Part shown: one piece after another, positions 1-59,663 of the stretch
Position numbering within the stretch: position 1 is the first letter of the stretch
How the letters are laid out: every line of letters begins with the position of its first letter
Virus record (IMG/VR): IMGVR_UViG_3300048905_000040
Span: 1-59,663 of that record
From: a virus
Length of the DNA: 59,663 nucleotides
Reading direction: 5' to 3' (one strand)
The notes under the pieces: model-generated
Database searches by the model: none
Told to the model about the DNA's origin: nothing
Seen by the model: the letters and a program-made list of their open reading frames with translations, nothing else
Program-made: the position numbers and the translations under genes

Positions 1-127
1 CTGCCCGGTCGTATAGCTGATGACGCCGTGATCTTCGCAGGTGGCGCAGGTCGGAGGCTTGACCGGATGATCAACGAAGTAGCATTGCACCGCTGTGCGC
101 ATCTGCGTGAACACGGCGTCGCGCGCC
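1..127. repeat. Terminal direct repeat, left copy
   Basis: Bases 1-127 are identical to 59537-59663. Exactly 127 bases is the usual largest k-mer of short-read assemblers, so this is most simply a circular-assembly overlap, meaning the molecule is complete and circular or circularly permuted. A real short terminal repeat is possible but less likely. Removing one copy joins the two parts of a leftward gene in frame. Confidence 0.95.
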
Positions 128-201
128 ATCGTGTTGCCCATGATGGCGCGCTCTATCTCGTCGAAGCGGTCGCGCAGGTCTTGCGGTATTGGATGGGTCA
201 T
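1..201 (-). CDS. Zinc-finger-like hypothetical protein, N-terminal part (continues at 59663)
   Basis: This is the 5' end of a leftward gene that crosses the arbitrary sequence ends. On the closed circle it runs from an ATG at 201 through base 1 and continues from the right end to 59045, giving 230 residues. A GGTGAT ribosome-binding site lies just upstream of the ATG. The part in this copy encodes the start MTHPIPQDLRDRFDEIERAI and the first Cys-x2-Cys pair. It is the last gene of the leftward recombination operon. I do not recognise the family. Reading only one end would give a falsely short gene with a GTG start at 59650. Confidence 0.75.
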   Translation of the reverse strand, partial: MTHPIPQDLRDRFDEIERAIMGNTMARDAVFTQMRTAVQCYFVDHPVKPPTCATCEDHGVISYTTGQ

Positions 202-216
202 AGATCACCTCTGAAT

Positions 217-354
217 TTAAAAGACTTCGATTTCACCGCGCGGCCAGATCAGTCGGGCATCACGCAGCGCCTCGGCATGGTCGATGCTTTCACCACCGCC
301 CATTTGAAACACGCCGTAGCCTGGCACGCGTACGAACCATGATTTCTTTTTCAT
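217..354 (-). CDS. Small hypothetical protein, 45 aa
   Basis: A 45-residue protein starting MKKKSWFVRVPGYG. Its ATG overlaps the stop of the upstream zinc-finger gene in an ATGA arrangement, so translation is probably coupled; no separate strong ribosome-binding site is visible. The middle contains GVFQMGGGESIDHAEALRDA, which suggests a small helical fold after a beta segment. No known family is recognised. It sits near the distal end of the leftward early operon with other very small genes, a usual place for accessory host-takeover functions. A longer in-frame version starting at 492 is less likely because its extra N-terminus is the antisense-like frame of the neighbouring gene. Confidence 0.6.
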   Translation of the reverse strand: MKKKSWFVRVPGYGVFQMGGGESIDHAEALRDARLIWPRGEIEVF

Positions 355-527
355 GGCGCGCGGGTGTCGCGGTTGCTGCTGTGCAACGGTTTCTGCCCGG
401 GCTTCAGTTCCCAGGCCCACACCGACTGGCACTGGCCGTTGGTACACAGCCGGACGAACTGCGTGGCGATGTCGCTCAGTGGCTCGCCGCAACCGGGGCA
501 GGGCTTACCTTGTGGGGCTTCAAACAT
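351..527 (-). CDS. Ogr/Delta-like zinc-finger protein, 58 aa
   Basis: A 58-residue protein starting MFEAPQGKPCPGCGE. It carries CPGCG near residue 10 and a second cysteine pair, LCTNGQC, near residue 28. The order Cys-Pro-x-Cys-Gly, a short helix, Cys-x4-Cys and then an aromatic segment resembles the Ogr/Delta family of small phage zinc-finger transcription activators, which act on late promoters of P2-type phages. The match is by pattern only. The gene overlaps the next one by an ATGA, and AAGG lies about 9 bases before its ATG. If it really is Ogr-like it is a candidate activator of the late promoters in this genome; otherwise it is simply a zinc-ribbon protein. Confidence 0.6.
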   Translation of the reverse strand: MFEAPQGKPCPGCGEPLSDIATQFVRLCTNGQCQSVWAWELKPGQKPLHSSNRDTRAP

Positions 528-573
528 GGATGGGCCTTGTGGGTTGGGCGCCGTAGCGCCCGGTTATGGTGGA

Positions 574-1728
574 TTAGTAAGTGATGGTGACGGCTGGGAT
601 TTGCTGCTTGATGATCGCGGTGATGATCGCCTTGGCTTCATCCGGCATAAGGAATGCTTCAGGCTGCCCGTCGCCGGACAGGTTGATCTTTAGGAGGGCT
701 TCGAGTGCAGCCTTGTTGATCGCCCCGCAATGCGCGCGGTTGGCGGCGCGGGCTTCATCGTCGCGGCGCTGCTGGTCCGCCTCGGCCTGTTGCTGGCGAT
801 CCTTGGCGGCCTGATCGTCCAGCACCTTCTGCCGGGCATCGGCGGCGGCCTTCTCTTCGCGCTGCTGTGACTGGCGGCGCTCGTCCGCAAGTTTCTGCTC
901 GGCATCGGCTAAGGCCTGCTTATTTCGGCGCGCAGTGTCCTCGGCATCCCGCACACGCTTGGCGTCGGCGTCGCGCTGCTCCTGCTGCTGTTTCTCGTTG
1001 CGCTCGCGTTCTTCCTTCACGGCCAGTTCGGCGGCGTCCTTGATCTTCTTTTCTTCTTCGAGGGCGGCGATCTTGCGGCGGTTCTCGACCAGCTCGGCCT
1101 GTTCGTTTTCGTACTGCTGACGCTTGGCCAGCGCCTCGGTCAGCACGGTGATGCCATAGGCGCGCTTTTGTTCAGCTTCTTCCAGGCGGTGGCCGAAGTC
1201 CTCAACGGTCAACGGCTCTTGCTCCAGGCCGAACAAGGCGCCTTGAATCTCGTCAGCGGTGGCGTCAGCGGCCAGGGTGAAGCGCGCCACCACCTGGTCA
1301 ATGCCTGCTTGCAAGCGATCCTCTTCGGCGTCGCGCGCGGCTTGCCATTCGTTCAGCGGCTTGCGCACCTCATCGCGCAGGGCGTTCATATCCGTCTCGA
1401 ACTTGCGCAGCTCGGCCTCGATCACTTTCGGCTGCTCTTTGAGCTTCTTCAGGTACAGCCGGCCCGCATCGTCAACCGCCGTCTTGGAGCGCGCCACGGT
1501 GGCCGCCAGCGAGGCTATGCGCTTGCGGCCCTTGTCGGTGCTCAGGTCCGGCACTTCATTGATCACCGCGGCGCGAGCAGCGTCGACGAATTGCTTCAGG
1601 CTGTTGTGACCGAAGATCGTCGGCGCCTTCTCGGCGGAAATCTCCGGCAGTTTAATCAGGTCGGTGACCGGGGTTTCGGTGGTGGCTTCAGCGGCGGCGT
1701 CCGCTGCTTTGGTTTTTCTGGCTGCCAT
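574..1728 (-). CDS. Coiled-coil protein of the RecT/exonuclease operon
   Basis: A 384-residue protein with an Ala-rich N-terminus, a conserved-looking block around residues 45-125 (KGRKRIASLAATVARSKTAV and EVRKPLNEW), and then a very long charged coiled coil (about residues 195-330) rich in Glu, Lys, Gln and Arg. Proteins with the same KGR..IASLA..VA.SKT pattern are common in phages next to recT and exonuclease genes, but their function is not established to my knowledge. A structural or protein-protein role in recombination is a guess. The start is preceded by GAGGCATC, the same leader found before several operon-first genes here. TolA-like names sometimes given to such proteins reflect the coiled coil only. 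Confidence 0.85.
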   Translation of the reverse strand: MAARKTKAADAAAEATTETPVTDLIKLPEISAEKAPTIFGHNSLKQFVDAARAAVINEVPDLSTDKGRKRIASLAATVARSKTAVDDAGRLYLKKLKEQPKVIEAELRKFETDMNALRDEVRKPLNEWQAARDAEEDRLQAGIDQVVARFTLAADATADEIQGALFGLEQEPLTVEDFGHRLEEAEQKRAYGITVLTEALAKRQQYENEQAELVENRRKIAALEEEKKIKDAAELAVKEERERNEKQQQEQRDADAKRVRDAEDTARRNKQALADAEQKLADERRQSQQREEKAAADARQKVLDDQAAKDRQQQAEADQQRRDDEARAANRAHCGAINKAALEALLKINLSGDGQPEAFLMPDEAKAIITAIIKQQIPAVTITY

Positions 1729-1757
1729 GTCGTGATGCCTCTGTGTGTTGTGGTGGG

Positions 1758-2033
1758 TTAGGCGGTTTTGGGTTTGCGGGCTTTAACACCGGCCTGACGC
1801 TGCGTGTCGGTCAGCGTGCCTTTCGCCGGCTGGCTGCGTGTGCCAGGCTCTTCGGCGTGGTCTTCCTCGTACTGCGCCACGTCGCTCAGGCGGTAACCGA
1901 TCTTGTTGCCGAGGCTTACCCGCTTCGGACCTTTGCCGTCGTTGAACCAGTTTTGCAGGGTGCGCGGCGTCATGTTCCAACGCGCAGCCAGCTCCTTTTG
2001 CGTCAAAACGCGGTCTTCAGTGTTAGCGGTCAT
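1758..2033 (-). CDS. Small helix-turn-helix DNA-binding protein (AlpA/excisionase type)
   Basis: A 91-residue protein starting MTANTEDRVLTQKELAARWN. Residues 9-60 form a winged helix-turn-helix of the MerR/AlpA excisionase type: LTQKELAARW, TPRTLQNW, then GNKIGYRLSDVAQYE. The tail is basic and disordered. Its ATG lies inside the last codons of recT, an 11-base overlap, so the two are co-translated. Small proteins of this class act as excisionases or transcriptional regulators; since no integrase is visible here, regulation of the leftward operon or of late genes is more likely than excision. A longer start at 2084 would place its N-terminus wholly inside recT and lacks support. Confidence 0.75.
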   Translation of the reverse strand: MTANTEDRVLTQKELAARWNMTPRTLQNWFNDGKGPKRVSLGNKIGYRLSDVAQYEEDHAEEPGTRSQPAKGTLTDTQRQAGVKARKPKTA

Positions 2034-2952
2034 ACTCGGGGCACTCGTCAAGGTTAGGGGTGTCGTCGCCAAAATACGGCTCATCGACGGGTTGTTGTTG
2101 GGTTTGTGGTTCCGGCGTCACGTCGTCGGCTGGTTTTTCTTTGTTGATGATCGCCTGCAAGCGCGACGGCTGGCCGGGCTTGTGCTCGACCTTCGGCGGC
2201 TGCGTATCCTGCTCCAGGTCGAAGTTCATGGCCTGGTTATCGTGCTCGATCACGCGCGACAGGTCTTCGCTGTCCGTTGGCAGCTGCTTAAAGGCGCGCT
2301 TGATCACAGCCTTGATTGCAAACTGATCCTCCCAGTTGTTCCAGCCTGGGCCATTCTTGGATTTGGACATGGAACGCACAGCAGCGATGTCGCGGGCGTT
2401 CATCACCTCGCGTTTCACCTCGCCGTTGTTCAGCTTGATGATGCAGTAGGCAGCGATCACCGGACCGGCATCGTCGGCGCCCATGTACGGCTTGTGCACA
2501 ATGCGCGGCTGATCACCTCGCTCGTACTCAAACACGTCCTTCTGACGCACAGCCACACCGTCGACCATGGCCACGTCGCCGGTGCGGTAGAGGATGTTGA
2601 TCAGGCCGCGGACCATCGGCATGTACTGGGCTTGCTTCTCCCAAATGGCCGGGCAATTCTTTTTGGCGACGTTGCAGTTGTAGACCTGAATCACCGCCTC
2701 TTTGCCATCCGGCAGTAAGCCGTCCTTGGCCGCCAGCATGATCGAGCCCATCAGCGACGTCGAGGTGCAGGTCAGCAGCTCCGGGTTCATGCTCACCACG
2801 GTTAGCGCGGTGCGAATGAAGCGGTCGACATCGATGCCTTGCGGCAGCTGCGCGGCGATCTGCTCGCGCTGGCCACCGGTTAACATCTTCTTGAAGCCTT
2901 GGGCCGGGCTTAGCGGCTTTTTGTCGTCGGTGGTGGTTACGGTGGTGCTCAT
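2023..2952 (-). CDS. recT: RecT-family single-strand annealing protein
   Basis: A 309-residue RecT homologue, which anneals complementary single strands and promotes strand invasion in phage recombination. The family core spans about residues 15-240: a repeated helical N-terminus (FIRTALTVVSMNPELLTCTS), then LMGSIMLAAKDGLLPDGKEA, the beta-strand region around MPMVRGLINILYRTG, and the C-terminal QFAIKAVIKRAFKQLP. The acidic, Pro/Gln-rich last 70 residues resemble the tails that contact SSB. It is immediately downstream of the YqaJ-type exonuclease, forming the classic exonuclease-annealase pair, and upstream of the HTH and coiled-coil genes. The leader has GAGGC before the ATG. Family assignment is confident; details of partner choice are inference. 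Confidence 0.95.
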   Translation of the reverse strand: MSTTVTTTDDKKPLSPAQGFKKMLTGGQREQIAAQLPQGIDVDRFIRTALTVVSMNPELLTCTSTSLMGSIMLAAKDGLLPDGKEAVIQVYNCNVAKKNCPAIWEKQAQYMPMVRGLINILYRTGDVAMVDGVAVRQKDVFEYERGDQPRIVHKPYMGADDAGPVIAAYCIIKLNNGEVKREVMNARDIAAVRSMSKSKNGPGWNNWEDQFAIKAVIKRAFKQLPTDSEDLSRVIEHDNQAMNFDLEQDTQPPKVEHKPGQPSRLQAIINKEKPADDVTPEPQTQQQPVDEPYFGDDTPNLDECPEYDR

Positions 2953-2982
2953 GCTGAAAGCCTCGGAACGGTTAAAGGGTGG

Positions 2983-3972
2983 TTACTTCTTCGGGTAAAT
3001 CCGCATCATGCGGTGGCCAGAACGGGCGCCCAGGCGCTGGCCAATGTGCGCAGGGGTGATCAAGGTGCCGGCGCTGTCCTTGGTGGTGCCGGCGCTGATG
3101 CTGTAACCCGGGACCAGCACCTTGGCGTTGTGGCCGATGACGGTCAGGATTTCCGCCTTGAGCGCGCTTTTCTTATCGTCGGCAGCCTTGTATTCCTTGC
3201 CGGCCGCTTCGTGCAAAGCAATCAACTCTTTCAAGCGCGCGTTGTCGCCCATGTCGACGGTCTTGCCGTTGTCCTGGTACAGCAGCTGCGCGATGGTGTC
3301 GCCGTCGGCGCTGAAGTCCGGGGCCGGGGCCTTGCCGATGTCGACGCTGTGCCAGAACTCGCCGACCTTGTCGATGATGGCGCGGCCAATCGAGCGGTCC
3401 CGCTGGCGCATGAACGGCATCGGGGCGTTACCACCCACCAGCGGCGCGATCAAGGTCCACTCCATGTCCGCCGTCTCTTGCTGGTGTTGCACCTGCAATT
3501 CGATGTGCGGCGGCGCTTCCATGATGTGATCGTCGGCGATCCACGCACGCTTGAATTGCAGGCCGTCGACGTTCTTCACTTCCATGATGCCCGGGCCGTT
3601 TTCACGGAAGGCATCGCGGTAGGTTTCGTCGGTGCCGGTGTAGTCCTCGGCCAGGCCGACGATCTTGAAGTCGAACGACGAGCCCATGCGCAACTCAGGA
3701 ATGCGGGCATAAATTTTGAACGGCTCAACGAGCAGGCCGGTGTCTTCGGCGATACCGTAGGCAATCGCGGCTTCCAGACGGTTGCCCCAGCGGATGCGAT
3801 CGTTGAGCTCAAAGTCAGCCTCAAGCTGGCCGGTCTTGGCGTGAAAAAGGCTGTACGGCGTGGCATACGGCGAGCAGCCAAACAGGGCCGACACCTCGGT
3901 GGACGTCAGATCTTGTTGGCGCATGCCCAGCCATTCGGCTTCGGTGGTAAAGGTCAGGAAATCGCGTTTCAT
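2983..3972 (-). CDS. YqaJ-type (lambda-Exo-like) recombination exonuclease
   Basis: A 329-residue PD-(D/E)xK nuclease of the YqaJ viral recombinase family. It would degrade one strand of duplex ends and load the RecT protein. Visible catalytic elements are the N-terminal WLGMRQQDLTSTEVSALFGCS start of the fold, the RWGNRLEAAIA glutamate, the SSFDF aspartate and the IMEVKNV Glu-x-Lys motif near residue 130, in the expected order. It is the first gene of the leftward early operon, 31 bases before recT. A promoter with an embedded palindrome lies about 35-60 bases upstream of the ATG. The leader contains GAGGCATCC directly before the start codon. Confidence 0.93.
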   Translation of the reverse strand: MKRDFLTFTTEAEWLGMRQQDLTSTEVSALFGCSPYATPYSLFHAKTGQLEADFELNDRIRWGNRLEAAIAYGIAEDTGLLVEPFKIYARIPELRMGSSFDFKIVGLAEDYTGTDETYRDAFRENGPGIMEVKNVDGLQFKRAWIADDHIMEAPPHIELQVQHQQETADMEWTLIAPLVGGNAPMPFMRQRDRSIGRAIIDKVGEFWHSVDIGKAPAPDFSADGDTIAQLLYQDNGKTVDMGDNARLKELIALHEAAGKEYKAADDKKSALKAEILTVIGHNAKVLVPGYSISAGTTKDSAGTLITPAHIGQRLGARSGHRMMRIYPKK

Positions 3973-4005
3973 GGATGCCTCTAAGGTGGTGATAGGTGAG
4001 TCGCT

Positions 4006-4034
4006 ATAATGGCGAATCTGTTTCGCCTTGGCAA
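4006..4034 (-). promoter_or_regulatory. Leftward early promoter (PL-like)
   Basis: Reading leftward, TTGCCA (4034-4029; 5 of 6 to TTGACA) is followed by a 17-base spacer and CATTAT (4011-4006; 4 of 6 to TATAAT). The spacer plus the first base of the -10 box is a perfect 17-bp palindrome. Transcription would start about 30 bases before the exonuclease ATG. Spacing and position fit a repressor-controlled sigma-70 promoter; there is no experimental support. Confidence 0.6.
4011..4027. promoter_or_regulatory. Candidate repressor operator OL
   Basis: GGCGAA-N5-TTCGCC, a perfect inverted repeat of 6-bp arms, fills the spacer between the -35 and -10 elements of the leftward promoter. A second palindrome of the same 6-5-6 geometry (GCGCAA-N5-TTGCGC) lies on the other side of the repressor gene at 4668-4684. 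Matching geometry at both flanks of a CI-like gene is what a lambda-like switch would show. Confidence 0.6.
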
Positions 4035-4067
4035 CAGCAATTTTCGCTTAAAGCGTGAAGATATTCG

Positions 4068-4643
4068 TTACATGCGCGACAGCAGCACCGGCGATGCCCA
4101 TTCCAGCGCCACCGATTCGGCTGTGTACGGCCCTGACAGGTTGAAGGTGCCAAGCTGATAGCCGCGCCGCACCGTGGCCAGCACCATGGCGCCGCCTTCG
4201 ATCTTGACGTAACAGAAGCGCCCCACCGCATCGCCCGCGACTTCCGTTGGGCGCACGCAAAAGAACGACCATCCATCGAGCCAGGCATTTACCGAGTCGG
4301 CAGTGTGCGCTTGCAACGCGATCACCCCTTCCGGCAATCCATCGGGTGACGGCGTGCGCGCGGGCTTGGCCAGCAGCTCGACGGTGCCGTCACCGCGCAT
4401 CACCCCCACCATCGGCAAGCGCGTATCACGCACCCCGGCAATTCCAGCCGCCTCGGCGATCCTGGCCAATGGCACGCCGAAGATTTTCCCCAGTTGATTG
4501 GCTTCCTCTAACTGCATGCGCCGCTTGCCGGAAAAGGTCAGCGACAACTGTGAGTGCCCCATGCCCATTTTGGTGGCGACGGCGCGCAAGGAGAGTTTTT
4601 GTTGCGCCATCAATGCTTTGAAAAAACGTTTATCGACGATCAT
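4068..4643 (-). CDS. CI-like phage repressor
   Basis: A 191-residue transcription regulator. Residues 5-60 form a helix-turn-helix of the lambda-repressor type (LSLRAVATKMGMGHSQLSLT, then FSGKRRMQLEEANQLGKIFG). The C-terminal 110 residues look like an S24/LexA-type dimerisation domain. A serine aligns with the usual SM motif (ADSVNAWLDGW), but no lysine is found where the catalytic Lys should be (GGAMVLATVRRG). RecA-stimulated self-cleavage is therefore doubtful, and induction may use another route. The gene is divergent from the AlpA-like gene at 4751 and lies between two candidate operators. GAGGCATCCC precedes the ATG at 4643; the longer in-frame start at 4715 would swallow the operator region. 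Confidence 0.85.
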   Translation of the reverse strand: MIVDKRFFKALMAQQKLSLRAVATKMGMGHSQLSLTFSGKRRMQLEEANQLGKIFGVPLARIAEAAGIAGVRDTRLPMVGVMRGDGTVELLAKPARTPSPDGLPEGVIALQAHTADSVNAWLDGWSFFCVRPTEVAGDAVGRFCYVKIEGGAMVLATVRRGYQLGTFNLSGPYTAESVALEWASPVLLSRM

Positions 4644-4658
4644 GGGATGCCTCACATG

Positions 4659-4705
4659 CTTATAAGTGCGCAAAGGTGTTGCGCTGGCCATCGCCCGGTT
4701 ATAAG
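4659..4705. promoter_or_regulatory. Divergent promoter region with candidate operator OR
   Basis: Between the repressor and the rightward early genes two TATAAG boxes face away from each other: 4664-4659 leftward for the repressor and 4700-4705 rightward. Between them at 4668-4684 lies the perfect palindrome GCGCAA-N5-TTGCGC. Its right arm, TTGCGC, could serve as a -35 element for the rightward promoter at 15-bp spacing to TATAAG, or 17 bp to TAAGAT. Binding there could repress or autoregulate both directions. Inference from sequence only. Confidence 0.55.
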
Positions 4706-4750
4706 ATGGAACCACACCAAACCATAGCGAACCAACAAGAGGCTAGCAGC

Positions 4751-4945
4751 ATGATTGAAAGGCTGCTGAAAAAATCGGAAGTTGAACAGCTCACCAGCTT
4801 GTCAGCCTCTGAAATTGTTCGGCAAGAGAAGGCGGGGACATTCCCCAAACGGATCAAGATCGGGGCGCAGCGTAGCGCCTGGGTTGGTTCTGAAATCGAC
4901 GCCTGGATTCAGGCGAAAATCAAGACAGCAAGGAGTGAGGGTTAG
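4751..4945 (+). CDS. AlpA-family DNA-binding protein, Cro/excisionase-like
   Basis: A 64-residue protein starting MIERLLKKSEVEQLTSLSAS. The pattern KSEVEQLTSLSASEIVRQEK, then GTFPKRIKIGAQRSAWVGSE and IDAWIQAKI is that of AlpA-type winged-helix proteins (P4 Vis, AlpA). It is the first gene rightward of the repressor, so it takes the place of Cro in the switch or acts as an early activator. The start at 4751 has GAGGC 7 bases upstream. Its stop codon abuts the ssb start, implying co-translation. A start at 4676 would lie within the promoter. Confidence 0.8.
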   Translation: MIERLLKKSEVEQLTSLSASEIVRQEKAGTFPKRIKIGAQRSAWVGSEIDAWIQAKIKTARSEG

Positions 4946-5467
4946 ATGGCAGATTTGAACGAATGGCAAGGCATAGGCCGGCTTGGTAAAGAAATTGAGC
5001 TGCGTTTCTTGGGTAACGGTGATGCCGTGGCCAGCTTCAGCATCGCCTGCGATGACAGCTACAAGGACAAGCAAACCGGGGCCAAGGTCGAGCGCACCGA
5101 GTGGGTTCGTTGTGTGGCGTTCCGCCAATCCGCCGAGTTCCTGGCTGAATGGCTGCGCAAAGGCAACCGCGTGTTGATCAAGGGCAAGCTGAAAACCCGT
5201 GAGTATGACAAGGATGGCGTGAAGCATTACGTCACCGAGATTCATGCGGATCGCGGCACGCAGATTATTGACTGGCCCGAGCGCGACCAGAACCAAACGC
5301 AGCAACAGCAGCGCCCGGTTAATCAGCAGCAACAACGCCCGGCGCAGAACAGCCAGCAACAACAGTCGCGCCCGGCCGGTAACGGTCAGCAGCAACAACG
5401 CAATCAGCAGGCCGCACCACAACCGCAACCCGACTTCGACAGCTTTGATGACGATATACCGTTCTAA
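4946..5467 (+). CDS. ssb: Single-stranded DNA-binding protein
   Basis: A 173-residue SSB. The OB fold occupies residues 1-108 (NEWQGIGRLGKEIELRF, WVRCVAFRQSAEFLAEWLRK, GKLKTREYDKDG). A very Gln-rich, low-complexity linker of about 45 residues follows, and the protein ends in the acidic tip DSFDDDIPF that recruits replication and repair proteins. It coats single-stranded DNA during phage replication and recombination, and fits with RecT, RdgC and the RuvC-like resolvase in the same early region. It follows the AlpA-like gene with no gap; GAGG lies about 5 bases before the ATG. Confidence 0.96.
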   Translation: MADLNEWQGIGRLGKEIELRFLGNGDAVASFSIACDDSYKDKQTGAKVERTEWVRCVAFRQSAEFLAEWLRKGNRVLIKGKLKTREYDKDGVKHYVTEIHADRGTQIIDWPERDQNQTQQQQRPVNQQQQRPAQNSQQQQSRPAGNGQQQQRNQQAAPQPQPDFDSFDDDIPF

Positions 5468-5520
5468 GTGTTTGATTTATAACAACTTTCCGTCATAACT
5501 AGTATTCAGAGGCATCATCC

Positions 5521-6660
5521 ATGTTCTTCAAAAACGTTATCGCTTACCGCCTTACCCAAACCATCGCTTTCGACGTCGCCGAACTGGAAGAGTTGTTGGC
5601 CGGTAAGGCGCACCGCGAGCCGGCATCGCAGGAACTGTCTACCTACGGTTTCGTTTCTCCATTCAAAAACGCCTTGGTGGAAACAGCGCTGGCACCGTCC
5701 GGCGAGTACCTGCTGATTGCCGCGAAGAAGACCGAGCGCATCCTGCCCGGCAACGTGATCCGCGACGAGCTGAAAAAGAAGGTTGACGCGATCGAGTTTG
5801 AACAGCAGCGCAAGATCTACAAAAAGGAACGTGACCAGATCAAGGATGAAATCATTCAGGAATTCCTACCGCGGGCTTTCCTTCGCTCGAAAGTAACCCA
5901 TGCCCTGATCATGCCGGCCGCTGGCTTAGTCTTGGTTGATGCCAGTTCGCCGAAGGTCGCAGAGGATATTCTGTCTACCCTGCGTGAAGTGCTCGGCAGC
6001 CTTCCGGTTCGACCGCTGTCCGTGAAGATCGCTCCCGTCGCAACCATGACTGATTGGGTCAAGGTCCAGAAGGCTGCCGATGACTTTTTCGTGCTCGATG
6101 AGTGCGAAATGCGCGACACCCACGAAGACGGCGGCACGGTAAAGTGCAAAGGCCAAGACCTGACCAGTAACGAAATCGAGGGGCACATCGCCACCGGGAA
6201 ACTGGTCACCAAGCTGTCGTTGGCATGGAAAGATAAGTTCTCGTTCATGCTCGACGACAAGCTGGTTATCAAGCGCCTGCGCTTTGAAGATTTGTTGCAG
6301 GACCAGGCCGAAGCCGATGGCGGTGATGACGCGCACGGCCAGCTGGTTGCATCGCTGATCATCATGGCCGGAGCCTTCGTTGAATTTTTCCCGGCCCTGC
6401 TCGATGCCTTGGGTGGCGAAGAGCTTCCGCAAGGGATTGATGTTGGTTCCGCCGACTTCGACGAACTCGCCGATCAGGAAAAGCTCGACCTGACCGAAGC
6501 CATAAAGTTTGTCCGTGAGAGTGGTAAGGCTTCGATCAGTGCGATTCAGCGCAAATTCACATGGGGTTATAACCGCGCGGCCCGGATGATCGAAGCACTT
6601 GAAAATGCCGGGGTGGTGACGCAGATGAACACCAACGGCTCGCGCGAAGTGATTCAATAA
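5521..6660 (+). CDS. RdgC-like DNA-binding protein fused to an FtsK gamma domain
   Basis: A 379-residue protein. About residues 1-300 match RdgC, a ring-shaped DNA-binding protein that limits RecA (start [17 protein letters not shown], then [31 protein letters not shown]). The last 60 residues are a winged helix like the C-terminal gamma domain of Fts[49 protein letters not shown]. In FtsK that domain reads KOPS polarity sequences and activates XerD. The fusion could target RdgC-like activity to KOPS or related phage sites. RdgC homologues normally end near residue 300, so the addition is real. GAGGCATCATCC precedes the ATG. The two family calls are strong; the combined role is inference. Confidence 0.9.
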
Positions 6661-6932
6661 TGACCTACCGGGTTGACTGGAAACTGCATTACCAGTCGCC
6701 CCGGATTCGCGGCAAGCGCTTCGCACCGAAGCGCCCCGTATCCTGGCGCGGCAGTGTTTCAATGGTGTACATCGAGGGTGACAAACGGGTGACCGATGAA
6801 CGTCAATGGGTGTCGCCGTTTCCGCTGAAGCGGGATCAGGCCTTGGACGTGATGCGGGCCATGCTGCAAGACATCATCGAGGAAAGCGGCCAGGGCGCCG
6901 TCGACGCGGCGTTTTGGATGGAGGTGACGTGA
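6660..6932 (+). CDS. Hypothetical protein, 90 aa
   Basis: A 90-residue protein starting [20 protein letters not shown]. It is rich in aromatic and basic residues in its first half and has an acidic helix near the end (DIIEESGQGAVDAAFW). The ATG overlaps the last base of the rdgC-like stop codon, and its own end overlaps the next gene, so it belongs to the same operon. No domain is recognised. Confidence 0.75.
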   Translation: MTYRVDWKLHYQSPRIRGKRFAPKRPVSWRGSVSMVYIEGDKRVTDERQWVSPFPLKRDQALDVMRAMLQDIIEESGQGAVDAAFWMEVT

Positions 6933-7405
6933 GTAAATATTACTTCCGAAAAATGCCAGGCGGCACGCTGGTGCCGGACAACGACGAAACCGTCGAGCGC
7001 CTGCAAAAGATCAAGACCGGCGCGGTGGTCAGTTGCGAGATTGCCCAGCCGCGCAACTACAAGTTTTTGCAGAAGACGATTTGTTTGTACCGCTACTGTT
7101 TTGACGTGTTCGCCGAGCAGATGGAAGACAGCCATTTGGAATACCTGGGCATGAAGGCGGCGCCGTCCTTCGACCGCTTCCGGCATGACCTGACGATTCT
7201 GGCCGGGCACTACACGGCTACTTTTGACATCCAGGGCAAACTGAAGCTGGAAGCCAAGAGCCTGAGCTACGGCAAGTGTTCGGAAGAAGAGGCCGAACGC
7301 ATCTACAACGACGTGATTAACGCCGCACTGAAGCAAGTCTTCAAGCTGAGCATGACCGAAGATGAGTTGAAAAAGATCGTCGATCAGATATTGGGGTACG
7401 CATGA
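6929..7405 (+). CDS. DUF1367 phage protein
   Basis: A 158-residue protein with a GTG start at 6929 preceded by a strong GGAGGTGAC site. The N-terminus (SKYYFRKMPGGTLVPDNDET, TGAVVSCEIAQPRNYKF) and the middle (LTILAGHYTATFD) fit DUF1367, a family found in lambdoid Nin-type regions with unknown biochemistry, often beside recombination nucleases. Here it also sits among recombination genes, upstream of a methyltransferase, RecA-dependent nuclease and resolvase. The position suggests DNA metabolism but nothing more precise. Confidence 0.85.
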   Translation: MSKYYFRKMPGGTLVPDNDETVERLQKIKTGAVVSCEIAQPRNYKFLQKTICLYRYCFDVFAEQMEDSHLEYLGMKAAPSFDRFRHDLTILAGHYTATFDIQGKLKLEAKSLSYGKCSEEEAERIYNDVINAALKQVFKLSMTEDELKKIVDQILGYA

Positions 7406-8169
7406 CCGCCTACTACAACGAATTTGATCCGTATGCAGCCAAATGGCTGCGCAACCTAATCGAGGCTGGCCACATTGCACCAGGAGTTGTTGATGAGCGA
7501 AGCATTGAAGACGTCCTGCCAAGTGACCTCAAAGGGTTCACTCAATGCCATTTCTTCGCTGGGATTGGCGTTTGGTCCCTCGCTCTGCGTCGCGCAGGAT
7601 GGCCGGATAATCGACCAGTCTGGACAGGAAGTTGCCCATGCCAGCCTTTCAGCCCGGCAGGCAAAGGCGATGGGTTTGCTGATGAACGCCACCTATGGCC
7701 CTCATTCGCTTGGCTCGTCCAGCAGCGCAGACCTTCAGTCGTGCTTGGAGAACAAGTTGCGAGTGCGGCTGAATGGCTCTCATGTGTGCAGCGTGATCTG
7801 GAAGCCATGGATTACGCATTCGGGGCAATGCCTATCCAGGCCGCGAGCGCAGGTGCGTTCCACCTTAGGGACAGGATTTACTTTGTGGCCGACTCCGGCA
7901 GCCAGGGACTGGCGCAGCGAATCAGCCAGTCCAGAGTTCTACGCGAAGTGGCTTGCGCACCCGAAGGGCAAGACGCTGCCGATGTTGCTGGCTCTGGCCA
8001 GGCATGGTTCAACGGACCCGATGGCAAAAAGCGGCCAATTGAACCCGGCGTTCACCCGCTGGTTGATGAATCTTCCGCCAGAGTGGGACGATTGCGCGCC
8101 TACGGAAATGGGCTCGACGCTAAAGCAGCGCGCAGCTTTGTTGAGTCAGTAATGGAAACTAGAATATGA
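7402..8169 (+). CDS. DNA cytosine-C5 methyltransferase (first copy, compact)
   Basis: A 255-residue Dcm-type enzyme. Motif I is [18 protein letters not shown] (residues 50-67). The catalytic Pro-Cys-Gln lies in [14 protein letters not shown], with nucleophile Cys80. Motif VI is GEQV with Glu117, motif VIII is [10 protein letters not shown] (about 154-163), and motif X is LRAYGNGL near the end. The target-recognition region is very short, so specificity cannot be predicted. Methylation could protect phage DNA from restriction. From 7493 to 8152 the same DNA also carries a complete +1-frame ORF with its own ribosome-binding site. In the second half this frame has weaker codon bias and looser sequence than the overlapping one. 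The start overlaps the previous stop (ATGA). Confidence 0.9.
7493..8152 (+). CDS. Overprinted protein within the first methyltransferase gene
   Basis: A 219-residue ORF in the +1 frame relative to the surrounding methyltransferase gene. Its ATG at 7493 has a perfect AGGAG site 6 bases upstream. The product starts [16 protein letters not shown] and ends with [14 protein letters not shown], then [21 protein letters not shown] have seen this WPTP...D and LNP..WLM..P..W pattern in many phage proteins annotated beside or over Dcm-type genes, so I think it is a real family; that is recollection and was not checked. Third codon positions toward the 3' end favour G/C in this frame more than in the methyltransferase frame. 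Function unknown. Confidence 0.65.
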
Positions 8170-8453
8170 ATACTGCCGAAAGAAAACACTTAGGTAAGGT
8201 GGCGGCCTTCGGCTGTATCGCCTGCTACAAGCAAGATACGCCAGGTACGCCCGGAGAAATCCACCATCCTCGGGCCGGTGGTGCGGGCATGGGCAAGAAG
8301 GCCTCGCACTATGACGCCATCTGTTTGTGCCCGCCGCATCATCGCGGCACTGCGGGCCTGAGCATTCCCAGCATCCACGCCAGCAAGAACGCTTTCATCG
8401 AGGCCTTTGGCACCGAGGCGGAATTGCTGGAACTGTCGAAAACATTGATCTAG
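8166..8453 (+). CDS. Ref-like RecA-dependent nuclease
   Basis: A 95-residue HNH-type protein of the Ref (recombination enhancement function) family known from phage P1. It has a zinc-binding CIACYK segment, then EIHHPRAGGAGMGKKASHYD and ICLCPPHHRGTAG, and ends with FIEAFGTEAELLE. In P1, Ref cuts displaced strands held by RecA. Here it is encoded between a methyltransferase and a Holliday-junction resolvase, consistent with a recombination module. P1 Ref is longer (186 residues), with a basic N-terminal extension that is absent here. Confidence 0.85.
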   Translation: MNTAERKHLGKVAAFGCIACYKQDTPGTPGEIHHPRAGGAGMGKKASHYDAICLCPPHHRGTAGLSIPSIHASKNAFIEAFGTEAELLELSKTLI

Positions 8454-8461
8454 GGGGATTT

Positions 8462-8992
8462 ATGATTATTGGGGTTGATCCAGGCGGTACGGGCGCGCTG
8501 GTGGCGCTGGACGCTAACGGCGAGCTGATTGATACGCTGCTGATGCCGACACTCAAGGTTGGCACCAAGACCGGTATCAACGGTGCGGCTATTCAGGCTT
8601 GGCTAGTTAAACTGAAAGCGCTGGCCGCGTGTGCGCCATTCAATGACGTGAAGTGCCATGCCTTCATTGAACTGGTGAACGCCATGCCCAGCGGTCCACC
8701 GGGTGCCAAGCGCGCCATGGGTGTCGGTTCGGCCTTCAGCTTCGGCAAGGCTGCGGGCCTGGTTGAAGGGGTGATACAAGGCGCCTGCATTCCGCATACG
8801 CTGGTCACGCCGCAGGCCTGGAAGAAACACGCCGGGCTGATTGGTTCCGACAAAGATGCGGCCCGGTCCAGGGCAATACAACTTTATCCTTCCTGTCGAA
8901 TCTTGGACCTGAAGGGCAAGGGTCAGGCCGTGGCTGATGCGATTCTAATCGCACGCTACGGGCTTTTCCGCGAGTCGCCCGGTTCGATTTAA
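8462..8992 (+). CDS. RuvC-like Holliday-junction resolvase
   Basis: A 176-residue RNase H-fold nuclease. The first acidic residue is in MIIGVDPGGTGALVALD. A second acidic residue follows in HAFIELVNAMP. A helix with GSAFSFGKAAGLVEGV matches the RuvC signature, and the last acidic residue is in GKGQAVADAILIARYG. It would resolve branched DNA before packaging. AGGGGG lies just upstream of the ATG at 8462. It closes the recombination gene block; a 16-bp hairpin (ATCACCG-TT-CGGTGAT, 8992-9007) overlaps the stop codon. Confidence 0.9.
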   Translation: MIIGVDPGGTGALVALDANGELIDTLLMPTLKVGTKTGINGAAIQAWLVKLKALAACAPFNDVKCHAFIELVNAMPSGPPGAKRAMGVGSAFSFGKAAGLVEGVIQGACIPHTLVTPQAWKKHAGLIGSDKDAARSRAIQLYPSCRILDLKGKGQAVADAILIARYGLFRESPGSI

Positions 8993-9121
8993 TCACCGTT
9001 CGGTGATGTCAAGAAAAATAACTGCTATATCTGGTTGGAGTGCCGCGAGTTTTAAGCGGTACACTCCCGCCGCGTTCAAAAAAACGTAAACGCCCACCTT
9101 GGCGGGTGGTATTATTTCATC
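8993..9121 (+). promoter_or_regulatory. Structured intergenic leader upstream of candidate ncRNA
   Basis: This non-coding stretch contains a hairpin at 9037-9067 (GGAGTGCCGC, 9-base loop, GCGG, 2-base bulge, CACTCC) and a second weak repeat around 9090-9110 (CGCC/GGCG). Neither is followed by a T-run, so they are not ordinary terminators. With the RNA candidate at 9122-9205 it forms more than 200 bases of consecutive secondary structure between recombination and replication genes. A promoter or anti-termination site could be here; I could not pin one down. Confidence 0.4.
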
Positions 9122-9205
9122 AGGCCTCCCCAAGGTCAGTGCAGGTCCGTTGAAGCCTGTCCGCCAACGCCGTTTCGGTGACTGATCTTGGGAAGGCCTT
9201 TTTTT
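9122..9205 (+). ncRNA. Small structured RNA ending in an intrinsic terminator
   Basis: The ends GGCCTCCCCAAGGTCAGT and ACTGATCTTGGGAAGGCC pair over 18 positions, with only G-U wobbles as irregularities. A T7 run follows immediately. Inside are two smaller hairpins, GCAGG/CCTGT and CGCCG-TTT-CGGTG, giving a three-way junction. The outer stem plus U-run is a strong intrinsic terminator, and the internal branches are more than a terminator needs. It may be a small regulatory RNA, a put-like anti-termination element, or an elaborate attenuator before the HTH/methyltransferase/replication genes. No Rfam family is recognised. Confidence 0.5.
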
Positions 9206-9218
9206 GGGCTATAGAAAC

Positions 9219-9449
9219 GTGAAAGGAACACAATCGCAGTGCGCGCAGATCCTCAAGTGGTTGCGCGAAGGAAAGCCCCTCACCCCGTTACTGGCCCTGG
9301 ACAACTTCGGTTGCTTCCGTCTCGCCGCTCGCATTGGCAACCTCAAGGCGGAAGGTCACACCATCCACAAAGGCATGATCACCGTCACCACCCGCGACGG
9401 CAGCCAATCTAAGGTGTCGGAGTATCGGCTGTGCGGGGTGTCGGTATGA
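9219..9449 (+). CDS. Small helix-turn-helix protein
   Basis: A 76-residue protein from a GTG at 9219. The sequence SQCAQILKWLREGKPLTPLL, then FGCFRLAARIGNLKAEGHTI is a typical phage winged-helix module (HTH_39-like) that lies before replication genes in many phages. DNA binding is likely; the target is unknown. Its stop overlaps the methyltransferase start in an ATGA. An upstream TTG at 9204 falls in the U-run of the RNA terminator, so the GTG is preferred. Position right after the structured RNA means its expression depends on read-through or a promoter inside that region. Confidence 0.8.
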   Translation: MKGTQSQCAQILKWLREGKPLTPLLALDNFGCFRLAARIGNLKAEGHTIHKGMITVTTRDGSQSKVSEYRLCGVSV

Positions 9450-10873
9450 AGTTCGGTTCCGTATGCAGTGGCATCGAAGCTGCTAGCGTGGCATGGGCGC
9501 CGCTGGGCTGGAAAGCTGACTGGCTGGCTGAAATCGAACCTTTCCCAAGTGCCGTGCTGGCGCATCACTATCCAGACACACCAAACCTTGGCGACATGAC
9601 GCAGATAGCGCGCGTGGTGCTGTCGGGGAGAGTGCCAGCTCCCGACGTGCTAACCGGCGGAACCCCATGCCAGGCGTTCAGCGTGGCCGGAATGCGCGAA
9701 GGGCTTAATGATCCTCGCGGTGAATTAACCATTAAATTTGTGGGGTTAGCTGATGCAATTGATCATGTTCGAGAAAGCCGAAACGAAAAGCCCAGCATCA
9801 TCATCTGGGAAAACGTACCCGGCGTCCTCAGCGACAAAGGGAACGCCTTCGGATGCTTTCTTGGTGCGCTTGCTGGGGAAGACTGCGAATTGCAGCCTTC
9901 AGGGAAAAGCTGGTCAAACGCTGGTTGTGTGTATGGACCCAAAAGAACAATCGCGTGGCGGGTCTTGGACGCCCAATATTTCGGCCTGGCCCAACGACGC
10001 CGCCGTGTGTTCGTTGTGGCAAGTGCTAGAGAAGGGTTCGATCCCTCATCGGTACTTTTTGAGCGTGATGGCGTGCGCCGGGATACTGCGCCGCGCCGAG
10101 GCACGGTCAAGGCTGTTGCCGCTCTCACTGCAAATGGCGTTGGAACGTGTGGCGAAGACGACAACCAAGCCCAGGCAGGACACATTATCGCGGGAACTCT
10201 AAACGCAGACGGAAAGTCGGCAGGAAGCGCTACCAACCAAGATGCAGAGGCTGGATTGCTGGTGGTTCATGGAACTCAAGATCCGGGCGTAAGCAACTCA
10301 ACGGCATTCGCGCTTGGTCGAAATCACGGACAGGAAAACGCAGTACTCGCCTTTAGCTGCAAGGATCATGGCGCAGATGCTGGCTCGATATCGCCAACTC
10401 TTCGCGCAATGAATCACTCAGGCAGCCATGCAAACGCCGGAGGCCAGGTCGCAGTGTGCGTCACTGGCGATATCACCCACACGCTCAAGGCTGAAGGGTT
10501 CGACGGCAGCGAGGACGGCACCGGGCGCGGCCAGCCAATTGTGACTCACGCAATCCAGGCAGGCGCGCTTCGCACAAACCCAGCGAGCGGGCCGGATGGT
10601 GTCGGCGTACAGGCCGATCACGCCTACACACTGGAAGCTCGCGCCGAGGTGCAGGCTGTTCAGTCGGGTTCAGCAGTTCGCCGCCTGACTCCGACCGAAT
10701 GCGAGCGCCTTCAGGGCTTCCCTGACGACTACACGCTGATCCCTTGGCGCGGCAAGCTTGCGGAGGATTGCCCGGATGGTCCGCGCTACCGATCTATCGG
10801 TAATTCATGGGCGGTTCCGGTCGCTCGCTGGGTGGGTATGCGCGTGATGCGCGAACTGGAGGTGGCGCAATGA
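9446..10873 (+). CDS. DNA cytosine-C5 methyltransferase (second copy, long target-recognition region)
   Basis: A 475-residue Dcm-type enzyme. Motif I: FGSVCSGIEAASVAW (residues 3-17). Motif IV: GGTPCQAFSVAG with nucleophile Cys75. Motif VI: IIIWENVPG (about 126-134). Motif VIII: LAQRRRRVFVVA (about 188-199). Motifs IX/X: TPTECERLQGFPDDY and YRSIGNSWAVPVARW at the C-terminus. Between residues 215 and 405 lies a long target-recognition insert rich in Asn, Ser, Gly and His. All catalytic motifs are present, so it should be active. Bases 9753-10202 also carry a +1-frame ORF. Start overlaps the HTH gene (ATGA); the end overlaps the replication gene. Confidence 0.93.
   Translation: MKFGSVCSGIEAASVAWAPLGWKADWLAEIEPFPSAVLAHHYPDTPNLGDMTQIARVVLSGRVPAPDVLTGGTPCQAFSVAGMREGLNDPRGELTIKFVGLADAIDHVRESRNEKPSIIIWENVPGVLSDKGNAFGCFLGALAGEDCELQPSGKSWSNAGCVYGPKRTIAWRVLDAQYFGLAQRRRRVFVVASAREGFDPSSVLFERDGVRRDTAPRRGTVKAVAALTANGVGTCGEDDNQAQAGHIIAGTLNADGKSAGSATNQDAEAGLLVVHGTQDPGVSNSTAFALGRNHGQENAVLAFSCKDHGADAGSISPTLRAMNHSGSHANAGGQVAVCVTGDITHTLKAEGFDGSEDGTGRGQPIVTHAIQAGALRTNPASGPDGVGVQADHAYTLEARAEVQAVQSGSAVRRLTPTECERLQGFPDDYTLIPWRGKLAEDCPDGPRYRSIGNSWAVPVARWVGMRVMRELEVAQ
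9753..10202 (+). CDS. Overprinted protein within the second methyltransferase gene
   Basis: A 149-residue ORF in the +1 frame of the methyltransferase gene, starting at an ATG with GGGG 7 bases upstream. The product has SWTPNISAWPNDAAVCSLWQ, then IPHRYFLSVMACAGILRRAE and LLPLSLQMALERVA. I recall closely similar small proteins (CAGILRRAE followed by LP..L..AL..VA) annotated in many phages over the same part of a Dcm gene; I could not check this. It parallels the overprinted ORF at 7493, in the same relative frame over a different methyltransferase. Function unknown. Confidence 0.6.
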   Translation: MQLIMFEKAETKSPASSSGKTYPASSATKGTPSDAFLVRLLGKTANCSLQGKAGQTLVVCMDPKEQSRGGSWTPNISAWPNDAAVCSLWQVLEKGSIPHRYFLSVMACAGILRRAEARSRLLPLSLQMALERVAKTTTKPRQDTLSREL

Positions 10874-11637
10874 GCCTTCTTTTCAACTTCCGCCCGCTGG
10901 TGGTCAATCCTGGTCTAGCCTCAAAGATCGGGCTCAATGAAGCGATTGTGCTTCAGCAGATCAAGTATTGGACGATTGAGACGGACGCGGGTATCGAGCA
11001 CAAGGGCTTGCGCTGGGTGTACAACACGCATGAGCAGTGGGCGAAGCAGTTCCCGTTCTGGTCGGTGGACACCGTCAAACGCACGATGTCGTCACTGGTT
11101 AAGCAGGGTTTGGTGTTCGTGGAAAAGCTCAACAAAGCGAAGCACGACCACACTAATTACTACGCCATCAACCACTTAGCAGATGCCCTGATCGATCAGT
11201 GCAATTTGCCCTCTTCTGAAGGGGGCAATCTGCCCTCATCCAAGGGGGCAAAACGCCCTGATGTTACAGAGACTACAACAGAGATTACTACAGAGACTAC
11301 ACAACAAGCCTTTGGTCTGTTTTGGGATTCGAGCCTGAAAAATGGCAGCAAGAAGAAGGCCCACGAACTGTTCACGGCTTACTGCAAGCGCACAAAGTCC
11401 GAACCGATGGCCTTCGCCATGATCCTGGTCAACGACACCGCCGCTCGCAAGAAGGCCAGCCAGTTCGGTTTCGACAAGCTTCACGTCACGACCTACCTGA
11501 ACCAAGAGCGCTGGAACGATACGGTGCTGCCAGGCGACAAGGGCAAGCCGTCCACGTTCACCACCGACTTCGAGGGCAAGACCTACGAGGGCACCGCCAA
11601 TGACGATTTCGCTGATTTCCTCAAGGACGATGAGTAA
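10870..11637 (+). CDS. Replication initiator, lambda O-like
   Basis: A 255-residue protein. The N-terminal half is a winged-helix region of phage replication proteins (LASKIGLNEAIVLQQIKYW, WAKQFPFWSVDTVKRTMSSL, GLVFVEKLNKAKHDHTNYY). A Thr/Glu-rich linker (TETTTEITTETT) separates it from a helical C-terminal domain (KKKAHELFTAYCKRTKSEPM). In lambda O the origin iterons lie in the linker-coding DNA, and repeats are found in the matching place here (11201-11301). It is followed by a DnaC-like loader, the usual O-P order. Start overlaps the methyltransferase stop, with GGAGGTG upstream. Confidence 0.85.
   Translation: MSLLFNFRPLVVNPGLASKIGLNEAIVLQQIKYWTIETDAGIEHKGLRWVYNTHEQWAKQFPFWSVDTVKRTMSSLVKQGLVFVEKLNKAKHDHTNYYAINHLADALIDQCNLPSSEGGNLPSSKGAKRPDVTETTTEITTETTQQAFGLFWDSSLKNGSKKKAHELFTAYCKRTKSEPMAFAMILVNDTAARKKASQFGFDKLHVTTYLNQERWNDTVLPGDKGKPSTFTTDFEGKTYEGTANDDFADFLKDDE
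11201..11301. promoter_or_regulatory. Candidate replication origin inside the initiator gene
   Basis: Two and a half copies of a 23-24-bp repeat begin at 11201, 11225 and 11248: GCAAT(T/C)TGCCCTC...AAGGGG. Each contains an inverted repeat TGCCC/GGGCA and could fold into a hairpin. Immediately downstream TACAGAGACTACA occurs twice exactly 24 bases apart (11265-11277 and 11289-11301) in more A/T-rich DNA. Iterons followed by an easily melted region, within the linker of an O-like gene, is the lambda origin layout. Part of the repeat may simply encode the Thr/Glu linker. Confidence 0.55.
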
Positions 11638-12610
11638 ACCCATGGACGACCTAACCCCTGTCAGTGTTCGCGGCCTGTGCCAAACCCATGGCGCCTGGTC
11701 GCATGAAGTCCCGCGCATCAGCGCCGAGCAGGCCAAGGGCCAATGCCCGGAATGCACGCCAGCGCCGAAGCCGGTGCGCATCGACATCGTCGAGCTGACC
11801 GGCCGCTGTGATCATCACGGCGACTGGACGAACCCGGTGCCGGCGTTCCTGGCCAGCCGCATGACTGACCGTTGCCCGACCTGCGCCACCGAGACGGCCG
11901 CCGCTCAGGATCGCGAGCAGGCCCAAGCCCAGCGCACGGCGGTGATCGGCAAGCGGGCCGCGCACATGCGTCGCCTGGTCGACGGCGCCGAGATTCCCAA
12001 GCGCTTTGTCGGCCGCAGTTTCGAGAACTACCGCCTGGAAGAGGGCAATGAGGACCAGGCCAGGGCGCTGCACCGGGCGAAGAAGTTCGCGAGCAACTTC
12101 CCGCGAGCGGTGGAGCTGGGCGCCAACTTCGTGTTTTGCGGCAAGCCCGGTTCCGGCAAGACCCACTTGGCCTGCGCGATCGGCAACGCGGTGATGCGCA
12201 ACCACGGTGCCAGCGTGCTGTTCGTCACCGTGTTCGACGTGATCCAGCGCGTCAAGGCCACCTACAGCGACAAAGACCAGTCGGAACGCACGGTGATGCG
12301 CAGCTTTGCCGAGGCCGACCTGTTGATTCTCGATGAGGTGGGGGTGCAGTTCGGCACCGATTACGAAAAGGTGATCATCACCGACCTGATCAACCGCCGT
12401 TACAACGACATGCGCCCGACCCTGATCCTGTCCAACCTCGACGAAACGGAACTCGGCCAGTACCTGGGGGCGCGAGTGATGGACCGCATGTTCGAGGGCG
12501 GCGGCGGGGTGATCGCCTTCGGTTGGGGCAGCTACCGCGCCAAGGTGGCGAAGGATGAAGACTTGCCGCACGGCGACTATCACGCCCCGGAATGGATGAA
12601 CGGCGAGTAA
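11630..12610 (+). CDS. DnaC-like AAA+ helicase loader with duplicated zinc module
   Basis: A 326-residue loader for the replicative helicase. The AAA+ domain covers about residues 130-310, with Walker A GKPGSGKTH, Walker B DLLILDEVG and sensor TLILSNLDE. The N-terminus holds two tandem copies of Cys-x2-His-Gly-x-Trp ... Cys-Pro-x-Cys: C17, H20, C39, C42 and C60, H63, C82, C85, with identical spacing. DnaC-type proteins usually lack two such modules, so this is a likely internal duplication for zinc-mediated contact with helicase or initiator. The ATG at 11630 overlaps the initiator gene end with AAGGA upstream; ATG 11642 is an alternative. Confidence 0.9.
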   Translation: MSKPMDDLTPVSVRGLCQTHGAWSHEVPRISAEQAKGQCPECTPAPKPVRIDIVELTGRCDHHGDWTNPVPAFLASRMTDRCPTCATETAAAQDREQAQAQRTAVIGKRAAHMRRLVDGAEIPKRFVGRSFENYRLEEGNEDQARALHRAKKFASNFPRAVELGANFVFCGKPGSGKTHLACAIGNAVMRNHGASVLFVTVFDVIQRVKATYSDKDQSERTVMRSFAEADLLILDEVGVQFGTDYEKVIITDLINRRYNDMRPTLILSNLDETELGQYLGARVMDRMFEGGGGVIAFGWGSYRAKVAKDEDLPHGDYHAPEWMNGE

Positions 12611-12813
12611 GGTGGTGCCTGGCAGTGGTATAAAACCGCTGCCAGGCTTAGCCATTGCCACGCAGCAGCGCCGATAGAGCGTAAATGCTGGCGGATGTAC
12701 CGGCATGACATTCGGGACGGCTTAGACGCGCTCTCAGAGCGTTACAGAAATATGACCAGCTGGGCAGTCGGTGTTGTCGGGAGGGGCCGCACCACGCACG
12801 CAGGAGAATCAAC
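12611..12813 (+). other. Intergenic region with strong hairpin
   Basis: A near-perfect hairpin at 12617-12647 (GCCTGGCAG ... CTGCCAGGC with an inner GGT/ACC) follows the helicase-loader gene. There is no T-run after it, so it may be a processing, stability or factor-dependent termination site rather than an intrinsic terminator. Further on a small palindrome CGCTCT-C-AGAGCG is seen near 12738-12750. No convincing coding frame was found before 12814. Confidence 0.5.
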
Positions 12814-12978
12814 ATGATCCAATACGTGAAAGGGTACGGGGTGTTAGCGGGGTATGTGGCGCTGACGCAGGCGGTGGGCTTGAATTACTGGCAGGTAGAG
12901 CCCGCCAGTCGGCCCTGGTGGATGCTGGGCGCGCTGACGGTGCTGTGGGTGGCGTCCAGGCGACGCCAGGTGATTTAA
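12814..12978 (+). CDS. Small membrane protein, 54 aa
   Basis: A 54-residue protein starting MIQYVKGYGVLAGYVALTQA. It has an N-terminal hydrophobic stretch (about 9-22), a second, stronger one (WWMLGALTVLWVA, 35-47), and a basic RRR tail, so a two-pass membrane protein is plausible. AGGAG lies 8 bases before the ATG. It is the last gene of the rightward early block and meets the leftward operon tail to tail, overlapping the next gene by 4 bases. Function unknown. Confidence 0.7.
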   Translation: MIQYVKGYGVLAGYVALTQAVGLNYWQVEPASRPWWMLGALTVLWVASRRRQVI

Positions 12979-13184
12979 GGTTTCTTCAGCCAGGACAGGC
13001 CGTCATTGCGGCAGCGCTGCATCAGGCGCATCAGGCGGTCCACACTCATACCAAACTGAGCTGAGATTATCTGCCAGCGGACACCTTCTTGGCGTAGTTC
13101 GTAAATCAGCGCCACCTCAGCACGGCCCAGCAGGCAGTAGATGCCGCTGGGCCGACCGACTACGCGCGGAAAGCGGTCGGTCAC
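12975..13184 (-). CDS. Small helix-turn-helix protein
   Basis: A 69-residue protein with a GTG start overlapping the previous stop (GTGA) and GGAG about 7 bases upstream. Residues 20-60 (GRAEVALIYELRQEGVRWQI, FGMSVDRLMRLMQRC) look like a helix-turn-helix with a recognition helix around MSVDRLMRLM. It is the last gene of the leftward 12975-16981 operon and could feed back on it. No specific family recognised. Confidence 0.65.
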   Translation of the reverse strand: MTDRFPRVVGRPSGIYCLLGRAEVALIYELRQEGVRWQIISAQFGMSVDRLMRLMQRCRNDGLSWLKKP

Positions 13185-13939
13185 TGCTGCTCTCCGTCAT
13201 GCTGTATCATGAAGGCAAGGCTTTCGTTGGTGATTGTCGGCAGGTTCAGACGGTTCGACGCATGCTTATGCCGTGCACAGAACAGGCTGCCATCGGCACG
13301 CGATGCCTGGCAGTGGATACCGCCTATGCTGGCCGCGCACGCTTTTACGTCTGCAATCTCATAGATTGGCCGGCACTGACCATCGCAATACTGCGTCAAG
13401 ATGCACTTGCATTCACCGTAACCAACAAGTACAGGCCTGCCCGGATTCGGCTCCCTGTGCTCGATGCTCTCAAGGGTCAGCTTGCCGCCTTCGTTGCGAA
13501 ACGTGGCCTTTGCCGTCATGTCGCCGCCTGGCTTACCTTCGTCGACATAGATCGTCGTGGCGGACAGCGAGGCGTACAAATCCTGGTACACAGGCGCCAG
13601 CGTCTTAGCCTTGACGTCTTCGCTGTGTGCATCACACGGATGGACCTCGGCGCTGTCCAGTGCTTCCTGCATCACTGCCCATGCGCGTTTTTGCAGGCGC
13701 TCCAGTTGTGTGCGCAGCTTGGTGACTTCAGCGATCAGTGTTACCGCCTCGGCGATAGGGAAAACCTCGCAAGAACCGTCCTCGTCGGTCAGCGCGGCGT
13801 TTTGCAGGTCGACGCTGGCAAACAGCGAACAACCGGCTTCCAGCGCGGCAATACCGCCTTCGACGTCAAAGACCGCCTCCAGCCCGTCGTAACCTTCGAC
13901 CACACGGCCGACGTATTCGATAACGATTGGCTCGCTCAT
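13181..13939 (-). CDS. Hypothetical protein, 252 aa
   Basis: Start is taken at MSEPIVIEYVGRVVEGYDGL, where the ATG overlaps the upstream stop (ATGA). The middle has a helical segment (VTKLRTQLERLQKRAWAVMQ) common in phage proteins of small-gene operons. The C-terminal third contains six or more cysteines (ECKCILTQYCDGQC, then CAASIGGIHC and CARHKH), suggesting metal binding. The N-terminal part may be a small beta domain. Function not recognised. Confidence 0.75.
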   Translation of the reverse strand: MSEPIVIEYVGRVVEGYDGLEAVFDVEGGIAALEAGCSLFASVDLQNAALTDEDGSCEVFPIAEAVTLIAEVTKLRTQLERLQKRAWAVMQEALDSAEVHPCDAHSEDVKAKTLAPVYQDLYASLSATTIYVDEGKPGGDMTAKATFRNEGGKLTLESIEHREPNPGRPVLVGYGECKCILTQYCDGQCRPIYEIADVKACAASIGGIHCQASRADGSLFCARHKHASNRLNLPTITNESLAFMIQHDGEQQ

Positions 13940-14442
13940 TGATTCAGCTCCTTGACCTTGTCGAGGCAGGCGCGGGCTTGCCATGCCTGCCAGCTATCTT
14001 CGTCTTCTTGCAGGACGTATTTACCGGTTGATCGGTTGAATCCGAGATTCACAACATGCGGCTGATTGCGAAGCCACTTCTCAAACTCTGCGCGCTCATC
14101 AACCGCTACCGGAGCTGGCGGCACACGGAAAAGCGGAACAAGGCAGCCTCCGTGTCGATTCTGAGTTTCGAGCAGATCGGTGATTTGGAAGTCCAGCGAG
14201 CTTCCGCCGACTGAGCCATCAAGGAGCCAGGCCGTCGGCTCAACCATCCCGAGCAGTTCCTCGACATGCCCCGCTTCCTGAGCGAGAACGGCGCGGAGTT
14301 CGTCAATAGCCTTGTCGTTTCCGCCAAACCCTCCAGTTGCACCCGAATAGCTGAGCAAGCTGTCAATTTCAGACTGCATCGTTTCGAGCAAGTGGATTAT
14401 GTCGCCTGCTCGCTCCCGCTTCACCATCACAAATTCGCTCAT
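13936..14442 (-). CDS. Hypothetical protein, 168 aa
   Basis: Starts MSEFVMVKRERAGDIIHLLE and has a helical N-terminus. Residues 115-160 carry the pattern RAEFEKWLRNQPHVVNLGFN ... SWQAWQARA, a short motif repeated in many phage accessory proteins (FE.W ... W.AW.AR). That motif recurs in modular, mosaic phage proteins without known function. Coupled to the next gene through ATGA. GGAG lies before the start with an 8-base spacer. Confidence 0.75.
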   Translation of the reverse strand: MSEFVMVKRERAGDIIHLLETMQSEIDSLLSYSGATGGFGGNDKAIDELRAVLAQEAGHVEELLGMVEPTAWLLDGSVGGSSLDFQITDLLETQNRHGGCLVPLFRVPPAPVAVDERAEFEKWLRNQPHVVNLGFNRSTGKYVLQEDEDSWQAWQARACLDKVKELNQ

Positions 14443-14445
14443 GGC

Positions 14446-14691
14446 TTACGCTCCGCCGCTGTCGAGATAAACACCGTAACTGTTTACGGTTTCGGTGTTT
14501 TTGTGGCCGGTATTGTTTCGCTCAAGAATTGCCTCGCAGCCTGATCTAGCGTTCATTTCGTCTTGAAGCGCGGCATCTTTCACCGTCACAAACAAGTTAT
14601 CGTCAATGCCAACCATCACCAGGCCGGCGCGCCTGATGCGTAGTAGCGCCGCCTCAAGCTGCTTGATGGCTTCCAGTTGATCCTTTTTCAT
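14446..14691 (-). CDS. Hypothetical protein, 81 aa
   Basis: An 81-residue protein starting MKKDQLEAIKQLEAALLRIR. An N-terminal amphipathic helix is followed by a short beta-like segment (GLVMVGIDDNLFVTVKDAAL). The start overlaps the end of the upstream gene (ATGA). No family recognised; operon position is the only context. Confidence 0.7.
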   Translation of the reverse strand: MKKDQLEAIKQLEAALLRIRRAGLVMVGIDDNLFVTVKDAALQDEMNARSGCEAILERNNTGHKNTETVNSYGVYLDSGGA

Positions 14692-15293
14692 GACTTGGCC
14701 TCTTCGGGTTTGTTGAGGGCGGCGTTTATTTTCTCGCCGTGATCGCAGGCCGCATAAGCGCTCTTGCGCATCGGCTCTGATGTAAGCTGATCCTCTCGGC
14801 TCAAGGTCAGGATAATTCCAGTAAGCACGCTATAGTGACCGCATGTCTCGCGCAGCAACTCGACCAGCTCCGCATTCCGCCGCTCGGCGTCCGCAAGGCG
14901 CTTATCCACATTGTCAAACTCATGGTTCAGCGCTTGCCAGTCCGCTACCCGGCGTTCTAGCTCTTCCCGCAAAGCAGCCAGCTCGGATTGGGCGGCGTCG
15001 TAGTCGGACGCCAGCACGCAATCACTGTCGAGGCCGACGTTCATGCCCTTGTAACGCGGCACGTCGCGCCGGAAGGCTTGCAACGGCACATGCTCGGCGC
15101 CTTTGTGCGCGGTGATCAGCATCACGCCGACGCCATGGTTCACCGCGTCAAGCATGGCCGGCAGCATCGCCAACGGCCCGTTCGGGAGCGGCGTCAAGCC
15201 ACGGCGCTGGCCGGTTTCATCGCACCATTCGCAGCGGCCGCCAAAGACGGTATCAACCTTGGTCCCTGCGCACATTTCACATTGGTCAGTCAT
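14688..15293 (-). CDS. Zinc-ribbon and coiled-coil hypothetical protein
   Basis: A 201-residue protein. The first 30 residues hold two cysteine pairs (CEMCAGTK and CEWCDETGQRRG) forming a DnaJ-like zinc ribbon. Residues 105-160 are a coiled coil (AAQSELAALREELERRVADW, RLADAERRNAELVELL). Such zinc-ribbon plus coiled-coil proteins are frequent in phage operons and their role is unknown. Start ATG overlaps the stop of the acidic small protein upstream. Confidence 0.78.
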   Translation of the reverse strand: MTDQCEMCAGTKVDTVFGGRCEWCDETGQRRGLTPLPNGPLAMLPAMLDAVNHGVGVMLITAHKGAEHVPLQAFRRDVPRYKGMNVGLDSDCVLASDYDAAQSELAALREELERRVADWQALNHEFDNVDKRLADAERRNAELVELLRETCGHYSVLTGIILTLSREDQLTSEPMRKSAYAACDHGEKINAALNKPEEAKS

Positions 15294-15441
15294 AGCGGTG
15301 GCTCCGTGAGCGTTCGATGTCGTCTGAGCCGTAATCGCCGTCCGGCTCGTACTCGTCGTTGGGTTCTTCGGGATCGATCGGTTTACACGGCGGCGGGATG
15401 TACAGCGGCACGCGCGGTTTTTCGTCAGGATTTTGGTTCAT
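15286..15441 (-). CDS. Acidic Pro-rich small protein, 51 aa
   Basis: A 51-residue, strongly acidic protein, starting MNQNPDEKPRVPLYIPPPCK. The rest is dominated by Asp, Glu, Pro and Tyr (PEEPNDEYEPDGDYGSDD) and ends with a short basic tail. It is likely disordered and could be a DNA-mimic-type or protein-binding peptide, but this is speculation. It overlaps genes on both sides, typical of translationally coupled phage genes. Confidence 0.55.
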   Translation of the reverse strand: MNQNPDEKPRVPLYIPPPCKPIDPEEPNDEYEPDGDYGSDDIERSRSHRYD

Positions 15442-16021
15442 TGCGCGCTCTCTGTGCGTCACGCTTGGCTTTGCCGCGCGAATACAGGGCGCAGTCAGCA
15501 ATGGCATAGGCTTCGTTGGTCAGGTCGAGGACGGGCTTCTTGTGCCCAGCCGCCAGTAAACCTTGCAGCGCGTGCATGGCGATGTCGTCGCGCAGGTCGT
15601 CAAGGAAGGCTGGCGTTGGCGCCGGTGCTGGCTGGGCGATCAGGCTGGCAATGTGTTCTTCCAGCGACACCGTGTCGCGCCACCAGTCGACCGGATCGTG
15701 AACCGCGCCGAAGCGCTCGCACAGGCTGCGGTGGAAGTTCTGAAAGGCCTTTTCACCTTTGTAGGGGGCGTGGTCGGCGGGAACCGTATTCACCGCCTTC
15801 AGCCAGCATTGAAATCCGGTTGCGACCTGGCGCAGCGCCGGCGGTGACGTGACCACACCGGTATTGCTGACGCACAGCGCTTGCCAGCCGGCGCCGGGGA
15901 TGTTGATTTGCAGTAGTTGATGCGCGCCCTTGCCATCGCGGAACTCGATACCGCTGGCGCTCAGGAAGGTGCGCAGGGTGGGCATCTGGTCGTGTTTGAA
16001 GCGGTTGCGGTCGTGTGCCAT
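15425..16021 (-). CDS. Hypothetical protein, 198 aa
   Basis: Starts MAHDRNRFKHDQMPTLRTFL, preceded by GAGGCTTTACTG. A mixed alpha/beta N-terminal half (QLLQINIPGAGWQALCVSNT) is followed by a helical region with DHAPYKGEKAFQNFHRSLCE, a Pro-rich hinge (PAPAPTPAF), and a C-terminal helix pair. No catalytic motif seen and no family recognised. Confidence 0.75.
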   Translation of the reverse strand: MAHDRNRFKHDQMPTLRTFLSASGIEFRDGKGAHQLLQINIPGAGWQALCVSNTGVVTSPPALRQVATGFQCWLKAVNTVPADHAPYKGEKAFQNFHRSLCERFGAVHDPVDWWRDTVSLEEHIASLIAQPAPAPTPAFLDDLRDDIAMHALQGLLAAGHKKPVLDLTNEAYAIADCALYSRGKAKRDAQRARNEPKS

Positions 16022-16093
16022 CAGTAAAGCCTCTGTTGTTGTGGGTGGTGCTTCAGGAAAGCGCTCTCGGTGAAAGCGCGGACCTCAAACGCC

Positions 16094-16324
16094 TTAGATC
16101 AGTTTGGCGGCGGTGGCGAACCAGTAGCCGAGGTAGGACAGGGCGCAGACGATAATGGCCGTCGCCAGTACCACGGTGCCCAGCCGGCGCTTGATGGTTT
16201 TGGTCGGCGCCACCTGCGTGGTCAGCGGCGGTTTTTCCCCAGGTGCGAACGTGTAACCCAGTGCGGTCCAGTGATCCCAATACGCGGCTTCTTGCTTGGT
16301 CAGGCGGGTGGCTTGCGATTTCAT
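16094..16324 (-). CDS. Single-pass membrane protein, 76 aa
   Basis: A 76-residue protein starting MKSQATRLTKQEAAYWDHWT. A basic segment (KTIKRRLG) precedes one strong transmembrane helix (TVVLATAIIVCALSYLGYWF, residues 51-70). The N-terminal 45 residues should stay in the cytoplasm. It overlaps the 31-codon hydrophobic gene upstream by ATGA, so the two may act as a pair in the inner membrane, for example in exclusion or host-membrane signalling; this is inference. Confidence 0.65.
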   Translation of the reverse strand: MKSQATRLTKQEAAYWDHWTALGYTFAPGEKPPLTTQVAPTKTIKRRLGTVVLATAIIVCALSYLGYWFATAAKLI

Positions 16325-16416
16325 CCGGTGATACTCCAATTCAAAAGGGCGAAGGTGGCGGCCACCAGGTGCGCGGTCAGCACCATGGCGGCGGTCAAGT
16401 TGAGGATCAGGCGCAC
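16321..16416 (-). CDS. Hydrophobic micropeptide, 31 aa
   Basis: A 31-residue ORF with a GTG start inside the end of the preceding gene and a TGA overlapping the next ATG. Most of it is one hydrophobic helix (LILNLTAAMVLTAHLVAATF). No independent ribosome-binding site is seen, so translation would depend on coupling. It closes an otherwise empty 80-base gap in a tightly packed operon, which supports it. It remains uncertain because of its size. Confidence 0.45.
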   Translation of the reverse strand: MRLILNLTAAMVLTAHLVAATFALLNWSITG

Positions 16417-16631
16417 AGCGCGGCGTTACGGCGCTGCTCACGAATCAGCTTGATGATGACCTGCTCGTTCGAATACTCGGCGGCGGTCATGTGCCCGCAG
16501 GCCATGGCATAGCCCAGCATGTTGCCGGCGACGACCAGGTTCTTTTCGGCGAACTCTTCACCTTCGCAGGTGCGCGCATTGTTCAGGTGCAGGTCGATGA
16601 TGTTGCGGCCAGCTACGGGCATCTTGCTCAT
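16407..16631 (-). CDS. Hypothetical protein, 74 aa
   Basis: Starts MSKMPVAGRNIIDLHLNNAR, with AAGGA upstream. It is largely helical, with two cysteines and a basic C-terminus (IIKLIREQRRNAALCA). An in-frame upstream start at 16691 would overlap the previous gene more and has no ribosome-binding site. No family recognised. Confidence 0.68.
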   Translation of the reverse strand: MSKMPVAGRNIIDLHLNNARTCEGEEFAEKNLVVAGNMLGYAMACGHMTAAEYSNEQVIIKLIREQRRNAALCA

Positions 16632-16642
16632 GACAGTGATCC

Positions 16643-16981
16643 TTAAAACCAAACGCGACGGGAGAAGAGGACGGCCGGGCCGACGATCCACGGCAGGGTT
16701 TCCGGGTGGGTGCCGGGTTTTTGCTTGAGCCAGTTGTTGCGATAGATCGCGGTGGCCCGTTCATTGCGCGGCAAGTTTTTCAGCACCCCCAGCTCATCCA
16801 CAAACATATCGGTGGGTTGTTCCTGGTAGAGCACGGCAACGCGCTCGAAGTCGTTGTGCTCGCCAATGATCGGTTGAACGATGGCCTTCAGCTGGAAGTA
16901 ATCCGGCACCTCCGGCAGTTCAATGGTGTGAACCTCTTCGTCGCCGTTGGCGCGGATAATCGTGTATTCGGTGGTTTGCAT
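16643..16981 (-). CDS. DUF3846-like hypothetical protein
   Basis: A 112-residue protein, the first gene of the leftward operon. Middle region PDYFQLKAIVQPIIGEHNDF, VAVLYQEQPTDMFVDELGVL, LPRNERATAIYRNNW follows the pattern of DUF3846 phage proteins (a carrier-like beta fold ending in N..AT..Y). Those are widespread in phages and of unknown function. GAGGCATCGAC precedes the ATG, the same leader as other operon-first genes here. Confidence 0.75.
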   Translation of the reverse strand: MQTTEYTIIRANGDEEVHTIELPEVPDYFQLKAIVQPIIGEHNDFERVAVLYQEQPTDMFVDELGVLKNLPRNERATAIYRNNWLKQKPGTHPETLPWIVGPAVLFSRRVWF

Positions 16982-17154
16982 GTCGATGCCTCAAGGGTTG
17001 GGTGTCGATGTGTGTGCAAACTGTAGATAACTTTTGTCGCGCGCACAATAGATTGGCGAAAATAAACACGAATTAGCCAGTTGATACGACGAAAGCTGTT
17101 GCAGTTATGGCGAACCGTGGTAGGGTATCGGTTGTGGCAATTGAAGGGCTGTAA
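16982..17154. promoter_or_regulatory. Divergent control region between leftward and rightward small-gene operons
   Basis: Two transcription units start outward from this 173-bp gap, so promoters for both must lie here or upstream. It is richer in A/T than its surroundings. Two GGCGAA sequences (near 17063 and 17109) equal half-sites of the candidate repressor operator at 4011, but neither has a matching arm at the right spacing. No -35/-10 pair was good enough to name. Confidence 0.4.
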
Positions 17155-17229
17155 ATGACGTTTAAAGAGTGGCTGGAACTGCAACGAAAAATCCTGATCG
17201 AGCATGGGCTGATCAGAGAAAAGCAATAA
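17155..17229 (+). CDS. Possible micropeptide, 24 aa
   Basis: A 24-residue ORF (starts MTFKEWLELQRKILIEHGLI) with GAAGGG 6-9 bases before its ATG. It encodes one amphipathic helix, lies 20 bases before a clear gene, and reads like a leader peptide or a small regulator. Its size makes it uncertain. Confidence 0.4.
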   Translation: MTFKEWLELQRKILIEHGLIREKQ

Positions 17230-17249
17230 CCCACAAGAGGCATCACCCT

Positions 17250-17735
17250 ATGAGCACCAAAGCAAATCCCGAGGCGGTCGTCCTCGGTGCCTTGTTTGAT
17301 TTCGCCGGGCACCTGCGCACGTCCGACATCATCAATCCCCTGAGCGGTATCGATGGCTTCGCTAAGTTGCGCAAGTTGTCCGCCGATGAAGTGCTGACCC
17401 TGACCTGGCGCGAACAGCTCGACAGCCTGCGCGATCAGCCGAAGATTCTGCCGACCGACAGTGAACTGGTCAGCGACCTGGTGTTGTTGGCTGACGCCTT
17501 CCAGGATGCCGACCCGAGCGCCGACAACCATGTGTTCGACGTGCTGAACAATGCCGCGCTGCGCCTGCGCCAAGTCGTCGAGCTGGTGGTTGATTTGGAG
17601 CTTGCCGCCGAAACCCTGCGCCGTTACGAGGTGTTGCACCGCGCCAAAGGCACGACGGAAAGCACGGAAAAAGCCGAAGTCAATGCCGCGCTGGCTTTTC
17701 GCTTCGAGTCGACCATCAAGGCAGTGGCGCCATGA
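17250..17735 (+). CDS. Hypothetical protein, 161 aa
   Basis: Starts MSTKANPEAVVLGALFDFAG after an AGAGGCATCACCCT leader. Almost entirely helical (LRKLSADEVLTLTWREQLDS, NNAALRLRQVVELVVDLELA). It is the first main gene of the rightward 17155-21323 operon. No known domain. The in-frame start at 17169 lacks a ribosome-binding site and overlaps the micropeptide. Confidence 0.75.
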   Translation: MSTKANPEAVVLGALFDFAGHLRTSDIINPLSGIDGFAKLRKLSADEVLTLTWREQLDSLRDQPKILPTDSELVSDLVLLADAFQDADPSADNHVFDVLNNAALRLRQVVELVVDLELAAETLRRYEVLHRAKGTTESTEKAEVNAALAFRFESTIKAVAP

Positions 17736-18160
17736 CCAAACTCGGCCCGGATCATTACCGCTACGTCGACGAACTGGATCAGAAAGGCCTGGAAGTCACC
17801 TGCGAGAAATACGTGGTCGTCGGTGAAACCGCTCAGTGCTGGTACATCGTGAGCGACTTCCACAACTCGCTGTTTGGCGGCTCGCAGCGTGAATCCCTGC
17901 TCAAGAAGTACCGCAAGCGCGTGCTCAAGGAAGGCGGCGAGCATGGCCGGCGCTTCGCCTACACCGACAAGGCGCTGGCGCTCAAGTCGTACAAGCACCG
18001 CAAGGACTGGCAGATACGCCACTCCCAGCTGTCGCTTGAACGGGCCAAGGCCGCGCTTGCGTATTTTGGCGACACCAGGGGAGAAAGCATCGTACCCAAA
18101 GCCGACAAGCTAGTGATCCCATGCCAGTACGTCCAGGACATGAACTGGAGCGAGTGCTGA
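17732..18160 (+). CDS. Hypothetical protein, 142 aa
   Basis: Starts MTKLGPDHYRYVDELDQKGL; ATGA overlap with the previous gene. Contains a beta-rich start (VVVGETAQCWYIVSDFHNSL) and a highly basic middle (LLKKYRKRVLKEGG, SYKHRKDWQIRHSQLSLERA) that suggests nucleic-acid or ribosome binding. Similar proteins occur in other phages' accessory operons, but I know no function. Confidence 0.75.
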   Translation: MTKLGPDHYRYVDELDQKGLEVTCEKYVVVGETAQCWYIVSDFHNSLFGGSQRESLLKKYRKRVLKEGGEHGRRFAYTDKALALKSYKHRKDWQIRHSQLSLERAKAALAYFGDTRGESIVPKADKLVIPCQYVQDMNWSEC

Positions 18161-18486
18161 TGACCGTCGACCAACTGAAAGACCTAGCCTTTGCCGTGAA
18201 GAAGGCCATCGATGCGGGCACCGCCGCGGCTGATGCAGCGCCCGATGACGCCGGGACTGCCAACCTTGACCATGTGTACCTGTACGGCTTGAAGCGTGTC
18301 CGGCTGGCCACCTTGCAGTCGGCCGGGATCGATTGCAGCAAGTGGCGGTCGGGGGAGGCGGGCGAGTTTCACTTGCGCCACCCTTTCGGTGGCCAGGGCA
18401 ACCGGAACTATGCCGGGGTGCAAGCCATGTACAAATCCCTCATTGCTGACGGCGTGAAGTGCTCCGTCTACTACCAAACGGACTGA
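18160..18486 (+). CDS. Hypothetical protein, 108 aa
   Basis: Starts MTVDQLKDLAFAVKKAIDAG, with the ATG overlapping the previous TGA (TGATG). An N-terminal helix is followed by AGTANLDHVYLYGLKRVRLA and GQGNRNYAGVQAMYKSL, a small alpha/beta fold. No family recognised. Confidence 0.72.
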   Translation: MTVDQLKDLAFAVKKAIDAGTAAADAAPDDAGTANLDHVYLYGLKRVRLATLQSAGIDCSKWRSGEAGEFHLRHPFGGQGNRNYAGVQAMYKSLIADGVKCSVYYQTD

Positions 18487-18490
18487 AATC

Positions 18491-18847
18491 ATGGAAACGA
18501 AAAAGGTTTTAATCATCGATGGTGGCCAGCGGGCCGGCGTAGCCAGTATGGTCAAGGCTCTGAGCAACCCACGCGTCTTTGAAGAGCTGCCGCTGCGCTC
18601 CCAGCAGTTCCTGCGCGACCTGGGCGAAACCCCTGAGAGCTGGCGCCGCGACCAAGAGCGCAGCCAAGCGGCGAAACGCAAACGCGACCGCCGCATTGAA
18701 CGCAATATCCGAAACGAGGCGGCCCAAGGTCGTTACCCTGAGCCAGAAGAGGCTCAGTGTGGGTGCGGCAAGTTGGGTGAAATCAACTACGACGATGGCA
18801 GCTTTCGCGGGTACTACTGCGGTGGCAGTGAGCGGTGCTGCCCATGA
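18491..18847 (+). CDS. Hypothetical protein with C-terminal cysteine cluster, 118 aa
   Basis: Starts METKKVLIIDGGQRAGVASM. A short alpha/beta start leads into a strongly basic helix (QAAKRKRDRRIERNIRNEAA) and then a cysteine-rich tail (CGCGKLGEI ... YYCGGSERCC) likely to bind zinc. The last base overlaps the next gene (ATGA). Function unknown. Confidence 0.72.
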   Translation: METKKVLIIDGGQRAGVASMVKALSNPRVFEELPLRSQQFLRDLGETPESWRRDQERSQAAKRKRDRRIERNIRNEAAQGRYPEPEEAQCGCGKLGEINYDDGSFRGYYCGGSERCCP

Positions 18848-19305
18848 ATCGCGCCAGCCCTGTCGACCTGCGCAAAGCGATGGATGCCACCCTGACGCTG
18901 TTCAAGGCTGGCGTGTTGTTCGTACCGATGCCAGTGCTGAATGGCGACGACCACTTGCAGCTGGTCATGCAGTGCCAGGATCGTCTGGAGCAGATGGAAC
19001 AGGAGGCCGAAGTGGTGGCGAGCGTTCCGACGCCTGCGCCACCCGTTCCAGATGAGCCGGCACCCGCGCCGCCGACCATGCACTACTTCATCAACTACAA
19101 GTCGCGCATGTGCAAAATCCTGCAAGGGCGTGATGCCTTGCACCTGGCCAACATGAAGCAAGCCAAAAAAGAAGGCTTTGTTGAGGTCACCCAAGAGCAT
19201 CAGGCCGAGTTCCAAGTGGACACTGCCAAGGCCCGGGCCTTGGGTTGGAAACCATTCGGCCGCACGTCCTACGCCACGTTTATGGGGAGGTTGAAAAGTG
19301 AGTAA
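18844..19305 (+). CDS. DUF1382-containing protein
   Basis: A 153-residue protein. The N-terminal 60 residues (NRASPVDLRKAMDATLTLFK, AGVLFVPMPVLNGDDHLQLV, DRLEQM) match DUF1382, a small phage domain of unknown function. A Pro-rich hinge (PTPAPPVPDEPAPAPP) joins it to a C-terminal domain (HYFINYKSRMCKILQGRDAL ... ARALGWKPFGRTSYA) with a distinct fold. Here the family's usual short protein is extended by this second domain. Confidence 0.8.
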   Translation: MNRASPVDLRKAMDATLTLFKAGVLFVPMPVLNGDDHLQLVMQCQDRLEQMEQEAEVVASVPTPAPPVPDEPAPAPPTMHYFINYKSRMCKILQGRDALHLANMKQAKKEGFVEVTQEHQAEFQVDTAKARALGWKPFGRTSYATFMGRLKSE

Positions 19306-19576
19306 ACGCAAGCCAACCATAAAAAGCCTGCGTGTAGGGCAAACCATCTGGTACGCGCACTTCGTTTTTGGGCTCCGTGTATCGGGGTATGAGGCTCGCA
19401 AGGTCGCCATTCTCAGTGATCGTACTGAGGTGGCGCCAGCCTACATCATCCCCAACGGATACCCGCGTTGGTTCATCCGGGAGAGTATGGCCGCGGGTCG
19501 CGGTCCAGAGTTCGTGTCGCACAGTCGTCGCAAGGTGCTGGCATGGATCACAGCAAACAGCCGGGGCAGAATATGA
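19298..19576 (+). CDS. Hypothetical protein, 92 aa
   Basis: GTG start at 19298 with GGAGG upstream, overlapping the previous gene end. Product begins MSKRKPTIKSLRVGQTIWYA and includes a beta-rich core (LRVSGYEARKVAILSDRTEV) with a basic tail. The fold resembles a small barrel, but no family is recognised. Confidence 0.7.
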   Translation: MSKRKPTIKSLRVGQTIWYAHFVFGLRVSGYEARKVAILSDRTEVAPAYIIPNGYPRWFIRESMAAGRGPEFVSHSRRKVLAWITANSRGRI

Positions 19577-19902
19577 ACAAGAAAGACGCCAAGATGGTGG
19601 CCGAAACCATCACCGTCGAGCAGCTGGCCGCGATGTTCGATCGCGCCAAGACCTCGATCACCGACTGGAAGAAACCGAGCCACGTCAACCCGTCGATCAG
19701 CCTGGGCGCGGCGTGGAACATCTACTACCCGGCATTAGTGAAAGGCCTGCGCCCGATTAACCTGCCACACGTCAAGACCAACATGGTGTGGGTGTTCGGC
19801 GACTACCTGGCCGATGAGCTGAAGCCGGCGAAGAAAGACCAGCGCAAGTCGCCGGCCATTAGCGTGTTCCACCAAGAGCCGGTGTTTGACGTAACACCAT
19901 AA
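19573..19902 (+). CDS. Possible DNA-binding protein, 109 aa
   Basis: Starts MNKKDAKMVAETITVEQLAA, its ATG overlapping the previous stop. Residues 10-35 (TITVEQLAAMFDRAKTSITD, W) look like a helix-turn-helix of the type seen in terminase small subunits and phage regulators. A basic C-terminal part follows (DELKPAKKDQRKSP). A longer start at 19543 also exists. Identity uncertain. Confidence 0.65.
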   Translation: MNKKDAKMVAETITVEQLAAMFDRAKTSITDWKKPSHVNPSISLGAAWNIYYPALVKGLRPINLPHVKTNMVWVFGDYLADELKPAKKDQRKSPAISVFHQEPVFDVTP

Positions 19903-19932
19903 CAACCAATAAGCACGGAGCATTTCCCATTG

Positions 19933-20454
19933 ATGAAAGAATCGAGGCAGCGGCAATTGTTGGAAGGTCAAAGCAGCGTGGCGCGCAAGGTGTTTGAGGG
20001 CGTGCCGATTCAAGAGGCGTGGTCGGAAAACGAGATTGTCCGGGCCATGCGTGCCAGTCACATGACGGTCGCGGCGCATACGGTACGCGCCTGCATTCTC
20101 GAAATGAAAGACGTCGGCTTGATCAAAGAACCAAAGAGCGGCCACTTTCAGCGGGTGCCGGTGCAGCCGTACCTGCGCCTGAATGACCATAAGCCATACA
20201 CCCCTGAACCAATCAGCGAGCCAGCCATGCCGACCCCAACCGATAAGAAAACCGAAGTCACCCCGCTGGACCTGCTCGCCACCGTCGCCACCGAGCTGGC
20301 GTTGTTAGCCAGTGAGTTCGGCGAGCGCCTGCGCGCCTTGTCGCTGCGCGTGGAAGAGGTGGCGCTGTCGGTCGGGGCGCAGCGTGAAGCCGACGCCGCG
20401 ATCATTGCCCAGGCTACACAACTGAAAGAGCTGCTGAAGGGGTTCGGCCAGTGA
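19933..20454 (+). CDS. Winged-helix hypothetical protein, 173 aa
   Basis: ATG at 19933; a TTG three bases earlier (19930) has better spacing to the upstream GGAG and may be the true start. Residues 20-75 resemble a winged helix (EAWSENEIVRAMRASHMTVA, AHTVRACILEMKDVGLIKE), and the C-terminal part is a long helix (LALLASEFGERLRALSLRVE). DNA binding is likely; the target is unknown. Confidence 0.68.
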   Translation: MKESRQRQLLEGQSSVARKVFEGVPIQEAWSENEIVRAMRASHMTVAAHTVRACILEMKDVGLIKEPKSGHFQRVPVQPYLRLNDHKPYTPEPISEPAMPTPTDKKTEVTPLDLLATVATELALLASEFGERLRALSLRVEEVALSVGAQREADAAIIAQATQLKELLKGFGQ

Positions 20455-20627
20455 CGCCAGAGCAGCAAAAGACCGTCAACGAACGCCAGGCCGCCGGCTT
20501 CAAGGTGGTGGGCAAGGATTTCGACGGTACGCTTCGCATCGTCAAGGGCGCCGACCAACGCGTGGTGTTCACCGATGGTCGCGAGAAGCGTGGGCAGCAT
20601 GACTTTATACGGCGGTGGCAGGCATGA
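20451..20627 (+). CDS. Small hypothetical protein, 58 aa
   Basis: GTG start overlapping the previous TGA (GTGA) and stop overlapping the next ATG. The product begins MTPEQQKTVNERQAAGFKVV and is basic, with a small beta pattern (GFKVVGKDFDGTLRIVKGAD). AAGGGG lies about 10 bases before the GTG. It fills the gap in the operon exactly. Function unknown. Confidence 0.65.
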   Translation: MTPEQQKTVNERQAAGFKVVGKDFDGTLRIVKGADQRVVFTDGREKRGQHDFIRRWQA

Positions 20628-20953
20628 GCACAGAGTTCAAACACACAAGCGTGCTGATGTCTGAGTACGATCAGTTTCTTGATGAGGGTCGCCAGCGCGC
20701 ATGGAAAGAGCTTGAGGCCGAATGCCGTCGGCTCAAGGCTGCGAACAAGATCACCATCGACGGCAACGAGTTCGAGTGTCGCGAGCTGGTCGGTCGGGCA
20801 ATCCGTAGTTTGAAAGGTCCGAGTAAGTATCGCAGCAAGCGCGGAACCGAGCGTTGGGTGCTGGTGCGTAACGCATTCGGCTGTGGCAGCACTGTGGCGA
20901 ATGGCCTGTGCCGTGAGTTCGGCTTTGATCCTGACGAGGAACTGCGCTCATGA
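20624..20953 (+). CDS. Hypothetical protein, 109 aa
   Basis: Starts MSTEFKHTSVLMSEYDQFLD. A helical N-terminus is followed by KITIDGNEFECRELVGRAIR and a C-terminal KRGTERWVLVRNAFGCGST. Overlaps neighbours on both sides by ATGA. Not recognised. Confidence 0.7.
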   Translation: MSTEFKHTSVLMSEYDQFLDEGRQRAWKELEAECRRLKAANKITIDGNEFECRELVGRAIRSLKGPSKYRSKRGTERWVLVRNAFGCGSTVANGLCREFGFDPDEELRS

Positions 20954-21135
20954 ACTGGAAAGGCTCAGGCCCGCACGCCATCAGCAGCGACGAGGGTTAC
21001 GTTATTGCGCGTTACCGCGTGGCCGGCGTCGAATACTTTCGCCCCAGCCTGCGCGGTAGCTTTATCGGCGCACCGTTGAAGGACAAGGATGCAGCCAAGC
21101 GCGTGTGCATCGATCACCACAAGAAGGGGGCATAA
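20950..21135 (+). CDS. Small hypothetical protein, 61 aa
   Basis: Starts MNWKGSGPHAISSDEGYVIA and contains ARYRVAGVEYFRPSLRGSFI followed by a basic end (KDAAKRVCIDHHKKGA). This short pattern (SD.GY.I....V.G...Y) recurs in phage genomes in my memory, with no known function. Coupled through ATGA upstream and TAATG downstream. Confidence 0.68.
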   Translation: MNWKGSGPHAISSDEGYVIARYRVAGVEYFRPSLRGSFIGAPLKDKDAAKRVCIDHHKKGA

Positions 21136-21323
21136 TGCCGAGTCCAATCCTGAAGCACTTCGACGGGGCGCTGTTACCCATCAACCTGCGTGCCATCGCC
21201 AAGCCTTTCGAGGATATGGCGAGCACATTGGACGCATTGCTGGATGAAGGCCCGGAGAAGTCCACGGCCCTGCGCAAGCTGCTGGAATCGCTCGATTGCG
21301 TGATACGCGCAGCACGCAAGTAA
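21135..21323 (+). CDS. Small hypothetical protein, 62 aa
   Basis: Starts MPSPILKHFDGALLPINLRA. Compact helical protein (IAKPFEDMASTLDALL ... TALRKLLESLDCVIRAARK). Similar short proteins sit at the end of phage early operons, often named only as hypothetical. It is the last protein gene before the tRNA cluster and is followed by an intrinsic terminator. Confidence 0.7.
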   Translation: MPSPILKHFDGALLPINLRAIAKPFEDMASTLDALLDEGPEKSTALRKLLESLDCVIRAARK

Positions 21324-21333
21324 TGGCAATAAG

Positions 21334-21357
21334 CCCTAGCATTCGCTGGGGTGTTTT
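21334..21357 (+). terminator. Intrinsic terminator after the rightward small-gene operon
   Basis: CCCTAGC-ATTC-GCTGGGG forms a 7-bp stem with one T-G wobble, followed by TGTTTT. It lies 10 bases after the last protein gene and 18 bases before tRNA-Asp. The tRNAs must therefore be read through or started from a promoter I could not find in the short gap. Confidence 0.65.
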
Positions 21358-21374
21358 AATACACTGGATGCCTT

Positions 21375-21451
21375 GCAGTTGTAGCTCAGTTGGTTAGAGC
21401 GCTCGCCTGTCACGCGAGAGGTCGCGGGTTCAAGTCCCGCCAGTTGCGCCA
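21375..21451 (+). tRNA. tRNA-Asp (GTC)
   Basis: A 77-nt cloverleaf ending in encoded CCA. The acceptor is GCAGTTG with CAGTTGC. The D arm is TAGCTCAGTTGGTTAGAGC, the anticodon stem CTCGC/GCGAG with loop CTGTCAC (anticodon GTC), and the T arm GCGGG-TTCAAGT-CCCGC. All expected tertiary bases are present. Confidence 0.95.
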
Positions 21452-21457
21452 GTTTAT

Positions 21458-21533
21458 TGCGTGGTAGTTCAGTCGGTAGAACAGCGGGCTCATATCCCGC
21501 ATGTCGCAGGTTCGAGTCCTGCCCTCGCAACCA
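21458..21533 (+). tRNA. tRNA-Met or Ile2 (CAT)
   Basis: A 76-nt cloverleaf with encoded CCA. Acceptor TGCGTGG pairs with CCTCGCA with one U-U mismatch. Anticodon stem GCGGG/CCCGC with loop CTCATAT, anticodon CAT. U1-A72 argues against an initiator tRNA. If C34 is modified to lysidine it would read AUA as Ile; the sequence alone does not decide. Confidence 0.88.
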
Positions 21534-21538
21534 GTTTC

Positions 21539-21614
21539 GCCGTTATAGCTCAGTCGATAGAGCGCCTGCCTTGTAAGCAGGATGTCCGGGGTTTGATTCC
21601 TCGTTGCGGCACCA
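21539..21614 (+). tRNA. tRNA-Thr (TGT)
   Basis: A 76-nt cloverleaf with encoded CCA. Acceptor GCCGTTA/TTGCGGC has one mismatch and one wobble. Anticodon stem CCTGC/GCAGG, loop CTTGTAA, anticodon TGT for ACA-type Thr codons, which are rare in high-GC hosts. The T arm has one wobble. Confidence 0.92.
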
Positions 21615-21617
21615 GAT

Positions 21618-21692
21618 TGGCGAGTGGCTAAGTGGTAAAGCGCGGAACTGTTAATTCCGTCATCGCACGTTCGAATCGTGCCTCGCCAGCCA
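21618..21692 (+). tRNA. tRNA-Asn (GTT)
   Basis: A 75-nt cloverleaf with perfect acceptor TGGCGAG/CTCGCCA, discriminator G and encoded CCA. Anticodon stem CGGAA/TTCCG, loop CTGTTAA, anticodon GTT. T arm GCACG-TTCGAAT-CGTGC is perfect. Last of the four tRNAs; the large structured RNA begins within about 70 bases. Confidence 0.95.
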
Positions 21693-22353
21693 TGTCCTGA
21701 AGCACCGTCGCGGCTCCCCAGCTGCCTTCCCGCCCATGCGGGGCTCATCTTTATCGAAGTGTGATCTGTTATAGCAGCGCAGCTTGTGGATGAAACCAGT
21801 GGACCATGACCGCCGATTACAATGATGGTTGTTATTTGTAGCCCTGCGGAGTGAACGGGAGGCGTTGAAGAGACTCCACCACAAGCAGATCACACCTCAA
21901 TACAGATGAAGTTATGGCGACAAGCCGGATAGAGCCCCGGCCATTTGTATTCAGTGCTGTCCTGGGAGGCGGTCCCGCGCGGGAGTTTGTGCCGCTGTAA
22001 GTCCAGGCTGTATCTGAATGCTCTCCCCCAGTCAGTGAAAGTCCCAGCCCGATCAAGCATCGCCGGGCCTATGCAGGGAGCGCCACAGGGAGAGCATCCA
22101 GATGCAGATGAACGCCCAGGCTGATGGGACTATTCAGTTTGACGGGAATACGGGTTGATGTGGCAGCCCTTGATAACGACCGTGCTGGGTAGGTGAGAAT
22201 CGACGAAGCCACAAGGCCGCAAGGCACTGAGCCACAAAGCCGGGGATCAGCGCCGGCCATCTGCAACAAGCTCAGAGGAAGTGAAACATCATCACGATGC
22301 GGATCAGGCCTCAACACACCGCCAGCGATGGCGCCGGATCAGGTTACCGGCAT
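21693..22353 (+). ncRNA. Candidate large ornate non-coding RNA downstream of the tRNAs
   Basis: About 660 bases with no credible protein frame but many long-range perfect helices in series. GTGTGATCTG (21760) pairs with CAGATCACAC (21886), and CTTGTGG with CCACAAG just inside it. AATACAGATG (21899) pairs with CATTTGTATT (21942). ATTCAG/CTGAAT (21949/22014) encloses CCTGG/CCAGG, GCGG/CCGC and the palindrome TCCCGCGCGGGA. ATGCTCTCCC (22018) pairs with GGGAGAGCAT (about 22090). The region ends in a perfect terminator. Size, tRNA neighbourhood and phage location match the GOLLD and ROOL classes of giant ornate RNAs. I cannot show it belongs to either. Exact 5' end unknown. Confidence 0.65.
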
Positions 22354-22381
22354 AGCCCCGCCTCAACCGCGGGGCTTTTTT
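22354..22381 (+). terminator. Strong intrinsic terminator
   Basis: AGCCCCGC, a 7-base loop, GCGGGGCT, then a run of six T. It ends the non-coding RNA region and is only 8 bases before the next promoter, so the two transcription units are cleanly separated. Confidence 0.92.
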
Positions 22382-22388
22382 ATGCCTG

Positions 22389-22423
22389 TTGCGTAGTGCC
22401 CGCAACGGTTCGATAATCAAACC
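22389..22423 (+). promoter_or_regulatory. Late promoter candidate P-terS
   Basis: TTGCGT, 17-base spacer, GATAAT (22412-22417), embedded in the word TTCGATAATCAAACC that recurs before the capsid gene (30303) and, with one change, before the polyprotein gene (45345). It starts 8 bases after a strong terminator and about 30 bases before the terS ATG. Sigma-70-like spacing with a phage-specific extension downstream of the -10. Confidence 0.65.
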
Positions 22424-22454
22424 TACTGTTTCCACTTCACACCCGAGGCTATCC

Positions 22455-23042
22455 ATGACCGTACCGGCCAAGAAGGCGCCCGTCAAGCGCGCCCCGCGCA
22501 AACCCAAGATCGAGCCCCCCAAGGCCAAGGCCGTGCGCAAGCCTCGCGCGCCCAAGGTCAAGAAGCCCATCGGGCGCCCATCCTCGTACACCCAAGACAT
22601 CGCCGACCTGCTGTGTGAAGGCCTCGCGTCCGGCCTGTCAATGCGAACCGTTTGCAAAGCTGAAGACATGCCCGCAATGGCGACGGTGTTCCGCTGGCTG
22701 CGCATCAATCAAGAGTTCAGAGAGCAGTACACGCGCGCCAAGCAAGAATCGGCCGACGCCCTGGTCGAAGAAATGATCGACATTTGCGACGACGGAACCA
22801 ACGACTGGATGGTGACGCACGACAAGGACGGCGAAGAGAACGGCTACAAGATCAACGGTGAGCACGTCACGCGTTCGCGCCTGCGTGTGGAAACCCGCAA
22901 GTGGATCGCGGCCAAGCTGAAGCCGAAGGTCTACGGCGAGAAAGTCGACGTCAGCCATGGCGTTCAACCAGACAACCCGCTGCTGGCCTTGATGGGCCAA
23001 ATGGCCGGCAAAGTCCTCAAACCGGTGGCCGATGATGAATAA
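22455..23042 (+). CDS. terS: Terminase small subunit
   Basis: A 195-residue protein. The first 45 residues are Lys/Arg/Pro-rich (VKRAPRKPKIEPPKAKAVRK). The terminase small-subunit HTH follows (RPSSYTQDIADLLCEGLASG, LSMRTVCKAEDMPAMATVFR, WLRINQEFREQYTRAKQE), and the later part includes SRLRVETRKWIAAKLKPKVY, characteristic of this phage family. It selects the packaging start site and partners with the large subunit at 23681. Start at 22455 has GAGGCTATCC upstream. First gene of the late transcription unit. Confidence 0.9.
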   Translation: MTVPAKKAPVKRAPRKPKIEPPKAKAVRKPRAPKVKKPIGRPSSYTQDIADLLCEGLASGLSMRTVCKAEDMPAMATVFRWLRINQEFREQYTRAKQESADALVEEMIDICDDGTNDWMVTHDKDGEENGYKINGEHVTRSRLRVETRKWIAAKLKPKVYGEKVDVSHGVQPDNPLLALMGQMAGKVLKPVADDE

Positions 23043-23265
23043 AGCGCGCTCCTACGTGAAATCTGTGAAGTCGCGCGGGGCATTGGCCTGCGCTTTTCTC
23101 CCACGCGCATGGGGCAAGTTGCTGTGCGGCCTGAATTGGCATGACGACGTATCGACTGTCGACCCGCGCCGGGCGCGCAGCGTCATATCCGGTGGCGACA
23201 TCAATATCCACTTTGTCACCACTCGCTGCCGCCGCTGTGGCAACACTCATAGGACGGTGCGCTGA
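23032..23265 (+). CDS. Hypothetical protein with zinc-binding tail, 77 aa
   Basis: Starts MMNKARSYVKSVKSRGALAC (ATG at 23032 or 23035), overlapping the terS end. The body is basic and ends with CRRCGNTHRTVR, a half zinc ribbon; a Cys and His earlier (LLCGLNWHDDVS) could complete the site. Similar small ribbons are common next to terminase genes. Function unknown. Confidence 0.65.
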   Translation: MMNKARSYVKSVKSRGALACAFLPRAWGKLLCGLNWHDDVSTVDPRRARSVISGGDINIHFVTTRCRRCGNTHRTVR

Positions 23266-23681
23266 TGAACATCTACATCGATTGCGAGTTCAACGAGTTC
23301 CGCGGTGCGCTGATTAGCATGGCGTTGGTGGCGCAGGATGGCCGCGAGTTCTACGGCGTGCTGCATTGCGCCGACCCTGGGCCATGGGTGAAAGAGCATG
23401 TGCTGCCGGTGCTGGTCGAGCTGCCCATGTCGTATGACTGCTTTCAAAGTGAGCTGACTGAATACCTGGCTCAGTTCGAGCGCGTGAACATCGTCGCCGA
23501 CTGGCCCGAGGACATCGCCCACTTCTGCGCTTCCTTGATCACCGGCCCCGGCTATCGGATGGCCACGCCACCGCTGACCATGGAAGTGCGCCGCGACCTC
23601 GATGCTGTGTCGAAGCTGCCGCATAACGCGCTGGAAGATGCCCGCGCCATTCGCCTGCTGGCCATCGAGAAGGGTCTGTAA
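23265..23681 (+). CDS. DEDDh 3'-5' exonuclease (Rv2179c-like)
   Basis: A 138-residue nuclease of the DnaQ/RNase T superfamily. DCEF provides Asp6 and Glu8, NIVADWPED provides Asp79, and the DEDDh motif is HNALEDARAIR with His120 and Asp125. The compact size and sequence resemble the Rv2179c-type family of 3'-5' exoribonucleases found in many phages. It may trim RNA or DNA ends; it lies between the terminase subunits and is expressed late, which is unusual for a replication nuclease. Stop and next start overlap (TAATGA). Confidence 0.85.
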   Translation: MNIYIDCEFNEFRGALISMALVAQDGREFYGVLHCADPGPWVKEHVLPVLVELPMSYDCFQSELTEYLAQFERVNIVADWPEDIAHFCASLITGPGYRMATPPLTMEVRRDLDAVSKLPHNALEDARAIRLLAIEKGL

Positions 23682-25252
23682 TGACGGCCATCGCCTACAA
23701 GTCGATCGAGGACATGACGTCCGACGAGTTCAAAGAGGCGCTGGCCGACCCGGTTTGGAGAATGCAGGCGCTCTACTGGATTAAAACTAAGGACAGCAGC
23801 GAGGACGATGACGACGACTCTCAGGGGGTGGTGGTCAAGTTCAAGCCAAATCGCGCGCAGCAGGCGCTGATGAAACGCCTATGGTTTAGAAACCTAATTT
23901 TGAAGGCAAGACAATTAGGCTTCACTACTTTCATCCAAATCTACTTCCTCGACGTCGCGCTGTTCACCCCCAACCTCAACCTGGGTGTATTGGCGCACAC
24001 CGAGGACGCCGCGAAGAAGATCTTCAAGAAGATCAAGTTTGCCTATGACCGCCTGCCGCCGGCGCTGAAGGAGGCCATGCCGCTGAAGTCCTGCAGCGTG
24101 ATGGAAATGACCCTGATGAACGGCTCGACCATCCAGGTGGGCACGTCGATGCGGGGCGACACCATCCATTACCTGCATGTGTCCGAGTACGGCAAGATTT
24201 GCGCGAAATACCCCGATCGCGCTGAAGAGATTGTGACCGGTACGTTCCCGGCCGTGCCTGACACCGGGATCATCTTCATCGAGTCGACCGCTGAAGGCCG
24301 TGGCGGTGACTTCTACGACAAGTCCAACCGGGCCGAGGCGCTGCATGAGTCGGGCGCCAAGCTGCGCCCCAAGCAATTCCGCTTCCACTTCTTCCCGTGG
24401 CACGACGAGGACGGCTATCAGTGCGACCCGGCCGGCGTGATCATCAGCCTCAAAGAGCACAGCTACTTCGACGAGCTGGAAGGCAAGTTGGGCAAGACGC
24501 TGTCGCTGGAGCAGCGCGCCTGGTGGATCACCACCCGCGACGAGCTGTTCGGTGGCCAAGATGAGCGCATGTGGCAAGAGTACCCATCGACCTCGAAGGA
24601 AGCCTTCCAGCAGTCAACCGAGGGTACCTACTACAAGATGCAGCTGATTGCCGCGCGCAAACAGAAGCGCATCACCACCGTCGCCTACCACCCGGGCATC
24701 CCGGTCAACACCTTCTGGGACATCGGCCACAGCGACGGCACGGCCATCTGGCTGCACCAGCGCGTGGGCCAGCGCGATAACTTCATTGGCTTCATCGAAG
24801 GCTGGGTAGAGCCCTACTCCTACTTCGTCACCGAGCTGCAAAAGACCGGTTACGTGTGGGGTCATCACTACCTACCGCACGACGGTAACCACATCCGCCA
24901 GGGTGAGGACGTCAGCAAGTCACCCAAGGAAATGCTGGAGAACCTGGGCCTGCGCCACGTCGAAATCGTCCAGCGCGTCAGCGAGTTGCAGCATGGTATT
25001 CAAGCCACGCGTAACGCTTTTAGCACCTACTGGTTCGATGAGGTAAACTGTAAGGAAGGCCTGGCTCACATCGAGTTGTACAAGAAGTCCTGGAACACCA
25101 AGACCCAAACATGGGGTGACCGCCCACTGAAGGACGGCCACACCGAAGCCGCCGACGCCCTACGCCAACACGCGCAGGGCTTTATCGACCATGGCCCGCA
25201 GAAGAGCGTCGCAAGCGTTCGCGGGAGCCGCAAGAGCTGGAGGACCGCTTAG
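23681..25252 (+). CDS. terL: Terminase large subunit
   Basis: A 523-residue DNA-packaging motor. ATPase: Walker A-like KARQLGFTT (about residue 80), Walker B YLHVSEYGKI, coupling motif IESTAEGRGG. Nuclease: acidic residues in FWDIGHSDGTAIW, HHYLPHDGNH and HTEAADALRQ near the C-terminus. It pumps DNA into the prohead through the portal (26744) and cuts concatemers. Length is normal. P22-like portal and circular assembly suggest headful packaging, to be confirmed. The 3' end overlaps the next gene start. Confidence 0.95.
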   Translation: MTAIAYKSIEDMTSDEFKEALADPVWRMQALYWIKTKDSSEDDDDDSQGVVVKFKPNRAQQALMKRLWFRNLILKARQLGFTTFIQIYFLDVALFTPNLNLGVLAHTEDAAKKIFKKIKFAYDRLPPALKEAMPLKSCSVMEMTLMNGSTIQVGTSMRGDTIHYLHVSEYGKICAKYPDRAEEIVTGTFPAVPDTGIIFIESTAEGRGGDFYDKSNRAEALHESGAKLRPKQFRFHFFPWHDEDGYQCDPAGVIISLKEHSYFDELEGKLGKTLSLEQRAWWITTRDELFGGQDERMWQEYPSTSKEAFQQSTEGTYYKMQLIAARKQKRITTVAYHPGIPVNTFWDIGHSDGTAIWLHQRVGQRDNFIGFIEGWVEPYSYFVTELQKTGYVWGHHYLPHDGNHIRQGEDVSKSPKEMLENLGLRHVEIVQRVSELQHGIQATRNAFSTYWFDEVNCKEGLAHIELYKKSWNTKTQTWGDRPLKDGHTEAADALRQHAQGFIDHGPQKSVASVRGSRKSWRTA

Positions 25253-25494
25253 TGACCGCTGAACAGTTTGCCTATTGGCTGCAAGGCTTCGCCGAGTTGA
25301 ACGCTGAGCCGCCGACGCCCGAGCAGTGGAAAAGCATCAACGAGCACCTGCAAACCGTGTTTGTGAAGGTCACGCCGGCATATGTGCCGCCGATCAAGGA
25401 GCAGAACGGCTTCCCGCGCACGCTGGAGGTGCGCCCAAGCGACGTCTACGGTCCATTCGATCGCTTCCCGTTCGCGCCCGTCATCACCTGTTAA
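25252..25494 (+). CDS. Small hypothetical protein, 80 aa
   Basis: GTG start with GGAGGACC upstream, at the end of terL. It begins TAEQFAYWLQGFAELNAEPP, and WLQGFAEL...PTPEQWKSINEHLQ is a conserved-looking pattern I associate with small proteins beside terminase and capsid genes in many phages. The tail is Pro/Phe-rich (YGPFDRFPFAPVITC). Function unknown. Confidence 0.78.
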   Translation: MTAEQFAYWLQGFAELNAEPPTPEQWKSINEHLQTVFVKVTPAYVPPIKEQNGFPRTLEVRPSDVYGPFDRFPFAPVITC

Positions 25495-25506
25495 GAGGTT
25501 TTCGCA

Positions 25507-25947
25507 ATGACTCAAAGTTACGTTGGCACAAAGCTGGTCAAGGGCCAGCCCATGAATCGCCTGGACTACAACCTGTACCGTGGCTGGGTTCTGCCCGAGG
25601 ATGAGAACGGCGCCGATGCCGGTTATCTGGTCGAGTACCTGGATGGCGGCAAGCCCAACCACAGCGCGCACGCAGGTTACATCAGCTGGTCACCAGCCGA
25701 GCAGTTCCAGAACGCCAACGTCGCGTTGGGCGAAATTGATCACTTGGCTCCGCACCAGCAGCGCGTCGTCGCCGAGCTTGAGCAGTTAGCCGACCGTGTG
25801 ACCAAGTTGGAATCGTTCCTCGCCACGCCGTTCTACGCCAGCCTGGACGAGGACGAGCGCACGCTGCTGAAGATGCAGGCCGACGCCATGGTGCTGTACA
25901 TGGGCATCCTCAACACCCGCGCCAACAAGTTCGGGGGTGGCAAATGA
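25507..25947 (+). CDS. crAss001_48-related hypothetical protein
   Basis: A 146-residue two-part protein. The N-terminal 70 residues (YVGTKLVKGQPMNRLDYNLY, RGWVLPEDENG, GYLVEYLDGGKPNHSAHAGY, ISWSP) are a repeated phage accessory domain. The C-terminal 75 residues (HQQRVVAELEQLADRVTKLE, LLKMQADAMVLYMGILN) look like the small crAss001_48-related helical domain seen in many phages. Neither has a known activity. It sits beside the anti-defence gene at 25944, with which it overlaps. Confidence 0.75.
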   Translation: MTQSYVGTKLVKGQPMNRLDYNLYRGWVLPEDENGADAGYLVEYLDGGKPNHSAHAGYISWSPAEQFQNANVALGEIDHLAPHQQRVVAELEQLADRVTKLESFLATPFYASLDEDERTLLKMQADAMVLYMGILNTRANKFGGGK

Positions 25948-26297
25948 GTAATCCAGCCACCGACAACCTGAACTTCTGCGACGCCCTGCGCGCGATCAAG
26001 GCCGGCAAGCGTGCCCAGCGTGCCGGCTGGAACGGCAAAGGCCTGTTCGCCTTCCTTCAGCCAGGCAGCGTCCACGGCCCTTACCTTGGCCCCAAGTTTC
26101 AATTGGCCATGGAGTCGGCGCCCGATGAAGGCGAAACCATCGACGGCCTGAGCGTGAGCTTGTTCCATACCAACGCCGCCGAGCACACCGCGATTCGTTA
26201 CCCGCAGCTGTGCCTGTCCTTCCCGACGGGCACCTTTGGCGCGTGGGCACCGAGCCAGACCGACATGCTCGCCAGTGACTGGAAGATCGTCGAATGA
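25944..26297 (+). CDS. Tad2-type anti-Thoeris protein (DUF2829)
   Basis: A 117-residue protein whose two ends match the DUF2829/Tad2 family: FCDALRAIKAGKRAQRAGWN with GKGLFAFLQPGS near the start, and GAWAPSQTDMLASDWKIVE at the end. Tad2 proteins bind and sequester the cyclic ADP-ribose-type signal made by Thoeris ThsB (and some bind CBASS signals), blocking abortive defence. The middle carries an insert of about 25 residues relative to short homologues. It overlaps both neighbours by ATGA and is placed in the late operon; early expression might come from read-through. Family call strong, ligand unproven. Confidence 0.88.
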   Translation: MSNPATDNLNFCDALRAIKAGKRAQRAGWNGKGLFAFLQPGSVHGPYLGPKFQLAMESAPDEGETIDGLSVSLFHTNAAEHTAIRYPQLCLSFPTGTFGAWAPSQTDMLASDWKIVE

Positions 26298-26731
26298 ACA
26301 AGCCTGTCCTCGACCTGACCAACCGCGCGTTTACCCGCGTGCTCGGCGACCTGTCGATCATTGGCACCTGGTACGGCGCCGACATCGACGAGTGCGAGCC
26401 GGTGCTGTGCCTGGTGCCAACGTTCCGCATCAACATGTTCGATGGCGTGTCGATCCGCTCCAAGCCGTGCTGTGTGGCGCTTTCTGCTGCACACCTGTAC
26501 GACGAACCCCGTTACTTGCTCACACGCGCGCGTGAATTCAGCCAGTTACTCGGCTTCAGCGACGACATGCAGCGCACGCACAAGATCGCCGAGGCGATTC
26601 ATGGCTCGCTGCTCGACCTGATCAAGATGCCCCCGCGCCCGGTGATTGGTTCGTTCGTGGGCGCTGACGCCACCCTGACCGACATGAACAGCGGCCGGCA
26701 AACGACCACCGAGCTACACACCCACTACTAA
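26294..26731 (+). CDS. Hypothetical protein, 145 aa
   Basis: Starts MNKPVLDLTNRAFTRVLGDL. Mixed alpha/beta with Cys residues (ECEPVLCLVPTFRINMFDGV, KPCCVALSAAHLY) and a helical second half. Adjacent to the Tad2 gene and overlapping it by ATGA, so it may also be an accessory or counter-defence gene, but nothing in the sequence proves this. Confidence 0.7.
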   Translation: MNKPVLDLTNRAFTRVLGDLSIIGTWYGADIDECEPVLCLVPTFRINMFDGVSIRSKPCCVALSAAHLYDEPRYLLTRAREFSQLLGFSDDMQRTHKIAEAIHGSLLDLIKMPPRPVIGSFVGADATLTDMNSGRQTTTELHTHY

Positions 26732-26743
26732 GGAGTAACGCCA

Positions 26744-29041
26744 GTGTTCGATATGGCCAGCGACGACCACACCCGCATCAAGAAAGGCTTGGCTTCGCGC
26801 GTTGGCCAGGAATACGAGGGCGAGTACGAGGAAGTAGAAGAGACAGCCAAAAACCCGCTGGATGATGAAGAGCACCACCTGTTGCACTGCAAGCTGCTCG
26901 GTTACTACCAGCGTGAGCTGGATCGCCAGAACCACAACCGCATCCAGATGGCCATCGATGAGGACTACTACGACAACGACCAGTGGAGCGAGGCCGACGC
27001 CGAAGAGCTGAAGGATCGCGGCCAGGCGGCCATCTGTTACAACGTCATCACCCAGTCCATCAACTGGGTCATCGGTAGCGAGAAGCGCGGTCGCTCTGAT
27101 TTCAAGGTGTTGCCGCGCGGCAAGGAAGACGCCAAGCCGGCACAGAAGAAGACGCAGCTCATGAAGTACCTGAGCGACGTCAACCGCACGCCGTTCAACC
27201 GCTCCCGTTCGTTCGAGGACGCGGTCAAGGTCGGCCTTGGTTGGATTGAAACCGGCGTGACTGAGCGCGACAACGGCGAGCCGATCTATAACCGCTACGA
27301 GTCGTGGCGCAACATGCTGTGGGACAGCGCGTCCACCGAGTTCGACCTGTCCGATGCCCGTTACGTCATCCGCATCAAGTGGGTTGACCTGGACGTGGCC
27401 ATTGCCATGTTCCCCGAGCGTGAGGAAATGCTTGAACGCTCGGCCAGTTCCAGCGAACGCTACGGCATGGACCTGGCCAACGGCGACGAAGTCATGGACT
27501 ACGCCGAAGATGAGATGGATTCGCTCGGCCGCGGCATGGCAGACCACAGCGTCGAGCGCCGTCGCGTGCGCATGATTGAAATCTGGTATCGCAAGCCCGA
27601 CCGCGTGCAGAAGATCGTCGCCGGCCAGCGTCAAGGCGAGGTATTCGACCCGCAGGACCAGAACCACCAGGCATTGGTGCAAGGCGGCGAGTCGGTCGTC
27701 GCTGATCGCATGATGATGAGCATGAACATCTGCATCATGACCACCAGCGGCATGTGCTACAACGGCCGCAGCCCGTACAAACACAACAAGTTCCCATTCA
27801 TTCCAGTGTGGGGCTATCGTCGCGGCCGGGACAACATGCCCTACGGCATGATCCGCTCGATGCGTGACATCCAAGACGACGTGAACAAGCGCGCCTCGAA
27901 AGCCCTGTTCATCCTGTCGACCAACAAAACCATCATGGATGAAGGTGCGGTGCCCGACGTGGCGGCCTTCATGGACGAGGTCAGCCGCCCGGACGGCGTG
28001 ATCATCAAGCGCAAAGGCCATGAACTGGTCATTAACGCTGACCGCGAGCTGGCCCCGGCGCACCTGCAAATTATGAGTCAGTCGATCAACATGATTCAGT
28101 CCGTCTCTGGCGTGACTGATGAGCAGATGGGCAAGACCACCAATGCCAAGTCGGGCGTGGCCATCCAGGCGCGCCAAGACCAGGGCAGCAAGTCGACCTC
28201 GAAGCTGTTCGACAACCTGCGCTTCGCCTTCCAGTGCGACGGCGAAATCACCCTGAGCCTGTGTGAGCAGTATTTCACCGCGAAGAAACAGTTCCGCATC
28301 ACCAACCAGCGCGGTACGCCGGACTTCATCGACATCAACGATGGTCTGCCCGAGAACGACATCACCCGCACGCAGGCCGATTTCATCATCAGCGACAGCG
28401 AATGGCGCGCGTCCCTGCGTCAGGCCCAGGCCCAGCAGCTGGCGGAAATGATGCCAACCCTGCCGCCACAAGTGCAGCTGGTGCTGCTCGACCTGCTCAT
28501 TGAAGAGCTGGACCTGCCCAACGGCGAGGAAATGGTCAAGCGTATCCGCCAGATCACCGGCATGCGCGATCCGGACGCCACCGAGCCAACCCCGGAAGAG
28601 ATTCAAGCCGAGCAGGCGCAGGCCGAGCAGCAGAAACAACAGCAGATCATGGCCGAGGCCCAGCTGCGCAACCTCAACGCCAAGTCGATCAAGGACGAGA
28701 CGGCCGCACAGAAAACCATGGTCGACACCGTGCTTGTCAGCATGAACTCGCAGCTGACCGCTGTAGAGGCCGCGCAAATCTCCATGCTCAACCCGACCAT
28801 CCTGCCGGTGGCCGACGCCTTGCTGCATGAAGCTGGCTTTGTCTCGAAGTCCGAAGAGGAAGCGCAACAGGTCCAGGCGCAGGCCCAGCAGGATCAGGCC
28901 GCGCAACAGCAGCAGATGCAGCAGCAACAGATGCAAGAGCAGCAAATGCAGCAGCAGCAACAAGAGCAGGCCCAGCAACAGCAGCAAGGCCCAGCCCAAG
29001 ACATGCAACAGGGCATCCCGCTGCCAGGCGGTCCGCAATGA
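26744..29041 (+). CDS. Portal protein (P22-like)
   Basis: A 765-residue portal. The core matches the P22/podovirus portal family: AICYNVITQSINWVIGSEKR, WRNMLWDSASTEFDLSDARY, FIPVWGYRRGRDNMPYGMIR, SMRDIQDDVNKRASKALFIL, NAKSGVAIQARQDQGSKSTS. A long helical barrel follows, then a Gln-rich tail (residues 690-750). Twelve subunits form the DNA channel at the vertex. GTG start at 26744 has AGGAG 8 bases upstream; ATG 26753 is an alternative. Confidence 0.94.
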   Translation: MFDMASDDHTRIKKGLASRVGQEYEGEYEEVEETAKNPLDDEEHHLLHCKLLGYYQRELDRQNHNRIQMAIDEDYYDNDQWSEADAEELKDRGQAAICYNVITQSINWVIGSEKRGRSDFKVLPRGKEDAKPAQKKTQLMKYLSDVNRTPFNRSRSFEDAVKVGLGWIETGVTERDNGEPIYNRYESWRNMLWDSASTEFDLSDARYVIRIKWVDLDVAIAMFPEREEMLERSASSSERYGMDLANGDEVMDYAEDEMDSLGRGMADHSVERRRVRMIEIWYRKPDRVQKIVAGQRQGEVFDPQDQNHQALVQGGESVVADRMMMSMNICIMTTSGMCYNGRSPYKHNKFPFIPVWGYRRGRDNMPYGMIRSMRDIQDDVNKRASKALFILSTNKTIMDEGAVPDVAAFMDEVSRPDGVIIKRKGHELVINADRELAPAHLQIMSQSINMIQSVSGVTDEQMGKTTNAKSGVAIQARQDQGSKSTSKLFDNLRFAFQCDGEITLSLCEQYFTAKKQFRITNQRGTPDFIDINDGLPENDITRTQADFIISDSEWRASLRQAQAQQLAEMMPTLPPQVQLVLLDLLIEELDLPNGEEMVKRIRQITGMRDPDATEPTPEEIQAEQAQAEQQKQQQIMAEAQLRNLNAKSIKDETAAQKTMVDTVLVSMNSQLTAVEAAQISMLNPTILPVADALLHEAGFVSKSEEEAQQVQAQAQQDQAAQQQQMQQQQMQEQQMQQQQQEQAQQQQQGPAQDMQQGIPLPGGPQ

Positions 29042-29080
29042 TCATCGTGACACCCCCACTCCCAACCCGAGGTTTTACAC

Positions 29081-30067
29081 ATGGCAACTGAAGCAACCGC
29101 AAACGCCGGCCTGACTGACGAAGAAGTGTTGGCACTGGCCGAAATGAACGAGCAGATCAATGGCGCCAGCGAAGACGACCCGGTGTTCAACATCGACGAA
29201 GTGGTTCGCAAGGGCCAAACCCCGGAAGATGCGGGCCTGATGCAGGCGGCTGCCAAGCTTGAGGCCGATACCGCCGCTGATGCCAAGGCTACCGAAGACG
29301 CTGCCGCCGCTGCCGCCCTGGCTGCCGCCGAAGCTGCCAAGCCAAAGGGCGAGCCAACCCCGGAAGAAAAGGCCGCCGCCGATGCCGCTGCCGCCGCCGC
29401 TGCTCAGGAAGAGCCAGCCCCAGTGGTTGACGCTGGCCAGCCGGTGCTGGTTGCTCAGGTGCCAGAAGGCACCGTTGAGCGCCTGGCTGCCATTGGTGAT
29501 GAGAAGAAGGCCATCACCGCCAAGTTCGACGACGGCGACCTGACCGCCAGCGAAATGAACGCCGAGTTGGAAGCGCTGAACAAGGAAGAGCGCAAGCTGG
29601 AACGCGTCATTGACCGCGCCGAGATTGCCACCGACCTGGAGAACCAGCGCATCACCAACGACCGGACCAAGGAAATCAACACGTTCCTCAGTGACGTAAA
29701 GATTCCCAACGATCCGAAAAACCTGCGCTTCCAGACGCTGAACCAGGCGGTTATCCAAGTGGCCAGCGATCCGGCCAACGCCACCTTGGGCGCCACGGCG
29801 ATCATGCAAAAGGCCCATGAGCTGTGCGTCAAGGAAGGCGTGTTACCACCGAAGGCCGGCAAGACTGACCCGACACCAGCGCCGAAGAAAGAACTCAAGC
29901 CGCTCAATGCGCCGCCAACCCTGGCCGGCGTGCCAGCCTCCGACATCGCGGCGACCGAAGAAAACCGCTTTGCCCACCTCAACCGCATGAACCCTGACCA
30001 GCGCGAGGCGGCATTCGGCAAGATGAGCGAAGCTGACCAGAACGCCTACCTGGCCGCAGGAGCTTAA
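29081..30067 (+). CDS. Capsid scaffolding protein
   Basis: A 328-residue protein between portal and capsid genes. Composition is that of scaffolds: acidic, Ala/Glu/Lys-rich with long helices (KATEDAAAAAALAAAEAAKP, KEERKLERVIDRAEIATDLE), few aromatic residues, and a short basic helix at the end (EENRFAHLNRMNPDQREAAF). It would guide prohead assembly and then leave. Assignment is by position and composition rather than motif. Confidence 0.82.
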   Translation: MATEATANAGLTDEEVLALAEMNEQINGASEDDPVFNIDEVVRKGQTPEDAGLMQAAAKLEADTAADAKATEDAAAAAALAAAEAAKPKGEPTPEEKAAADAAAAAAAQEEPAPVVDAGQPVLVAQVPEGTVERLAAIGDEKKAITAKFDDGDLTASEMNAELEALNKEERKLERVIDRAEIATDLENQRITNDRTKEINTFLSDVKIPNDPKNLRFQTLNQAVIQVASDPANATLGATAIMQKAHELCVKEGVLPPKAGKTDPTPAPKKELKPLNAPPTLAGVPASDIAATEENRFAHLNRMNPDQREAAFGKMSEADQNAYLAAGA

Positions 30068-30071
30068 CCCT

Positions 30072-30269
30072 ATGCTGCGATTAGACCTCAAGCCCGGAGA
30101 GAGCGTGAAGATCGGCGAAGGCCCGAACGCCGTCGTCATCACCCTCGAAGACAAATCAGGCCGGAATGCGCGCGTCGCGTTTGAGGCTGATCGCAGCGTG
30201 AAGATTGCCCGCGTCAAAGAGGACAGCACCCCGGCGCAATTCCTGCGCCAGGGCTTGATGGCCAGCTAA
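30072..30269 (+). CDS. CsrA/RsmA-like RNA-binding protein
   Basis: A 65-residue protein with the CsrA layout. MLRLDLKPGESVKIGEG aligns with the GES.xIG signature at the start, and ARVAFEADRSVKIARVKED matches the second half, where CsrA has its RNA-binding R44 after V-A-V-H. CsrA/RsmA dimers bind GGA motifs in mRNA leaders and block or expose ribosome-binding sites; Pseudomonas hosts carry several. A phage version, encoded just ahead of the capsid promoter, could regulate phage or host translation. The RNA-binding arginine seems kept (IARVKE), but activity is unproven. Confidence 0.72.
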   Translation: MLRLDLKPGESVKIGEGPNAVVITLEDKSGRNARVAFEADRSVKIARVKEDSTPAQFLRQGLMAS

Positions 30270-30282
30270 CACAGGCGGCCGG

Positions 30283-30317
30283 TTGCAAAATGTAGCCGGC
30301 CGTTCGATAATCAAACC
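30283..30317 (+). promoter_or_regulatory. Late promoter candidate P-capsid
   Basis: TTGCAA, 17-base spacer, GATAAT (30306-30311), with the same TTCGATAATCAAACC word as before terS. An inverted repeat GGCCGG (30277-30282) / CCGGCC (30296-30301) brackets the -35. The leader downstream holds AGGAG followed by ATG-TGA (30341-30346), a start-stop pair, before the true capsid start at 30378. Confidence 0.65.
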
Positions 30318-30377
30318 AACGTAGAGCGCAGGAGCTGCCTATGTGACTGATTCACTCAATCACACGAGGGTAGCCAA

Positions 30378-31475
30378 ATGGGCTCTACTGTCATCGCTTG
30401 GGGCGATCCCAAAGCACAAAAAGCATGGTCGACCGGCCTTGCCGTCGATCAAATCAAAAAAGCCTACTTCGAGAAGAAGTTCGTCGGCACTGACGAAAAC
30501 TCGATCATCCAGCGCAAAACCGAACTCGAAAGCGATCCGGGCGACCGTGTGTCCTTCGACCTGTCGGTTCAGCTGCGCGGTGAAGCGACCGAGGGCGACG
30601 CTCGCCTCGAAGGCAAGGAAGAAAGCCAGAAGTATTACACCGACGAAGTAGCCATTGACCAGGTGCGTCACGCTGTGTCGGCTGGCGGTGCGATGACTCG
30701 CAAGCGTACCAACCTCAACCTGCGCGGTAACGCCAAGCGTCTGCTGTCGGATTACTGGTCGCGCTTCTACGATGAGCTGATGTTCATCTACCTGTCGGGC
30801 GACCGCGGTATCAACAAGGATTTCCTGTTCCCGCTCGGCTATACCGGTCGTGCCGGTAACGCCATTCAAGCCCCGGACGTCGGTCACCTGCTGTACGGCG
30901 GTGCCGCGACGTCCAAGGCCTCGATGGTTGCCGGCGACAAGATGAGCACCTTGCTGATCGAGAAGGCGCAGGTCAAATCCACCATGCTCCAGGCGCAAGA
31001 CCCGGAAGCGGCCAACATGGTGCCGGTCAGCATCGACGGTGAAGAGCACTACGTCTGTGTGATGAACCCGTTCCAGGCGCACGACATGCGTACCGCTGCC
31101 GGTTCCGTCTGGTTGGACATCCAGAAAGCCGCAGCTGCTGCCGAAGGTCGCAACAACCCGATCTTCAAGGGTGGCTTGGGCATGGTGAAGAACGTGGTTC
31201 TGCACGAACACCGCAACGGTATCCGCTTCAGCGACTACGGCGCAGGCGCCAACGTGGCAGCCGGTCGTGCACTGTTCATGGGCCGTCAAGCCGGTGTTGT
31301 GGCTTACGGCACCCAGGGCGGTCTGCGCTGGAGCTGGAAAGAAGAAATGAAGGACTACGACAACGAACCAACGGTAGCGGCTGGCGCGATCTTCGGCATC
31401 AAGAAGGCCCGCTTCAACTCCCGCGACTTCGGCGTGCTGTCCCTCGACACCGCTTGCGTTGACCCTAACGCCTAA
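30378..31475 (+). CDS. Major capsid protein (N4-gp56/DUF4043 family)
   Basis: A 365-residue HK97-fold capsid protein. Diagnostic segments are DPGDRVSFDLSVQLRGEATE, DARLEGKEE, VAIDQVRHAVSAGGAMTRKR, LLSDYWSRFYDELMFIYLSG, and VLHEHRNGIRFSDYGAGANV, typical of the N4-gp56 or DUF4043 major capsid family. Start ATG has GAGGG upstream. It has its own late promoter and is followed by a decoration-type gene and a terminator, allowing high-level expression. Confidence 0.94.
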   Translation: MGSTVIAWGDPKAQKAWSTGLAVDQIKKAYFEKKFVGTDENSIIQRKTELESDPGDRVSFDLSVQLRGEATEGDARLEGKEESQKYYTDEVAIDQVRHAVSAGGAMTRKRTNLNLRGNAKRLLSDYWSRFYDELMFIYLSGDRGINKDFLFPLGYTGRAGNAIQAPDVGHLLYGGAATSKASMVAGDKMSTLLIEKAQVKSTMLQAQDPEAANMVPVSIDGEEHYVCVMNPFQAHDMRTAAGSVWLDIQKAAAAAEGRNNPIFKGGLGMVKNVVLHEHRNGIRFSDYGAGANVAAGRALFMGRQAGVVAYGTQGGLRWSWKEEMKDYDNEPTVAAGAIFGIKKARFNSRDFGVLSLDTACVDPNA

Positions 31476-31490
31476 TCTGAGGACGACATC

Positions 31491-31931
31491 ATGGCTATTG
31501 TTCAATCCCGCTGGGGTTCGCTGAACCGTCAGGCGCCGGTTTCTTGCGAAGCTGGCACCGTCAAGGCTGAGCGCTACACCTACACCGTGCCGGCCGGCGT
31601 AACCCTGTCCGCAGGCGACATCATCGAGCTGGCGATCCTGCCGGCGTATCACACCGTGCTCGATGCCACCCTGGTAATCGATGAGGCTGGCACCGCCACC
31701 TATGATGTCGGCATCATGTCGAGTATCCCGGGTGACACCACGCAATCGCGCACTTGCGGCGCCGAGCTGTTCTCCGGTGCAGCCGACGCCCTGGCGACGC
31801 GCATGTCGCTGATTGGCGGTTTCCGCATCGTGCCGATTCCCGGTGATCGCTCGATTGGTGTGAAGGTTGTCGGTGCTTCGGTCGTGGGCGCAGGTCAGAT
31901 CATTGACCTGATCCTGTACACCAAGCAGTAA
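31491..31931 (+). CDS. Probable capsid decoration or stabilisation protein
   Basis: A 146-residue beta-rich protein (starts MAIVQSRWGSLNRQAPVSCE). Its strands (YTYTVPAGVTLSAGDIIELA, TVLDATLVIDEAGTATYDVG, DRSIGVKVVGASVVGAGQII) resemble capsid surface proteins encoded directly after N4-type capsid genes. It shares the capsid transcript and precedes the terminator. Role inferred from position. Confidence 0.75.
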   Translation: MAIVQSRWGSLNRQAPVSCEAGTVKAERYTYTVPAGVTLSAGDIIELAILPAYHTVLDATLVIDEAGTATYDVGIMSSIPGDTTQSRTCGAELFSGAADALATRMSLIGGFRIVPIPGDRSIGVKVVGASVVGAGQIIDLILYTKQ

Positions 31932-31950
31932 CAGGGACGTTACGCACCCG

Positions 31951-31979
31951 AAAGGGCCGGTCTAGGCTGGCCCTTTTTT
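31951..31979 (+). terminator. Intrinsic terminator after capsid genes
   Basis: AAAGGGCC ... GGCCCTTT forms a perfect stem of 8 bp, extended inward, with a T6 run overlapping its end. It isolates the capsid transcript from the tail genes, which must be reached by read-through or another promoter. Confidence 0.9.
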
Positions 31980-32004
31980 GTACCCACTACTAAAGGTTCT
32001 CCTT

Positions 32005-32751
32005 ATGTTTATCGAGTGCATCCTTCGTCGCGATCCGCCTGCTGTCGTCACCCTGGGCACTACTGCCTACCAATTCAAGCCTGATAGCCAAGGCCGCCAT
32101 GTCTGCGAGGTTGAAGACAACGCGCACCTGGCCCGCCTGCTGAGCATCAGTGAAGCCTATCGCCTGCCGGGCGATGAGCCGATTCCGCAAGCCCTGATCC
32201 CGGCCATCGTCGAGCATACGCTGCCGACGGCTGCCGCCACCCTGGCGCCGGTCGATGAAAACGAAGTCAAGGGTAGCACCGTACACCCGGCCACCTTTAA
32301 CCTTGGCGGCCCTGAGCTGTTCGAACTGGCCGATGTGGTCGATCACGCACTGAGCCTGAGCGGCCTGACCACCCCCGAGTGGAATAGCTTGCCGGACGAA
32401 GACCGTCATAACTTCATCGACCTGGCCCTGGACGACCTCGACACCCGCGAGCCAGTCGACGTGACCGAAGAGCCTGCGCGTGCGCCGGTCACTGAAGCCG
32501 CAAAGCCGATTACCGAGACAGCGCCGGTTTCGGTCGCTGGGAACTCGAACGGCGACGCGCCGAAAGAAGGCCAGGACGCTACGGGCGGTAACGTCAGCGG
32601 CCCGGACAGTGACAAAGCACGGTACGAGGCTGAGCGCGAAGCCCTGGCCGTGGCTTACAAGGACAAGTTCGGCGCGCGCCCACACTACAAGTGGTCAATG
32701 GAAAAGATCACCGAAGAACTGGCCAAGCCTGTAGAACTGCCAAAGGAATAA
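32005..32751 (+). CDS. Hypothetical protein of the head-tail region, 248 aa
   Basis: Start at MFIECILRRDPPAVVTLGTT with AAAGG upstream. N-terminal 70 residues are a small beta domain common to phage neck-region genes (GTTAYQFKPDSQGRHVCEVE, HLARLLSISEAYRL). The middle is acidic and disordered, and the last 35 residues form a SAP/HeH-like helix pair (VAYKDKFGARPHYKWSMEKI). Such C-terminal modules bind nucleic acid in other proteins. Role in virion or assembly unclear. Confidence 0.7.
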   Translation: MFIECILRRDPPAVVTLGTTAYQFKPDSQGRHVCEVEDNAHLARLLSISEAYRLPGDEPIPQALIPAIVEHTLPTAAATLAPVDENEVKGSTVHPATFNLGGPELFELADVVDHALSLSGLTTPEWNSLPDEDRHNFIDLALDDLDTREPVDVTEEPARAPVTEAAKPITETAPVSVAGNSNGDAPKEGQDATGGNVSGPDSDKARYEAEREALAVAYKDKFGARPHYKWSMEKITEELAKPVELPKE

Positions 32752-32755
32752 GCGC

Positions 32756-34891
32756 ATGCAGAAGTACGCCGATGTTGTCCTTGATCGCAAAGGGAATGTG
32801 GTTCCCGGTGCAACGGTGCGGGTGAATACCAGCGCGGGCGCGGAGGCGGTGCTGTACGCCGCCAATGGTTCCAGCCCGATCAGCAACCCCGTCATCACGG
32901 ATAACCTCGGATGCTTCGCCTTCTACGCCGTCAACGGCCGCTATAACTTGCAGGTCTACATCGGCAGCGCCTTGTTCACCGTCAGTAATGACTTCCTGCT
33001 GGAAGACCCGCAGGACGAAACCCCGGAAGTGATCAAGAACGGGATCATCAAGGATTCGGCGCTGACCAATGTCACGATTGACGGTAAGGAGCCTGGCTAC
33101 AAAGAGGATACCGATGCCCTTGGCGCATCCTTGTTGATCATCAAGGGCAAGACGGTGGTTATCGGGGATAGTGGTTACAGTCCGGTGGGTAGCAATATCG
33201 ATGCGGCAATTCTGTCCGCGATCACCAGCGGCGCCAAGAACATTGAAATTCCAGATGATCGCTTTGAAGTCACCAACACCTGGCGACTTCCGTCTGGCGT
33301 CAACGTCAAGGGGCGCGGCGGGCGGTTTTCGAAAATTGTACCTAAGGCCGGCGGCGACATTTCTTCCAATGGTGGTCGAATCATCATTGGCAACGGCAAA
33401 ACCTCGCCAAGCATCGACAATACGACTTGGCAAACCACCTACCCGAACATGATGAGCGGGGAGATATCCCTGCTTCAGTTCATTAACGAAGATTCACTGA
33501 CTGAAATGAATGGCCTGTTGCTGATGGGAAGCTATATCAGCGACGAGCTGTGGTTTGACAGCTTTAATCAGGCGGTGTCGAGACCAACAGGTCTTTACGC
33601 GGACAGCTTTGAAATTCATCGCCTGTTCGTGCAGCGCGCTCTGGGCAATACAAAATATCAGGTTGAAGTTCAGGGCCTGGGCGATGGTTTTGTGATGGAA
33701 GGCTGCCACTTCCCCTATGACACTATCAATGGCTGGAGCACCAAGGGCGCACGCATCGTCGGTGTGGCAGGCGGTCGTATCGATAACGGCATTGGTGGTG
33801 ACTATCTGATTGAGCGCTGCGCCCAACTTGATTTCAGGGCCGGGCACTGGGAGCGAGGTCAGCACATCTATGACTCGTCGAACGTCAATCATCAGGGTGT
33901 TTTTCTTCCAGATACCCGCATCCCGGTCATCACTCGCGGCACCTTGGCCTCCAGTAATAACGAGTCGCGGTTTATTTGCAGCTTCACCAACACAGCTTTC
34001 CGCAACATCGAAGGGCTGATGGAGTGGTCGGGCTTCCATATCCAGCAAGGCGCCTCGGTACAGATTGCCGTCGACAACTGCTATCAGGAGTGGAGCGCCC
34101 AGGGTGATTTCTCGCGCAACCAACAGGCGGGGATTCGACTTTGCCAAGAGGACGGTACGACGCCACTACCGAGCTTCAACAGCTATTCCTATCTGACTTC
34201 GAAGAAGGCGTTCGTCAACATCCCGTACCGTGTCGATCTGGATCACTTTATTCGCTGCCTGGATGATGTATTCACCGGCCTTGTTTCCGCATCAACTCGC
34301 GTTGAGGCGGTTGGCTCGCGCAATGCTGGAGTCAACCAATGGAAGATTGCGACCGGGACGTTCTATTACAACGCCCAAATTATGTACGACACCACTCGTG
34401 CCATTGGGCGTAGCCCGACAAACTCGGAGGTATCTGCCACCGTTTCCAGCCTGGGCACGATGGTTGTGCTCAACGCCAGTTTTGGCAACAAGCCGAGGAG
34501 TGGGATCATTCGCCTGTATCGGGGTACGACGCCCGGCGTGTATGACCAGTTTGTCGACATTCATACCATCGGCTCGACCTGGCTGCACGACGACGGGGTG
34601 TTGGTGAATGGCATTGCCTGGGTTGCGCGAACCCCTGGCGCAATGAACGTCATCAATAGCATGGGTGAGTCGCTGAGATTTTCAGGCGGACTGGTGGAAA
34701 TGGTGTCGACCGCACTGCCAAATACTGCCGGCACTTGGACAAAAGGGGATCGCATCACCCGGATAGACTCCGTTGTTGATGCAAACAACATGCTGCTGAT
34801 CGGACACCACCGCCTAACCAGCAGCTCCGGCACCTCGACGACTACGGACTGGGCGAACTTGCGTACCAGTACCGTATCGCCTGCAACGTGA
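32756..34891 (+). CDS. Tailspike-like receptor-binding protein
   Basis: A 711-residue protein. Residues 1-85 form a beta-sandwich attachment domain (YADVVLDRKGNVVPGATVRV, LGCFAFYAVNGRYNLQVYIG). From about 130 to 560 short repeated beta segments with Asn, Gly and Asp turns suggest a right-handed beta-helix (GVNVKGRGGRFSKI, RIIIGNGKTS, GARIVGVAGGRIDNGIGGDY). The C-terminal part is a separate beta domain. The middle has more A/T at third positions than its neighbours, as expected of an exchanged receptor-binding module. Depolymerase activity is possible; no catalytic site can be named. Confidence 0.82.
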   Translation: MQKYADVVLDRKGNVVPGATVRVNTSAGAEAVLYAANGSSPISNPVITDNLGCFAFYAVNGRYNLQVYIGSALFTVSNDFLLEDPQDETPEVIKNGIIKDSALTNVTIDGKEPGYKEDTDALGASLLIIKGKTVVIGDSGYSPVGSNIDAAILSAITSGAKNIEIPDDRFEVTNTWRLPSGVNVKGRGGRFSKIVPKAGGDISSNGGRIIIGNGKTSPSIDNTTWQTTYPNMMSGEISLLQFINEDSLTEMNGLLLMGSYISDELWFDSFNQAVSRPTGLYADSFEIHRLFVQRALGNTKYQVEVQGLGDGFVMEGCHFPYDTINGWSTKGARIVGVAGGRIDNGIGGDYLIERCAQLDFRAGHWERGQHIYDSSNVNHQGVFLPDTRIPVITRGTLASSNNESRFICSFTNTAFRNIEGLMEWSGFHIQQGASVQIAVDNCYQEWSAQGDFSRNQQAGIRLCQEDGTTPLPSFNSYSYLTSKKAFVNIPYRVDLDHFIRCLDDVFTGLVSASTRVEAVGSRNAGVNQWKIATGTFYYNAQIMYDTTRAIGRSPTNSEVSATVSSLGTMVVLNASFGNKPRSGIIRLYRGTTPGVYDQFVDIHTIGSTWLHDDGVLVNGIAWVARTPGAMNVINSMGESLRFSGGLVEMVSTALPNTAGTWTKGDRITRIDSVVDANNMLLIGHHRLTSSSGTSTTTDWANLRTSTVSPAT

Positions 34892-34917
34892 CGCCGAACA
34901 GAAAGGAATGCTGATAA

Positions 34918-35601
34918 ATGCCCATCATCATTGACTACGCCGTTGAAGTCCGCCCGATCGCGGTATCGAGCCTGATCTACCGGGCCGGCCTGCTGCTGCA
35001 GGACGAAGAGCATGTGCGCTGGACAACGCTGGAGTTGATCGAGTGGATCAATGAGGCCGCCGGCGCGTTGGTCACGCTGCGTCCGAGCGCTGGCGCCCGA
35101 TTAGCAGTACTGACGCTGCTGGCCGGAACGCAGCAGGAGTTGTCTGATGAGGTCGTGCAGCTGCTCGATGTCGTGCGCAACCTGGGCGTCGACAGCTTGA
35201 CGCCGGGGCGGGCCATTCGCTTGGCTGAGCGCCACTTGTTCGACAGCGCCGATCCCGACTGGCATGCCCGGGCGGGTAAGTCCGTAATCAAACACTACAT
35301 CTATGACGATCGCACGCCGAAAGTGTTCTACGTCTACCCGCCCGCTCTGGCCGGGACCAAGCTGCAGGCCAGCCTGAGTGTCATGCCGGCGCTGGTCACA
35401 ACTGAGGACGACAACCTGGGGCTGGGCGCTCAGTTTGAAAGCGCGATCATCAACTACGTGGTGTTTCGCGCCATGGCCAAGGACAGCGAATATGCCAACG
35501 GTGCTATCGCCACCGGCTACTACCAAGCCTTTCAGGCGGCACTCGGCGGCAAGGACGCGGGCGAGCAGTCGGTATCCCCTAACACCAAGGTGCCCGCATG
35601 A
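34918..35601 (+). CDS. Phage adaptor / neck protein (DUF6682-like)
   Basis: A 227-residue protein. The start (SSLIYRAGLLLQDEEHVRWT, TLELIEWINEAAGALVTLRP) and later region (IYDDRTPKVFYVYPPALAGT, LGAQFESAIINYVVFRAMAK) match the adaptor family DUF6682, found below the portal in podoviruses. It forms part of the ring that joins portal and tail. Stop overlaps the next gene. Confidence 0.82.
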   Translation: MPIIIDYAVEVRPIAVSSLIYRAGLLLQDEEHVRWTTLELIEWINEAAGALVTLRPSAGARLAVLTLLAGTQQELSDEVVQLLDVVRNLGVDSLTPGRAIRLAERHLFDSADPDWHARAGKSVIKHYIYDDRTPKVFYVYPPALAGTKLQASLSVMPALVTTEDDNLGLGAQFESAIINYVVFRAMAKDSEYANGAIATGYYQAFQAALGGKDAGEQSVSPNTKVPA

Positions 35602-36212
35602 TCGACCTCGACGTATTTATGCCCAGCATCCTGCCCTATGCGCCAGGCTGCCCGGAACCGACCGCGTTCACCGCCATCATTCAGGCGGCGCAAGCCTTCT
35701 GTGAGCGCACCCGCTTGTGGCGTGATCGTGATCAGTTCAACGTCACGCCGACCAGCTGCAACGCGGTGTGTGCACCGAATGGTGCCGAGCTGTTCGAGAT
35801 TGAGAGCGCGCGTTTTAATGGTTGCGATTTAGAACCAATCTCCCTGGCCGATTTGGACACCAAGCACCCCACCTGGCGGCAAATGTCGGCGGGCGAGGCT
35901 CGCTGGATCACGCAGACCGAGCCGGGCAGCGTGCTGCTGGTGCCAACCTGCACCGGCACCCTGGACCTGTCGACCATCCTGCGCCCGGCGGATAACGCCG
36001 AGCAGTTGCCGGACCTGTTCAGTCAGTACACGCAAGTGATCGCGGACGGCGCGCTGGGTGATATCCTGATGCTGCCGGCGCAGAGCTTCAGCGATCCATC
36101 GCGGGCACAATTTTATTCGATGCGGTTTGATAATCGAATCGATGAACTATTTAATCGAACCATCCAAGGCCAGCAGCGGGCACCCGTCCGCACGCGCGCC
36201 CGTTTCTTCTAA
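35598..36212 (+). CDS. Head-tail connector protein
   Basis: A 204-residue protein starting MIDLDVFMPSILPYAPGCPE. The core (AQAFCERTRLWRDRDQFNVT, IADGALGDILMLPAQSFSDP) resembles the small connector/adaptor that follows DUF6682 proteins in this phage type. Two copies of related adaptor folds in series are typical at the neck. Function by position and pattern. Confidence 0.75.
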   Translation: MIDLDVFMPSILPYAPGCPEPTAFTAIIQAAQAFCERTRLWRDRDQFNVTPTSCNAVCAPNGAELFEIESARFNGCDLEPISLADLDTKHPTWRQMSAGEARWITQTEPGSVLLVPTCTGTLDLSTILRPADNAEQLPDLFSQYTQVIADGALGDILMLPAQSFSDPSRAQFYSMRFDNRIDELFNRTIQGQQRAPVRTRARFF

Positions 36213-36223
36213 GGAGTACGCCC

Positions 36224-36643
36224 ATGTCCGCAGCATCGGATTACCTGGAAAACGCCCTTGCTAACGCCGTGTTGCGTGGTGTGGCGTTTACCTCCCCGAC
36301 CAAAACCTACATTTCCTTGCACACCGCCGCTCCCGGCGATACCGGGGCTAACGAGGTGTCGCTGGCCGCCTTCCCGGCCTACCTGCGCAAAGACGCCGCC
36401 TTGGGTGGTACGCAGTCCTCGGCCTGGACCGCTGCCGCTGGTGGCGTGTCGAAGAACGCCTTGCAGCTGATCTATGCCGTGTATGACGGCGCCGCCCCGC
36501 TGACCATTACCCACTTTGGTGTGTGGGACGCGCTGACCACCGGCAACAACCTGTTGAACGGCGCGTTGGCCGCCAGCCGCACCCTGAACCCCGGTGACGT
36601 ATTTGTGATCGACGTGCAGAAGCTGACGGTCACGGTGCTCTAA
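36224..36643 (+). CDS. Virion structural protein, fibre- or tail-associated
   Basis: A 139-residue protein starting MSAASDYLENALANAVLRGV. The sequence AFTSPTKTYISLHTAAPGDT, then EVSLAAFPAYLRKDAALGGT belongs to a very common small structural family in podoviruses and siphoviruses with the pattern YLEN.....V.RG..FT.P...Y..L.T. It is usually found as part of the fibre or tail. Ribosome-binding site AAGGAG before the ATG. Confidence 0.8.
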   Translation: MSAASDYLENALANAVLRGVAFTSPTKTYISLHTAAPGDTGANEVSLAAFPAYLRKDAALGGTQSSAWTAAAGGVSKNALQLIYAVYDGAAPLTITHFGVWDALTTGNNLLNGALAASRTLNPGDVFVIDVQKLTVTVL

Positions 36644-37483
36644 GTGAACGTCTTCGCCATCAACGCGGCCGCCCTGGACGACTCCAACCAGATTTGGAGT
36701 TGGTACGGCGGCGCGGACGTGGCCTTTCAGGCGGATGGCGTGGTAGCGCTCGGCCTGACCGCGACCGGCACCGCCGACGTGGTGGTGCAGGCGGACCTGG
36801 TGCCACAGCTGTACTTGTTCACAGCGGGCGCTGCCGATGTGGTGCTGTTGCTGGATGGTGAGGCGCTGTATGGCCGCTCGGCCACTGGCGATGCGCAGGT
36901 GGTGGTGACGGCTGATGGCGAGGGCGTGCGCTGGACCTTTGGCGCCAGTGACTTGACCGCCGTGTTCCAAGTCGACGGTGACGCTCAAGTGGTATCGCCT
37001 ACGTCGGCCAGCCTCAATATCCAGTTCGACGCGCAATTGGACGGGCGCTCGGCCGCCGTGGCGCAAGGCATTGCCGACTTGTCGGTGGTGTTCGACGCGC
37101 AGCTGGAGTACCGCGTGGCGCGCCCGGCCTTTCTCGAAGGTGAGGCGCCGCTGGTGTTTGGCTGTGAAGCCATGCCCTACATGGTCTTGTACTCGGCCAG
37201 CGGAACGGCGGACGTGGCCTTGCAAGCCGGTGGCGAGTCGCGCCTGGGTGGTCGCCTGTACGGCGAAGGCGCCGCCGAACTGCAATGGATCGCCACCGGT
37301 GAGGCGCTGCAATGGCATTACCAGTACGCCAGTGCCGACGTCACGATTCAACTTACCGCCGTGGCCGAGCGCCATGGCACGCCCGCCATCCCGAGCGAAT
37401 TTATTGCCGCGCCGCATGTGCGTGCGCTGGCCCTGAACTATGAACCCCGGGCCTTTACCGTCCCAGCTGAAAGGAGAGCGTGA
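36644..37483 (+). CDS. Repetitive beta-structured virion protein
   Basis: A 279-residue protein with a GTG start directly after the previous stop. It consists of about nine to ten imperfect repeats of 23-31 residues with the core (A/G)-x-ADV-x-(V/L/F)-Q-x-(D/A)-G: GGADVAFQADGVVALG, GTADVVVQADLVPQL, GAADVVLLLDGEAL, GTADVALQAGGESRLGG, SADVTIQLTAVAE. Regular beta-hairpin repeats like this may form a fibre shaft or a surface lattice. I know no named family. Confidence 0.75.
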   Translation: MNVFAINAAALDDSNQIWSWYGGADVAFQADGVVALGLTATGTADVVVQADLVPQLYLFTAGAADVVLLLDGEALYGRSATGDAQVVVTADGEGVRWTFGASDLTAVFQVDGDAQVVSPTSASLNIQFDAQLDGRSAAVAQGIADLSVVFDAQLEYRVARPAFLEGEAPLVFGCEAMPYMVLYSASGTADVALQAGGESRLGGRLYGEGAAELQWIATGEALQWHYQYASADVTIQLTAVAERHGTPAIPSEFIAAPHVRALALNYEPRAFTVPAERRA

Positions 37484-37759
37484 ATGCTTGGAACCATGCG
37501 TAAGCGCCCCGACGACGCGCTGGATTACGACGTCAGCTTTGAAAAATGGTTGTCGCCAGGTGACACCTTGATCGACGCCACGGCGACGGCGGATTCGCCC
37601 GACCTGACCGTGCTCAGCGTGGCCTTGTCGGGAGCGGTGACCAAGGTCTGGCTGGCTGCTGGCCTGGCCGGCAACTCGTACCAAATCACCGTGACTGCCA
37701 CCACTGCGCAAGGCCGCGTGAAGGAAGTCGCTTTTAATCTTCGTGTCGTGGAGTGCTGA
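37484..37759 (+). CDS. Small structural protein, Ig-like
   Basis: A 91-residue protein (MLGTMRKRPDDALDYDVSFE). KRPDDALDYDVSFEKWLSPG, DTLIDATATADSPDLTV and QITVTATTAQGRVKEVAFNL form an Ig-like beta domain widespread in phage structural operons (pattern KRP.D.LDYDV.F..WL..GDT). Probably part of the fibre or capsid surface. Coupled to the repeat protein upstream. Confidence 0.78.
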   Translation: MLGTMRKRPDDALDYDVSFEKWLSPGDTLIDATATADSPDLTVLSVALSGAVTKVWLAAGLAGNSYQITVTATTAQGRVKEVAFNLRVVEC

Positions 37760-37760
37760 T

Positions 37761-38798
37761 ATGACCGTCACGGTTACCCTGAACAACAACGCGGTCAGCC
37801 GACTGGCTTCGTCCCTCTCTTCGGGCGCCACCAGCCTGTCGGTCTCCACGGGCGAGGGCGCTAAATACCCGGCGCCGACTGGTGGGCAGTGGTTCCCCCT
37901 GACCCTGCTGGACAGTGCCGGCGCGCTGGAGATTGTGCGCTGTACCGGTCGCAGTGGCGACGTTCTGACCATTAGTCGCGCGCAGGAAGGTACGGCCGCG
38001 CAAGCGTTCGTGGCGGGCGACCGGGTGGAACTGCGCCTGACCGCCGCCGCGCTCAACGAATCGTTTGCCTCGTTGCAGGCCGACTCGGCCACCGCCGCCG
38101 CCTTCTTTATCTTCCGTAACAAACTGATCAACCCCAAGGGCACGATCAACCAGCGCGTCTATGTCTCGGGCACCGCAACCATCGCGGCCAACCAGTACAC
38201 TCTGGACCGCTGGCGGGTGGTCACCAGCGGCCAGTCCTTGTCGTGGACGACCTCGGGGAACCGCTTCCTGATGACCGCCCCTGCGGGCGGGGTTGAACAA
38301 GTGATCGAAGGCACCAACATCGAAGGCGGCACCTACCGCCTGAGCTGGACCGGCACCGCGACGGCCAAGGTCAATGGCACCGCGATTACCAACGGCGCGC
38401 TGACCGCTTCGCTGACCGCTGGCAGTGACGTAACTGTGACCTTTGCCAACGGCACCTTCGAGAAACCGCAGTTCGAACTGAACAACGTCACTCCGTTCGA
38501 AGAGCGTTTTGTTGGGCTGGAGCTGATCCTGTGCCAGCGGTATTACGAACAAGTGGATTTCCTCTTTAACGGCTACGCCCCGACCGCAAGCTACATTGGC
38601 GGCACCGTGCAATACCGCGTGCAGAAGCGCGCGTCGCCGACATTGACTCTTTTGCAGGATGGTGTTCGTGTCGCTAACAGTAACGTGGGTGTTCTTGGGT
38701 TTGATACCAACACCGAATCGCTTCATGTGTTTCGACAAGTTGCCGGTACTGGGGGTGCGGTGTTTCACGTGCGCTACGCCGTTTCGGCCGAACTGTAA
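37761..38798 (+). CDS. Tail fibre / host-recognition protein
   Basis: A 345-residue protein. The N-terminal domain (VTLNNNAVSRLASSLSSGAT, RCTGRSGDVLTISRAQEGTA) attaches to the virion in many phages. The remainder contains NKLINPKGTINQRVYVSGTA, NQYTLDRWRVVTSG and FVGLELILCQRYYEQV, a C-terminal carbohydrate-binding-type beta domain seen in prophage fibres. Together with the tailspike at 32756 it may give two adhesin types. ATG at 37761; a longer start at 37743 is less likely. Confidence 0.82.
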   Translation: MTVTVTLNNNAVSRLASSLSSGATSLSVSTGEGAKYPAPTGGQWFPLTLLDSAGALEIVRCTGRSGDVLTISRAQEGTAAQAFVAGDRVELRLTAAALNESFASLQADSATAAAFFIFRNKLINPKGTINQRVYVSGTATIAANQYTLDRWRVVTSGQSLSWTTSGNRFLMTAPAGGVEQVIEGTNIEGGTYRLSWTGTATAKVNGTAITNGALTASLTAGSDVTVTFANGTFEKPQFELNNVTPFEERFVGLELILCQRYYEQVDFLFNGYAPTASYIGGTVQYRVQKRASPTLTLLQDGVRVANSNVGVLGFDTNTESLHVFRQVAGTGGAVFHVRYAVSAEL

Positions 38799-38812
38799 TT
38801 AAAGGGGTGACC

Positions 38813-39235
38813 ATGAGCCTGTACCAATTAACCAGTGGCAGCACCATCCTGCGCTTGAGCGATGGCGCCAGTATCCCCATGGATGAAGGCAACGGCGATT
38901 ACCGCGACTATCTGGCGTGGCTGGCGGCCGGCAACACACCATTGCCCGCCCCGACAGCGGACCCCGCCGAGGTGCTGGCGCAGAAGAAGGCCCAGCGTGA
39001 GCGGGCGGTGGCGGCGATTGTCGTGACCACTCAGGCTGGGCACACCTTCGACGGCGATGAAGTCAGCCAGGGGCGTATGGCGCGGGCGATTCTCGGCCTG
39101 CAAAGCCAGCTGGCCAGCACGACGACCGCGTGGGTGCTGGCGGACAACAGCGTGATTCAGGTTGGCTCCATTGAGCTGACCGAGGCGCTGACCTTGGCCG
39201 GCACTCGCCAGACTGAACTGTGGGTGATCACTTGA
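38813..39235 (+). CDS. Tail-fibre assembly protein (DUF4376)
   Basis: A 140-residue protein after AAAGGGG. The N-terminal part (LYQLTSGSTILRLSDGASIP, RDYLAWLAAGNTPLP) leads into DUF4376 (AQRERAVAAIVVTTQAGHTF, ARAILGLQSQL, VLADNSVIQVGSIELTEAL). This domain is found in fibre-assembly chaperones encoded after fibre genes. Its position right after the fibre supports this. Confidence 0.82.
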   Translation: MSLYQLTSGSTILRLSDGASIPMDEGNGDYRDYLAWLAAGNTPLPAPTADPAEVLAQKKAQRERAVAAIVVTTQAGHTFDGDEVSQGRMARAILGLQSQLASTTTAWVLADNSVIQVGSIELTEALTLAGTRQTELWVIT

Positions 39236-39265
39236 TCGGTCACGGCCGGACATAAGGCGGGCATC

Positions 39266-41017
39266 ATGGCAAAACTGAAGCTGATCGGCTTCGTCGGCGA
39301 GAGCCCGAAGATCATCCCGCGCCTGCTGGGCGATATGGCCTCGCAGATGGCGTACAACGTGCGACTGGACGACGGCGGGCTGACGCCGATCCGCAAGCAG
39401 CGTTTCGAGCACCAGTTTGGCAGCGTGCCGGCCGGTGGCTACCAGACGATGTACAAGCATGACGGCAACTGGCTGGCCTGGGCGACGGACGTGTACGCCG
39501 CGCCGGGGCCGGTGGCCGATGATCGCCTGTACATCATGGGCGATGGGGTGCCGAAAATGCAGGTGGCGGGCGTGACGTACCCGCTGGCCATGCCGTTGCC
39601 GGGCTCGGCGCTGGCCGTGACCTTGAGCGGTACGCCGACACCGGGCGCCTTGGGGACGACACGGATCTACGTCTACACCTGGGTGACCGCCTTCGGTGAA
39701 GAGTCGGAGCCCTGCCCGGCCAGTGCCGACGTGTTCTGGACGCCGGGGCAGACCGCTACCCTGTCCGGGTTTGCGGCGACGCCGGCCGGGCGCAACATCA
39801 CCTTGCAGCGCATCTATCGGGCGCAGACCGGCAAGACCGGCACCTTGCTGTACCTGATTGCCGAACGGGGCGCGAGCACGGCCAACTTCGTCGACACCGT
39901 GAGCCCGGAATCGCTGCAAGAGGCGTTGCCATCGGCTAACTGGAACGCACCACCGGACGACCTGACCGGTTTGATTGCGCTGCCCAATGGCCTGATGGCG
40001 GCCTTCAGCGGTAAGCAGCTGTGCTTTTGCGAGCCCTATCGCCCACATGCGTGGCCGGAAGCCTACCGCCTGACCATGGATTACCCGATTGTCGGGCTGG
40101 GCGCCTTCAGCTCGTCGATCATCGTCACCACCACCGGCAAGCCGTACATCGTCACCGGCACCGCGCCCGAGAGCATGGTCAGCGAGAAGATCGAGCAGGA
40201 TTTGCCCTGCATCAATGCGCGCGGGATCGTCGACCTGGGCTATTCGGTGGTCTATCCGTCCTACGATGGTTTGGTGCAAGTCACCAGCGGCGGCGCCTCG
40301 GTCATCAGTACCCGACTGTTCTCGCGCGATGACTGGCTGCAACTGAACCCGGCCATCATGGTGGCGGACCGGTACAACGGGCGCTACATCACCAGCTTTG
40401 ACTACTCCGATGCTAGCGGCGCCGAGTACCGCGGCATGCTGATCATCGACCTGACCGGCGAACAAGCGTTCCTGATTCGCTCCAATGCGTTGCCGTCGGC
40501 GCTGTATTTCGACCGACCGACCGGCAACCTGTACCTGCTGATCAATGACAGCATCTACCAGTGGGACGACCCGAGCCAGCCGAGTGAGCTGCTGTCGTGG
40601 AAGTCCAAGCCGTTCGTTCTGCCCAAGCCGACCAACTTCGGCGCGATCCTGATCGAAGCTGACGACGGCCTGAGCCCGGATCAGCTGGCGGCGATTCAGG
40701 CCGAGATTGATCGCGTCAAAGCAGCCAATGCGCTGCTGTTTGCCCAGCCGTCGATAGGTGGCGAGTTGGGCGGGTCGGCACTCAACGTCTACCCGGTCGA
40801 CGGCGACCAGCTGCAAATGGTGCCGATACTGAGTCGCACGGTGGCGATCAACATCTACGCCGACAAAAAGCTGGTGGCTTCGGTGGGGACGATCAACAAA
40901 ATGGCGCGTTTGCCGTCGGGCTTTCTGGCGCAGATGTGGGAGGTGGAAGTGGCCAGCGACCGCGCGATTACGCAAATCACCCTGGCCGGCACCGGCGCCG
41001 AACTGGCAGAGGCCTGA
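39266..41017 (+). CDS. Virion protein with beta-propeller-like repeats, 583 aa
   Basis: Begins MAKLKLIGFVGESPKIIPRL and QMAYNVRLDDGGLTPIRKQR, the typical opening of podovirus tail-stabilising proteins. Repeated strands with aromatic and Gly-Asp turns (GNWLAWATDVYAAPGPVADD, ALPNGLMAAFSGKQLCFCEP, VVYPSYDGLVQVTSGGASVI) suggest a beta-propeller, and residues 120-220 include fibronectin-like segments. It is probably the tail hub or plug below the adaptors, comparable in place to P22 gp10. Function inferred. Confidence 0.75.
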   Translation: MAKLKLIGFVGESPKIIPRLLGDMASQMAYNVRLDDGGLTPIRKQRFEHQFGSVPAGGYQTMYKHDGNWLAWATDVYAAPGPVADDRLYIMGDGVPKMQVAGVTYPLAMPLPGSALAVTLSGTPTPGALGTTRIYVYTWVTAFGEESEPCPASADVFWTPGQTATLSGFAATPAGRNITLQRIYRAQTGKTGTLLYLIAERGASTANFVDTVSPESLQEALPSANWNAPPDDLTGLIALPNGLMAAFSGKQLCFCEPYRPHAWPEAYRLTMDYPIVGLGAFSSSIIVTTTGKPYIVTGTAPESMVSEKIEQDLPCINARGIVDLGYSVVYPSYDGLVQVTSGGASVISTRLFSRDDWLQLNPAIMVADRYNGRYITSFDYSDASGAEYRGMLIIDLTGEQAFLIRSNALPSALYFDRPTGNLYLLINDSIYQWDDPSQPSELLSWKSKPFVLPKPTNFGAILIEADDGLSPDQLAAIQAEIDRVKAANALLFAQPSIGGELGGSALNVYPVDGDQLQMVPILSRTVAINIYADKKLVASVGTINKMARLPSGFLAQMWEVEVASDRAITQITLAGTGAELAEA

Positions 41018-41018
41018 T

Positions 41019-41216
41019 ATGGAAATGACCGCCGCCGACAAACAAAAACTGGAAGTGTTGAACGGCGACCGGGGGAATCCCGGCGACGCCGCGCTGCGCC
41101 TCAAGCACGCGCAAGCCTTATTGGCCTCGCTGCCGGTGCAGCCGAGCGGAAACAACACCGCCGATATTCAAACCCTGTTCGCTGCGCTGAATGCCCTGCG
41201 CGTGGCGCTTTTGTAG
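41019..41216 (+). CDS. Small helical protein, 65 aa
   Basis: Starts MEMTAADKQKLEVLNGDRGN. Two predicted helices with a Gly/Asn/Pro turn, ending TLFAALNALRVALL. Such short coiled proteins occur between tail and internal virion genes; a structural role is likely but unproved. ATG one base after the previous stop. Confidence 0.68.
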   Translation: MEMTAADKQKLEVLNGDRGNPGDAALRLKHAQALLASLPVQPSGNNTADIQTLFAALNALRVALL

Positions 41217-41265
41217 TGCAGTGGTTCTATACTGGCGCCATTGGTTCTAAAACCGGAACAACGAC
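41217..41265 (+). promoter_or_regulatory. Possible internal late promoter
   Basis: The 49-base gap contains GGTTC-TATACT and a downstream palindrome-like GGTTCTAAAACC. GGTTC directly before a -10-like hexamer resembles the late-promoter word (GTTCGATAAT), but there is no matching -35 at 17 bases. Weak candidate only. Confidence 0.3.
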
Positions 41266-41694
41266 ATGCCACAGCTGACGTACGACGATCAACCCGAACT
41301 GCTGCGCTGGGCCGCTGAACGTATCGGCGTGCGCTGCTTTAAGCCGGACGCCAAGGCCTTCGGTGTGCTGCGTGGCGGCCAGTTGTGCGCAGTGGTGGTG
41401 TGGGACACCTTTTCCGAGGTGGATTGCGCCCTGCACGTTGCCAGCTTGGGGGATGGTCACTGGCTCAGCCGACGTGTGCTGATTCAGGCCTTCGGTTATC
41501 CGTTCATTGACTTGAAGATGCGCCGCCTTACCGCGCTGATCCCGGCCAAGAACGCCAGCGCGATCCGCTTTAACGAACACCTGGGCTTCAAGCTCGAAGG
41601 CGTCTGCCCGGAAGCGATGCCAGACGATGACATTCAGATTCGCGGCATGCTCCGACGAGAGTGCCGTTTTATTCCCCCGGAGTATCGCCAATGA
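41266..41694 (+). CDS. GNAT-family acetyltransferase
   Basis: A 142-residue N-acetyltransferase. Motifs: the core beta-hairpin (FGVLRGGQLCAVVVWDTFSE), then RRVLIQAFGYPFIDLKMRRL and TALIPAKNASAIRFNEHLGF, with the NxSAIRFNEHLGF acetyl-CoA-site pattern, ending KLEGVCPEAMPDDDIQIRGM. GNAT genes are common in podovirus tail regions; their targets are unknown. It might modify a virion or host protein, or DNA. Late position suggests virion-related use. Confidence 0.85.
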   Translation: MPQLTYDDQPELLRWAAERIGVRCFKPDAKAFGVLRGGQLCAVVVWDTFSEVDCALHVASLGDGHWLSRRVLIQAFGYPFIDLKMRRLTALIPAKNASAIRFNEHLGFKLEGVCPEAMPDDDIQIRGMLRRECRFIPPEYRQ

Positions 41695-42629
41695 TGACGC
41701 GAGATTTTTGGACCCCGGCCGCGCTGGAGCCGGGCAACCTGCACCAGCGGCCATCGAAATTGGATCGGCACTTGGCGGTGCTCGCGATTGGTCGCAGCGT
41801 GTGTTTTGGCAAAGGTGGCGGCGGTGGTTCTGACGCTGACCCGCAGGTCGGTGAGGCCGCGAAGATGCAGGCCAAGACCGGCGCCGACTGGCTGGACTTC
41901 TCGAAGACCGCCTACGCGGACAGCCAGGTTCGCCAAGCCGTAACGGACAACCTGAATAACGAGGTCACCAGCCAGCAACTGGCTGACATGCGTCAGGCTA
42001 GTACGCGCAGTGATGACCAGTGGGACCGCTACAACACGCTGTTCAAGCCCATCGAAGACCGCATGGTGTCCGACGCCAACAGCTACGACACGCCGGAAGC
42101 GCAAGCGGCGGCTGCCGCGACGGCCAAAGCCGACGTCATGGCAAACGCCGGTCAGGTGCAGCAGCAGAACGCGCGGCAGATGGCGAGCATGGGCATTAGC
42201 CCTACGAGCGGGCGCTTCGCCGGGGTGGATCGGGGTAATGACCTGTCGACAGCCTTAGCCGCAGCAGGCGCGCAGAACGGCGCGCGTGAGCAGGTGAAAG
42301 CCACCGGCATGGCCCTGCGTGAAGGCGTGGCCAACTTCGGGCGGGGCAATACCGCGACCGCCGCGCAACAGGTCAGCCTGGGTACGCAGTCGGGTAACTC
42401 GGCCGTGAACAACTCGCTAGCGGCAGATGCCAGTTCGCGGGCTAACACCAACATCATGGCGCAAGGCTTTCAGGGGGCGCAGCAAGGCTATGGCGGCCAG
42501 GCTAGTACCTTGAGCAACCAACGGCAACAGAACATTGCTGTGCAAAGCGGAAACCAGCAAGCCGACTCGGCCAACAAAGCCGCTATTGGTGGCCTGGCGG
42601 CTGCCGGTATGATGGCCGTCGCATTCTAA
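41691..42629 (+). CDS. Internal virion (ejection) protein, 312 aa
   Basis: Starts MMTRDFWTPAALEPGNLHQR. A Gly-rich spacer (GKGGGGGSDADPQ) precedes a long Ala/Gln/Asn-rich helical body (RQAVTDNLNNEVTSQQLADM, AAAAATAKADVMANAGQVQQ) and an Ala/Gly/Met C-terminus (AAIGGLAAAGMMAVAF) that may insert in membrane. This composition and position, before the polyprotein, fit ejection proteins carried with the DNA. The start overlaps the GNAT gene. Confidence 0.75.
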   Translation: MMTRDFWTPAALEPGNLHQRPSKLDRHLAVLAIGRSVCFGKGGGGGSDADPQVGEAAKMQAKTGADWLDFSKTAYADSQVRQAVTDNLNNEVTSQQLADMRQASTRSDDQWDRYNTLFKPIEDRMVSDANSYDTPEAQAAAAATAKADVMANAGQVQQQNARQMASMGISPTSGRFAGVDRGNDLSTALAAAGAQNGAREQVKATGMALREGVANFGRGNTATAAQQVSLGTQSGNSAVNNSLAADASSRANTNIMAQGFQGAQQGYGGQASTLSNQRQQNIAVQSGNQQADSANKAAIGGLAAAGMMAVAF

Positions 42630-42646
42630 TCACTGAGGGTTTCCAC

Positions 42647-44017
42647 TTGATCGAGGCAATCAACCGCGCCACCGACTTATCCATGGCCCAAGGTGTGCGC
42701 GTGATGCAGACCGCGTTTATTGGTGGCAGTCAGGCGGCGCACGTCATGTACTTGTTGAAGCTGATGGCGCCAGCCCATGGCGCGCACATCGTTGACGCCG
42801 GCTGTGGCATTGGCGAAGTGGCAAGGCTGATGGCCGACAAGCGCCCCGATCTGAGCTTTACCTTGGCCAACATCAGCCAGCATCAGCTGGATATGGCGCC
42901 GGTGGGTGATCAGTTCCACCAGCTGCTGGCCGACTTCACCAACAGCCAGCTGCCGGCCGGCTGCGCCGACGTGGTGATGTTCAACAGCGCGCTGTGTCAG
43001 ATGCCGATCAACCAAGCCTTGAGCGAGGCCCGGCGCCTGCTCAAGCCCGGCGGCCAGCTGTTCATCTGTGACCTGGCGATTGCCGAGTACCGCGAACTGC
43101 CGGAGCTGTACGCGACGTTTATGCCGGCCGATGTGTGGGGCGAGGTGATTGAACGTCACGGCTTTGCGGCGACGCAAACGATTCTGACCCACGGCGACAT
43201 GACGCACTTTGCCGGCGAGTTCGACGACTTCGAGCAGGCCTTGCCCGGCGCCATGGTCTACATCGCCCAATTCCGTAGCCAAACGCTGCATGAGCAGGTG
43301 GCGGCGACGCTCGACCGGCACCAACGCATTGCCTTTCAATTCAGCGGCGGCAAGGATTCATTGGCCGCGCTGTTTGTCCTCGAACGCTATTGGCCGCAGA
43401 TGACTGTGTACTGGACGAATACCGGCGACCCGGTGCCGGAAGTGCTGGCGGTGGTCGAGCGCGTGCGCGCCCTGGTGCCGAACTTTGTCGAGATTGCCGG
43501 CCGGGTGAACGAACAGATTGCCGCGCATGGCTTGCCGTCCGACCTATTACCCACTACCGCAACCGCTTTCGGTCGCGCAGCCTATGGCGGTGGCGTAGCC
43601 TTGCAGGACCGGTTCAACTGCTGCTACCACGCGCTGATGGCGCCGATGCACCAACGCATGTTGGACGACGGCATTACCTTAATCGTGCGCGGACAGAAGA
43701 GCGCCGACGCGATGAAGTCGCCGCTGCGTTCCGGCGCCATGGATGACGGCGTGGAGCTGCTGTTCCCCCTGGAACATTGGAGTGACACGCAGGTTTTTCA
43801 ATACCTCAAGGGTAGCGCCTTCGTTCCGGGCTACTACGAACACTTGGCCGCCTCGCCGGATTGCCTGACCTGCTCGGCCTACTGGTCAGAAGGTCGTGCC
43901 ACCTGGCTGAAGCGCAAACACCCCGAGGCCTACCAGGTCTATCAGGGTAAGCTCGACGTGATCCGTGAGGCCGTCATGCCGCACATCGACCTATTTAACC
44001 TGGAGGTGTCCCAATGA
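42647..44017 (+). CDS. Fusion of SAM methyltransferase and PP-loop (PAPS-reductase-like) domain
   Basis: A 456-residue protein from a TTG start with GAGGG upstream. Residues 20-210 are a class I methyltransferase of the UbiE/small-molecule type: motif I HIVDAGCGIGEVARLM (Asp50-Gly56), then LADF and LLKPGGQLFICDLAI. Residues 220-456 are a PP-loop ATP pyrophosphatase like PAPS reductase or DndC: FQFSGGKDSLAALFVL (Ser233-Ser238), NTGDPVPEVLAVVERV, RGQKSADAMKSP, and C-terminal CLTCSAYWSEGRATWLKRKH. The canonical ECGIH is absent. Lying between two ejection proteins, it could modify DNA, a nucleotide or a virion component. The fusion is not one I recognise. Confidence 0.88.
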   Translation: MIEAINRATDLSMAQGVRVMQTAFIGGSQAAHVMYLLKLMAPAHGAHIVDAGCGIGEVARLMADKRPDLSFTLANISQHQLDMAPVGDQFHQLLADFTNSQLPAGCADVVMFNSALCQMPINQALSEARRLLKPGGQLFICDLAIAEYRELPELYATFMPADVWGEVIERHGFAATQTILTHGDMTHFAGEFDDFEQALPGAMVYIAQFRSQTLHEQVAATLDRHQRIAFQFSGGKDSLAALFVLERYWPQMTVYWTNTGDPVPEVLAVVERVRALVPNFVEIAGRVNEQIAAHGLPSDLLPTTATAFGRAAYGGGVALQDRFNCCYHALMAPMHQRMLDDGITLIVRGQKSADAMKSPLRSGAMDDGVELLFPLEHWSDTQVFQYLKGSAFVPGYYEHLAASPDCLTCSAYWSEGRATWLKRKHPEAYQVYQGKLDVIREAVMPHIDLFNLEVSQ

Positions 44018-45297
44018 GTAATCCCTACGCGGCTGGCGGCTTGATTCGCGGTATCAGTGACGGTATCTCACTGGGTACGCAAATGATCGGCGCCTACCAG
44101 CAGAATCAAGCGTACAAGGATCAGCAGGAGGTCAAGAGCGTCATGTCTAAAGGCATGACCGATGCCAAGCAGGCAACAAGCGATGATATTGCCGCTAACT
44201 CACAGGTGGGCAGCAAAGCCAACGCCAGCGACACCATGACTATGCCGACCTATGACGACACGCGCGGCAACAGCTATGCCAGTGCCGACGATCAAGCCAA
44301 GGCCGCCAAGAAGAACGCGCCTTTGCCGGAAGACTTCTACCTGCGCGACGTGGTGCCGAAGATTAAAGAAACCTACATTTCTCAAGGCAATCAGGCTGGC
44401 GCGGATGCCTGGGACAAGTGGACGCAGGACAAGCAGGCCCAGGCCGGCATGAAGAACTGGACCCAAGCGCTGCGTTCGGCGCAGGTGGGCGACTTCAAGG
44501 GCTACGCCGACCACATGGTCAAGGCCTACAACACCCCGGGTTATTACGACGACGGGTTGCATGCCGAAGGTTATGACCTGGTTAAGGACAAGGACGGCAA
44601 CACCACTGGCCTGACCCTGAAGATGAAAAACAAGGAAACCGGCGAGCAGTTCGCGCAGACCATTCACGGCCAGGACGACATGATTCAGGCCGGGATCGGC
44701 TTGCTCGAACCGGCCAACGCCTTCAAGGTCACCATGGCCCGGGCCGATGCCGCAACCGCCGCGCAGGCCAAAGCCGGGCTGGAAGTGGCTAAGACCAACA
44801 ACGGCATGATCCGCGACAACAACAAGGTGGCGGTACAGACCCAGGCCAACAGTCAGTTGGAGAATCAGCGCGCCGGCAACGCCTTGAACCTGCAAGCCAC
44901 CGGCAAGCAACTCGACGTGCAGAACGCTGGCGCCGCGCTGAACAACAAGGTCGAGGTGCTGAAAAAGGCCGGCTATGACGAGAAGTTTATCAAGGATGCG
45001 TTGCCACAAATCCTCGGTATCGGTCAGTACAAGAAGCCCGCCGATCCGCAGGAAACCCGGCGCATGCTGTTTCAGGCGCGCTTGAGCGACTTCAACTTTA
45101 CCCGCAAGACCCCGCAGCAGCAGGCGGCGCAGATCGAGCAGGACATGCAGCTGATCGGTGGCGGTAGTGGTGGAGGTAGTGCGCCAGCCAATCCAATGTC
45201 TGGTGGTTTGCCGGGCGGTCAAGCCTCGGCGGCGCCGGCCAGCAAAACCCCGATGATCTTCGACACGAAAACCGGCCAGATGATCCCATACCAGTAA
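44014..45297 (+). CDS. Internal virion (ejection) protein, 427 aa
   Basis: Starts MSNPYAAGGLIRGISDGISL. Helical and Gln/Ala/Lys-rich over most of its length (AYQQNQAYKDQQEVKSVMSK, ARADAATAAQAKAGLEVAKT, NSQLENQRAGNALNLQATGK), ending in a Gly/Ser/Pro-rich tail. N4-like and T7-like ejection proteins look similar and are placed just before the largest internal protein. Stop is 80 bases before the polyprotein start. Confidence 0.78.
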   Translation: MSNPYAAGGLIRGISDGISLGTQMIGAYQQNQAYKDQQEVKSVMSKGMTDAKQATSDDIAANSQVGSKANASDTMTMPTYDDTRGNSYASADDQAKAAKKNAPLPEDFYLRDVVPKIKETYISQGNQAGADAWDKWTQDKQAQAGMKNWTQALRSAQVGDFKGYADHMVKAYNTPGYYDDGLHAEGYDLVKDKDGNTTGLTLKMKNKETGEQFAQTIHGQDDMIQAGIGLLEPANAFKVTMARADAATAAQAKAGLEVAKTNNGMIRDNNKVAVQTQANSQLENQRAGNALNLQATGKQLDVQNAGAALNNKVEVLKKAGYDEKFIKDALPQILGIGQYKKPADPQETRRMLFQARLSDFNFTRKTPQQQAAQIEQDMQLIGGGSGGGSAPANPMSGGLPGGQASAAPASKTPMIFDTKTGQMIPYQ

Positions 45298-45344
45298 CCC
45301 CGCTACCCTCGGTCGCGCGTTGGCGCTAGAATCAGTCCATCTGT

Positions 45345-45359
45345 TTCGATAATCCAACC
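45345..45359 (+). promoter_or_regulatory. Late promoter candidate P-polyprotein
   Basis: TTCGATAATCCAACC, differing by one base from the words before terS and the capsid gene, with GATAAT at 45348-45353. No good -35 lies 17 bases upstream (GCTAGA), so it may need an activator or be weak. It starts 33 bases before the GTG of the giant gene. Confidence 0.5.
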
Positions 45360-45377
45360 GCGCCGAGGGCATCACCT

Positions 45378-48300
45378 GTGGCTGAAAACCTTTTTCTCAA
45401 GTCGCCCTCCGCGATTGCCCCCACTGCCACGGCGCCCACTGCGCCGCCCATGCCCAACCTCCAGACCCTGCCACCGCGCAGCTCCAGTGCCGGTCCGCTG
45501 ACCTCCAGCGCCGCGACCGTCATGAGTCAAGGCCTGTTGCCGCCACCAGACCTTCAGCCCCTGTTCGAGAAATACTCCGCTGAAACCGGCGTGCCGCTCA
45601 ATGTGTTGTCGGCCCTGGCGCAGCAGGAGTCGGGCTACAACCCCAATGCCATTGGTGAAATGACCAAATGGGGCCAGGCCAAAGGCATGCTGCAAAACCT
45701 CGACAGCAACGCCAAGAGCTTGGGGATCAACCCGTTCAATGCGGAACAGTCGATTGCCGGCGCGGCGCGGCAGCTGCGCGAGCGACTGGACAAGGGTTAC
45801 AGCATGGAAGATGCGGTGAAAGCCCACTTCGGGGGTGATAACCGTGAGCAGTGGGGCGAGAAGACCAACGCCTACGGGCAAGAGGTGCTGGCCAAGGCCG
45901 GGATCATCGGCGACCAGCTGATGGCCGGAAAGCAGAAGGCCGCACCTGTCTCGCCGGGCAATGACCTGGCCGCGATTCAAGCGGAAATGGATGCCAAGGA
46001 GCCAGGGCGTTACAAGGTGATCGACCCGGCTGATATCGCTCAGCGCGACCAGCAGCGCGCCACCCTCGCCAGCGGCAAGGACGCTTTGCAGAATGCACAG
46101 CAGGCTACGGGCGCCTATCAAGCCCCTTCGCCGCTGACCCTGACCAATCAGCAGGCCGTCGAAGACCGGGTGAACAGCGCGCCAGCGCCCTCGCCACTGA
46201 CGCCGACCAACCAGGAACTGGTGCAAAAGGGCATGGCGCCGGTCGATACACGCCCGGAAGATGGCTTTGCCGCCGCCACCGGCAAACAATTGCAGAACTT
46301 CGGCCCGCACATGAAAGACGCCGTGGCTGGTCTGGTGCGCATGGGCAGCGAGAGCATCGACAACGCCACCCTGGTCGGCAACGCGGGTAGCTCCGGCATC
46401 ATCCAGCGCATGCAGGATAATGGCGACATCATCATGGTGCAGAACGATCGGGGGCAGAACACCCCGACCCTGCGCAACGGCAAGCTGGCCGACGAAGCGA
46501 ACATTGCCGCGTTCATTCGCGCCAATGCCGGCGAGCTGATGTCGCCTGATGAGGCTGGCGCACTGATCGGCATGAAGCCGCGCGCCGTCACCGAGTGGGC
46601 GCAGAAGACCGCCAAGCAAGCCAAGCTCGACACCATCGAGGTACGCCCGGATGGCCCGCTGGCCAAATACGGCAGCATGATCATTGGCTCGACGGCGGAA
46701 ATGATCCCGGCGCTGGCCGCTTCGGCGATCACCCGTAACCCGGCCGTGGGCATGTCGTTAATTGGCGGCCAGGTCACCGGGCAAGGCTACAACAAGGGCC
46801 GATCCGGCGGGCTGAACGCGCAGGACGCTGGTAATTACGCCATCGCGCAGGGCATGGCCGAGGCCATCCCGGAATACCTGCCGATTCATGCCATCCTCGA
46901 ACCCGGCAAGAACTTCTTCAAGGGCCTGCTCAAGGCCGGCGCTGCCGAGTCGGTGCAGGAAGGCGTGACCCAGATCATCCAGGATGGTCTGGACAAGGGT
47001 TCGATTGATCCGAACATGACGTGGGCGCAGGCGCGGCAGAACCTGGCCGATGCCATGATCACCGGTGCCGGCGCCGGTATGGCGCTAAAGGCGGGCGTGC
47101 ACGGCCTTCAAAAAGCCGCCGATGCGATCCCGACGCGCGACCGTGAAGCCGAGGCGGCCGCCGCCGCTCAGGCCCAGCCCGCTCCCGCAGCCGAGCCCCA
47201 GCCACCACAGGCGCCCGAGGCTGCAACTGTCGCGCCGGCGCCAGCCCCCACCGGTCCACTGACCCGTGCCGCGCAGCACTACGTCGCGCCCGAGCCAGTA
47301 GTAGCCCCCGCAGCAGCAGAGCCAGCTGGGGAGCCGGTCACCGTGCGCAGCTCCGACGGTGAAATGGCCGGCACCCTGCAGGACTACCAAGACCACGGCC
47401 AGGGCCAGTGGACCGCGCGCGTGCTGGCCGACGACGGCAACGCCTACGACTTCACCCAAGACGATGGCGTACAGCTGGAACGCGCCAGTGCGCCGATCGC
47501 GCCAACGGCTGAGCCAGCGCAACCGGCGCAGGCCACCCCTGAGCCAGCACCAGCGGACAACATCCCGACGCTGACCGATGTAGTAGCGCCTGAAGCCTCG
47601 CCCGACTACACGTCGATGGACGTGCCGTCGTTGCGCGCCGAACTGAAAGCCACCGCGACCGCGATCAAGGCCGACCCGAAGAACAAGGCGTTGACCAAGC
47701 GGCGCAGCGCCATTGAAAAGGCAATCAAGGCCGGCATCAACACCGCCGACAAGGCGCCGGCTGTCACCGAACTGACCGGCGACAAGATCGATAAGCAATG
47801 GTCGCGCTTCGCCGATGACTCGGGCAGCCTCAACGTGCCACGCGCCGACATGCCGCAGATCAAGGCCGAGCACCGTGGCGCGATGGTCAACTTTCTCAAT
47901 GCGCGCGACATCGCCCACACGCAGGAAGAAGTCCCGGCCAGCAGCCTGAAGCCAACGCAGGAAGAGTTCAGCCCGGCCAAGGTCAAGAAAGCCTTGGGTT
48001 ATGAAGGCGGCGACCGTTCGATCCTGATTTCCAGCGACAACCATGTGCTCGACGGCCATCACCAGTGGCTGGCCAAGGTCGATGGCGATCAGCCGGTGAA
48101 GGTCATTCGCCTGGACGCACCGATCCAACAACTGCTCGACACCGTGCGCGAGTTCCCCAGTGCCGAGACGGCCAATGGTGCGACCGCCGCACCAGCGCCA
48201 ACAGCTGAGCCGACTAATAGCTTGTCGCGCACTGCCAGTTGGGCGATCCGCGATAAGGCGACCGGCGAAGTGGTCATGGAAACCTTCGATAAGAAGAAGG

Positions 48301-51300
48301 TCGACGCGCTGAACACCGACAAATACGAGGCGGTGCCGATTCAGCAGCACCTGGCCGAAGTCAATCAGTCGATCAAGGCCGGTGATGAGACGGGTAAGAT
48401 CAAGCCGGCCGCTGCAACAGAACCGGCCAAACCTGCATCAAAACCGGTGGAAACTGCATCGCCAGCGCCTAAACCTGCATCAGCAGTGACCGAACCGGCA
48501 TCGAAACCGCAGACGCCGCAACAGAAGGCCAAGGCCCGCGCCGAAGCCCAGCGTCAGGCCGCGCGCGACCGTATGGGCGGAATCAAGGAGGGCGAGCAGT
48601 TCATCCCGTCCGCTGACGTGGGTTACATCAGCGGCGGTGAAACCTACACTGTCGACAGCATCGACAGCAAAGGCAACGTCTACGTTAAGCGCAGCGGCAC
48701 CAACAGCGGCACCCACCTGTCGCACGCCGACTTCAACGGGGCCGAGCATAAGGGCGTGACCTTTGCCAAGGTCGAGCCAGCAGCCCCGGCAACCCGTGCA
48801 GAAACTGCACCCGTTCAACCAGCCATGGAAACACCAACAACCCCGGCCGAAACCGCCGCTGAACTGGTGAAGTCCGCCGAGTACGGCGCTAGCAACAAGC
48901 TGGTAAGCCAAGACCGCGCGGCCGAACTGCGCGAGCGCCTGAAGAAGAAACTCAACGGCTCGCAGCTGAACAGCGGCATCGATCCGGAAATTCTCGCGCT
49001 CGGCACCGAGCTGGCGGTGTTCCACATCGAGGCCGGCGTGCGTCAGTTCGCCGCCTTCGCCAAGACCATGGCCGAAGACCTAGGCCAGCCGCTGGAGAAA
49101 GTTCGACCGTACCTGCGCAGCTGGTTTAACGGTGCGCGCGACATGATGGAAGACGCCGGCCACTCGGTCGACGGCATGGACAACGCCGACACCGTGCGCG
49201 CCGAACTGGCAAAGCTGGATCAGGCGCCGGCCACTGAGGCAAAAAGCGCCCCCGTTCAAACCGCCCCGGCAACTACCGATAAATCCTCGGCAGTTCAAGA
49301 ACCAGCCGAAGAATCACCGACCCTAGCCACTGGCGTGTACAGCCATAAGCAGCACCCGGAAGTGACAGCTACGGTCAGCCAGACGGATAAGGGCTACGCT
49401 ATTGAGTGGGCGCCTGATGATGTTCAGGAGTTCAAAGGTAAACATGCGGTCGCCAAAGCACAGGCGGCGCTATCTAAAGAGGGTTACACCCTCAACGAGG
49501 AATCTGATGCAACAAGTCCCAGCGAGCGTGTGGAACCAAATCGCCCAGACCGAACCGCTGCAAAATCCGTCGATGCGCCTGCTGTTCGCAATGAGCCAGC
49601 CGCAGCTGGACGCCGCACTGGCGAGCCAGGCGCAAGCGCTGTCGACAGCGGGGCAGACGGACAGCGTAATCAACGCCTACCAGCTGATGGCGCCGCTGCT
49701 GGCCGAGAATCAGGCGATCAGCGCGTACATCAACCGGACGGGGCATTCCGACCTACGCTCGGCGATGCCGGAAGTGTTGAACCCGCCCGAAGCGGTGGCG
49801 ATAGCGACACAGGAAAACCCGTTGAGCGCGAACGAGCAGCGCACATTGTTGACACTGCTCCGGCCACTGATGCCGACGAGTTCAGTCAACGTCTAGCCGC
49901 GCAAAAGCAAGCGACCGGCACCAAGACCGTTCGCGGCGACCAAGCCAACATCGATAAAGCCTTGCCCCTCCTGCTGGAGCCTCAGCGCGGCGACGTGCTC
50001 AAGGCCGAGCAGCGTTTCGCTGTGGGCAACGGCATGCTGCTCACCAACGGCACCGGCACCGGCAAGACCGCCAGCGGCATGGGCCTCGTTGTGCGCTCGA
50101 TCAACGCCGGCAAGCCCAACGCCCTGGTGGTGGTGCCAAGCGACAAGATCGCCTCGGACTGGATCAAGTTCGCCAAGATGCTGGGCGTGAACCTGAAGCA
50201 ACTGGAAAGCACCAGCGACAACGGCACAGACGGCCAGGTCATCACCACCTATGCCAACTTCGGCGCCAACGATAGCTTAGCCCTGCGCGACTGGGATCAG
50301 GTCGTGGCCGATGAGGCGCATTACCTGTCGAGCAACGAGAAGGGTGAAGGCACGGGCGCGCTGGCCAAACTGCAAGGCTTGACCGGTCACCCGGATGGCT
50401 TCTATCAGTGGGTGCGTGAGCGCAACCCGAAAGAATGGGGCGCCTACAAGGAGGCAATGAACGCCAGCCGCGACGCAGCGAAAGATTCCGCCACCACCCA
50501 AACGCAGAAAGACCAGCTGGCCGAAGTTGAAGGTAAGCAAAAGGCGCTGTGGGACGCTATCGAGAAGCCGGCCAAGAAAGCCTGGCAAGACCGCTGGGCC
50601 AAGCAGCAAGACCTGCCGAAAACCCTGTTCCTCTCGGCCACCCCGTTCGCCTACGTCAAAAGCGTGGACTACGCCGAGGGTTATCTGTTCGATTACGTTG
50701 ATCCGGCCGAGCGCTTCAGCAACAAGGCGGAAATAGCCGGTTCGGCCTACAACAGCGGCGATGCGCGTGAAAAGTTTTTCATGCAGCACTTCGGCTACCG
50801 CATGCGTTACAACAAGTTGACCGCGCCGGAAGCCGGGGTGGATTCCGAACTGATGGAGCAAGGTTTTAACCAGCACCTGAAGGACATCGGCGCCCTATCG
50901 GGCCGACGCCTGGAAGTGCCGTATGACTACGACCGCAAGTTTGTGATGGTCGATGACGCCGTGGGCCAGAAGATCGACCAAGGCCTGGCCTTCCTGCGCG
51001 AGCATGCTGACGGCAAGTACCGCAAGGTCTATGACGCGGTCATGGCGACCTTCGACTACCAGCGCCGCATGTACCTGCTGGAATCGATCAAGGCCAAGGC
51101 CGTGGTGCCAATGATCAAGGAGCACATGGCGCTGGGCCGCAAAGTGGTGGTGTTCCACGACTACAACAAGGGCGGCGGCTTCGATCCGTTCAACGCCGGA
51201 CTGGCCAGCATTACCGAGGCGGATGTCCGCGCGCTGGCCCGCGAAGCCTTTGCCGCGCGCCCGGACATCTTCAAGAAGATGGACCTGACCGGCCTGTACT

Positions 51301-54300
51301 CGCCGATTGAAACCCTGTCGGCGGCCTTTCCTGACGCACTGTTCTTCAACGGCACCGTGCCGAAAGCCAAGCGCCGCGCCAATGCCGACACCTTCAACGA
51401 CGACACCAGCGGCAAGGACTTGATTGTCTTGCAGTCGGACGCCGGCCGCGAAGGCGTGAGCTTGCACGACACCACTGGCCAGCACATGCGCGTGCTGATC
51501 AACCTCGGCATGCCAGGCAAACCGGTGGCCGCGATCCAGATCGAAGGCCGCACCTACCGCACGGGCCAGGCCAGTGATGCCGCGTTCCGCTACCTGACCA
51601 CCGGCACCGCCTGGGAAGCCAGCGCCTTTGCCAGCAAGATCGCCGAGCGCGCCTCGACCGCTGAAAACTTGGCGCTGGGCACCGAAGCCCGCGGTTTGAA
51701 ACAATCCTTCATCGACGCCTACAACGGCGCCGAAGACCTGGCCCCGAGCGCCGAGGATGGCAAGGGCGGCAAGGCACTGGATCGTGAGTTGGGCGCCGCT
51801 TCGACGCTGACCCCGTTCAACCGGGCCAAGGCCTTTTACTTCGCACAGCAGAAGAACACCAAGCGCCGCGACCAGCGCGAAGGCACCGACTATTTTGCCA
51901 CCCCGGAACCGGTCGGCTTCAAGATGGCCGAGTGGGCGAACATCCAGAAGGGTGACGACGCGCTGGAACCGTCGGCCGGGCATGGCGCCATCGCGCGCTT
52001 CTTCCCGCCGCAAACCAACGTCACCATGGTCGAGCCGAGCTATGACCTGTCGCAGCGGGCGGCCCTGGCCAACGGCAACGCGCGGATCATCAACGACAAC
52101 TTCGAGTCGTTGCACCGGACCAACAAGTACGACGCCGTGGTGATGAACCCGCCTTACGGCAACGGCGGCAAGACCGCCATCGAGCACGTCGCCAAAGCCG
52201 CACAGCACCTGCGCGAAGGCGGCCGGATCGTCGCCTTGATTCCGCGCGGCGGCCTGACTGACAAGCGCCTGGCATCCTTCTTGGAAAGCGAAGAGGCGCA
52301 GAGCCTGCACCGAGTGGCCACCTTTGTCATGCCGGCCTCGACCTTCGAGCGCGCCGGTACGTCGGTCAACACGCAGGTCATCGTGCTGGAGAAACACAGC
52401 AACCCGGACGACGCATTGAACATCCATGCGCGCACGGTCGACCTGAGCAATGCCCAATCGACTGGCGAACTGTTCGACCGCATCGAGCACTTGGACCTGC
52501 CCGACCGCATGCCGAGCAGCAAACCCGAGCCGAAGCCGGTCATGATTGAGCACGTCACCGGCAAGGGTAAAACCATCACCGGTATCGTGCGCACCGACCT
52601 GACCAAGGATGAAGCCAAGGAAATCGACCCGTACACCTTCCCGAAAAACGGTGGCTTCTTCATCCGATCCAAGTACCTGGGCGACGGTAATCGCCTGTCG
52701 GTGGCCACCCCGGTCGGCGAACCGGCTTCGCATGAAGAAGTACGCGACGCCATCACCCAAGGCCCGTTCGGCCCGGTGGTCAAGAAGCTGATCGATGCCG
52801 GGCACATCGTGGTTCACGGCAACGTGCAATCGCTGCCCGACGGCGTCACCCCTGTGCGCGGCATGCAGGCGGTCACTACGCCCGACGGCACTGTGCACTT
52901 GATCGCAGCCAACCTGACCCCGGGCAATGCCAACGGCGTGCTGCTGCATGAAATGTTTCACAGTGGTGGCGAGCAGCTGGTCGGCTCCAAGCGCTGGGCC
53001 GAGCTGATGCAGCGCCTGGACGCTTTGCACCGTCAGGCCGAGCAATCCACCGGCAAGGCCCGTGAAGTGTTTGACCGCGCCCGTGAGCGCGTCAAGCAGG
53101 CGCAGGATCAAGGCGCGGTTGCCGATGGCATGACTGCCGAAGAGTTCGGCGCCTACGCCATTGAAGAGCACGCGCAGCTGCCGGCCGCCTTCCGCAAGTG
53201 GGTCGACGACCTGGTGGGCGCCATCAAGCACTGGCTGTTCAGCCGCTACGGCAAGCAACTGGGCCAGGTCACCCCGGCGCAACTGCGTGCCATGGCCAAG
53301 GATGCGTTGGTGTCGATGGCCCTGGCCAAGCGTGGCGAGCTGTTCGGCCCGGCCGGGACCATGTTCAGCGTCAAGTTGTCGGAGCACTTCGACGACATCA
53401 AGAACAATGCCGACGCCACCAGTTTCAGCGACAAGATCGGTCCGGTGAAACTGCCGCAGCGGATGGCGGATCGCTGGCGCCAACTGACCGATAACCTCGG
53501 TCTGCGCATTCGCCAGGCAGCCGTCGACCGTTACGCGCCACTGATGCGCAACGACCAAGCCCTGTACGGCGCCGACACCCTGGAAGGCTCGATTGCCTCC
53601 AGTTCGTGGGTGTTGGCACGCATGAGCCAGGCCGCAGGCGGCGCGGTAGATGCCTTGCTGCATCACGGCCGCATCTACCTTGATCCGGTGGAAAAGGTCA
53701 TTGACCTGCACGACAACAGCAAAGGCTTGGGCGACACCCTGAATAAGCTCGGTAGCGTGGCGGAAATGACCCGTTTCATGGGTTGGATCGCGGCCAACCG
53801 ATCCAAGCGCCTGCTCGGCGAAGGCCGTGAAAACCTGTTCACCCCGGCCGAAATCGAGGCCGGTATCAAGTTCAGCGGTGGCAAACTGGCTGACGGCAAG
53901 AGCCGGAGCATTCTCTATCAGCAAGTGTGGAAAGAGTTCCAGCAGCACCGCGACGACGTGCTGGGCATTGCCGAGCAGTCGGGCATCATCACCCCTGAGC
54001 AGCGCGCTACCTGGAGCGATGAGTTTTATGTACCGTTCTATCGGGTGATCGACAGCGAAAACCTCGGCGGCCCATCCTCGGGCGGCGGTGGTCTGTCGCG
54101 TCAGCAGGCATTCAAAAAACTCAAGGGCGGCAAGCAGCACCTCAACGACTTGCTGGAAAACACCCTGCTCAATTTCCACCACCTGGTGCAAGCCAGCCTG
54201 AAGAATCAGGCCGCGACGCAGGCCATGGACAACGCCGAGCAGCTGGGCATTGCCGACAAGACTACCGAGGCGCACCGCGACAAGAAGGCCAGCACCTTCG

Positions 54301-56018
54301 TCATGGAGAACGGGATTAAGCAGTGGTACAACGTCAACGACCCGCTGACCTTCAAGGCGGTGTCGGCGATCACTGACGCGGGCACCAATACCCTGTCGCG
54401 GCGGGTGATGCGCGGCTTCAAACGTTTCTTTACCAACATGACCACCATCACCCCGCAATTTGTGGTGGCGAACGCCATCCGCGACACGCTGGCGGCCATG
54501 GCCACGTCGCCGACCAGCGCCATCCCGCTGAAAACCGCGTTCAAGGGCGCGCTGACTTACGGCAACAACCGCCAGCGCGCCCGCCTGATGGCCAGCGGCG
54601 GCGGTTTCCACTTTGGCCAGGTCTACGGCCATGGCGCCACCGAGTTCAAGGCCTCGCTCAATGGCACCATGCGCGCCGCGCAAGTGCTCAAAGACCCGAT
54701 GCTGATCCCGAACACGCTGATGAAGGCCTGGCGCAAATACCATGACGTCACCGACTTTGCGGAGAACATGAACCGCGCCGGGATTTGGGAGCACAACCAG
54801 AGCAGAGGCAAACTCAAGGCCGCGTTTGAAGCGCGCGACCTGATGGACTTCAGCGCACACGGCGATGCCGGGATTATCCGCTTCTTCACCGATGTGGTGC
54901 CGTTCCTCAATGCGCGCATCCAAGGCCTGGACAAGCTCTATCGCTCGGGCGGCAAGCCGGCGTTGAAAACCCTGTTCGGCAAGGGCACCAAATCGGACAA
55001 GCAGGCCTTCGCCCGCTTCGCGTCGGTGGTTGGTGCGCTGACCGCCTTCAGCGTGATGCTCTATCTGCGCAACAAGGACGACGAGGATTACCGCAAGCTG
55101 GAAGACTGGCAGCGCGACACCTATTGGGTGATCAAGATCGGCGGCAACATGTTCTTCATTCCGAAGCCGTTCGAAGTGGGCTCGATCGCCACCATGGGCG
55201 AGCGCCTGATGGAGCAGTTCGTGGACCCGACCGTGGGCGGCGACAAGCTGGGCAGCCGGGCCTTGCACATTCTGCTGGACACCTTCGCGATGAACCCGAC
55301 GCCACAGGCATTCAAGCCGGCATTCGAGTTGTGGGCGAACGAAAACACCTTTACCGGGCGGCCGATTGAAGACCAGTCGATGCAGCGCCTCAGCCCCAGC
55401 CTGCGCGCGCGGCCGGACACCACGCGCCTGGCGGAAGCGTCGAGCCGCGGCATCGAAAGTGCGCTCGACGTGATCGGTGCCGGTAACTCGGCGCTGTCAC
55501 CGGTGCAGATCGATCACCTGATCCAGGGTTATATGGGTGCAGTGGGCTCGACCGCCATCGGCATGGCCGACACGTTCTGGCGTCGGGCGCAAGGCGAAGA
55601 GTTGCCGGCGCGTAGCTGGGATGAATACCAGCCGGTGAAGCGCTTCTACAAGGATTTGACCAAGGAGGACAACTACACGCGCTACGGCACCGACTTCTAC
55701 ACCGCGCTGAAGAAATCCGACCAGGCCTATGCCGACCTGCAACACCTGGCCAAGTATGGCGAGGAAGAGAAGGCTGTGGCGCTGGAGCAGAAAGAGGCAG
55801 ATGTGCTGGCGTTGCGCGGCACCTTGAACAAGGTCAACCGGGATATGTCGCGCATTAATGCGGAAATGAAGCGCATCCAAGTGGACAAGGACATGGACGG
55901 CAAGACCAAGCGTCTGGAACTGGACCGCCTGCGCTCGATGCGCAACCTGATGACCGAGGAAATCGGCAAGGACCTGGAGCAGCAGAAGATGACTAAGCGG
56001 GCGTCCGAGGGGAAATAA
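45378..56018 (+). CDS. Giant polyvalent virion protein, 3546 aa
   Basis: GTG start with GAGGGCATCACCT upstream. Domains in order: lytic transglycosylase (about 60-175, catalytic Glu84 in QQESGYNPN); hydrophobic segment (about 430-520); disordered linkers; ParB-like module (about 865-920, ISSDNHVLDGHHQW); disordered 1370-1500, where a +1-frame gene is nested; DEAH-type helicase of the strawberry-notch/DarB type (Walker A NGTGTGKT near 1556, DEAH in VADEAHYL near 1642, QIEGRTYRTGQA); adenine-methyltransferase-like domain (EPSAGHGAIA near 2196, NPPYGNG near 2256); zincin-like HEMFH near 2521; C-terminal large-polyvalent-protein domains. It probably enters the host with DNA, cutting peptidoglycan and protecting DNA against restriction, like P1 DarB and Bcep22-type proteins. 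Confidence 0.93.
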   Translation: MAENLFLKSPSAIAPTATAPTAPPMPNLQTLPPRSSSAGPLTSSAATVMSQGLLPPPDLQPLFEKYSAETGVPLNVLSALAQQESGYNPNAIGEMTKWGQAKGMLQNLDSNAKSLGINPFNAEQSIAGAARQLRERLDKGYSMEDAVKAHFGGDNREQWGEKTNAYGQEVLAKAGIIGDQLMAGKQKAAPVSPGNDLAAIQAEMDAKEPGRYKVIDPADIAQRDQQRATLASGKDALQNAQQATGAYQAPSPLTLTNQQAVEDRVNSAPAPSPLTPTNQELVQKGMAPVDTRPEDGFAAATGKQLQNFGPHMKDAVAGLVRMGSESIDNATLVGNAGSSGIIQRMQDNGDIIMVQNDRGQNTPTLRNGKLADEANIAAFIRANAGELMSPDEAGALIGMKPRAVTEWAQKTAKQAKLDTIEVRPDGPLAKYGSMIIGSTAEMIPALAASAITRNPAVGMSLIGGQVTGQGYNKGRSGGLNAQDAGNYAIAQGMAEAIPEYLPIHAILEPGKNFFKGLLKAGAAESVQEGVTQIIQDGLDKGSIDPNMTWAQARQNLADAMITGAGAGMALKAGVHGLQKAADAIPTRDREAEAAAAAQAQPAPAAEPQPPQAPEAATVAPAPAPTGPLTRAAQHYVAPEPVVAPAAAEPAGEPVTVRSSDGEMAGTLQDYQDHGQGQWTARVLADDGNAYDFTQDDGVQLERASAPIAPTAEPAQPAQATPEPAPADNIPTLTDVVAPEASPDYTSMDVPSLRAELKATATAIKADPKNKALTKRRSAIEKAIKAGINTADKAPAVTELTGDKIDKQWSRFADDSGSLNVPRADMPQIKAEHRGAMVNFLNARDIAHTQEEVPASSLKPTQEEFSPAKVKKALGYEGGDRSILISSDNHVLDGHHQWLAKVDGDQPVKVIRLDAPIQQLLDTVREFPSAETANGATAAPAPTAEPTNSLSRTASWAIRDKATGEVVMETFDKKKVDALNTDKYEAVPIQQHLAEVNQSIKAGDETGKIKPAAATEPAKPASKPVETASPAPKPASAVTEPASKPQTPQQKAKARAEAQRQAARDRMGGIKEGEQFIPSADVGYISGGETYTVDSIDSKGNVYVKRSGTNSGTHLSHADFNGAEHKGVTFAKVEPAAPATRAETAPVQPAMETPTTPAETAAELVKSAEYGASNKLVSQDRAAELRERLKKKLNGSQLNSGIDPEILALGTELAVFHIEAGVRQFAAFAKTMAEDLGQPLEKVRPYLRSWFNGARDMMEDAGHSVDGMDNADTVRAELAKLDQAPATEAKSAPVQTAPATTDKSSAVQEPAEESPTLATGVYSHKQHPEVTATVSQTDKGYAIEWAPDDVQEFKGKHAVAKAQAALSKEGYTLNEESDATSPSERVEPNRPDRTAAKSVDAPAVRNEPAAAGRRTGEPGASAVDSGADGQRNQRLPADGAAAGRESGDQRVHQPDGAFRPTLGDAGSVEPARSGGDSDTGKPVERERAAHIVDTAPATDADEFSQRLAAQKQATGTKTVRGDQANIDKALPLLLEPQRGDVLKAEQRFAVGNGMLLTNGTGTGKTASGMGLVVRSINAGKPNALVVVPSDKIASDWIKFAKMLGVNLKQLESTSDNGTDGQVITTYANFGANDSLALRDWDQVVADEAHYLSSNEKGEGTGALAKLQGLTGHPDGFYQWVRERNPKEWGAYKEAMNASRDAAKDSATTQTQKDQLAEVEGKQKALWDAIEKPAKKAWQDRWAKQQDLPKTLFLSATPFAYVKSVDYAEGYLFDYVDPAERFSNKAEIAGSAYNSGDAREKFFMQHFGYRMRYNKLTAPEAGVDSELMEQGFNQHLKDIGALSGRRLEVPYDYDRKFVMVDDAVGQKIDQGLAFLREHADGKYRKVYDAVMATFDYQRRMYLLESIKAKAVVPMIKEHMALGRKVVVFHDYNKGGGFDPFNAGLASITEADVRALAREAFAARPDIFKKMDLTGLYSPIETLSAAFPDALFFNGTVPKAKRRANADTFNDDTSGKDLIVLQSDAGREGVSLHDTTGQHMRVLINLGMPGKPVAAIQIEGRTYRTGQASDAAFRYLTTGTAWEASAFASKIAERASTAENLALGTEARGLKQSFIDAYNGAEDLAPSAEDGKGGKALDRELGAASTLTPFNRAKAFYFAQQKNTKRRDQREGTDYFATPEPVGFKMAEWANIQKGDDALEPSAGHGAIARFFPPQTNVTMVEPSYDLSQRAALANGNARIINDNFESLHRTNKYDAVVMNPPYGNGGKTAIEHVAKAAQHLREGGRIVALIPRGGLTDKRLASFLESEEAQSLHRVATFVMPASTFERAGTSVNTQVIVLEKHSNPDDALNIHARTVDLSNAQSTGELFDRIEHLDLPDRMPSSKPEPKPVMIEHVTGKGKTITGIVRTDLTKDEAKEIDPYTFPKNGGFFIRSKYLGDGNRLSVATPVGEPASHEEVRDAITQGPFGPVVKKLIDAGHIVVHGNVQSLPDGVTPVRGMQAVTTPDGTVHLIAANLTPGNANGVLLHEMFHSGGEQLVGSKRWAELMQRLDALHRQAEQSTGKAREVFDRARERVKQAQDQGAVADGMTAEEFGAYAIEEHAQLPAAFRKWVDDLVGAIKHWLFSRYGKQLGQVTPAQLRAMAKDALVSMALAKRGELFGPAGTMFSVKLSEHFDDIKNNADATSFSDKIGPVKLPQRMADRWRQLTDNLGLRIRQAAVDRYAPLMRNDQALYGADTLEGSIASSSWVLARMSQAAGGAVDALLHHGRIYLDPVEKVIDLHDNSKGLGDTLNKLGSVAEMTRFMGWIAANRSKRLLGEGRENLFTPAEIEAGIKFSGGKLADGKSRSILYQQVWKEFQQHRDDVLGIAEQSGIITPEQRATWSDEFYVPFYRVIDSENLGGPSSGGGGLSRQQAFKKLKGGKQHLNDLLENTLLNFHHLVQASLKNQAATQAMDNAEQLGIADKTTEAHRDKKASTFVMENGIKQWYNVNDPLTFKAVSAITDAGTNTLSRRVMRGFKRFFTNMTTITPQFVVANAIRDTLAAMATSPTSAIPLKTAFKGALTYGNNRQRARLMASGGGFHFGQVYGHGATEFKASLNGTMRAAQVLKDPMLIPNTLMKAWRKYHDVTDFAENMNRAGIWEHNQSRGKLKAAFEARDLMDFSAHGDAGIIRFFTDVVPFLNARIQGLDKLYRSGGKPALKTLFGKGTKSDKQAFARFASVVGALTAFSVMLYLRNKDDEDYRKLEDWQRDTYWVIKIGGNMFFIPKPFEVGSIATMGERLMEQFVDPTVGGDKLGSRALHILLDTFAMNPTPQAFKPAFELWANENTFTGRPIEDQSMQRLSPSLRARPDTTRLAEASSRGIESALDVIGAGNSALSPVQIDHLIQGYMGAVGSTAIGMADTFWRRAQGEELPARSWDEYQPVKRFYKDLTKEDNYTRYGTDFYTALKKSDQAYADLQHLAKYGEEEKAVALEQKEADVLALRGTLNKVNRDMSRINAEMKRIQVDKDMDGKTKRLELDRLRSMRNLMTEEIGKDLEQQKMTKRASEGK
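49507..49896 (+). CDS. Nested gene in the +1 frame of the polyprotein gene
   Basis: A 129-residue ORF starting MQQVPASVWNQIAQTEPLQN, with GAGGAA a few bases before its ATG. It is rich in Leu, Ala, Gln and helix-like (LLFAMSQPQLDAALASQAQA, NAYQLMAPLLAENQAISAYI). Over the whole stretch its third codon positions are nearly all G or C (CTG, GCG, CAG), as in true genes here. The polyprotein frame over the same bases is Pro/Arg/Gly/Asp-rich, disordered, with poor third-position GC. This strongly suggests the nested frame is real. No family recognised. Compensating sequence errors are the main alternative. Confidence 0.72.
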   Translation: MQQVPASVWNQIAQTEPLQNPSMRLLFAMSQPQLDAALASQAQALSTAGQTDSVINAYQLMAPLLAENQAISAYINRTGHSDLRSAMPEVLNPPEAVAIATQENPLSANEQRTLLTLLRPLMPTSSVNV

Positions 56019-56217
56019 AGGCAATTGCCACCACCAGCACCGGAACCATCACGACCGGTGCCTTGACCAGGCAGATGACCAAGAGGCCGAGCGGCAGCCA
56101 GCCAAAGACGATCAGCAGGAAGCCGCCGAGGCCTTGCCAGTGGCGCGGCACCTGCGTGTAGATAAAGGCGCCAATGATGGTCAGCAGCACGCCAAGGCCG
56201 ATGAAGTCAGACAGCAT
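55993..56217 (-). CDS. Leftward small membrane protein, 74 aa
   Basis: Starts MLSDFIGLGVLLTIIGAFIY with GGAG 9 bases upstream. It contains two or three hydrophobic helices (residues 5-22, 28-47, 52-68) and almost no charge. It lies on the strand opposite the late genes and overlaps the end of the polyprotein gene by 26 bases. A lone membrane protein expressed against the lytic direction could act from the prophage, for example in superinfection exclusion. A longer start at 56334 is unlikely. Confidence 0.6.
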   Translation of the reverse strand: MLSDFIGLGVLLTIIGAFIYTQVPRHWQGLGGFLLIVFGWLPLGLLVICLVKAPVVMVPVLVVAIAFISPRTPA

Positions 56218-56538
56218 AAGGTCGTGCTCCGGTGATAAGTGCTGGTATGATAGCACTGCCGAATGGTGGCGCCTCTGGGTGTTCATCAGATACGGCTTGG
56301 GAACTGGCGCGTGATCCGGCCCCGAGCCGTCCAAGAGGGTAGCGGCGTATCCGATTGGGCCTCTGAACAGTGATGGCCGCCACTGAATTGCGCTTAGCGG
56401 CTGATGTACCCCCTCCTGACTCCCCTGTTTTCCTCATTTCTGTCTGGCAATCAGCCATTACGTCGTCATTTGGTTCCGTAACAGCACCATAGCGACTATT
56501 ATCTGACCATATTTTACTGATCTGGCCAGGGGCGCCGC
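56218..56538. other. Intergenic region before the lysis genes
   Basis: A 321-base gap without a credible gene. A hairpin AGTGCT/AGCACT (8-base loop) lies near 56238-56257. A/T-rich sequence near 56490-56520 contains TATTAT and CATATT, which may be -10 elements for the holin transcript, but no convincing -35 is seen. It must also hold the promoter for the leftward membrane gene. It may accommodate a regulator site; nothing more can be named. Confidence 0.4.
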
Positions 56539-56922
56539 ATGAATGAAGAACTGAAACAGGCCGTCGAGGCGGTGGCGAAAGACCCCACCGGTTACGGCTG
56601 GATGACCTACTTGTGGGTATGTTTGATTGCCGCGTGGGGCGGGCTGGTGCGGTTCCTCAATTCGATGCGCGAGCGCAAGGAGTCCTTCAGTGCGGCGATG
56701 GTCACGCTGATGACGGGCTTGATCACCTCGGTGTTTGTCGGCGTGTTGACCTTCTACGCCTGCGAAATCGCCAATTTTGACAAGCTGTGGACGGCCATTT
56801 GCGTGGCAGTCACCGGCCACCTCGGCGCCCAGGCCATGCAAGTGTTCGAGAAGGCCATTCTCGGCCGCCTGAAGCTGGTCTTCGGCGTCACCCCTTCCGC
56901 TGACCCAGGTAATACCCCATGA
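56539..56922 (+). CDS. Holin
   Basis: A 127-residue protein with three membrane segments: GWMTYLWVCLIAAWGGLVRF, AAMVTLMTGLITSVFVGVLT, and a third around WTAICVAVTGHLGAQAMQVF. The N-terminus is acidic and the C-terminus mixed. The pattern fits LydA/phage-holin-3 type holins. It times inner-membrane opening so that the endolysin downstream can reach the wall. Stop overlaps the endolysin start (ATGA). Confidence 0.85.
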   Translation: MNEELKQAVEAVAKDPTGYGWMTYLWVCLIAAWGGLVRFLNSMRERKESFSAAMVTLMTGLITSVFVGVLTFYACEIANFDKLWTAICVAVTGHLGAQAMQVFEKAILGRLKLVFGVTPSADPGNTP

Positions 56923-57506
56923 ACCCCCCGTTGATTCTCGCCGACTTCGAGCTGGCCGCCGCCACCCTGCGCGTACCGGTGGCCGCCATCCGCGCCTTTG
57001 CCGAAGTGGAATCGCGCGGCGCCGGCTTCTTGCCGGACGATCGGCCGGTGATTCTGTTCGAGCGCCATGTGTTCCGCCGCCAGCTGATCGCCCACGGCGC
57101 CAACCTGGCCACCGTCGCCGACCTGGAGCGCACCCGCCCCGACCTGTGCAACAAAACCCCGGGCGGCTACGGCGCCAGCTCCAAGGAATGGAATCGCATG
57201 GATGACGCGGTGAAGATCAATCGCGCGGCGGCGCTGGAGTCGGCCAGCTACGGCGCCTTCCAGGTGATGGGCTTCAACTGGAAGCGCTGCGGGTATGCCA
57301 GCGTGCAGGACTTCGTCAACGCCATGTTCAAGAGTTCGGCGGCGCACCTGGACAGCTTCGTACGCTACATCCAGTCCGACGCCAACCTGCTGAAGGCCTT
57401 GCGTGCGCAGGACTGGCCGATGGCCGCCCGACTGTATAACGGGGCGAACTTCCAGATTAACCACTACGACACCAAACTCGCCGAGGCCTTTGCCCGGTAC
57501 AGCTAA
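56919..57506 (+). CDS. Endolysin, N-acetylmuramidase family
   Basis: A 195-residue peptidoglycan hydrolase of the DUF3380/N-acetylmuramidase family. Conserved segments: IRAFAEVESRGAGFLPDDRP with the likely catalytic Glu in EVES, VILFERHVFRRQL, NKTPGGYGASSKEWNRMDDA, SASYGAFQVMGFNWKRCGY and ARLYNGANF. No signal peptide or SAR segment is visible, so it should depend on the holin. Compact single-domain form without a separate peptidoglycan-binding module. Confidence 0.92.
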   Translation: MNPPLILADFELAAATLRVPVAAIRAFAEVESRGAGFLPDDRPVILFERHVFRRQLIAHGANLATVADLERTRPDLCNKTPGGYGASSKEWNRMDDAVKINRAAALESASYGAFQVMGFNWKRCGYASVQDFVNAMFKSSAAHLDSFVRYIQSDANLLKALRAQDWPMAARLYNGANFQINHYDTKLAEAFARYS

Positions 57507-57518
57507 GGGGATGACAGC

Positions 57519-58055
57519 ATGGCGGACTGGCAAAAGATGTTGAGCGCGGTAGCTCCATGGATTGGTGCGGCGGCTACCGGGGGCGTACCGGCGCTGGTGG
57601 GCATGGCAGCGGTGCAAGTGGGCCAGGCCTTCGGCACGGACGTGAAAGCCACCACCGACGCCATCGCCCAGGCCATCGGTGGCGCGAGCCCTGACCAGCT
57701 GCTGGCGCTGAAGTCCGCCGACAATGACTTTGCCGCGAAGATGCAGGCGCTGGGCTTCCAGAATACCCAAGCCCTGGAGCAGATCGCCGCCAATGACCGT
57801 GACAGCGCGCGCAAGCGTCAAACAGCCATGGGTGACTGGACGCCTTCAATCATCAGCTTCCTGATCATCGCGGCCTTCTCGGCAGTGATGTACCTGTTCA
57901 TGACCCAAGAAATGCCCGAGCAGGGCGCGATGCGCGATTCCATGCTGATCATGATCGGCACCTTGGCCGCCGCGTTCACGCAGGTGACCAATTATTATCT
58001 CGGTTCCTCGGCGGGGAGTGCGGCCAAAACCGAGATCATGGGGCGCAGGCCGTGA
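57519..58055 (+). CDS. Second holin-like membrane protein (GTA-holin type)
   Basis: A 178-residue protein. It has a hydrophobic N-terminal part (SAVAPWIGAAATGGVPALVG), a helical middle (LKSADNDFAAKMQALGF ... IAANDRDSARKRQ), and two C-terminal membrane helices (IISFLIIAAFSAVMYLFM, MLIMIGTLAAAFTQVTNYYL). The NDRDSARKRQ ... P segment is typical of the 3-TM GTA-type holin family encoded after endolysins. It may regulate lysis or substitute for a spanin-linked function. No Rz/Rz1-type spanin genes are recognised. Confidence 0.75.
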   Translation: MADWQKMLSAVAPWIGAAATGGVPALVGMAAVQVGQAFGTDVKATTDAIAQAIGGASPDQLLALKSADNDFAAKMQALGFQNTQALEQIAANDRDSARKRQTAMGDWTPSIISFLIIAAFSAVMYLFMTQEMPEQGAMRDSMLIMIGTLAAAFTQVTNYYLGSSAGSAAKTEIMGRRP

Positions 58056-58519
58056 GTTCCTTCACGGCGTTCTCGGCGCCGTTGCTGATCCAATACGACC
58101 TGTCCGCCAGCCAGGCGCTGGGCGCGGATCACTGGCGGGTGGCCAAGGAATTCAAATACTTCATCGGTAGCGAAAACTCCCAGCGCTTTATCACTGTGCC
58201 GGCCGGCTACTTGACCGACGGCGCCAGCGTGCCGCGCGCCTTGTGGTCGATCATCCCGCCCTGGGGCGCCTACGGTCAGGCCGCCGTCGTGCATGACATC
58301 CTGTGTGAATACCTGTCGATCATGGTCGCCGGCAAGCTGACGCCGATCACGCGTGAGCGCGCCGATGAAATCTTTGCAGAAGCCATGACAGTGCTACAGG
58401 TGCCGTCGCATGACGTCGCCCTGATCAGTGAGGGGGTGAAACTCTATCGCCTGGCCAGCGGCGCCAGCGCCCCCACCAATCGGCCCGAAAAGCGCGCACT
58501 CGAAGCGAGTTGGGCATGA
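58052..58519 (+). CDS. DUF1353 protein
   Basis: A 155-residue protein, GTG start overlapping the previous TGA. FITVPAGYLTDGASVPRALW, AYGQAAVVHDILCEYL, ITRERADEIFAEAMTVL match DUF1353, a family found next to lysis genes in many phages. Conserved Asp-Gly-Ala-Ser and His-Asp pairs look like a metal or active site, but no activity is known to me. Confidence 0.88.
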   Translation: MSSFTAFSAPLLIQYDLSASQALGADHWRVAKEFKYFIGSENSQRFITVPAGYLTDGASVPRALWSIIPPWGAYGQAAVVHDILCEYLSIMVAGKLTPITRERADEIFAEAMTVLQVPSHDVALISEGVKLYRLASGASAPTNRPEKRALEASWA

Positions 58520-59061
58520 GCGGCTTCATCGATTACCGCGACTATCCCGAGCTGGTGCCGCTGGTGGACGGCCTGCGCACTCAATGGCAAGCCTTGCGCC
58601 AGGAAGCGCGCGCCGAGATAGGCGCCTTCATCAAGAGTCCCGAGGTCGATATTCAGGATGCCGACGACATCCGCCTGTTCATCCTGCCGCTGAAGTGGCA
58701 AGGGCAGACGGTGAATGCCGGGCATGGTTTGGCGTATGCCGAGGAAATACTTGATCGCGTACCGGTCACCGCTGAGGCCATTGCCAACCCGCTGGTGGTA
58801 TCGGTGATGTTCTCGCTGTCGGTGCCGGGCCTTGAGCTGATCCCGCACATCGACAACGAGGAATGGATCGGCGCCGTGTGGCGCATTCATATCGGGCTCG
58901 ATTGCCCGGACGGGTGCGGGCTGATGGTCGACGGCCAGGTGCAAACCTGGCAGGACGGTGAAGCGCTGATGTTCGACAGCGCGCGGGTAGAACACTCGGC
59001 GTGGAACCGAGGCGCCGCCCCGCGCTTGATACTGATCGTCGACGTTAAGCGATTGGCGTAG
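58516..59061 (+). CDS. Fe(II)/2-oxoglutarate dioxygenase, Asp/Asn-hydroxylase or LpxO-like
   Basis: A 181-residue protein of the aspartyl/asparaginyl beta-hydroxylase fold. Metal ligands are His111 and Asp113 in LIPHIDNEEW and His160 in SARVEHSAWN; Arg170 (APRLILIVD) would bind 2-oxoglutarate. WRIHIGLDCPDGCGLMVDGQ and FDSARVEH follow the family. The same fold includes LpxO, which hydroxylates lipid A acyl chains. Its place after the lysis genes suggests a substrate in the envelope, or modification of host or virion protein. The 3' end overlaps the convergent leftward gene by 17 bases. Confidence 0.85.
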   Translation: MSGFIDYRDYPELVPLVDGLRTQWQALRQEARAEIGAFIKSPEVDIQDADDIRLFILPLKWQGQTVNAGHGLAYAEEILDRVPVTAEAIANPLVVSVMFSLSVPGLELIPHIDNEEWIGAVWRIHIGLDCPDGCGLMVDGQVQTWQDGEALMFDSARVEHSAWNRGAAPRLILIVDVKRLA

Positions 59062-59663
59062 CGGCGCACGGCCCGCTGTGACCGGCCCGGCGTGAGCAGG
59101 TCCAGCCTCGTGGTGGTAACAGGCACTTGTGCGGTTCGGCGATGCTGTAAAAGAATACCTCGTCTTGCTCTAGCGAGTGCTCCCCGTTCATTTGCACGGC
59201 CGCGAACCACTTACCGTCCTTGAACAGCATGTACTGGCTCGCTTCGCCCTGCGCTTCCCAGGTTAGGCCGGGCACGGTTTGCGGTATAGGCTGAGCCATC
59301 ATTTCCCGTACCTCGGCGCTGATCGCGGTCAGGATTTCAGCGGCCATCGGGTTCTTGAACACCATGGTTGCGCCGTCGGTGGCGCGCTTTATTGGCGGCG
59401 GATCGATCAAGCCCAGGATGTGCATCAGCTGCTTGGTCGGCACGGCACGGTATTTCGGCAAGCTGCTACGGCAGTCCATAGGGAATGGCTGGCAGTCCGG
59501 GCACGGCGCCTCGCCCTGCTCGAAAGATTCCGGCGTCTGCCCGGTCGTATAGCTGATGACGCCGTGATCTTCGCAGGTGGCGCAGGTCGGAGGCTTGACC
59601 GGATGATCAACGAAGTAGCATTGCACCGCTGTGCGCATCTGCGTGAACACGGCGTCGCGCGCC
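59045..59663 (-). CDS. Zinc-finger-like hypothetical protein, C-terminal part (starts at 201 on the circle)
   Basis: The larger part of the 230-residue leftward protein whose ATG is at 201 after closing the circle. CATCEDHGVISY and CPDCQPFP form a four-Cys zinc site. The middle has a short helix pair (LMHILGLIDPP ... MAAEILTAISAEVREMM). The C-terminal domain (YMLFKDGKWFAAVQMNGEHS) ends with Cys-rich CLLPPRGWTCSRRAGHSGPC, maybe a second metal site. It converges with the dioxygenase gene. No family named; operon membership suggests a role in early DNA metabolism or host takeover. Confidence 0.75.
   Translation of the reverse strand, partial: ARDAVFTQMRTAVQCYFVDHPVKPPTCATCEDHGVISYTTGQTPESFEQGEAPCPDCQPFPMDCRSSLPKYRAVPTKQLMHILGLIDPPPIKRATDGATMVFKNPMAAEILTAISAEVREMMAQPIPQTVPGLTWEAQGEASQYMLFKDGKWFAAVQMNGEHSLEQDEVFFYSIAEPHKCLLPPRGWTCSRRAGHSGPCAATPIA
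59537..59663. repeat. Terminal direct repeat, right copy
   Basis: Identical to bases 1-127. Joining the copies gives a 59,536-bp circle and restores one uninterrupted leftward gene across the ends. Confidence 0.95.

Follow-up and report, generated by a model that had tools for sequence, protein, structure and literature searches.

Background

The m5C methyltransferase M.EcoHK31I is composed of a large and a small chain, and the gene for the small chain is nested in that for the large chain, in another frame. The Rz/Rz1 pair of phage lambda is likewise a case of a phage gene located wholly inside another one in a different frame, with products that act together. Overprinting of Rz/Rz1 has been noted (PMC9409062), and M.AquI and M.EcoHK31I have been described as natural two-polypeptide m5C enzymes, the large chain of M.EcoHK31I comprising motifs I-VIII and X and its small chain carrying motif IX (PMC3404938). 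Here we analyse a viral IMG/VR record of 59.7 kb, called the window (the whole stretch of DNA under study), in which two genes of Dcm-type methyltransferases, Dcm1 and Dcm2, each contain a long open reading frame (ORF) in the +1 frame, called alt1 and alt2, respectively:

7402..8169, + strand: Dcm1, second m5C methyltransferase, putative large polypeptide (PF00145, 8.1e-12; phrog_363, 5.9e-74)
7493..8152 (open also from 7475), + strand: alt1, in the +1 frame of Dcm1 (ATG 7493; AGGAG 7482-7486)
8036..8089, + strand: motif-IX-like segment of alt1, 18 aa (weak profile matches to motif IX)
9446..10873, + strand: Dcm2, m5C methyltransferase, putative large polypeptide (PF00145, 2.6e-36; TIGR00675 over the cut-off)
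about 9665, + strand: motif IV (PCQ) of Dcm2
9742..9745, + strand: Shine-Dalgarno-like GGGG, 7 nt 5' of the alt2 ATG (from the sequence)
9753..10202, + strand: alt2, 149 aa, in the +1 frame of Dcm2 (ATG 9753, stop 10202; comparative evidence)
about 9809, + strand: motif VI (ENV) of Dcm2
9896..10120, + strand: main codons 150-225 of Dcm2, where synonymous change is most constrained (synonymous-change counts)
9992-10018, + strand: motif VIII (QRRRRVFVV) of Dcm2
10014..10142, + strand: conserved core of alt2, SLWQVLEKGSIPHRYFLSVMACAGILRRAEARSRLLP...AL (profile match to the segment following motif VIII in ordinary m5C methyltransferases)
10679-10726, + strand: motif IX (RRLTPTECERLQGFPD) of Dcm2
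about 10799, + strand: motif X (GNS) of Dcm2

The putative two-chain pair Dcm1/alt1 looks like M.EcoHK31I, with motifs I-VIII and X on the large chain and a candidate motif IX on the small one. Dcm2/alt2, however, differs from that enzyme in that Dcm2 retains motif IX and alt2 bears a different segment, and since RRLTPTECERLQGFPD is in frame in Dcm2, this pair is not of the EcoHK31I type. Lambda Rz/Rz1 shares the nested layout, but its lysis proteins are unrelated to those studied here in sequence and function. Among described sequences, ORF28 of K1ind1 ('putative Mte8-like protein') is an annotated member of the alt1 family that overlaps its C-specific methylase; phrog_1008 and phrog_31772 match alt1, while phrog_16143 matches some alt2 members, weakly. 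All three PHROGs are labelled 'DNA methyltransferase' without the overlap being noted, and none of them matches alt2 of the window.

In literature searches on overprinted phage methyltransferase genes we found no paper describing the alt1 or alt2 overlap. ORFs of the alt1 type are already annotated now and then, and alt2 is essentially unannotated. In Xanthomonas phage FoX4 only alt1 is annotated, as a hypothetical protein, in Pseudomonas phage Riah neither Dcm1 nor alt1 is, and in both phages both frames are open; the alt1 annotated in FoX4 and the one missed in Riah both turned out to overlie Dcm. In P1 only dmt is annotated, as an enzyme that 'perhaps' methylates C5.

Results and discussion

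The two overlapping gene pairs

The original prediction, made from the window alone, was that a 149-codon ORF with the motif CAGILRRAE lies in the +1 frame of a Dcm-type gene, preceded by a plausible ribosome-binding site, and that an unrelated ORF overlaps a second methyltransferase gene about 1.3 kb away in the same relative frame. All these elements were recovered: alt2 contains the motif and occupies the +1 frame of a gene that matches PF00145, the GGGG stands 7 nt from its ATG, Dcm1 is located 1.28 kb from Dcm2 and has its own +1 ORF, and the alt1 and alt2 products exhibit no detectable relation (hhalign P 0.62). One mycobacteriophage alt2 weakly matches phrog_1008 (E 0.0039); treating alt1 and alt2 as one family was dropped, as there is no profile similarity between them. 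Linkage of the two pairs was not supported: just 1 of the 80 Dcm2 loci examined, and 1 of the 61 genome loci, has Dcm1/alt1 nearby, and the idea of a joint system was abandoned.

The alt2 frame is conserved and under selection as a coding sequence

The prediction had also proposed a comparison of ORF length with shuffled controls, and here the two cases diverged. The 230 stop-free codons of alt1 exceed the 115 found in codon-permuted Dcm1 (p=0.005), whereas the length of alt2, with 150 stop-free codons where codon-permuted Dcm2 averages 95, was not significant (p=0.07), and single-gene ORF length was dropped as proof of alt2. The latter result speaks for the view that there is no protein at all, and that the open frame is a by-product of the coding of Dcm motifs, of codon usage or of a conserved DNA or RNA element. 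We therefore turn to homologs, which were fetched by the Dcm2 protein only (78 distinct sequences, the window's own included), so that the sample is free of selection for the +1 frame. The alt2 core is open in 77 of these 78, compared with 10.6 expected from codon permutation, and the alt1 core in 73 of 75 homologs, compared with 2.4. Compared with the window, the alternative frame has an identity of 0.60, which drops to 0.31 upon permutation; the real value is above all permutations in 20/20 cases. In E. coli dcm, stops are present in the +1 frame at the equivalent stretch.

Substitution patterns point in the same direction. Within main codons 150-225 of Dcm2, synonymous changes amount to 0.39, 0.23 and 0.19 of expectation (39 disjoint pairs; z -13 to -18), compared with 1.05-1.5 outside the alt2 overlap in the same pairs. 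Over codons 200-225, identity is higher for the +1 protein (89%) than for Dcm (77%). Here the first, second and third positions of main codons diverge by 0.20, 0.08 and 0.08, a reversal of the usual third-position excess and a signature of coding in the +1 frame, not of an RNA or DNA element. In a two-frame substitution test, dNN/dNS is 0.49 (0.37-0.65) and dSN/dSS 0.29 (0.22-0.43) inside the overlap, against 1.1 and 1.2 outside, the ratios falling below 1 only inside; alt1 exhibits the same trend in a weaker form (0.68 and 0.47). The codon-permutation and two-frame tests thus refute the alternative that the code of the motifs favours an open +1 frame, and the wider view that no protein is made is already contradicted by the comparative data, which leave it scarcely credible. 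On the grounds of the conserved open frame and ATG, the synonymous constraint and the conservation of the +1 product, alt2 is, judging from these comparisons, a protein-coding gene under purifying selection, and its existence as a gene is near certain.

Start sites and predicted expression

The ATG of alt2 spans an Asp/Asn codon of Dcm2 and the next codon and is kept in 75 of 78 homologs, while elsewhere in these genes just 44% of Asp/Asn codons end in T. In the window an in-frame TAG (9747-9749) lies two codons 5' of it, and in many homologs there is a stop in the alternative frame one to three codons 5' of the ATG. Most homologs have GGAG or GGAA upstream, about 7 nt off (in P1 gtggagcttgcaaATG), and the mean energy of the anti-Shine-Dalgarno duplex is -4.3, a moderate difference from the -2.1 obtained for codon-resampled upstream regions. 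The +1 frame could instead be reached by programmed frameshifting, with a Dcm-alt2 fusion and no separate protein as the outcome. Frameshifts in phage methyltransferase genes have been mentioned (PMC10274946), and as the alt2 core begins on the DNA of motif VIII, a shift at that point would fuse motifs I-VIII to the core. The kept ATG and the nearby upstream stops make a separate start likelier, however, and conservation of the +1 frame extends far to the 5' side of motif VIII, so that we regard frameshifting as improbable. These comparisons thus give alt2 a start of its own inside Dcm2, from which it is predicted to be translated.

For alt1 the likely start in the window is the ATG at 7493, with AGGAG 5' of it. 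At this position (main codon 36) 67 of 75 homologs have ATG, 61 of those 67 together with a Shine-Dalgarno core. The relevant Arg codon is AGG in 38 of 75, compared with an overall AGG usage of 8%, and the Asp codon is GAT in 68 of 71.

Distribution, linkage and decay

A homolog of alt2 is present in the +1 frame of P1 dmt (NC_005856.1:66728-67201), with gtggag 7 nt 5' of its ATG, and others were found in a mycobacteriophage and in clostridial phages (Ruminococcus and Oscillospirales). Diverged versions occur in the distant Dcm genes of two Caulobacter phages, phiCbK and CcrColossus, and of Javan261, an AT-rich phage of Streptococcus; in these genes stops fill the +1 frame everywhere but over this stretch. 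The altered core of phiCbK and CcrColossus (LYMSPSRRLTLLNNAIRAGRTLSPELTAAL) retains the pattern of helices and has lost the residues CAGILRRAE. Among Pseudomonadota, alt2 was found in 5 of 299 genomes (about 1.7%, a count that includes the genome used as centre). A genome scan gave 61 alt2 loci, mostly from Pseudomonas, which also provides the closest bacterial matches, with others in Rhodobacteraceae, Azospirillum and an Acidobacteriia MAG.

All 80 viral loci found by the alt2 profile alone have Dcm in the -1 frame, and all 61 loci of the genome scan also match Dcm2; a free-standing alt2 was sought in both sets, with 0 cases among the 80 and none among the 61. In Vibrio phage 1.270.A and its relatives, phages of Vibrio lentus, Dcm2 is cut short at 163 codons and the alt2 frame is disrupted with it, possibly a case of joint decay.

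In five loci (L349, L353, L356, L367 and L070) the C-terminal half of Dcm2 is absent or out of frame and alt2 is open; the loci L349 and L353 yielded no C-terminus of Dcm at all.

What the alt2 core resembles

Dcm2 can be aligned with M.HhaI over motifs I-VI, VIII and IX-X, and nothing recognisable was found in that alignment between motifs VIII and IX. This region (10080-10660 in the window) is hypervariable, with homologs ranging from 404 to 816 aa, and contains recurring blocks, e.g. HGTQDPxxxxxxAxxLGRNxGQENA and pTLxA, which gives the impression of shuffled modules that determine target specificity. The alt2 core (SLSQVLE..IP.RYFLS.KACAGILRRA) aligns with the segment directly C-terminal to motif VIII in ordinary enzymes (LxxILE..V..KYxLS.K...). 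In a comparison with the methyltransferase alignment A5 it gave an hhalign E-value of 8.5e-4 and a score of 31.1, with none of 60 column shuffles above 20.0; against 80 synonymous-remapped nulls, the score was 26.8 versus at most 22.5. Taken singly, the matches of both alt proteins to parts of methyltransferases are short and weak (hmmsearch E 0.05 to 14), and hhalign probabilities for alt2 are 16-36% at best. Because part of the core is encoded by the DNA of motif VIII, it is difficult to see how the core could be directly homologous to the segment that follows this motif, and the resemblance may be convergent.

The N-terminal half of alt2 is variable and predicted to be disordered, and the conserved C-terminal core is predicted to comprise three helices (88-94, 105-117 and 124-135 in the AF2 model). 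Both models, that of alt1 included, are of low confidence (mean pLDDT 55 and 60), with moderate values at the alt2 C-terminus (72-82 in the block of residues 101 to 140). Fold searches with both models returned nothing usable, sequence searches of the PDB with both profiles returned nothing, and no model with a relation to alt2 was found in Pfam (E<=10) or NCBIfam.

Two loci, L356 (Pseudomonas abyssi) and L297, have an alt2 frame that extends into motifs IX-X as a single ORF (426 and 310 codons, respectively), and motifs I-VIII end in the other frame; these loci could also be simple frameshift mutants. Their arrangement, with motifs I-VIII on one ORF and IX-X on another, is like that of M.AquI, which also has two chains. 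The Dcm2/alt2 pair of the window, unlike M.AquI, has motifs IX-X on the Dcm2 chain and not on the second polypeptide, and its extra chain is nested, not encoded downstream.

Dcm1/alt1 and motif IX

By inspection, Dcm1 carries motifs I, IV, VI (GEQV), VIII and X, i.e. the set I-VIII plus X of an EcoHK31I-type large chain. No motif IX was found in frame, the TIGR00675 match covering residues 65-159 only and the hhalign alignment to A5 ending at motif VIII. The conserved end of alt1 (LNPAHSRWLMGLPPEWD) has 6 of its 8 best weak matches to real methyltransferases on motif IX, compared with 0 in reversed controls, and hhalign places it on RRLTPRECaRLMGF of that motif. Its profile score is 26.0, versus at most 19.7 in 60 shuffles; E-values of single matches are weak and hhalign probabilities are 0.3-4% at best. 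Dcm1/alt1 is most likely a parallel case, with a putative motif IX on the overlapping polypeptide.

A two-part enzyme or an accessory protein

We propose that alt2 and Dcm2 together form an m5C methyltransferase in two parts, akin to M.EcoHK31I, with alt2 as the smaller chain, a reading to which we assign a probability of about 0.55. It is suggested by the tie of alt2 to Dcm, which holds in all 80 loci picked by alt2 and in 77 of the 78 picked by Dcm2; by the loss of alt2 along with the truncated Dcm2 of the Vibrio lentus phages; by the Dcm genes of phiCbK, CcrColossus and Javan261, which keep the +1 frame open just there; by the resemblance of the alt2 core to the segment following motif VIII and of alt1 to motif IX, combined with a Dcm1 devoid of in-frame motif IX and a Dcm2 devoid of a recognisable VIII-IX segment; and by the arrangement in L356 and L297, together with the existence of natural two-polypeptide enzymes. 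Against this reading, motifs IX and X are present in Dcm2 itself, which is thus not obviously incomplete, and alt2 persists in L349 and L353, where a C-terminus of Dcm was not detected. The weakness of the single matches, the difficulty with direct homology, the low-confidence models and the empty fold searches count against it as well.

Under such a scheme Dcm2 would provide the catalytic motifs I-VIII and IX-X, and alt2 would add in trans a segment, presumably the stretch by which ordinary enzymes connect motif VIII to the target-recognition domain; the two chains would assemble, and both would be required for activity. The nested frames would yield both chains from one message and force their joint inheritance. 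As to the origin of the pair, we can speculate that a small-domain segment was displaced in frame and that the old frame was then overprinted.

Alternatively, alt2 may be an independent accessory protein, e.g. a small basic DNA-binding, regulatory or counter-defence protein, that is merely carried inside Dcm2. Its own start and Shine-Dalgarno-like sequence agree with this, as do the open alt2 frames in loci with a truncated or split Dcm2 (L349, L353, L070 and L367) and the lack of any relation to methyltransferases in Pfam and NCBIfam. We nonetheless find this the less probable explanation, which has to account for an alt2 that was never found apart from Dcm in the 80 loci and is almost never lost while Dcm2 is intact (kept in 77 of 78), for a core resembling a methyltransferase segment, and for the parallel of Dcm1/alt1 with its motif IX. 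For the same resemblances, of alt1 to motif IX and of alt2 to the segment following motif VIII, the new class of methyltransferase-associated proteins envisaged in the prediction seems less likely than displaced parts of methyltransferases.

Extending the two-part reading to the whole family, such that alt2 proteins of P1, mycobacteriophages and phages of Gram-positive bacteria supply a target-domain segment in trans and many phage 'Dcm' proteins, P1 Dmt included, are obligate two-chain enzymes, is a more tentative step, to which we give somewhat less than even odds.

Conclusion

Gene callers retain one frame and discard the other, and statistics of ORF length in a single gene miss real overlapping genes that comparative codon statistics detect. 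Should the small chains prove necessary, phage Dcm genes cloned and expressed in recoded form would lack activity without a visible cause, and the C5 activity of P1 Dmt, qualified by 'perhaps' in its annotation, would become testable. If the two-chain reading is true, gene overlap in phages can hold the parts of one enzyme together.

Follow-up and report, generated by a model that had tools for sequence, protein, structure and literature searches.

A predicted structured RNA family with exchangeable arms in phages, prophages and Pseudomonas genomes

Results

Comparative analysis shows positions 21696-22381 (+ strand) of a viral DNA stretch to encode a predicted structured RNA that belongs to a widespread family absent from Rfam. 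The stretch, referred to here as the window, comprises all 59,663 nucleotides of IMG/VR record IMGVR_UViG_3300048905_000040. As predicted from alignment with its relatives, the window RNA includes two modules, the first much diverged, two variable arms and one invariant arm, followed by a terminator (Table 1). The unit shared across the family is a predicted three-way junction in which hairpin P4 lies beside the closing helix and the loops of hairpins P2 and P4 pair with each other, over 6 bp in the main form; both the module family and this putative fold are near certain. Comparison of the variable arms further shows their exchange between phages, with some being predicted to be tRNA-like. 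Such tRNA-like arms are a minority of the arms.

Table 1. Features of the window in and around the predicted RNA.
Feature	Position	Strand	Basis
Four tRNA genes (Asp GTC, Met CAT, Thr TGT, Asn GTT)	21375..21692	+	ARAGORN and Rfam
5' conserved block	21696..21755	+	alignment of the window and six relatives
Variable arm A	21756..21898	+	closing helix recurring at one position in all seven aligned sequences
Module 1	21899..21951	+	closing helix 21899-21908/21942-21951, hairpin P4 21924-21941
Arm B, nearly invariant	21949..22019	+	nested ATTCAG/CTGAAT, CCTGG/CCAGG, GCGG/CCGC
Variable arm C	22018..22097	+	closed by ATGCTCTCCC/GGGAGAGCAT
Module 2 (core), predicted three-way junction	22103..22265	+	cmsearch (E 1.2e-19, 79 bits); covariation
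Intrinsic terminator after the RNA	22354..22381	+	terminator scan; surrounding block resembles that of several relatives
terS, Sf6-type small terminase subunit, next gene downstream	22455..23042	+	Pfam PF20901 (E 3.6e-41)

The window locus and its relatives

The initial annotation of this DNA placed a large RNA candidate directly after four tRNA genes, in a region said to lack any credible coding frame and to end with a strong terminator. Indeed, the tRNA array, as defined by ARAGORN, ends immediately before the region, and an intrinsic terminator was called at the end of the region by the scan, at 22354-22376. As to coding capacity, frames of at least 40 amino acids are found on both strands, but no frame conserved across 21693-22381 was noticed, given that the length of arm A varies between 67 and 145 nt among the seven aligned sequences. 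As judged by eye, two relatives (L002, ~2437-2722; L018, ~2087-2381) have a small frame of ~95 codons separating module 2 from the terminator, which is absent from the window. The terS frame was scanned as 22389-23042, with the ATG at 22455 being read from the sequence. TerL of the window shares 60% identity with that of Serratia phage Parlo, 57% with that of Pseudomonas phage Skulduggery and 52% with that of Burkholderia phage BcepMigl, a phage group which we take to be Bcep22-like. Elsewhere in the window, a single open frame of 3546 codons (45378-56018) presumably encodes a very large virion protein of this group.

Through TerL, 19 related contigs were found, six of which could be aligned with the window before terS across the 5' block, arm A, module 1, arm B and arm C; the module 2 hairpin motif is also kept in four of the six (L002, L004, L008 and L018). 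Within the 5' block, CTGAAG, GGCTCCCCAGCT and CCCGC.CATGCGG are invariant in all seven sequences, and the 3' end of the block is TCTTTATC, a weakly boxA-like sequence, with the window copy (4 mismatches in 12 positions) being at the level seen in shuffles. Arm A is closed in the window by GTGTGATCTG/CAGATCACAC (21759-21768/21886-21895) together with CTTGTGG/CCACAAG, and its sequence is mostly particular to each of the seven. In every one of these, the ends of the arm pair at 8-9 of the 9 outermost positions; strands taken from different relatives pair at 0-7 of these positions. Single arm helices are modest, being reached by 0 to 22 of 200 shuffles, and support for the arm A helix comes from its recurrence at the same place rather than from any one helix. 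Arm B is almost identical in the seven aligned sequences, which places its pairs beyond covariation testing there. The closing helix of arm C is of different sequence in L004, L008 and L018, while L002 carries the arm of the window. A tRNA is predicted within arm C of L018 and within arm A of L011, and D- and T-arm-like pieces can be seen by eye in arm A of L003. In L006 (1077-1175), hairpin P2 has seemingly been lost, with the closing helix and P4 being kept.

The long-range pairings originally listed for the window are all present, at 21759/21886, 21783/21879, 21899/21942, 21949/22014, 21961/22003 and 22018/22088, with GCGG/CCGC being too short for unique placement. They are, however, neither all perfect nor all compatible. 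The AATACAGATG/CATTTGTATT pairing contains one G-U and is thus not perfect, while its 3' strand (21942-21951) shares three bases with ATTCAG (21949-21954), such that this helix and the ATTCAG/CTGAAT helix cannot both form in full. Likewise, the argument that several 10-bp pairings exceed chance proved weak when taken alone, as two perfect ones are found where 0.25 are expected, a number reached in 29 of 500 mononucleotide shuffles. Perfect 8-bp pairs number 11, as compared to 4.0 expected (reached in 9 of the 500 shuffles). The MFE z value is -2.23 for 21693-22390 (1 of 20 shuffles as low) and -1.07 for 21755-22275 (18 of 100 shuffles as low). Single-sequence folding of the region is nearly uninformative and the statistics are marginal; what decides in favor of a predicted RNA with a real fold is the comparative evidence across relatives.

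The core module

Conservation sits in a module of 60-208 nt that runs from GATGAA to the end of P4, and not in one large RNA as had been envisaged. The core consists, in order, of a helix ending in GATG, AA, a hairpin (P2) with the loop AGGCTGAT, the variable arm that separates P2 from P4, P4 itself, a hairpin of the type GCCGG-AGATCAGCA-CCGGC, and, immediately after it, the CATC of the closing helix. In the window, more arms lie between the modules.

In alignment A1, which holds 40 modules picked from 63 candidates and includes arms of up to ~150 nt, 94.5% of the cells are paired across the closing helix, P2, P4 and the kissing pair. Changes on both sides number 54, as compared to 11.4 in shuffles, and pairing falls to 28-45% when the partner is slid by 1-3 columns; because the search pattern fixes the P2 loop, this loop cannot vary in A1. 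Covariation had been named at the outset as an observation on which the structured-RNA reading hinged and, with the closing helix, P2, P4 and the kissing pair all covarying, that reading stands.

The kissing helix was considered in 13 hand-picked modules, comprising modules of the main form and the variants L041, L202, L208, L205, L119 and L010. Here, the helix is 98.5% paired, a value that is valid for the main form and not for the whole family since the rows were chosen by hand, and one further pair is 100% paired. Two pairs of the helix change on both sides, and slid controls for this structure give 21-54%. Outside these rows lie L198 (like L208), L209 and L210 (like L202), a possible GCTTA/TGAGC variant of L004 and L018 noted by eye, and a series of divergent modules lacking a full kissing pair, namely, module 1 of the window and of L002, the Pseudomonas chromosomal form, L257, L262, P1 4570-4717, L148 4643-4790, L011, L006 and Jeremy. 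The variant pairs, obtained with two patterns that exclude the usual loop and with a model search, are GGTGAT/ATCACC (L041), GTCGAT/ATCGAC (L202, L209, L210), GTCGA/TCGAC (L198, L208) and GTTGAT/ATCAGC (L205). Neither L006 nor module 1 of either the window or L002 has the kissing pair, which is only 3 bp long in the Pseudomonas chromosomal form and measures 2-4 bp in some other modules according to an imperfect automatic loop parser. Because this P2/P4 parser chose wrong hairpins in several rows, including that of window module 2, the alignment was used instead.

Module 2 of the window is made up of a closing helix (22103-22110/22258-22265), P2 (22115-22128), a variable arm (22129-22238) and P4 (22239-22257). 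Its closing helix has the GATGAA and CATC borders and covaries, and its P2 and P4 loops are complementary, forming the predicted kissing pair GCTGAT (22120-22125)/ATCAGC (22246-22251). The match to the covariance model of the family, R1, spans 22089-22277, with the window copy being among the 40 sequences from which R1 was built. In module 1 of the window, no kissing pair was recognized, the P2/P4 loop complementarity is lacking, and the R1 score taken alone does not exceed noise (E 0.44, 12.1 bits); the module sits where L004 and L018 carry module 1 (covariance model E 1.5e-5 and 5e-4).

Arm exchange and proximity to tRNA genes

Clustering of the 122 variable arms that exceed 30 nt gave 71 clusters. 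A single arm type of 139 nt is shared by 11 modules whose closing helices are of several kinds, and ranges from the phage group of the window (L008) to leaders of the GATTG type described below. Among 108 modules from outside the window's own group, 12 have a tRNA within 600 nt on the same strand, as compared to 2.6 under random placement (largest 6), and none has one on the opposite strand. In three of the 108, ARAGORN predicts a tRNA inside the module, in the variable arm (L049 7019-7194, L075 3010-3217 and L086 1863-2021). T-arm-like hairpins outside predicted tRNAs lie near 9 of 129 modules, as compared to 0.05 in mononucleotide shuffles; two of these cases (L002 and L008) are genuine tRNA genes truncated where the tested stretch ends, leaving seven.

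Occurrence in phages and bacterial genomes

A blastn search gave five weak matches, one in an unannotated record and four in phages AH02, Jeremy, KO-TP1 and SOVA965, where the matches fall in stretches of ~390-920 bases that are gene-free as annotated and that have a common core. A pattern for the first hairpin identified at least 120 stretches in viral contigs; this pattern fixes the P2 loop, and the resulting module set is a sample. Two loop-variant patterns yielded 19 distinct loci, comprising 6 members (L198, L202, L205, L208, L209 and L210) and 13 non-members, one of which reached 19.6 bits with R1, such that scores near 20 bits represent noise. Of 34 genome-contig loci, 28 clearly match R1 (L187 at only 32.8 bits), with no clear match being obtained in L158, L159, L160, L170, L183 and L186.

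When genomes were searched with R1 at E 1e-5, matches were obtained in 8 of 398 genomes from the phylum of a Pseudomonas match (G003 and G004, among the eight, being already known), 75 of 298 from the genus of the same match (G003 already known), 28 of 295 from the family of an Enterobacter match (G004 and G006 already known) and 4 of 250 from the order of a Polaromonas match. The G006 locus L190 is titled Chryseobacterium, yet the genome lies among the family members of the Enterobacter match, such that this title is possibly mistaken. In E. coli, 1317 of 5426 genomes matched a 551-base query taken from a P1-like record, 222 of them across 80% or more of the query; for an N-leader query, 545 of 5426 genomes matched, 52 of them across 80% or more, with many of the partial matches possibly covering flanks only.

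Phage P1 contains two tandem R1 matches (E 2e-15 and 1.9e-5), situated between the C1-controlled P1ban promoter and tciA in a stretch that also has two tRNA genes; plp and upl of P1 (L145 3977-4546; function unknown) are annotated on the opposite strand, antisense to the RNA modules, with plp overlapping a tRNA gene, and are perhaps not real genes. Across the annotated contexts of the modules, there is no constant downstream gene. At L027, L060, L078, L084, L257 and L262, the module begins right after a GC-rich stretch and T-run resembling the end of a terminator, while at L063 (minus strand, ~2139-2155) and L179 (minus strand, ~2280-2298), the module is followed by AGGAGG, which resembles a ribosome-binding site, and then ATGTGA, a minigene-like start-stop.

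The Pseudomonas form

A form of ~190-220 nt was found by pattern in 77 of 298 Pseudomonas-genus genomes, with one match in each and none with the reversed-pattern control. At the eight loci inspected, four of which are on contigs of 6.5-7.3 Mb, the module stands alone. The RNA is similar in 28 of 28 pairs of these loci, with the likeness extending ~100 bases upstream in 11 pairs and beginning 14-68 bases upstream of the reference point in the others; at distances of more than 300 bases from the unit, flanking DNA is common to only 3 of the 28 pairs. By eye, a terminator-like GC hairpin and T-run follow the module at all eight loci. In one chromosomal copy, the terminator scan called none, and a weak promoter-like site was found upstream (1, as compared to 0.3 in shuffles).

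No Rfam family reaches its gathering score at the modules of the inspected Pseudomonas loci. The best weak match at one copy, Trp_leader (24.6 bits, as compared to a gathering score of 41), was rejected, as were other sub-gathering matches at that copy, several of which fall on the terminator-like hairpin. At L255 (3147-3269), a TwoAYGGAY RNA (RF01731, 47.4 bits) lies ~1.8 kb from a module of the Pseudomonas form.

Lambda-like leaders and boxA

In L025, L031 and L144, a pL-like region, boxA with a boxB-like hairpin, the module and an N gene occur in this order. The next gene is N-like (PHROG 271) in four of the four loci tested (L025, L031, L144 and L219), that of L025 being 93% identical to lambda N and that of L031 sharing 49% identity with P22 gene 24. 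The L025 module is flanked by the sequences of the lambda N leader; the interior has been swapped, and the outer pairing is kept. In the lambda, P22, HK97 and HK022 stretches examined, no R1 match above noise was obtained.

The GATTG-type closing helix of these lambda-like leaders is carried by 50 of 108 modules. Considering 118 modules with at least 700 nt upstream, identical upstream stretches having been removed, boxA with at most one mismatch is found within 700 nt upstream of 26, as compared to 0 in shuffles, and with at most two mismatches upstream of 38, as compared to 2.8 in mononucleotide shuffles. By class, 35 of these 38 cases belong to the GATTG class, while 3 of 66 other modules have such a boxA. 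BoxA antitermination was accordingly rejected as a trait of the whole family, and no boxA role is claimed for the window because the excess is confined to the GATTG class. Nor is the window RNA placed like a lambda-like N leader, between a nut site and an N gene, lying instead between tRNA-Asn and terS. Elsewhere, the module comes just after a repressor-type gene in mEp460, KO-TP1 and IME10, an annotated N lies ~0.8 kb downstream of the module in EhrS_59, and the gene after the module is convergent in ep3.

Comparison with catalogued RNAs

A scan of the window with all 4227 families of Rfam 15 at gathering scores returned tRNA only, and a search for GOLLD and ROOL across 21690-22470 at E values up to 10 gave no match. 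Of the early proposal of a structured RNA beside phage tRNA genes that might be a GOLLD or ROOL member or a new class, the structured RNA is retained, with a new class as one option, while membership in GOLLD or ROOL is not. A search of five phage records for RF02032 was without match, the positive controls also being silent. At 35 further loci (18 + 12 + 8, with L050, L257 and L262 occurring twice), no non-tRNA family of Rfam 15 was found at modules or arms at gathering scores. Candidates within the window such as anti-hemB, asX2 and snoRNAs, among others, scored below the Rfam gathering scores and were rejected. C4 antisense RNA (RF01695) has no match in the window, and C4 matches at other loci lie away from the modules.

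In the open-licence literature, judged mostly by title and abstract, the module was not recognized as having been described. Two of the 104 candidate RNAs of a 2010 survey, c4-a1b1 and Pseudomon-2, have table rows that name gamma-proteobacterial phages and Pseudomonas and give no Rfam number (PMC2864571). The module thus appears to represent a new family of RNA, belonging in a broad sense with the large structured RNAs of phages, a judgement into which c4-a1b1 and Pseudomon-2 enter through these rows only.

Discussion

Taken as a whole, the findings are best explained by a non-coding RNA that would act independently as a scaffold for exchangeable arms, a reading we hold to be probable. The balance favors action as an independent RNA given that the Pseudomonas form stands alone and has a terminator-like hairpin after it, that flanks are mostly unshared, and that there is no constant downstream gene. 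The region would be transcribed together with the tRNAs and the RNA would work in trans, with its constant part providing a compact, rigid scaffold from which exchangeable arms would be offered to targets of the host or the phage, and with the arms carrying specificity. As some arms are tRNA-like, it is plausible that these could occupy or mislead a host factor that recognizes tRNA, such as RNase P, a modification enzyme or a defence nuclease that cleaves tRNA, although such a decoy role is a guess and rather improbable. The same low weight is given to the more elaborate picture of a kissing-loop three-way junction displaying recombined arm cassettes, some of them tRNA mimics that would disarm or redirect tRNA-recognizing machinery, with one form having been retained by Pseudomonas as its own RNA gene.

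The strongest rival, less probable than independent action yet to be taken seriously, is a cis-acting leader that would control the next genes by antitermination of the nut or put kind, or by RNase III processing or translation control. Such a role fits the N-leader class well, the leader reading being suited by the 50 of 108 modules that are of the GATTG type and by the N-like next gene in four of four such loci. The order of boxA/boxB-like elements, module and N-like gene in lambda-like prophages, the swapped interior and maintained outer pairing of L025 between lambda N leader flanks, the upstream boxA excess, and the positions of the modules in mEp460, KO-TP1, IME10 and EhrS_59 all speak for it. 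By contrast, the stand-alone Pseudomonas form with its terminator-like hairpin, the tandem copies in P1, the convergent next gene in ep3, the restriction of the boxA excess to the GATTG class and the lack of a match above noise in the lambda, P22, HK97 and HK022 stretches speak against it.

Other alternatives carry far less weight. It is quite unlikely that the module is c4-a1b1 or Pseudomon-2, published without an Rfam model; the hosts named in their rows and the missing Rfam numbers would fit (PMC2864571), but the two C4 RNAs compared lie elsewhere and are unlike the module. A repeat acting at the level of DNA, that is, an inverted-repeat element or a site of attachment or packaging with palindromes that imitate RNA helices, is very improbable. 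The window copy does adjoin terS, arms do move between phages, and covariation alone cannot tell RNA from single-stranded DNA, but the predicted kissing pair is a loop-loop contact within one strand, terminase genes are distant from several of the annotated copies (P1, mEp460 and IME10), nearby tRNAs are found on the module strand (12, as compared to 0), and, in the contexts examined, the module strand for the most part runs on into the next genes. Finally, a diverged GOLLD or ROOL giant RNA is largely refuted and the least probable of all: its size, its tRNA neighborhood and the presence of tRNAs within the RNA, as in the GOLLD linker described in excerpts of the cryo-EM work (PMC12286853), are set against the absence of a match in the window or the 35 further loci and a conserved unit that is a small module, found also alone.

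The family, apparently uncatalogued, is of interest for its range, being found in phage P1, in the prophages of numerous E. coli genomes and in roughly a quarter of the sampled Pseudomonas-genus genomes. Its exchangeable and partly tRNA-like arms make the role of large phage RNAs beside tRNA genes testable, with P1 in E. coli and the single-copy form in Pseudomonas offering convenient systems.

In its phage tRNA setting, its loop contacts and, in the case of GOLLD, the tRNAs within the RNA, the predicted RNA resembles GOLLD and ROOL, described in excerpts of the same source as large structured phage and prophage RNAs that are often near tRNA genes, contain kissing loops and are of unknown function (PMC12286853). 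It differs from these in that the module has no model match, is a small three-way junction that also occurs alone in Pseudomonas, and has arms that are swapped between copies. A 14-mer RNA cage is a further hallmark of GOLLD. The lambda N leader carries an RNase III stem between nutL and N that serves in RNase III processing and translation control. The L025 module occupies the same genome position and has near-identical outer flanks, but the interior differs, the lambda stretch is at noise level with R1, and modules are also found away from N. The put RNA of HK022, an antitermination RNA, is likewise a phage leader with paired hairpins, although the best R1 score in the HK022 stretch, 9.6 bits, is noise and the module also stands alone. 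C4 antisense RNA (RF01695) is, like the module, a structured RNA of P1-like and other phages, yet the two C4 copies compared have separate places and sequences. Lastly, the purine riboswitch folds as a three-way junction in which two hairpins touch through their loops, as is predicted here, whereas the module has a 6-bp kissing pair, an inserted variable arm and no constant downstream gene.
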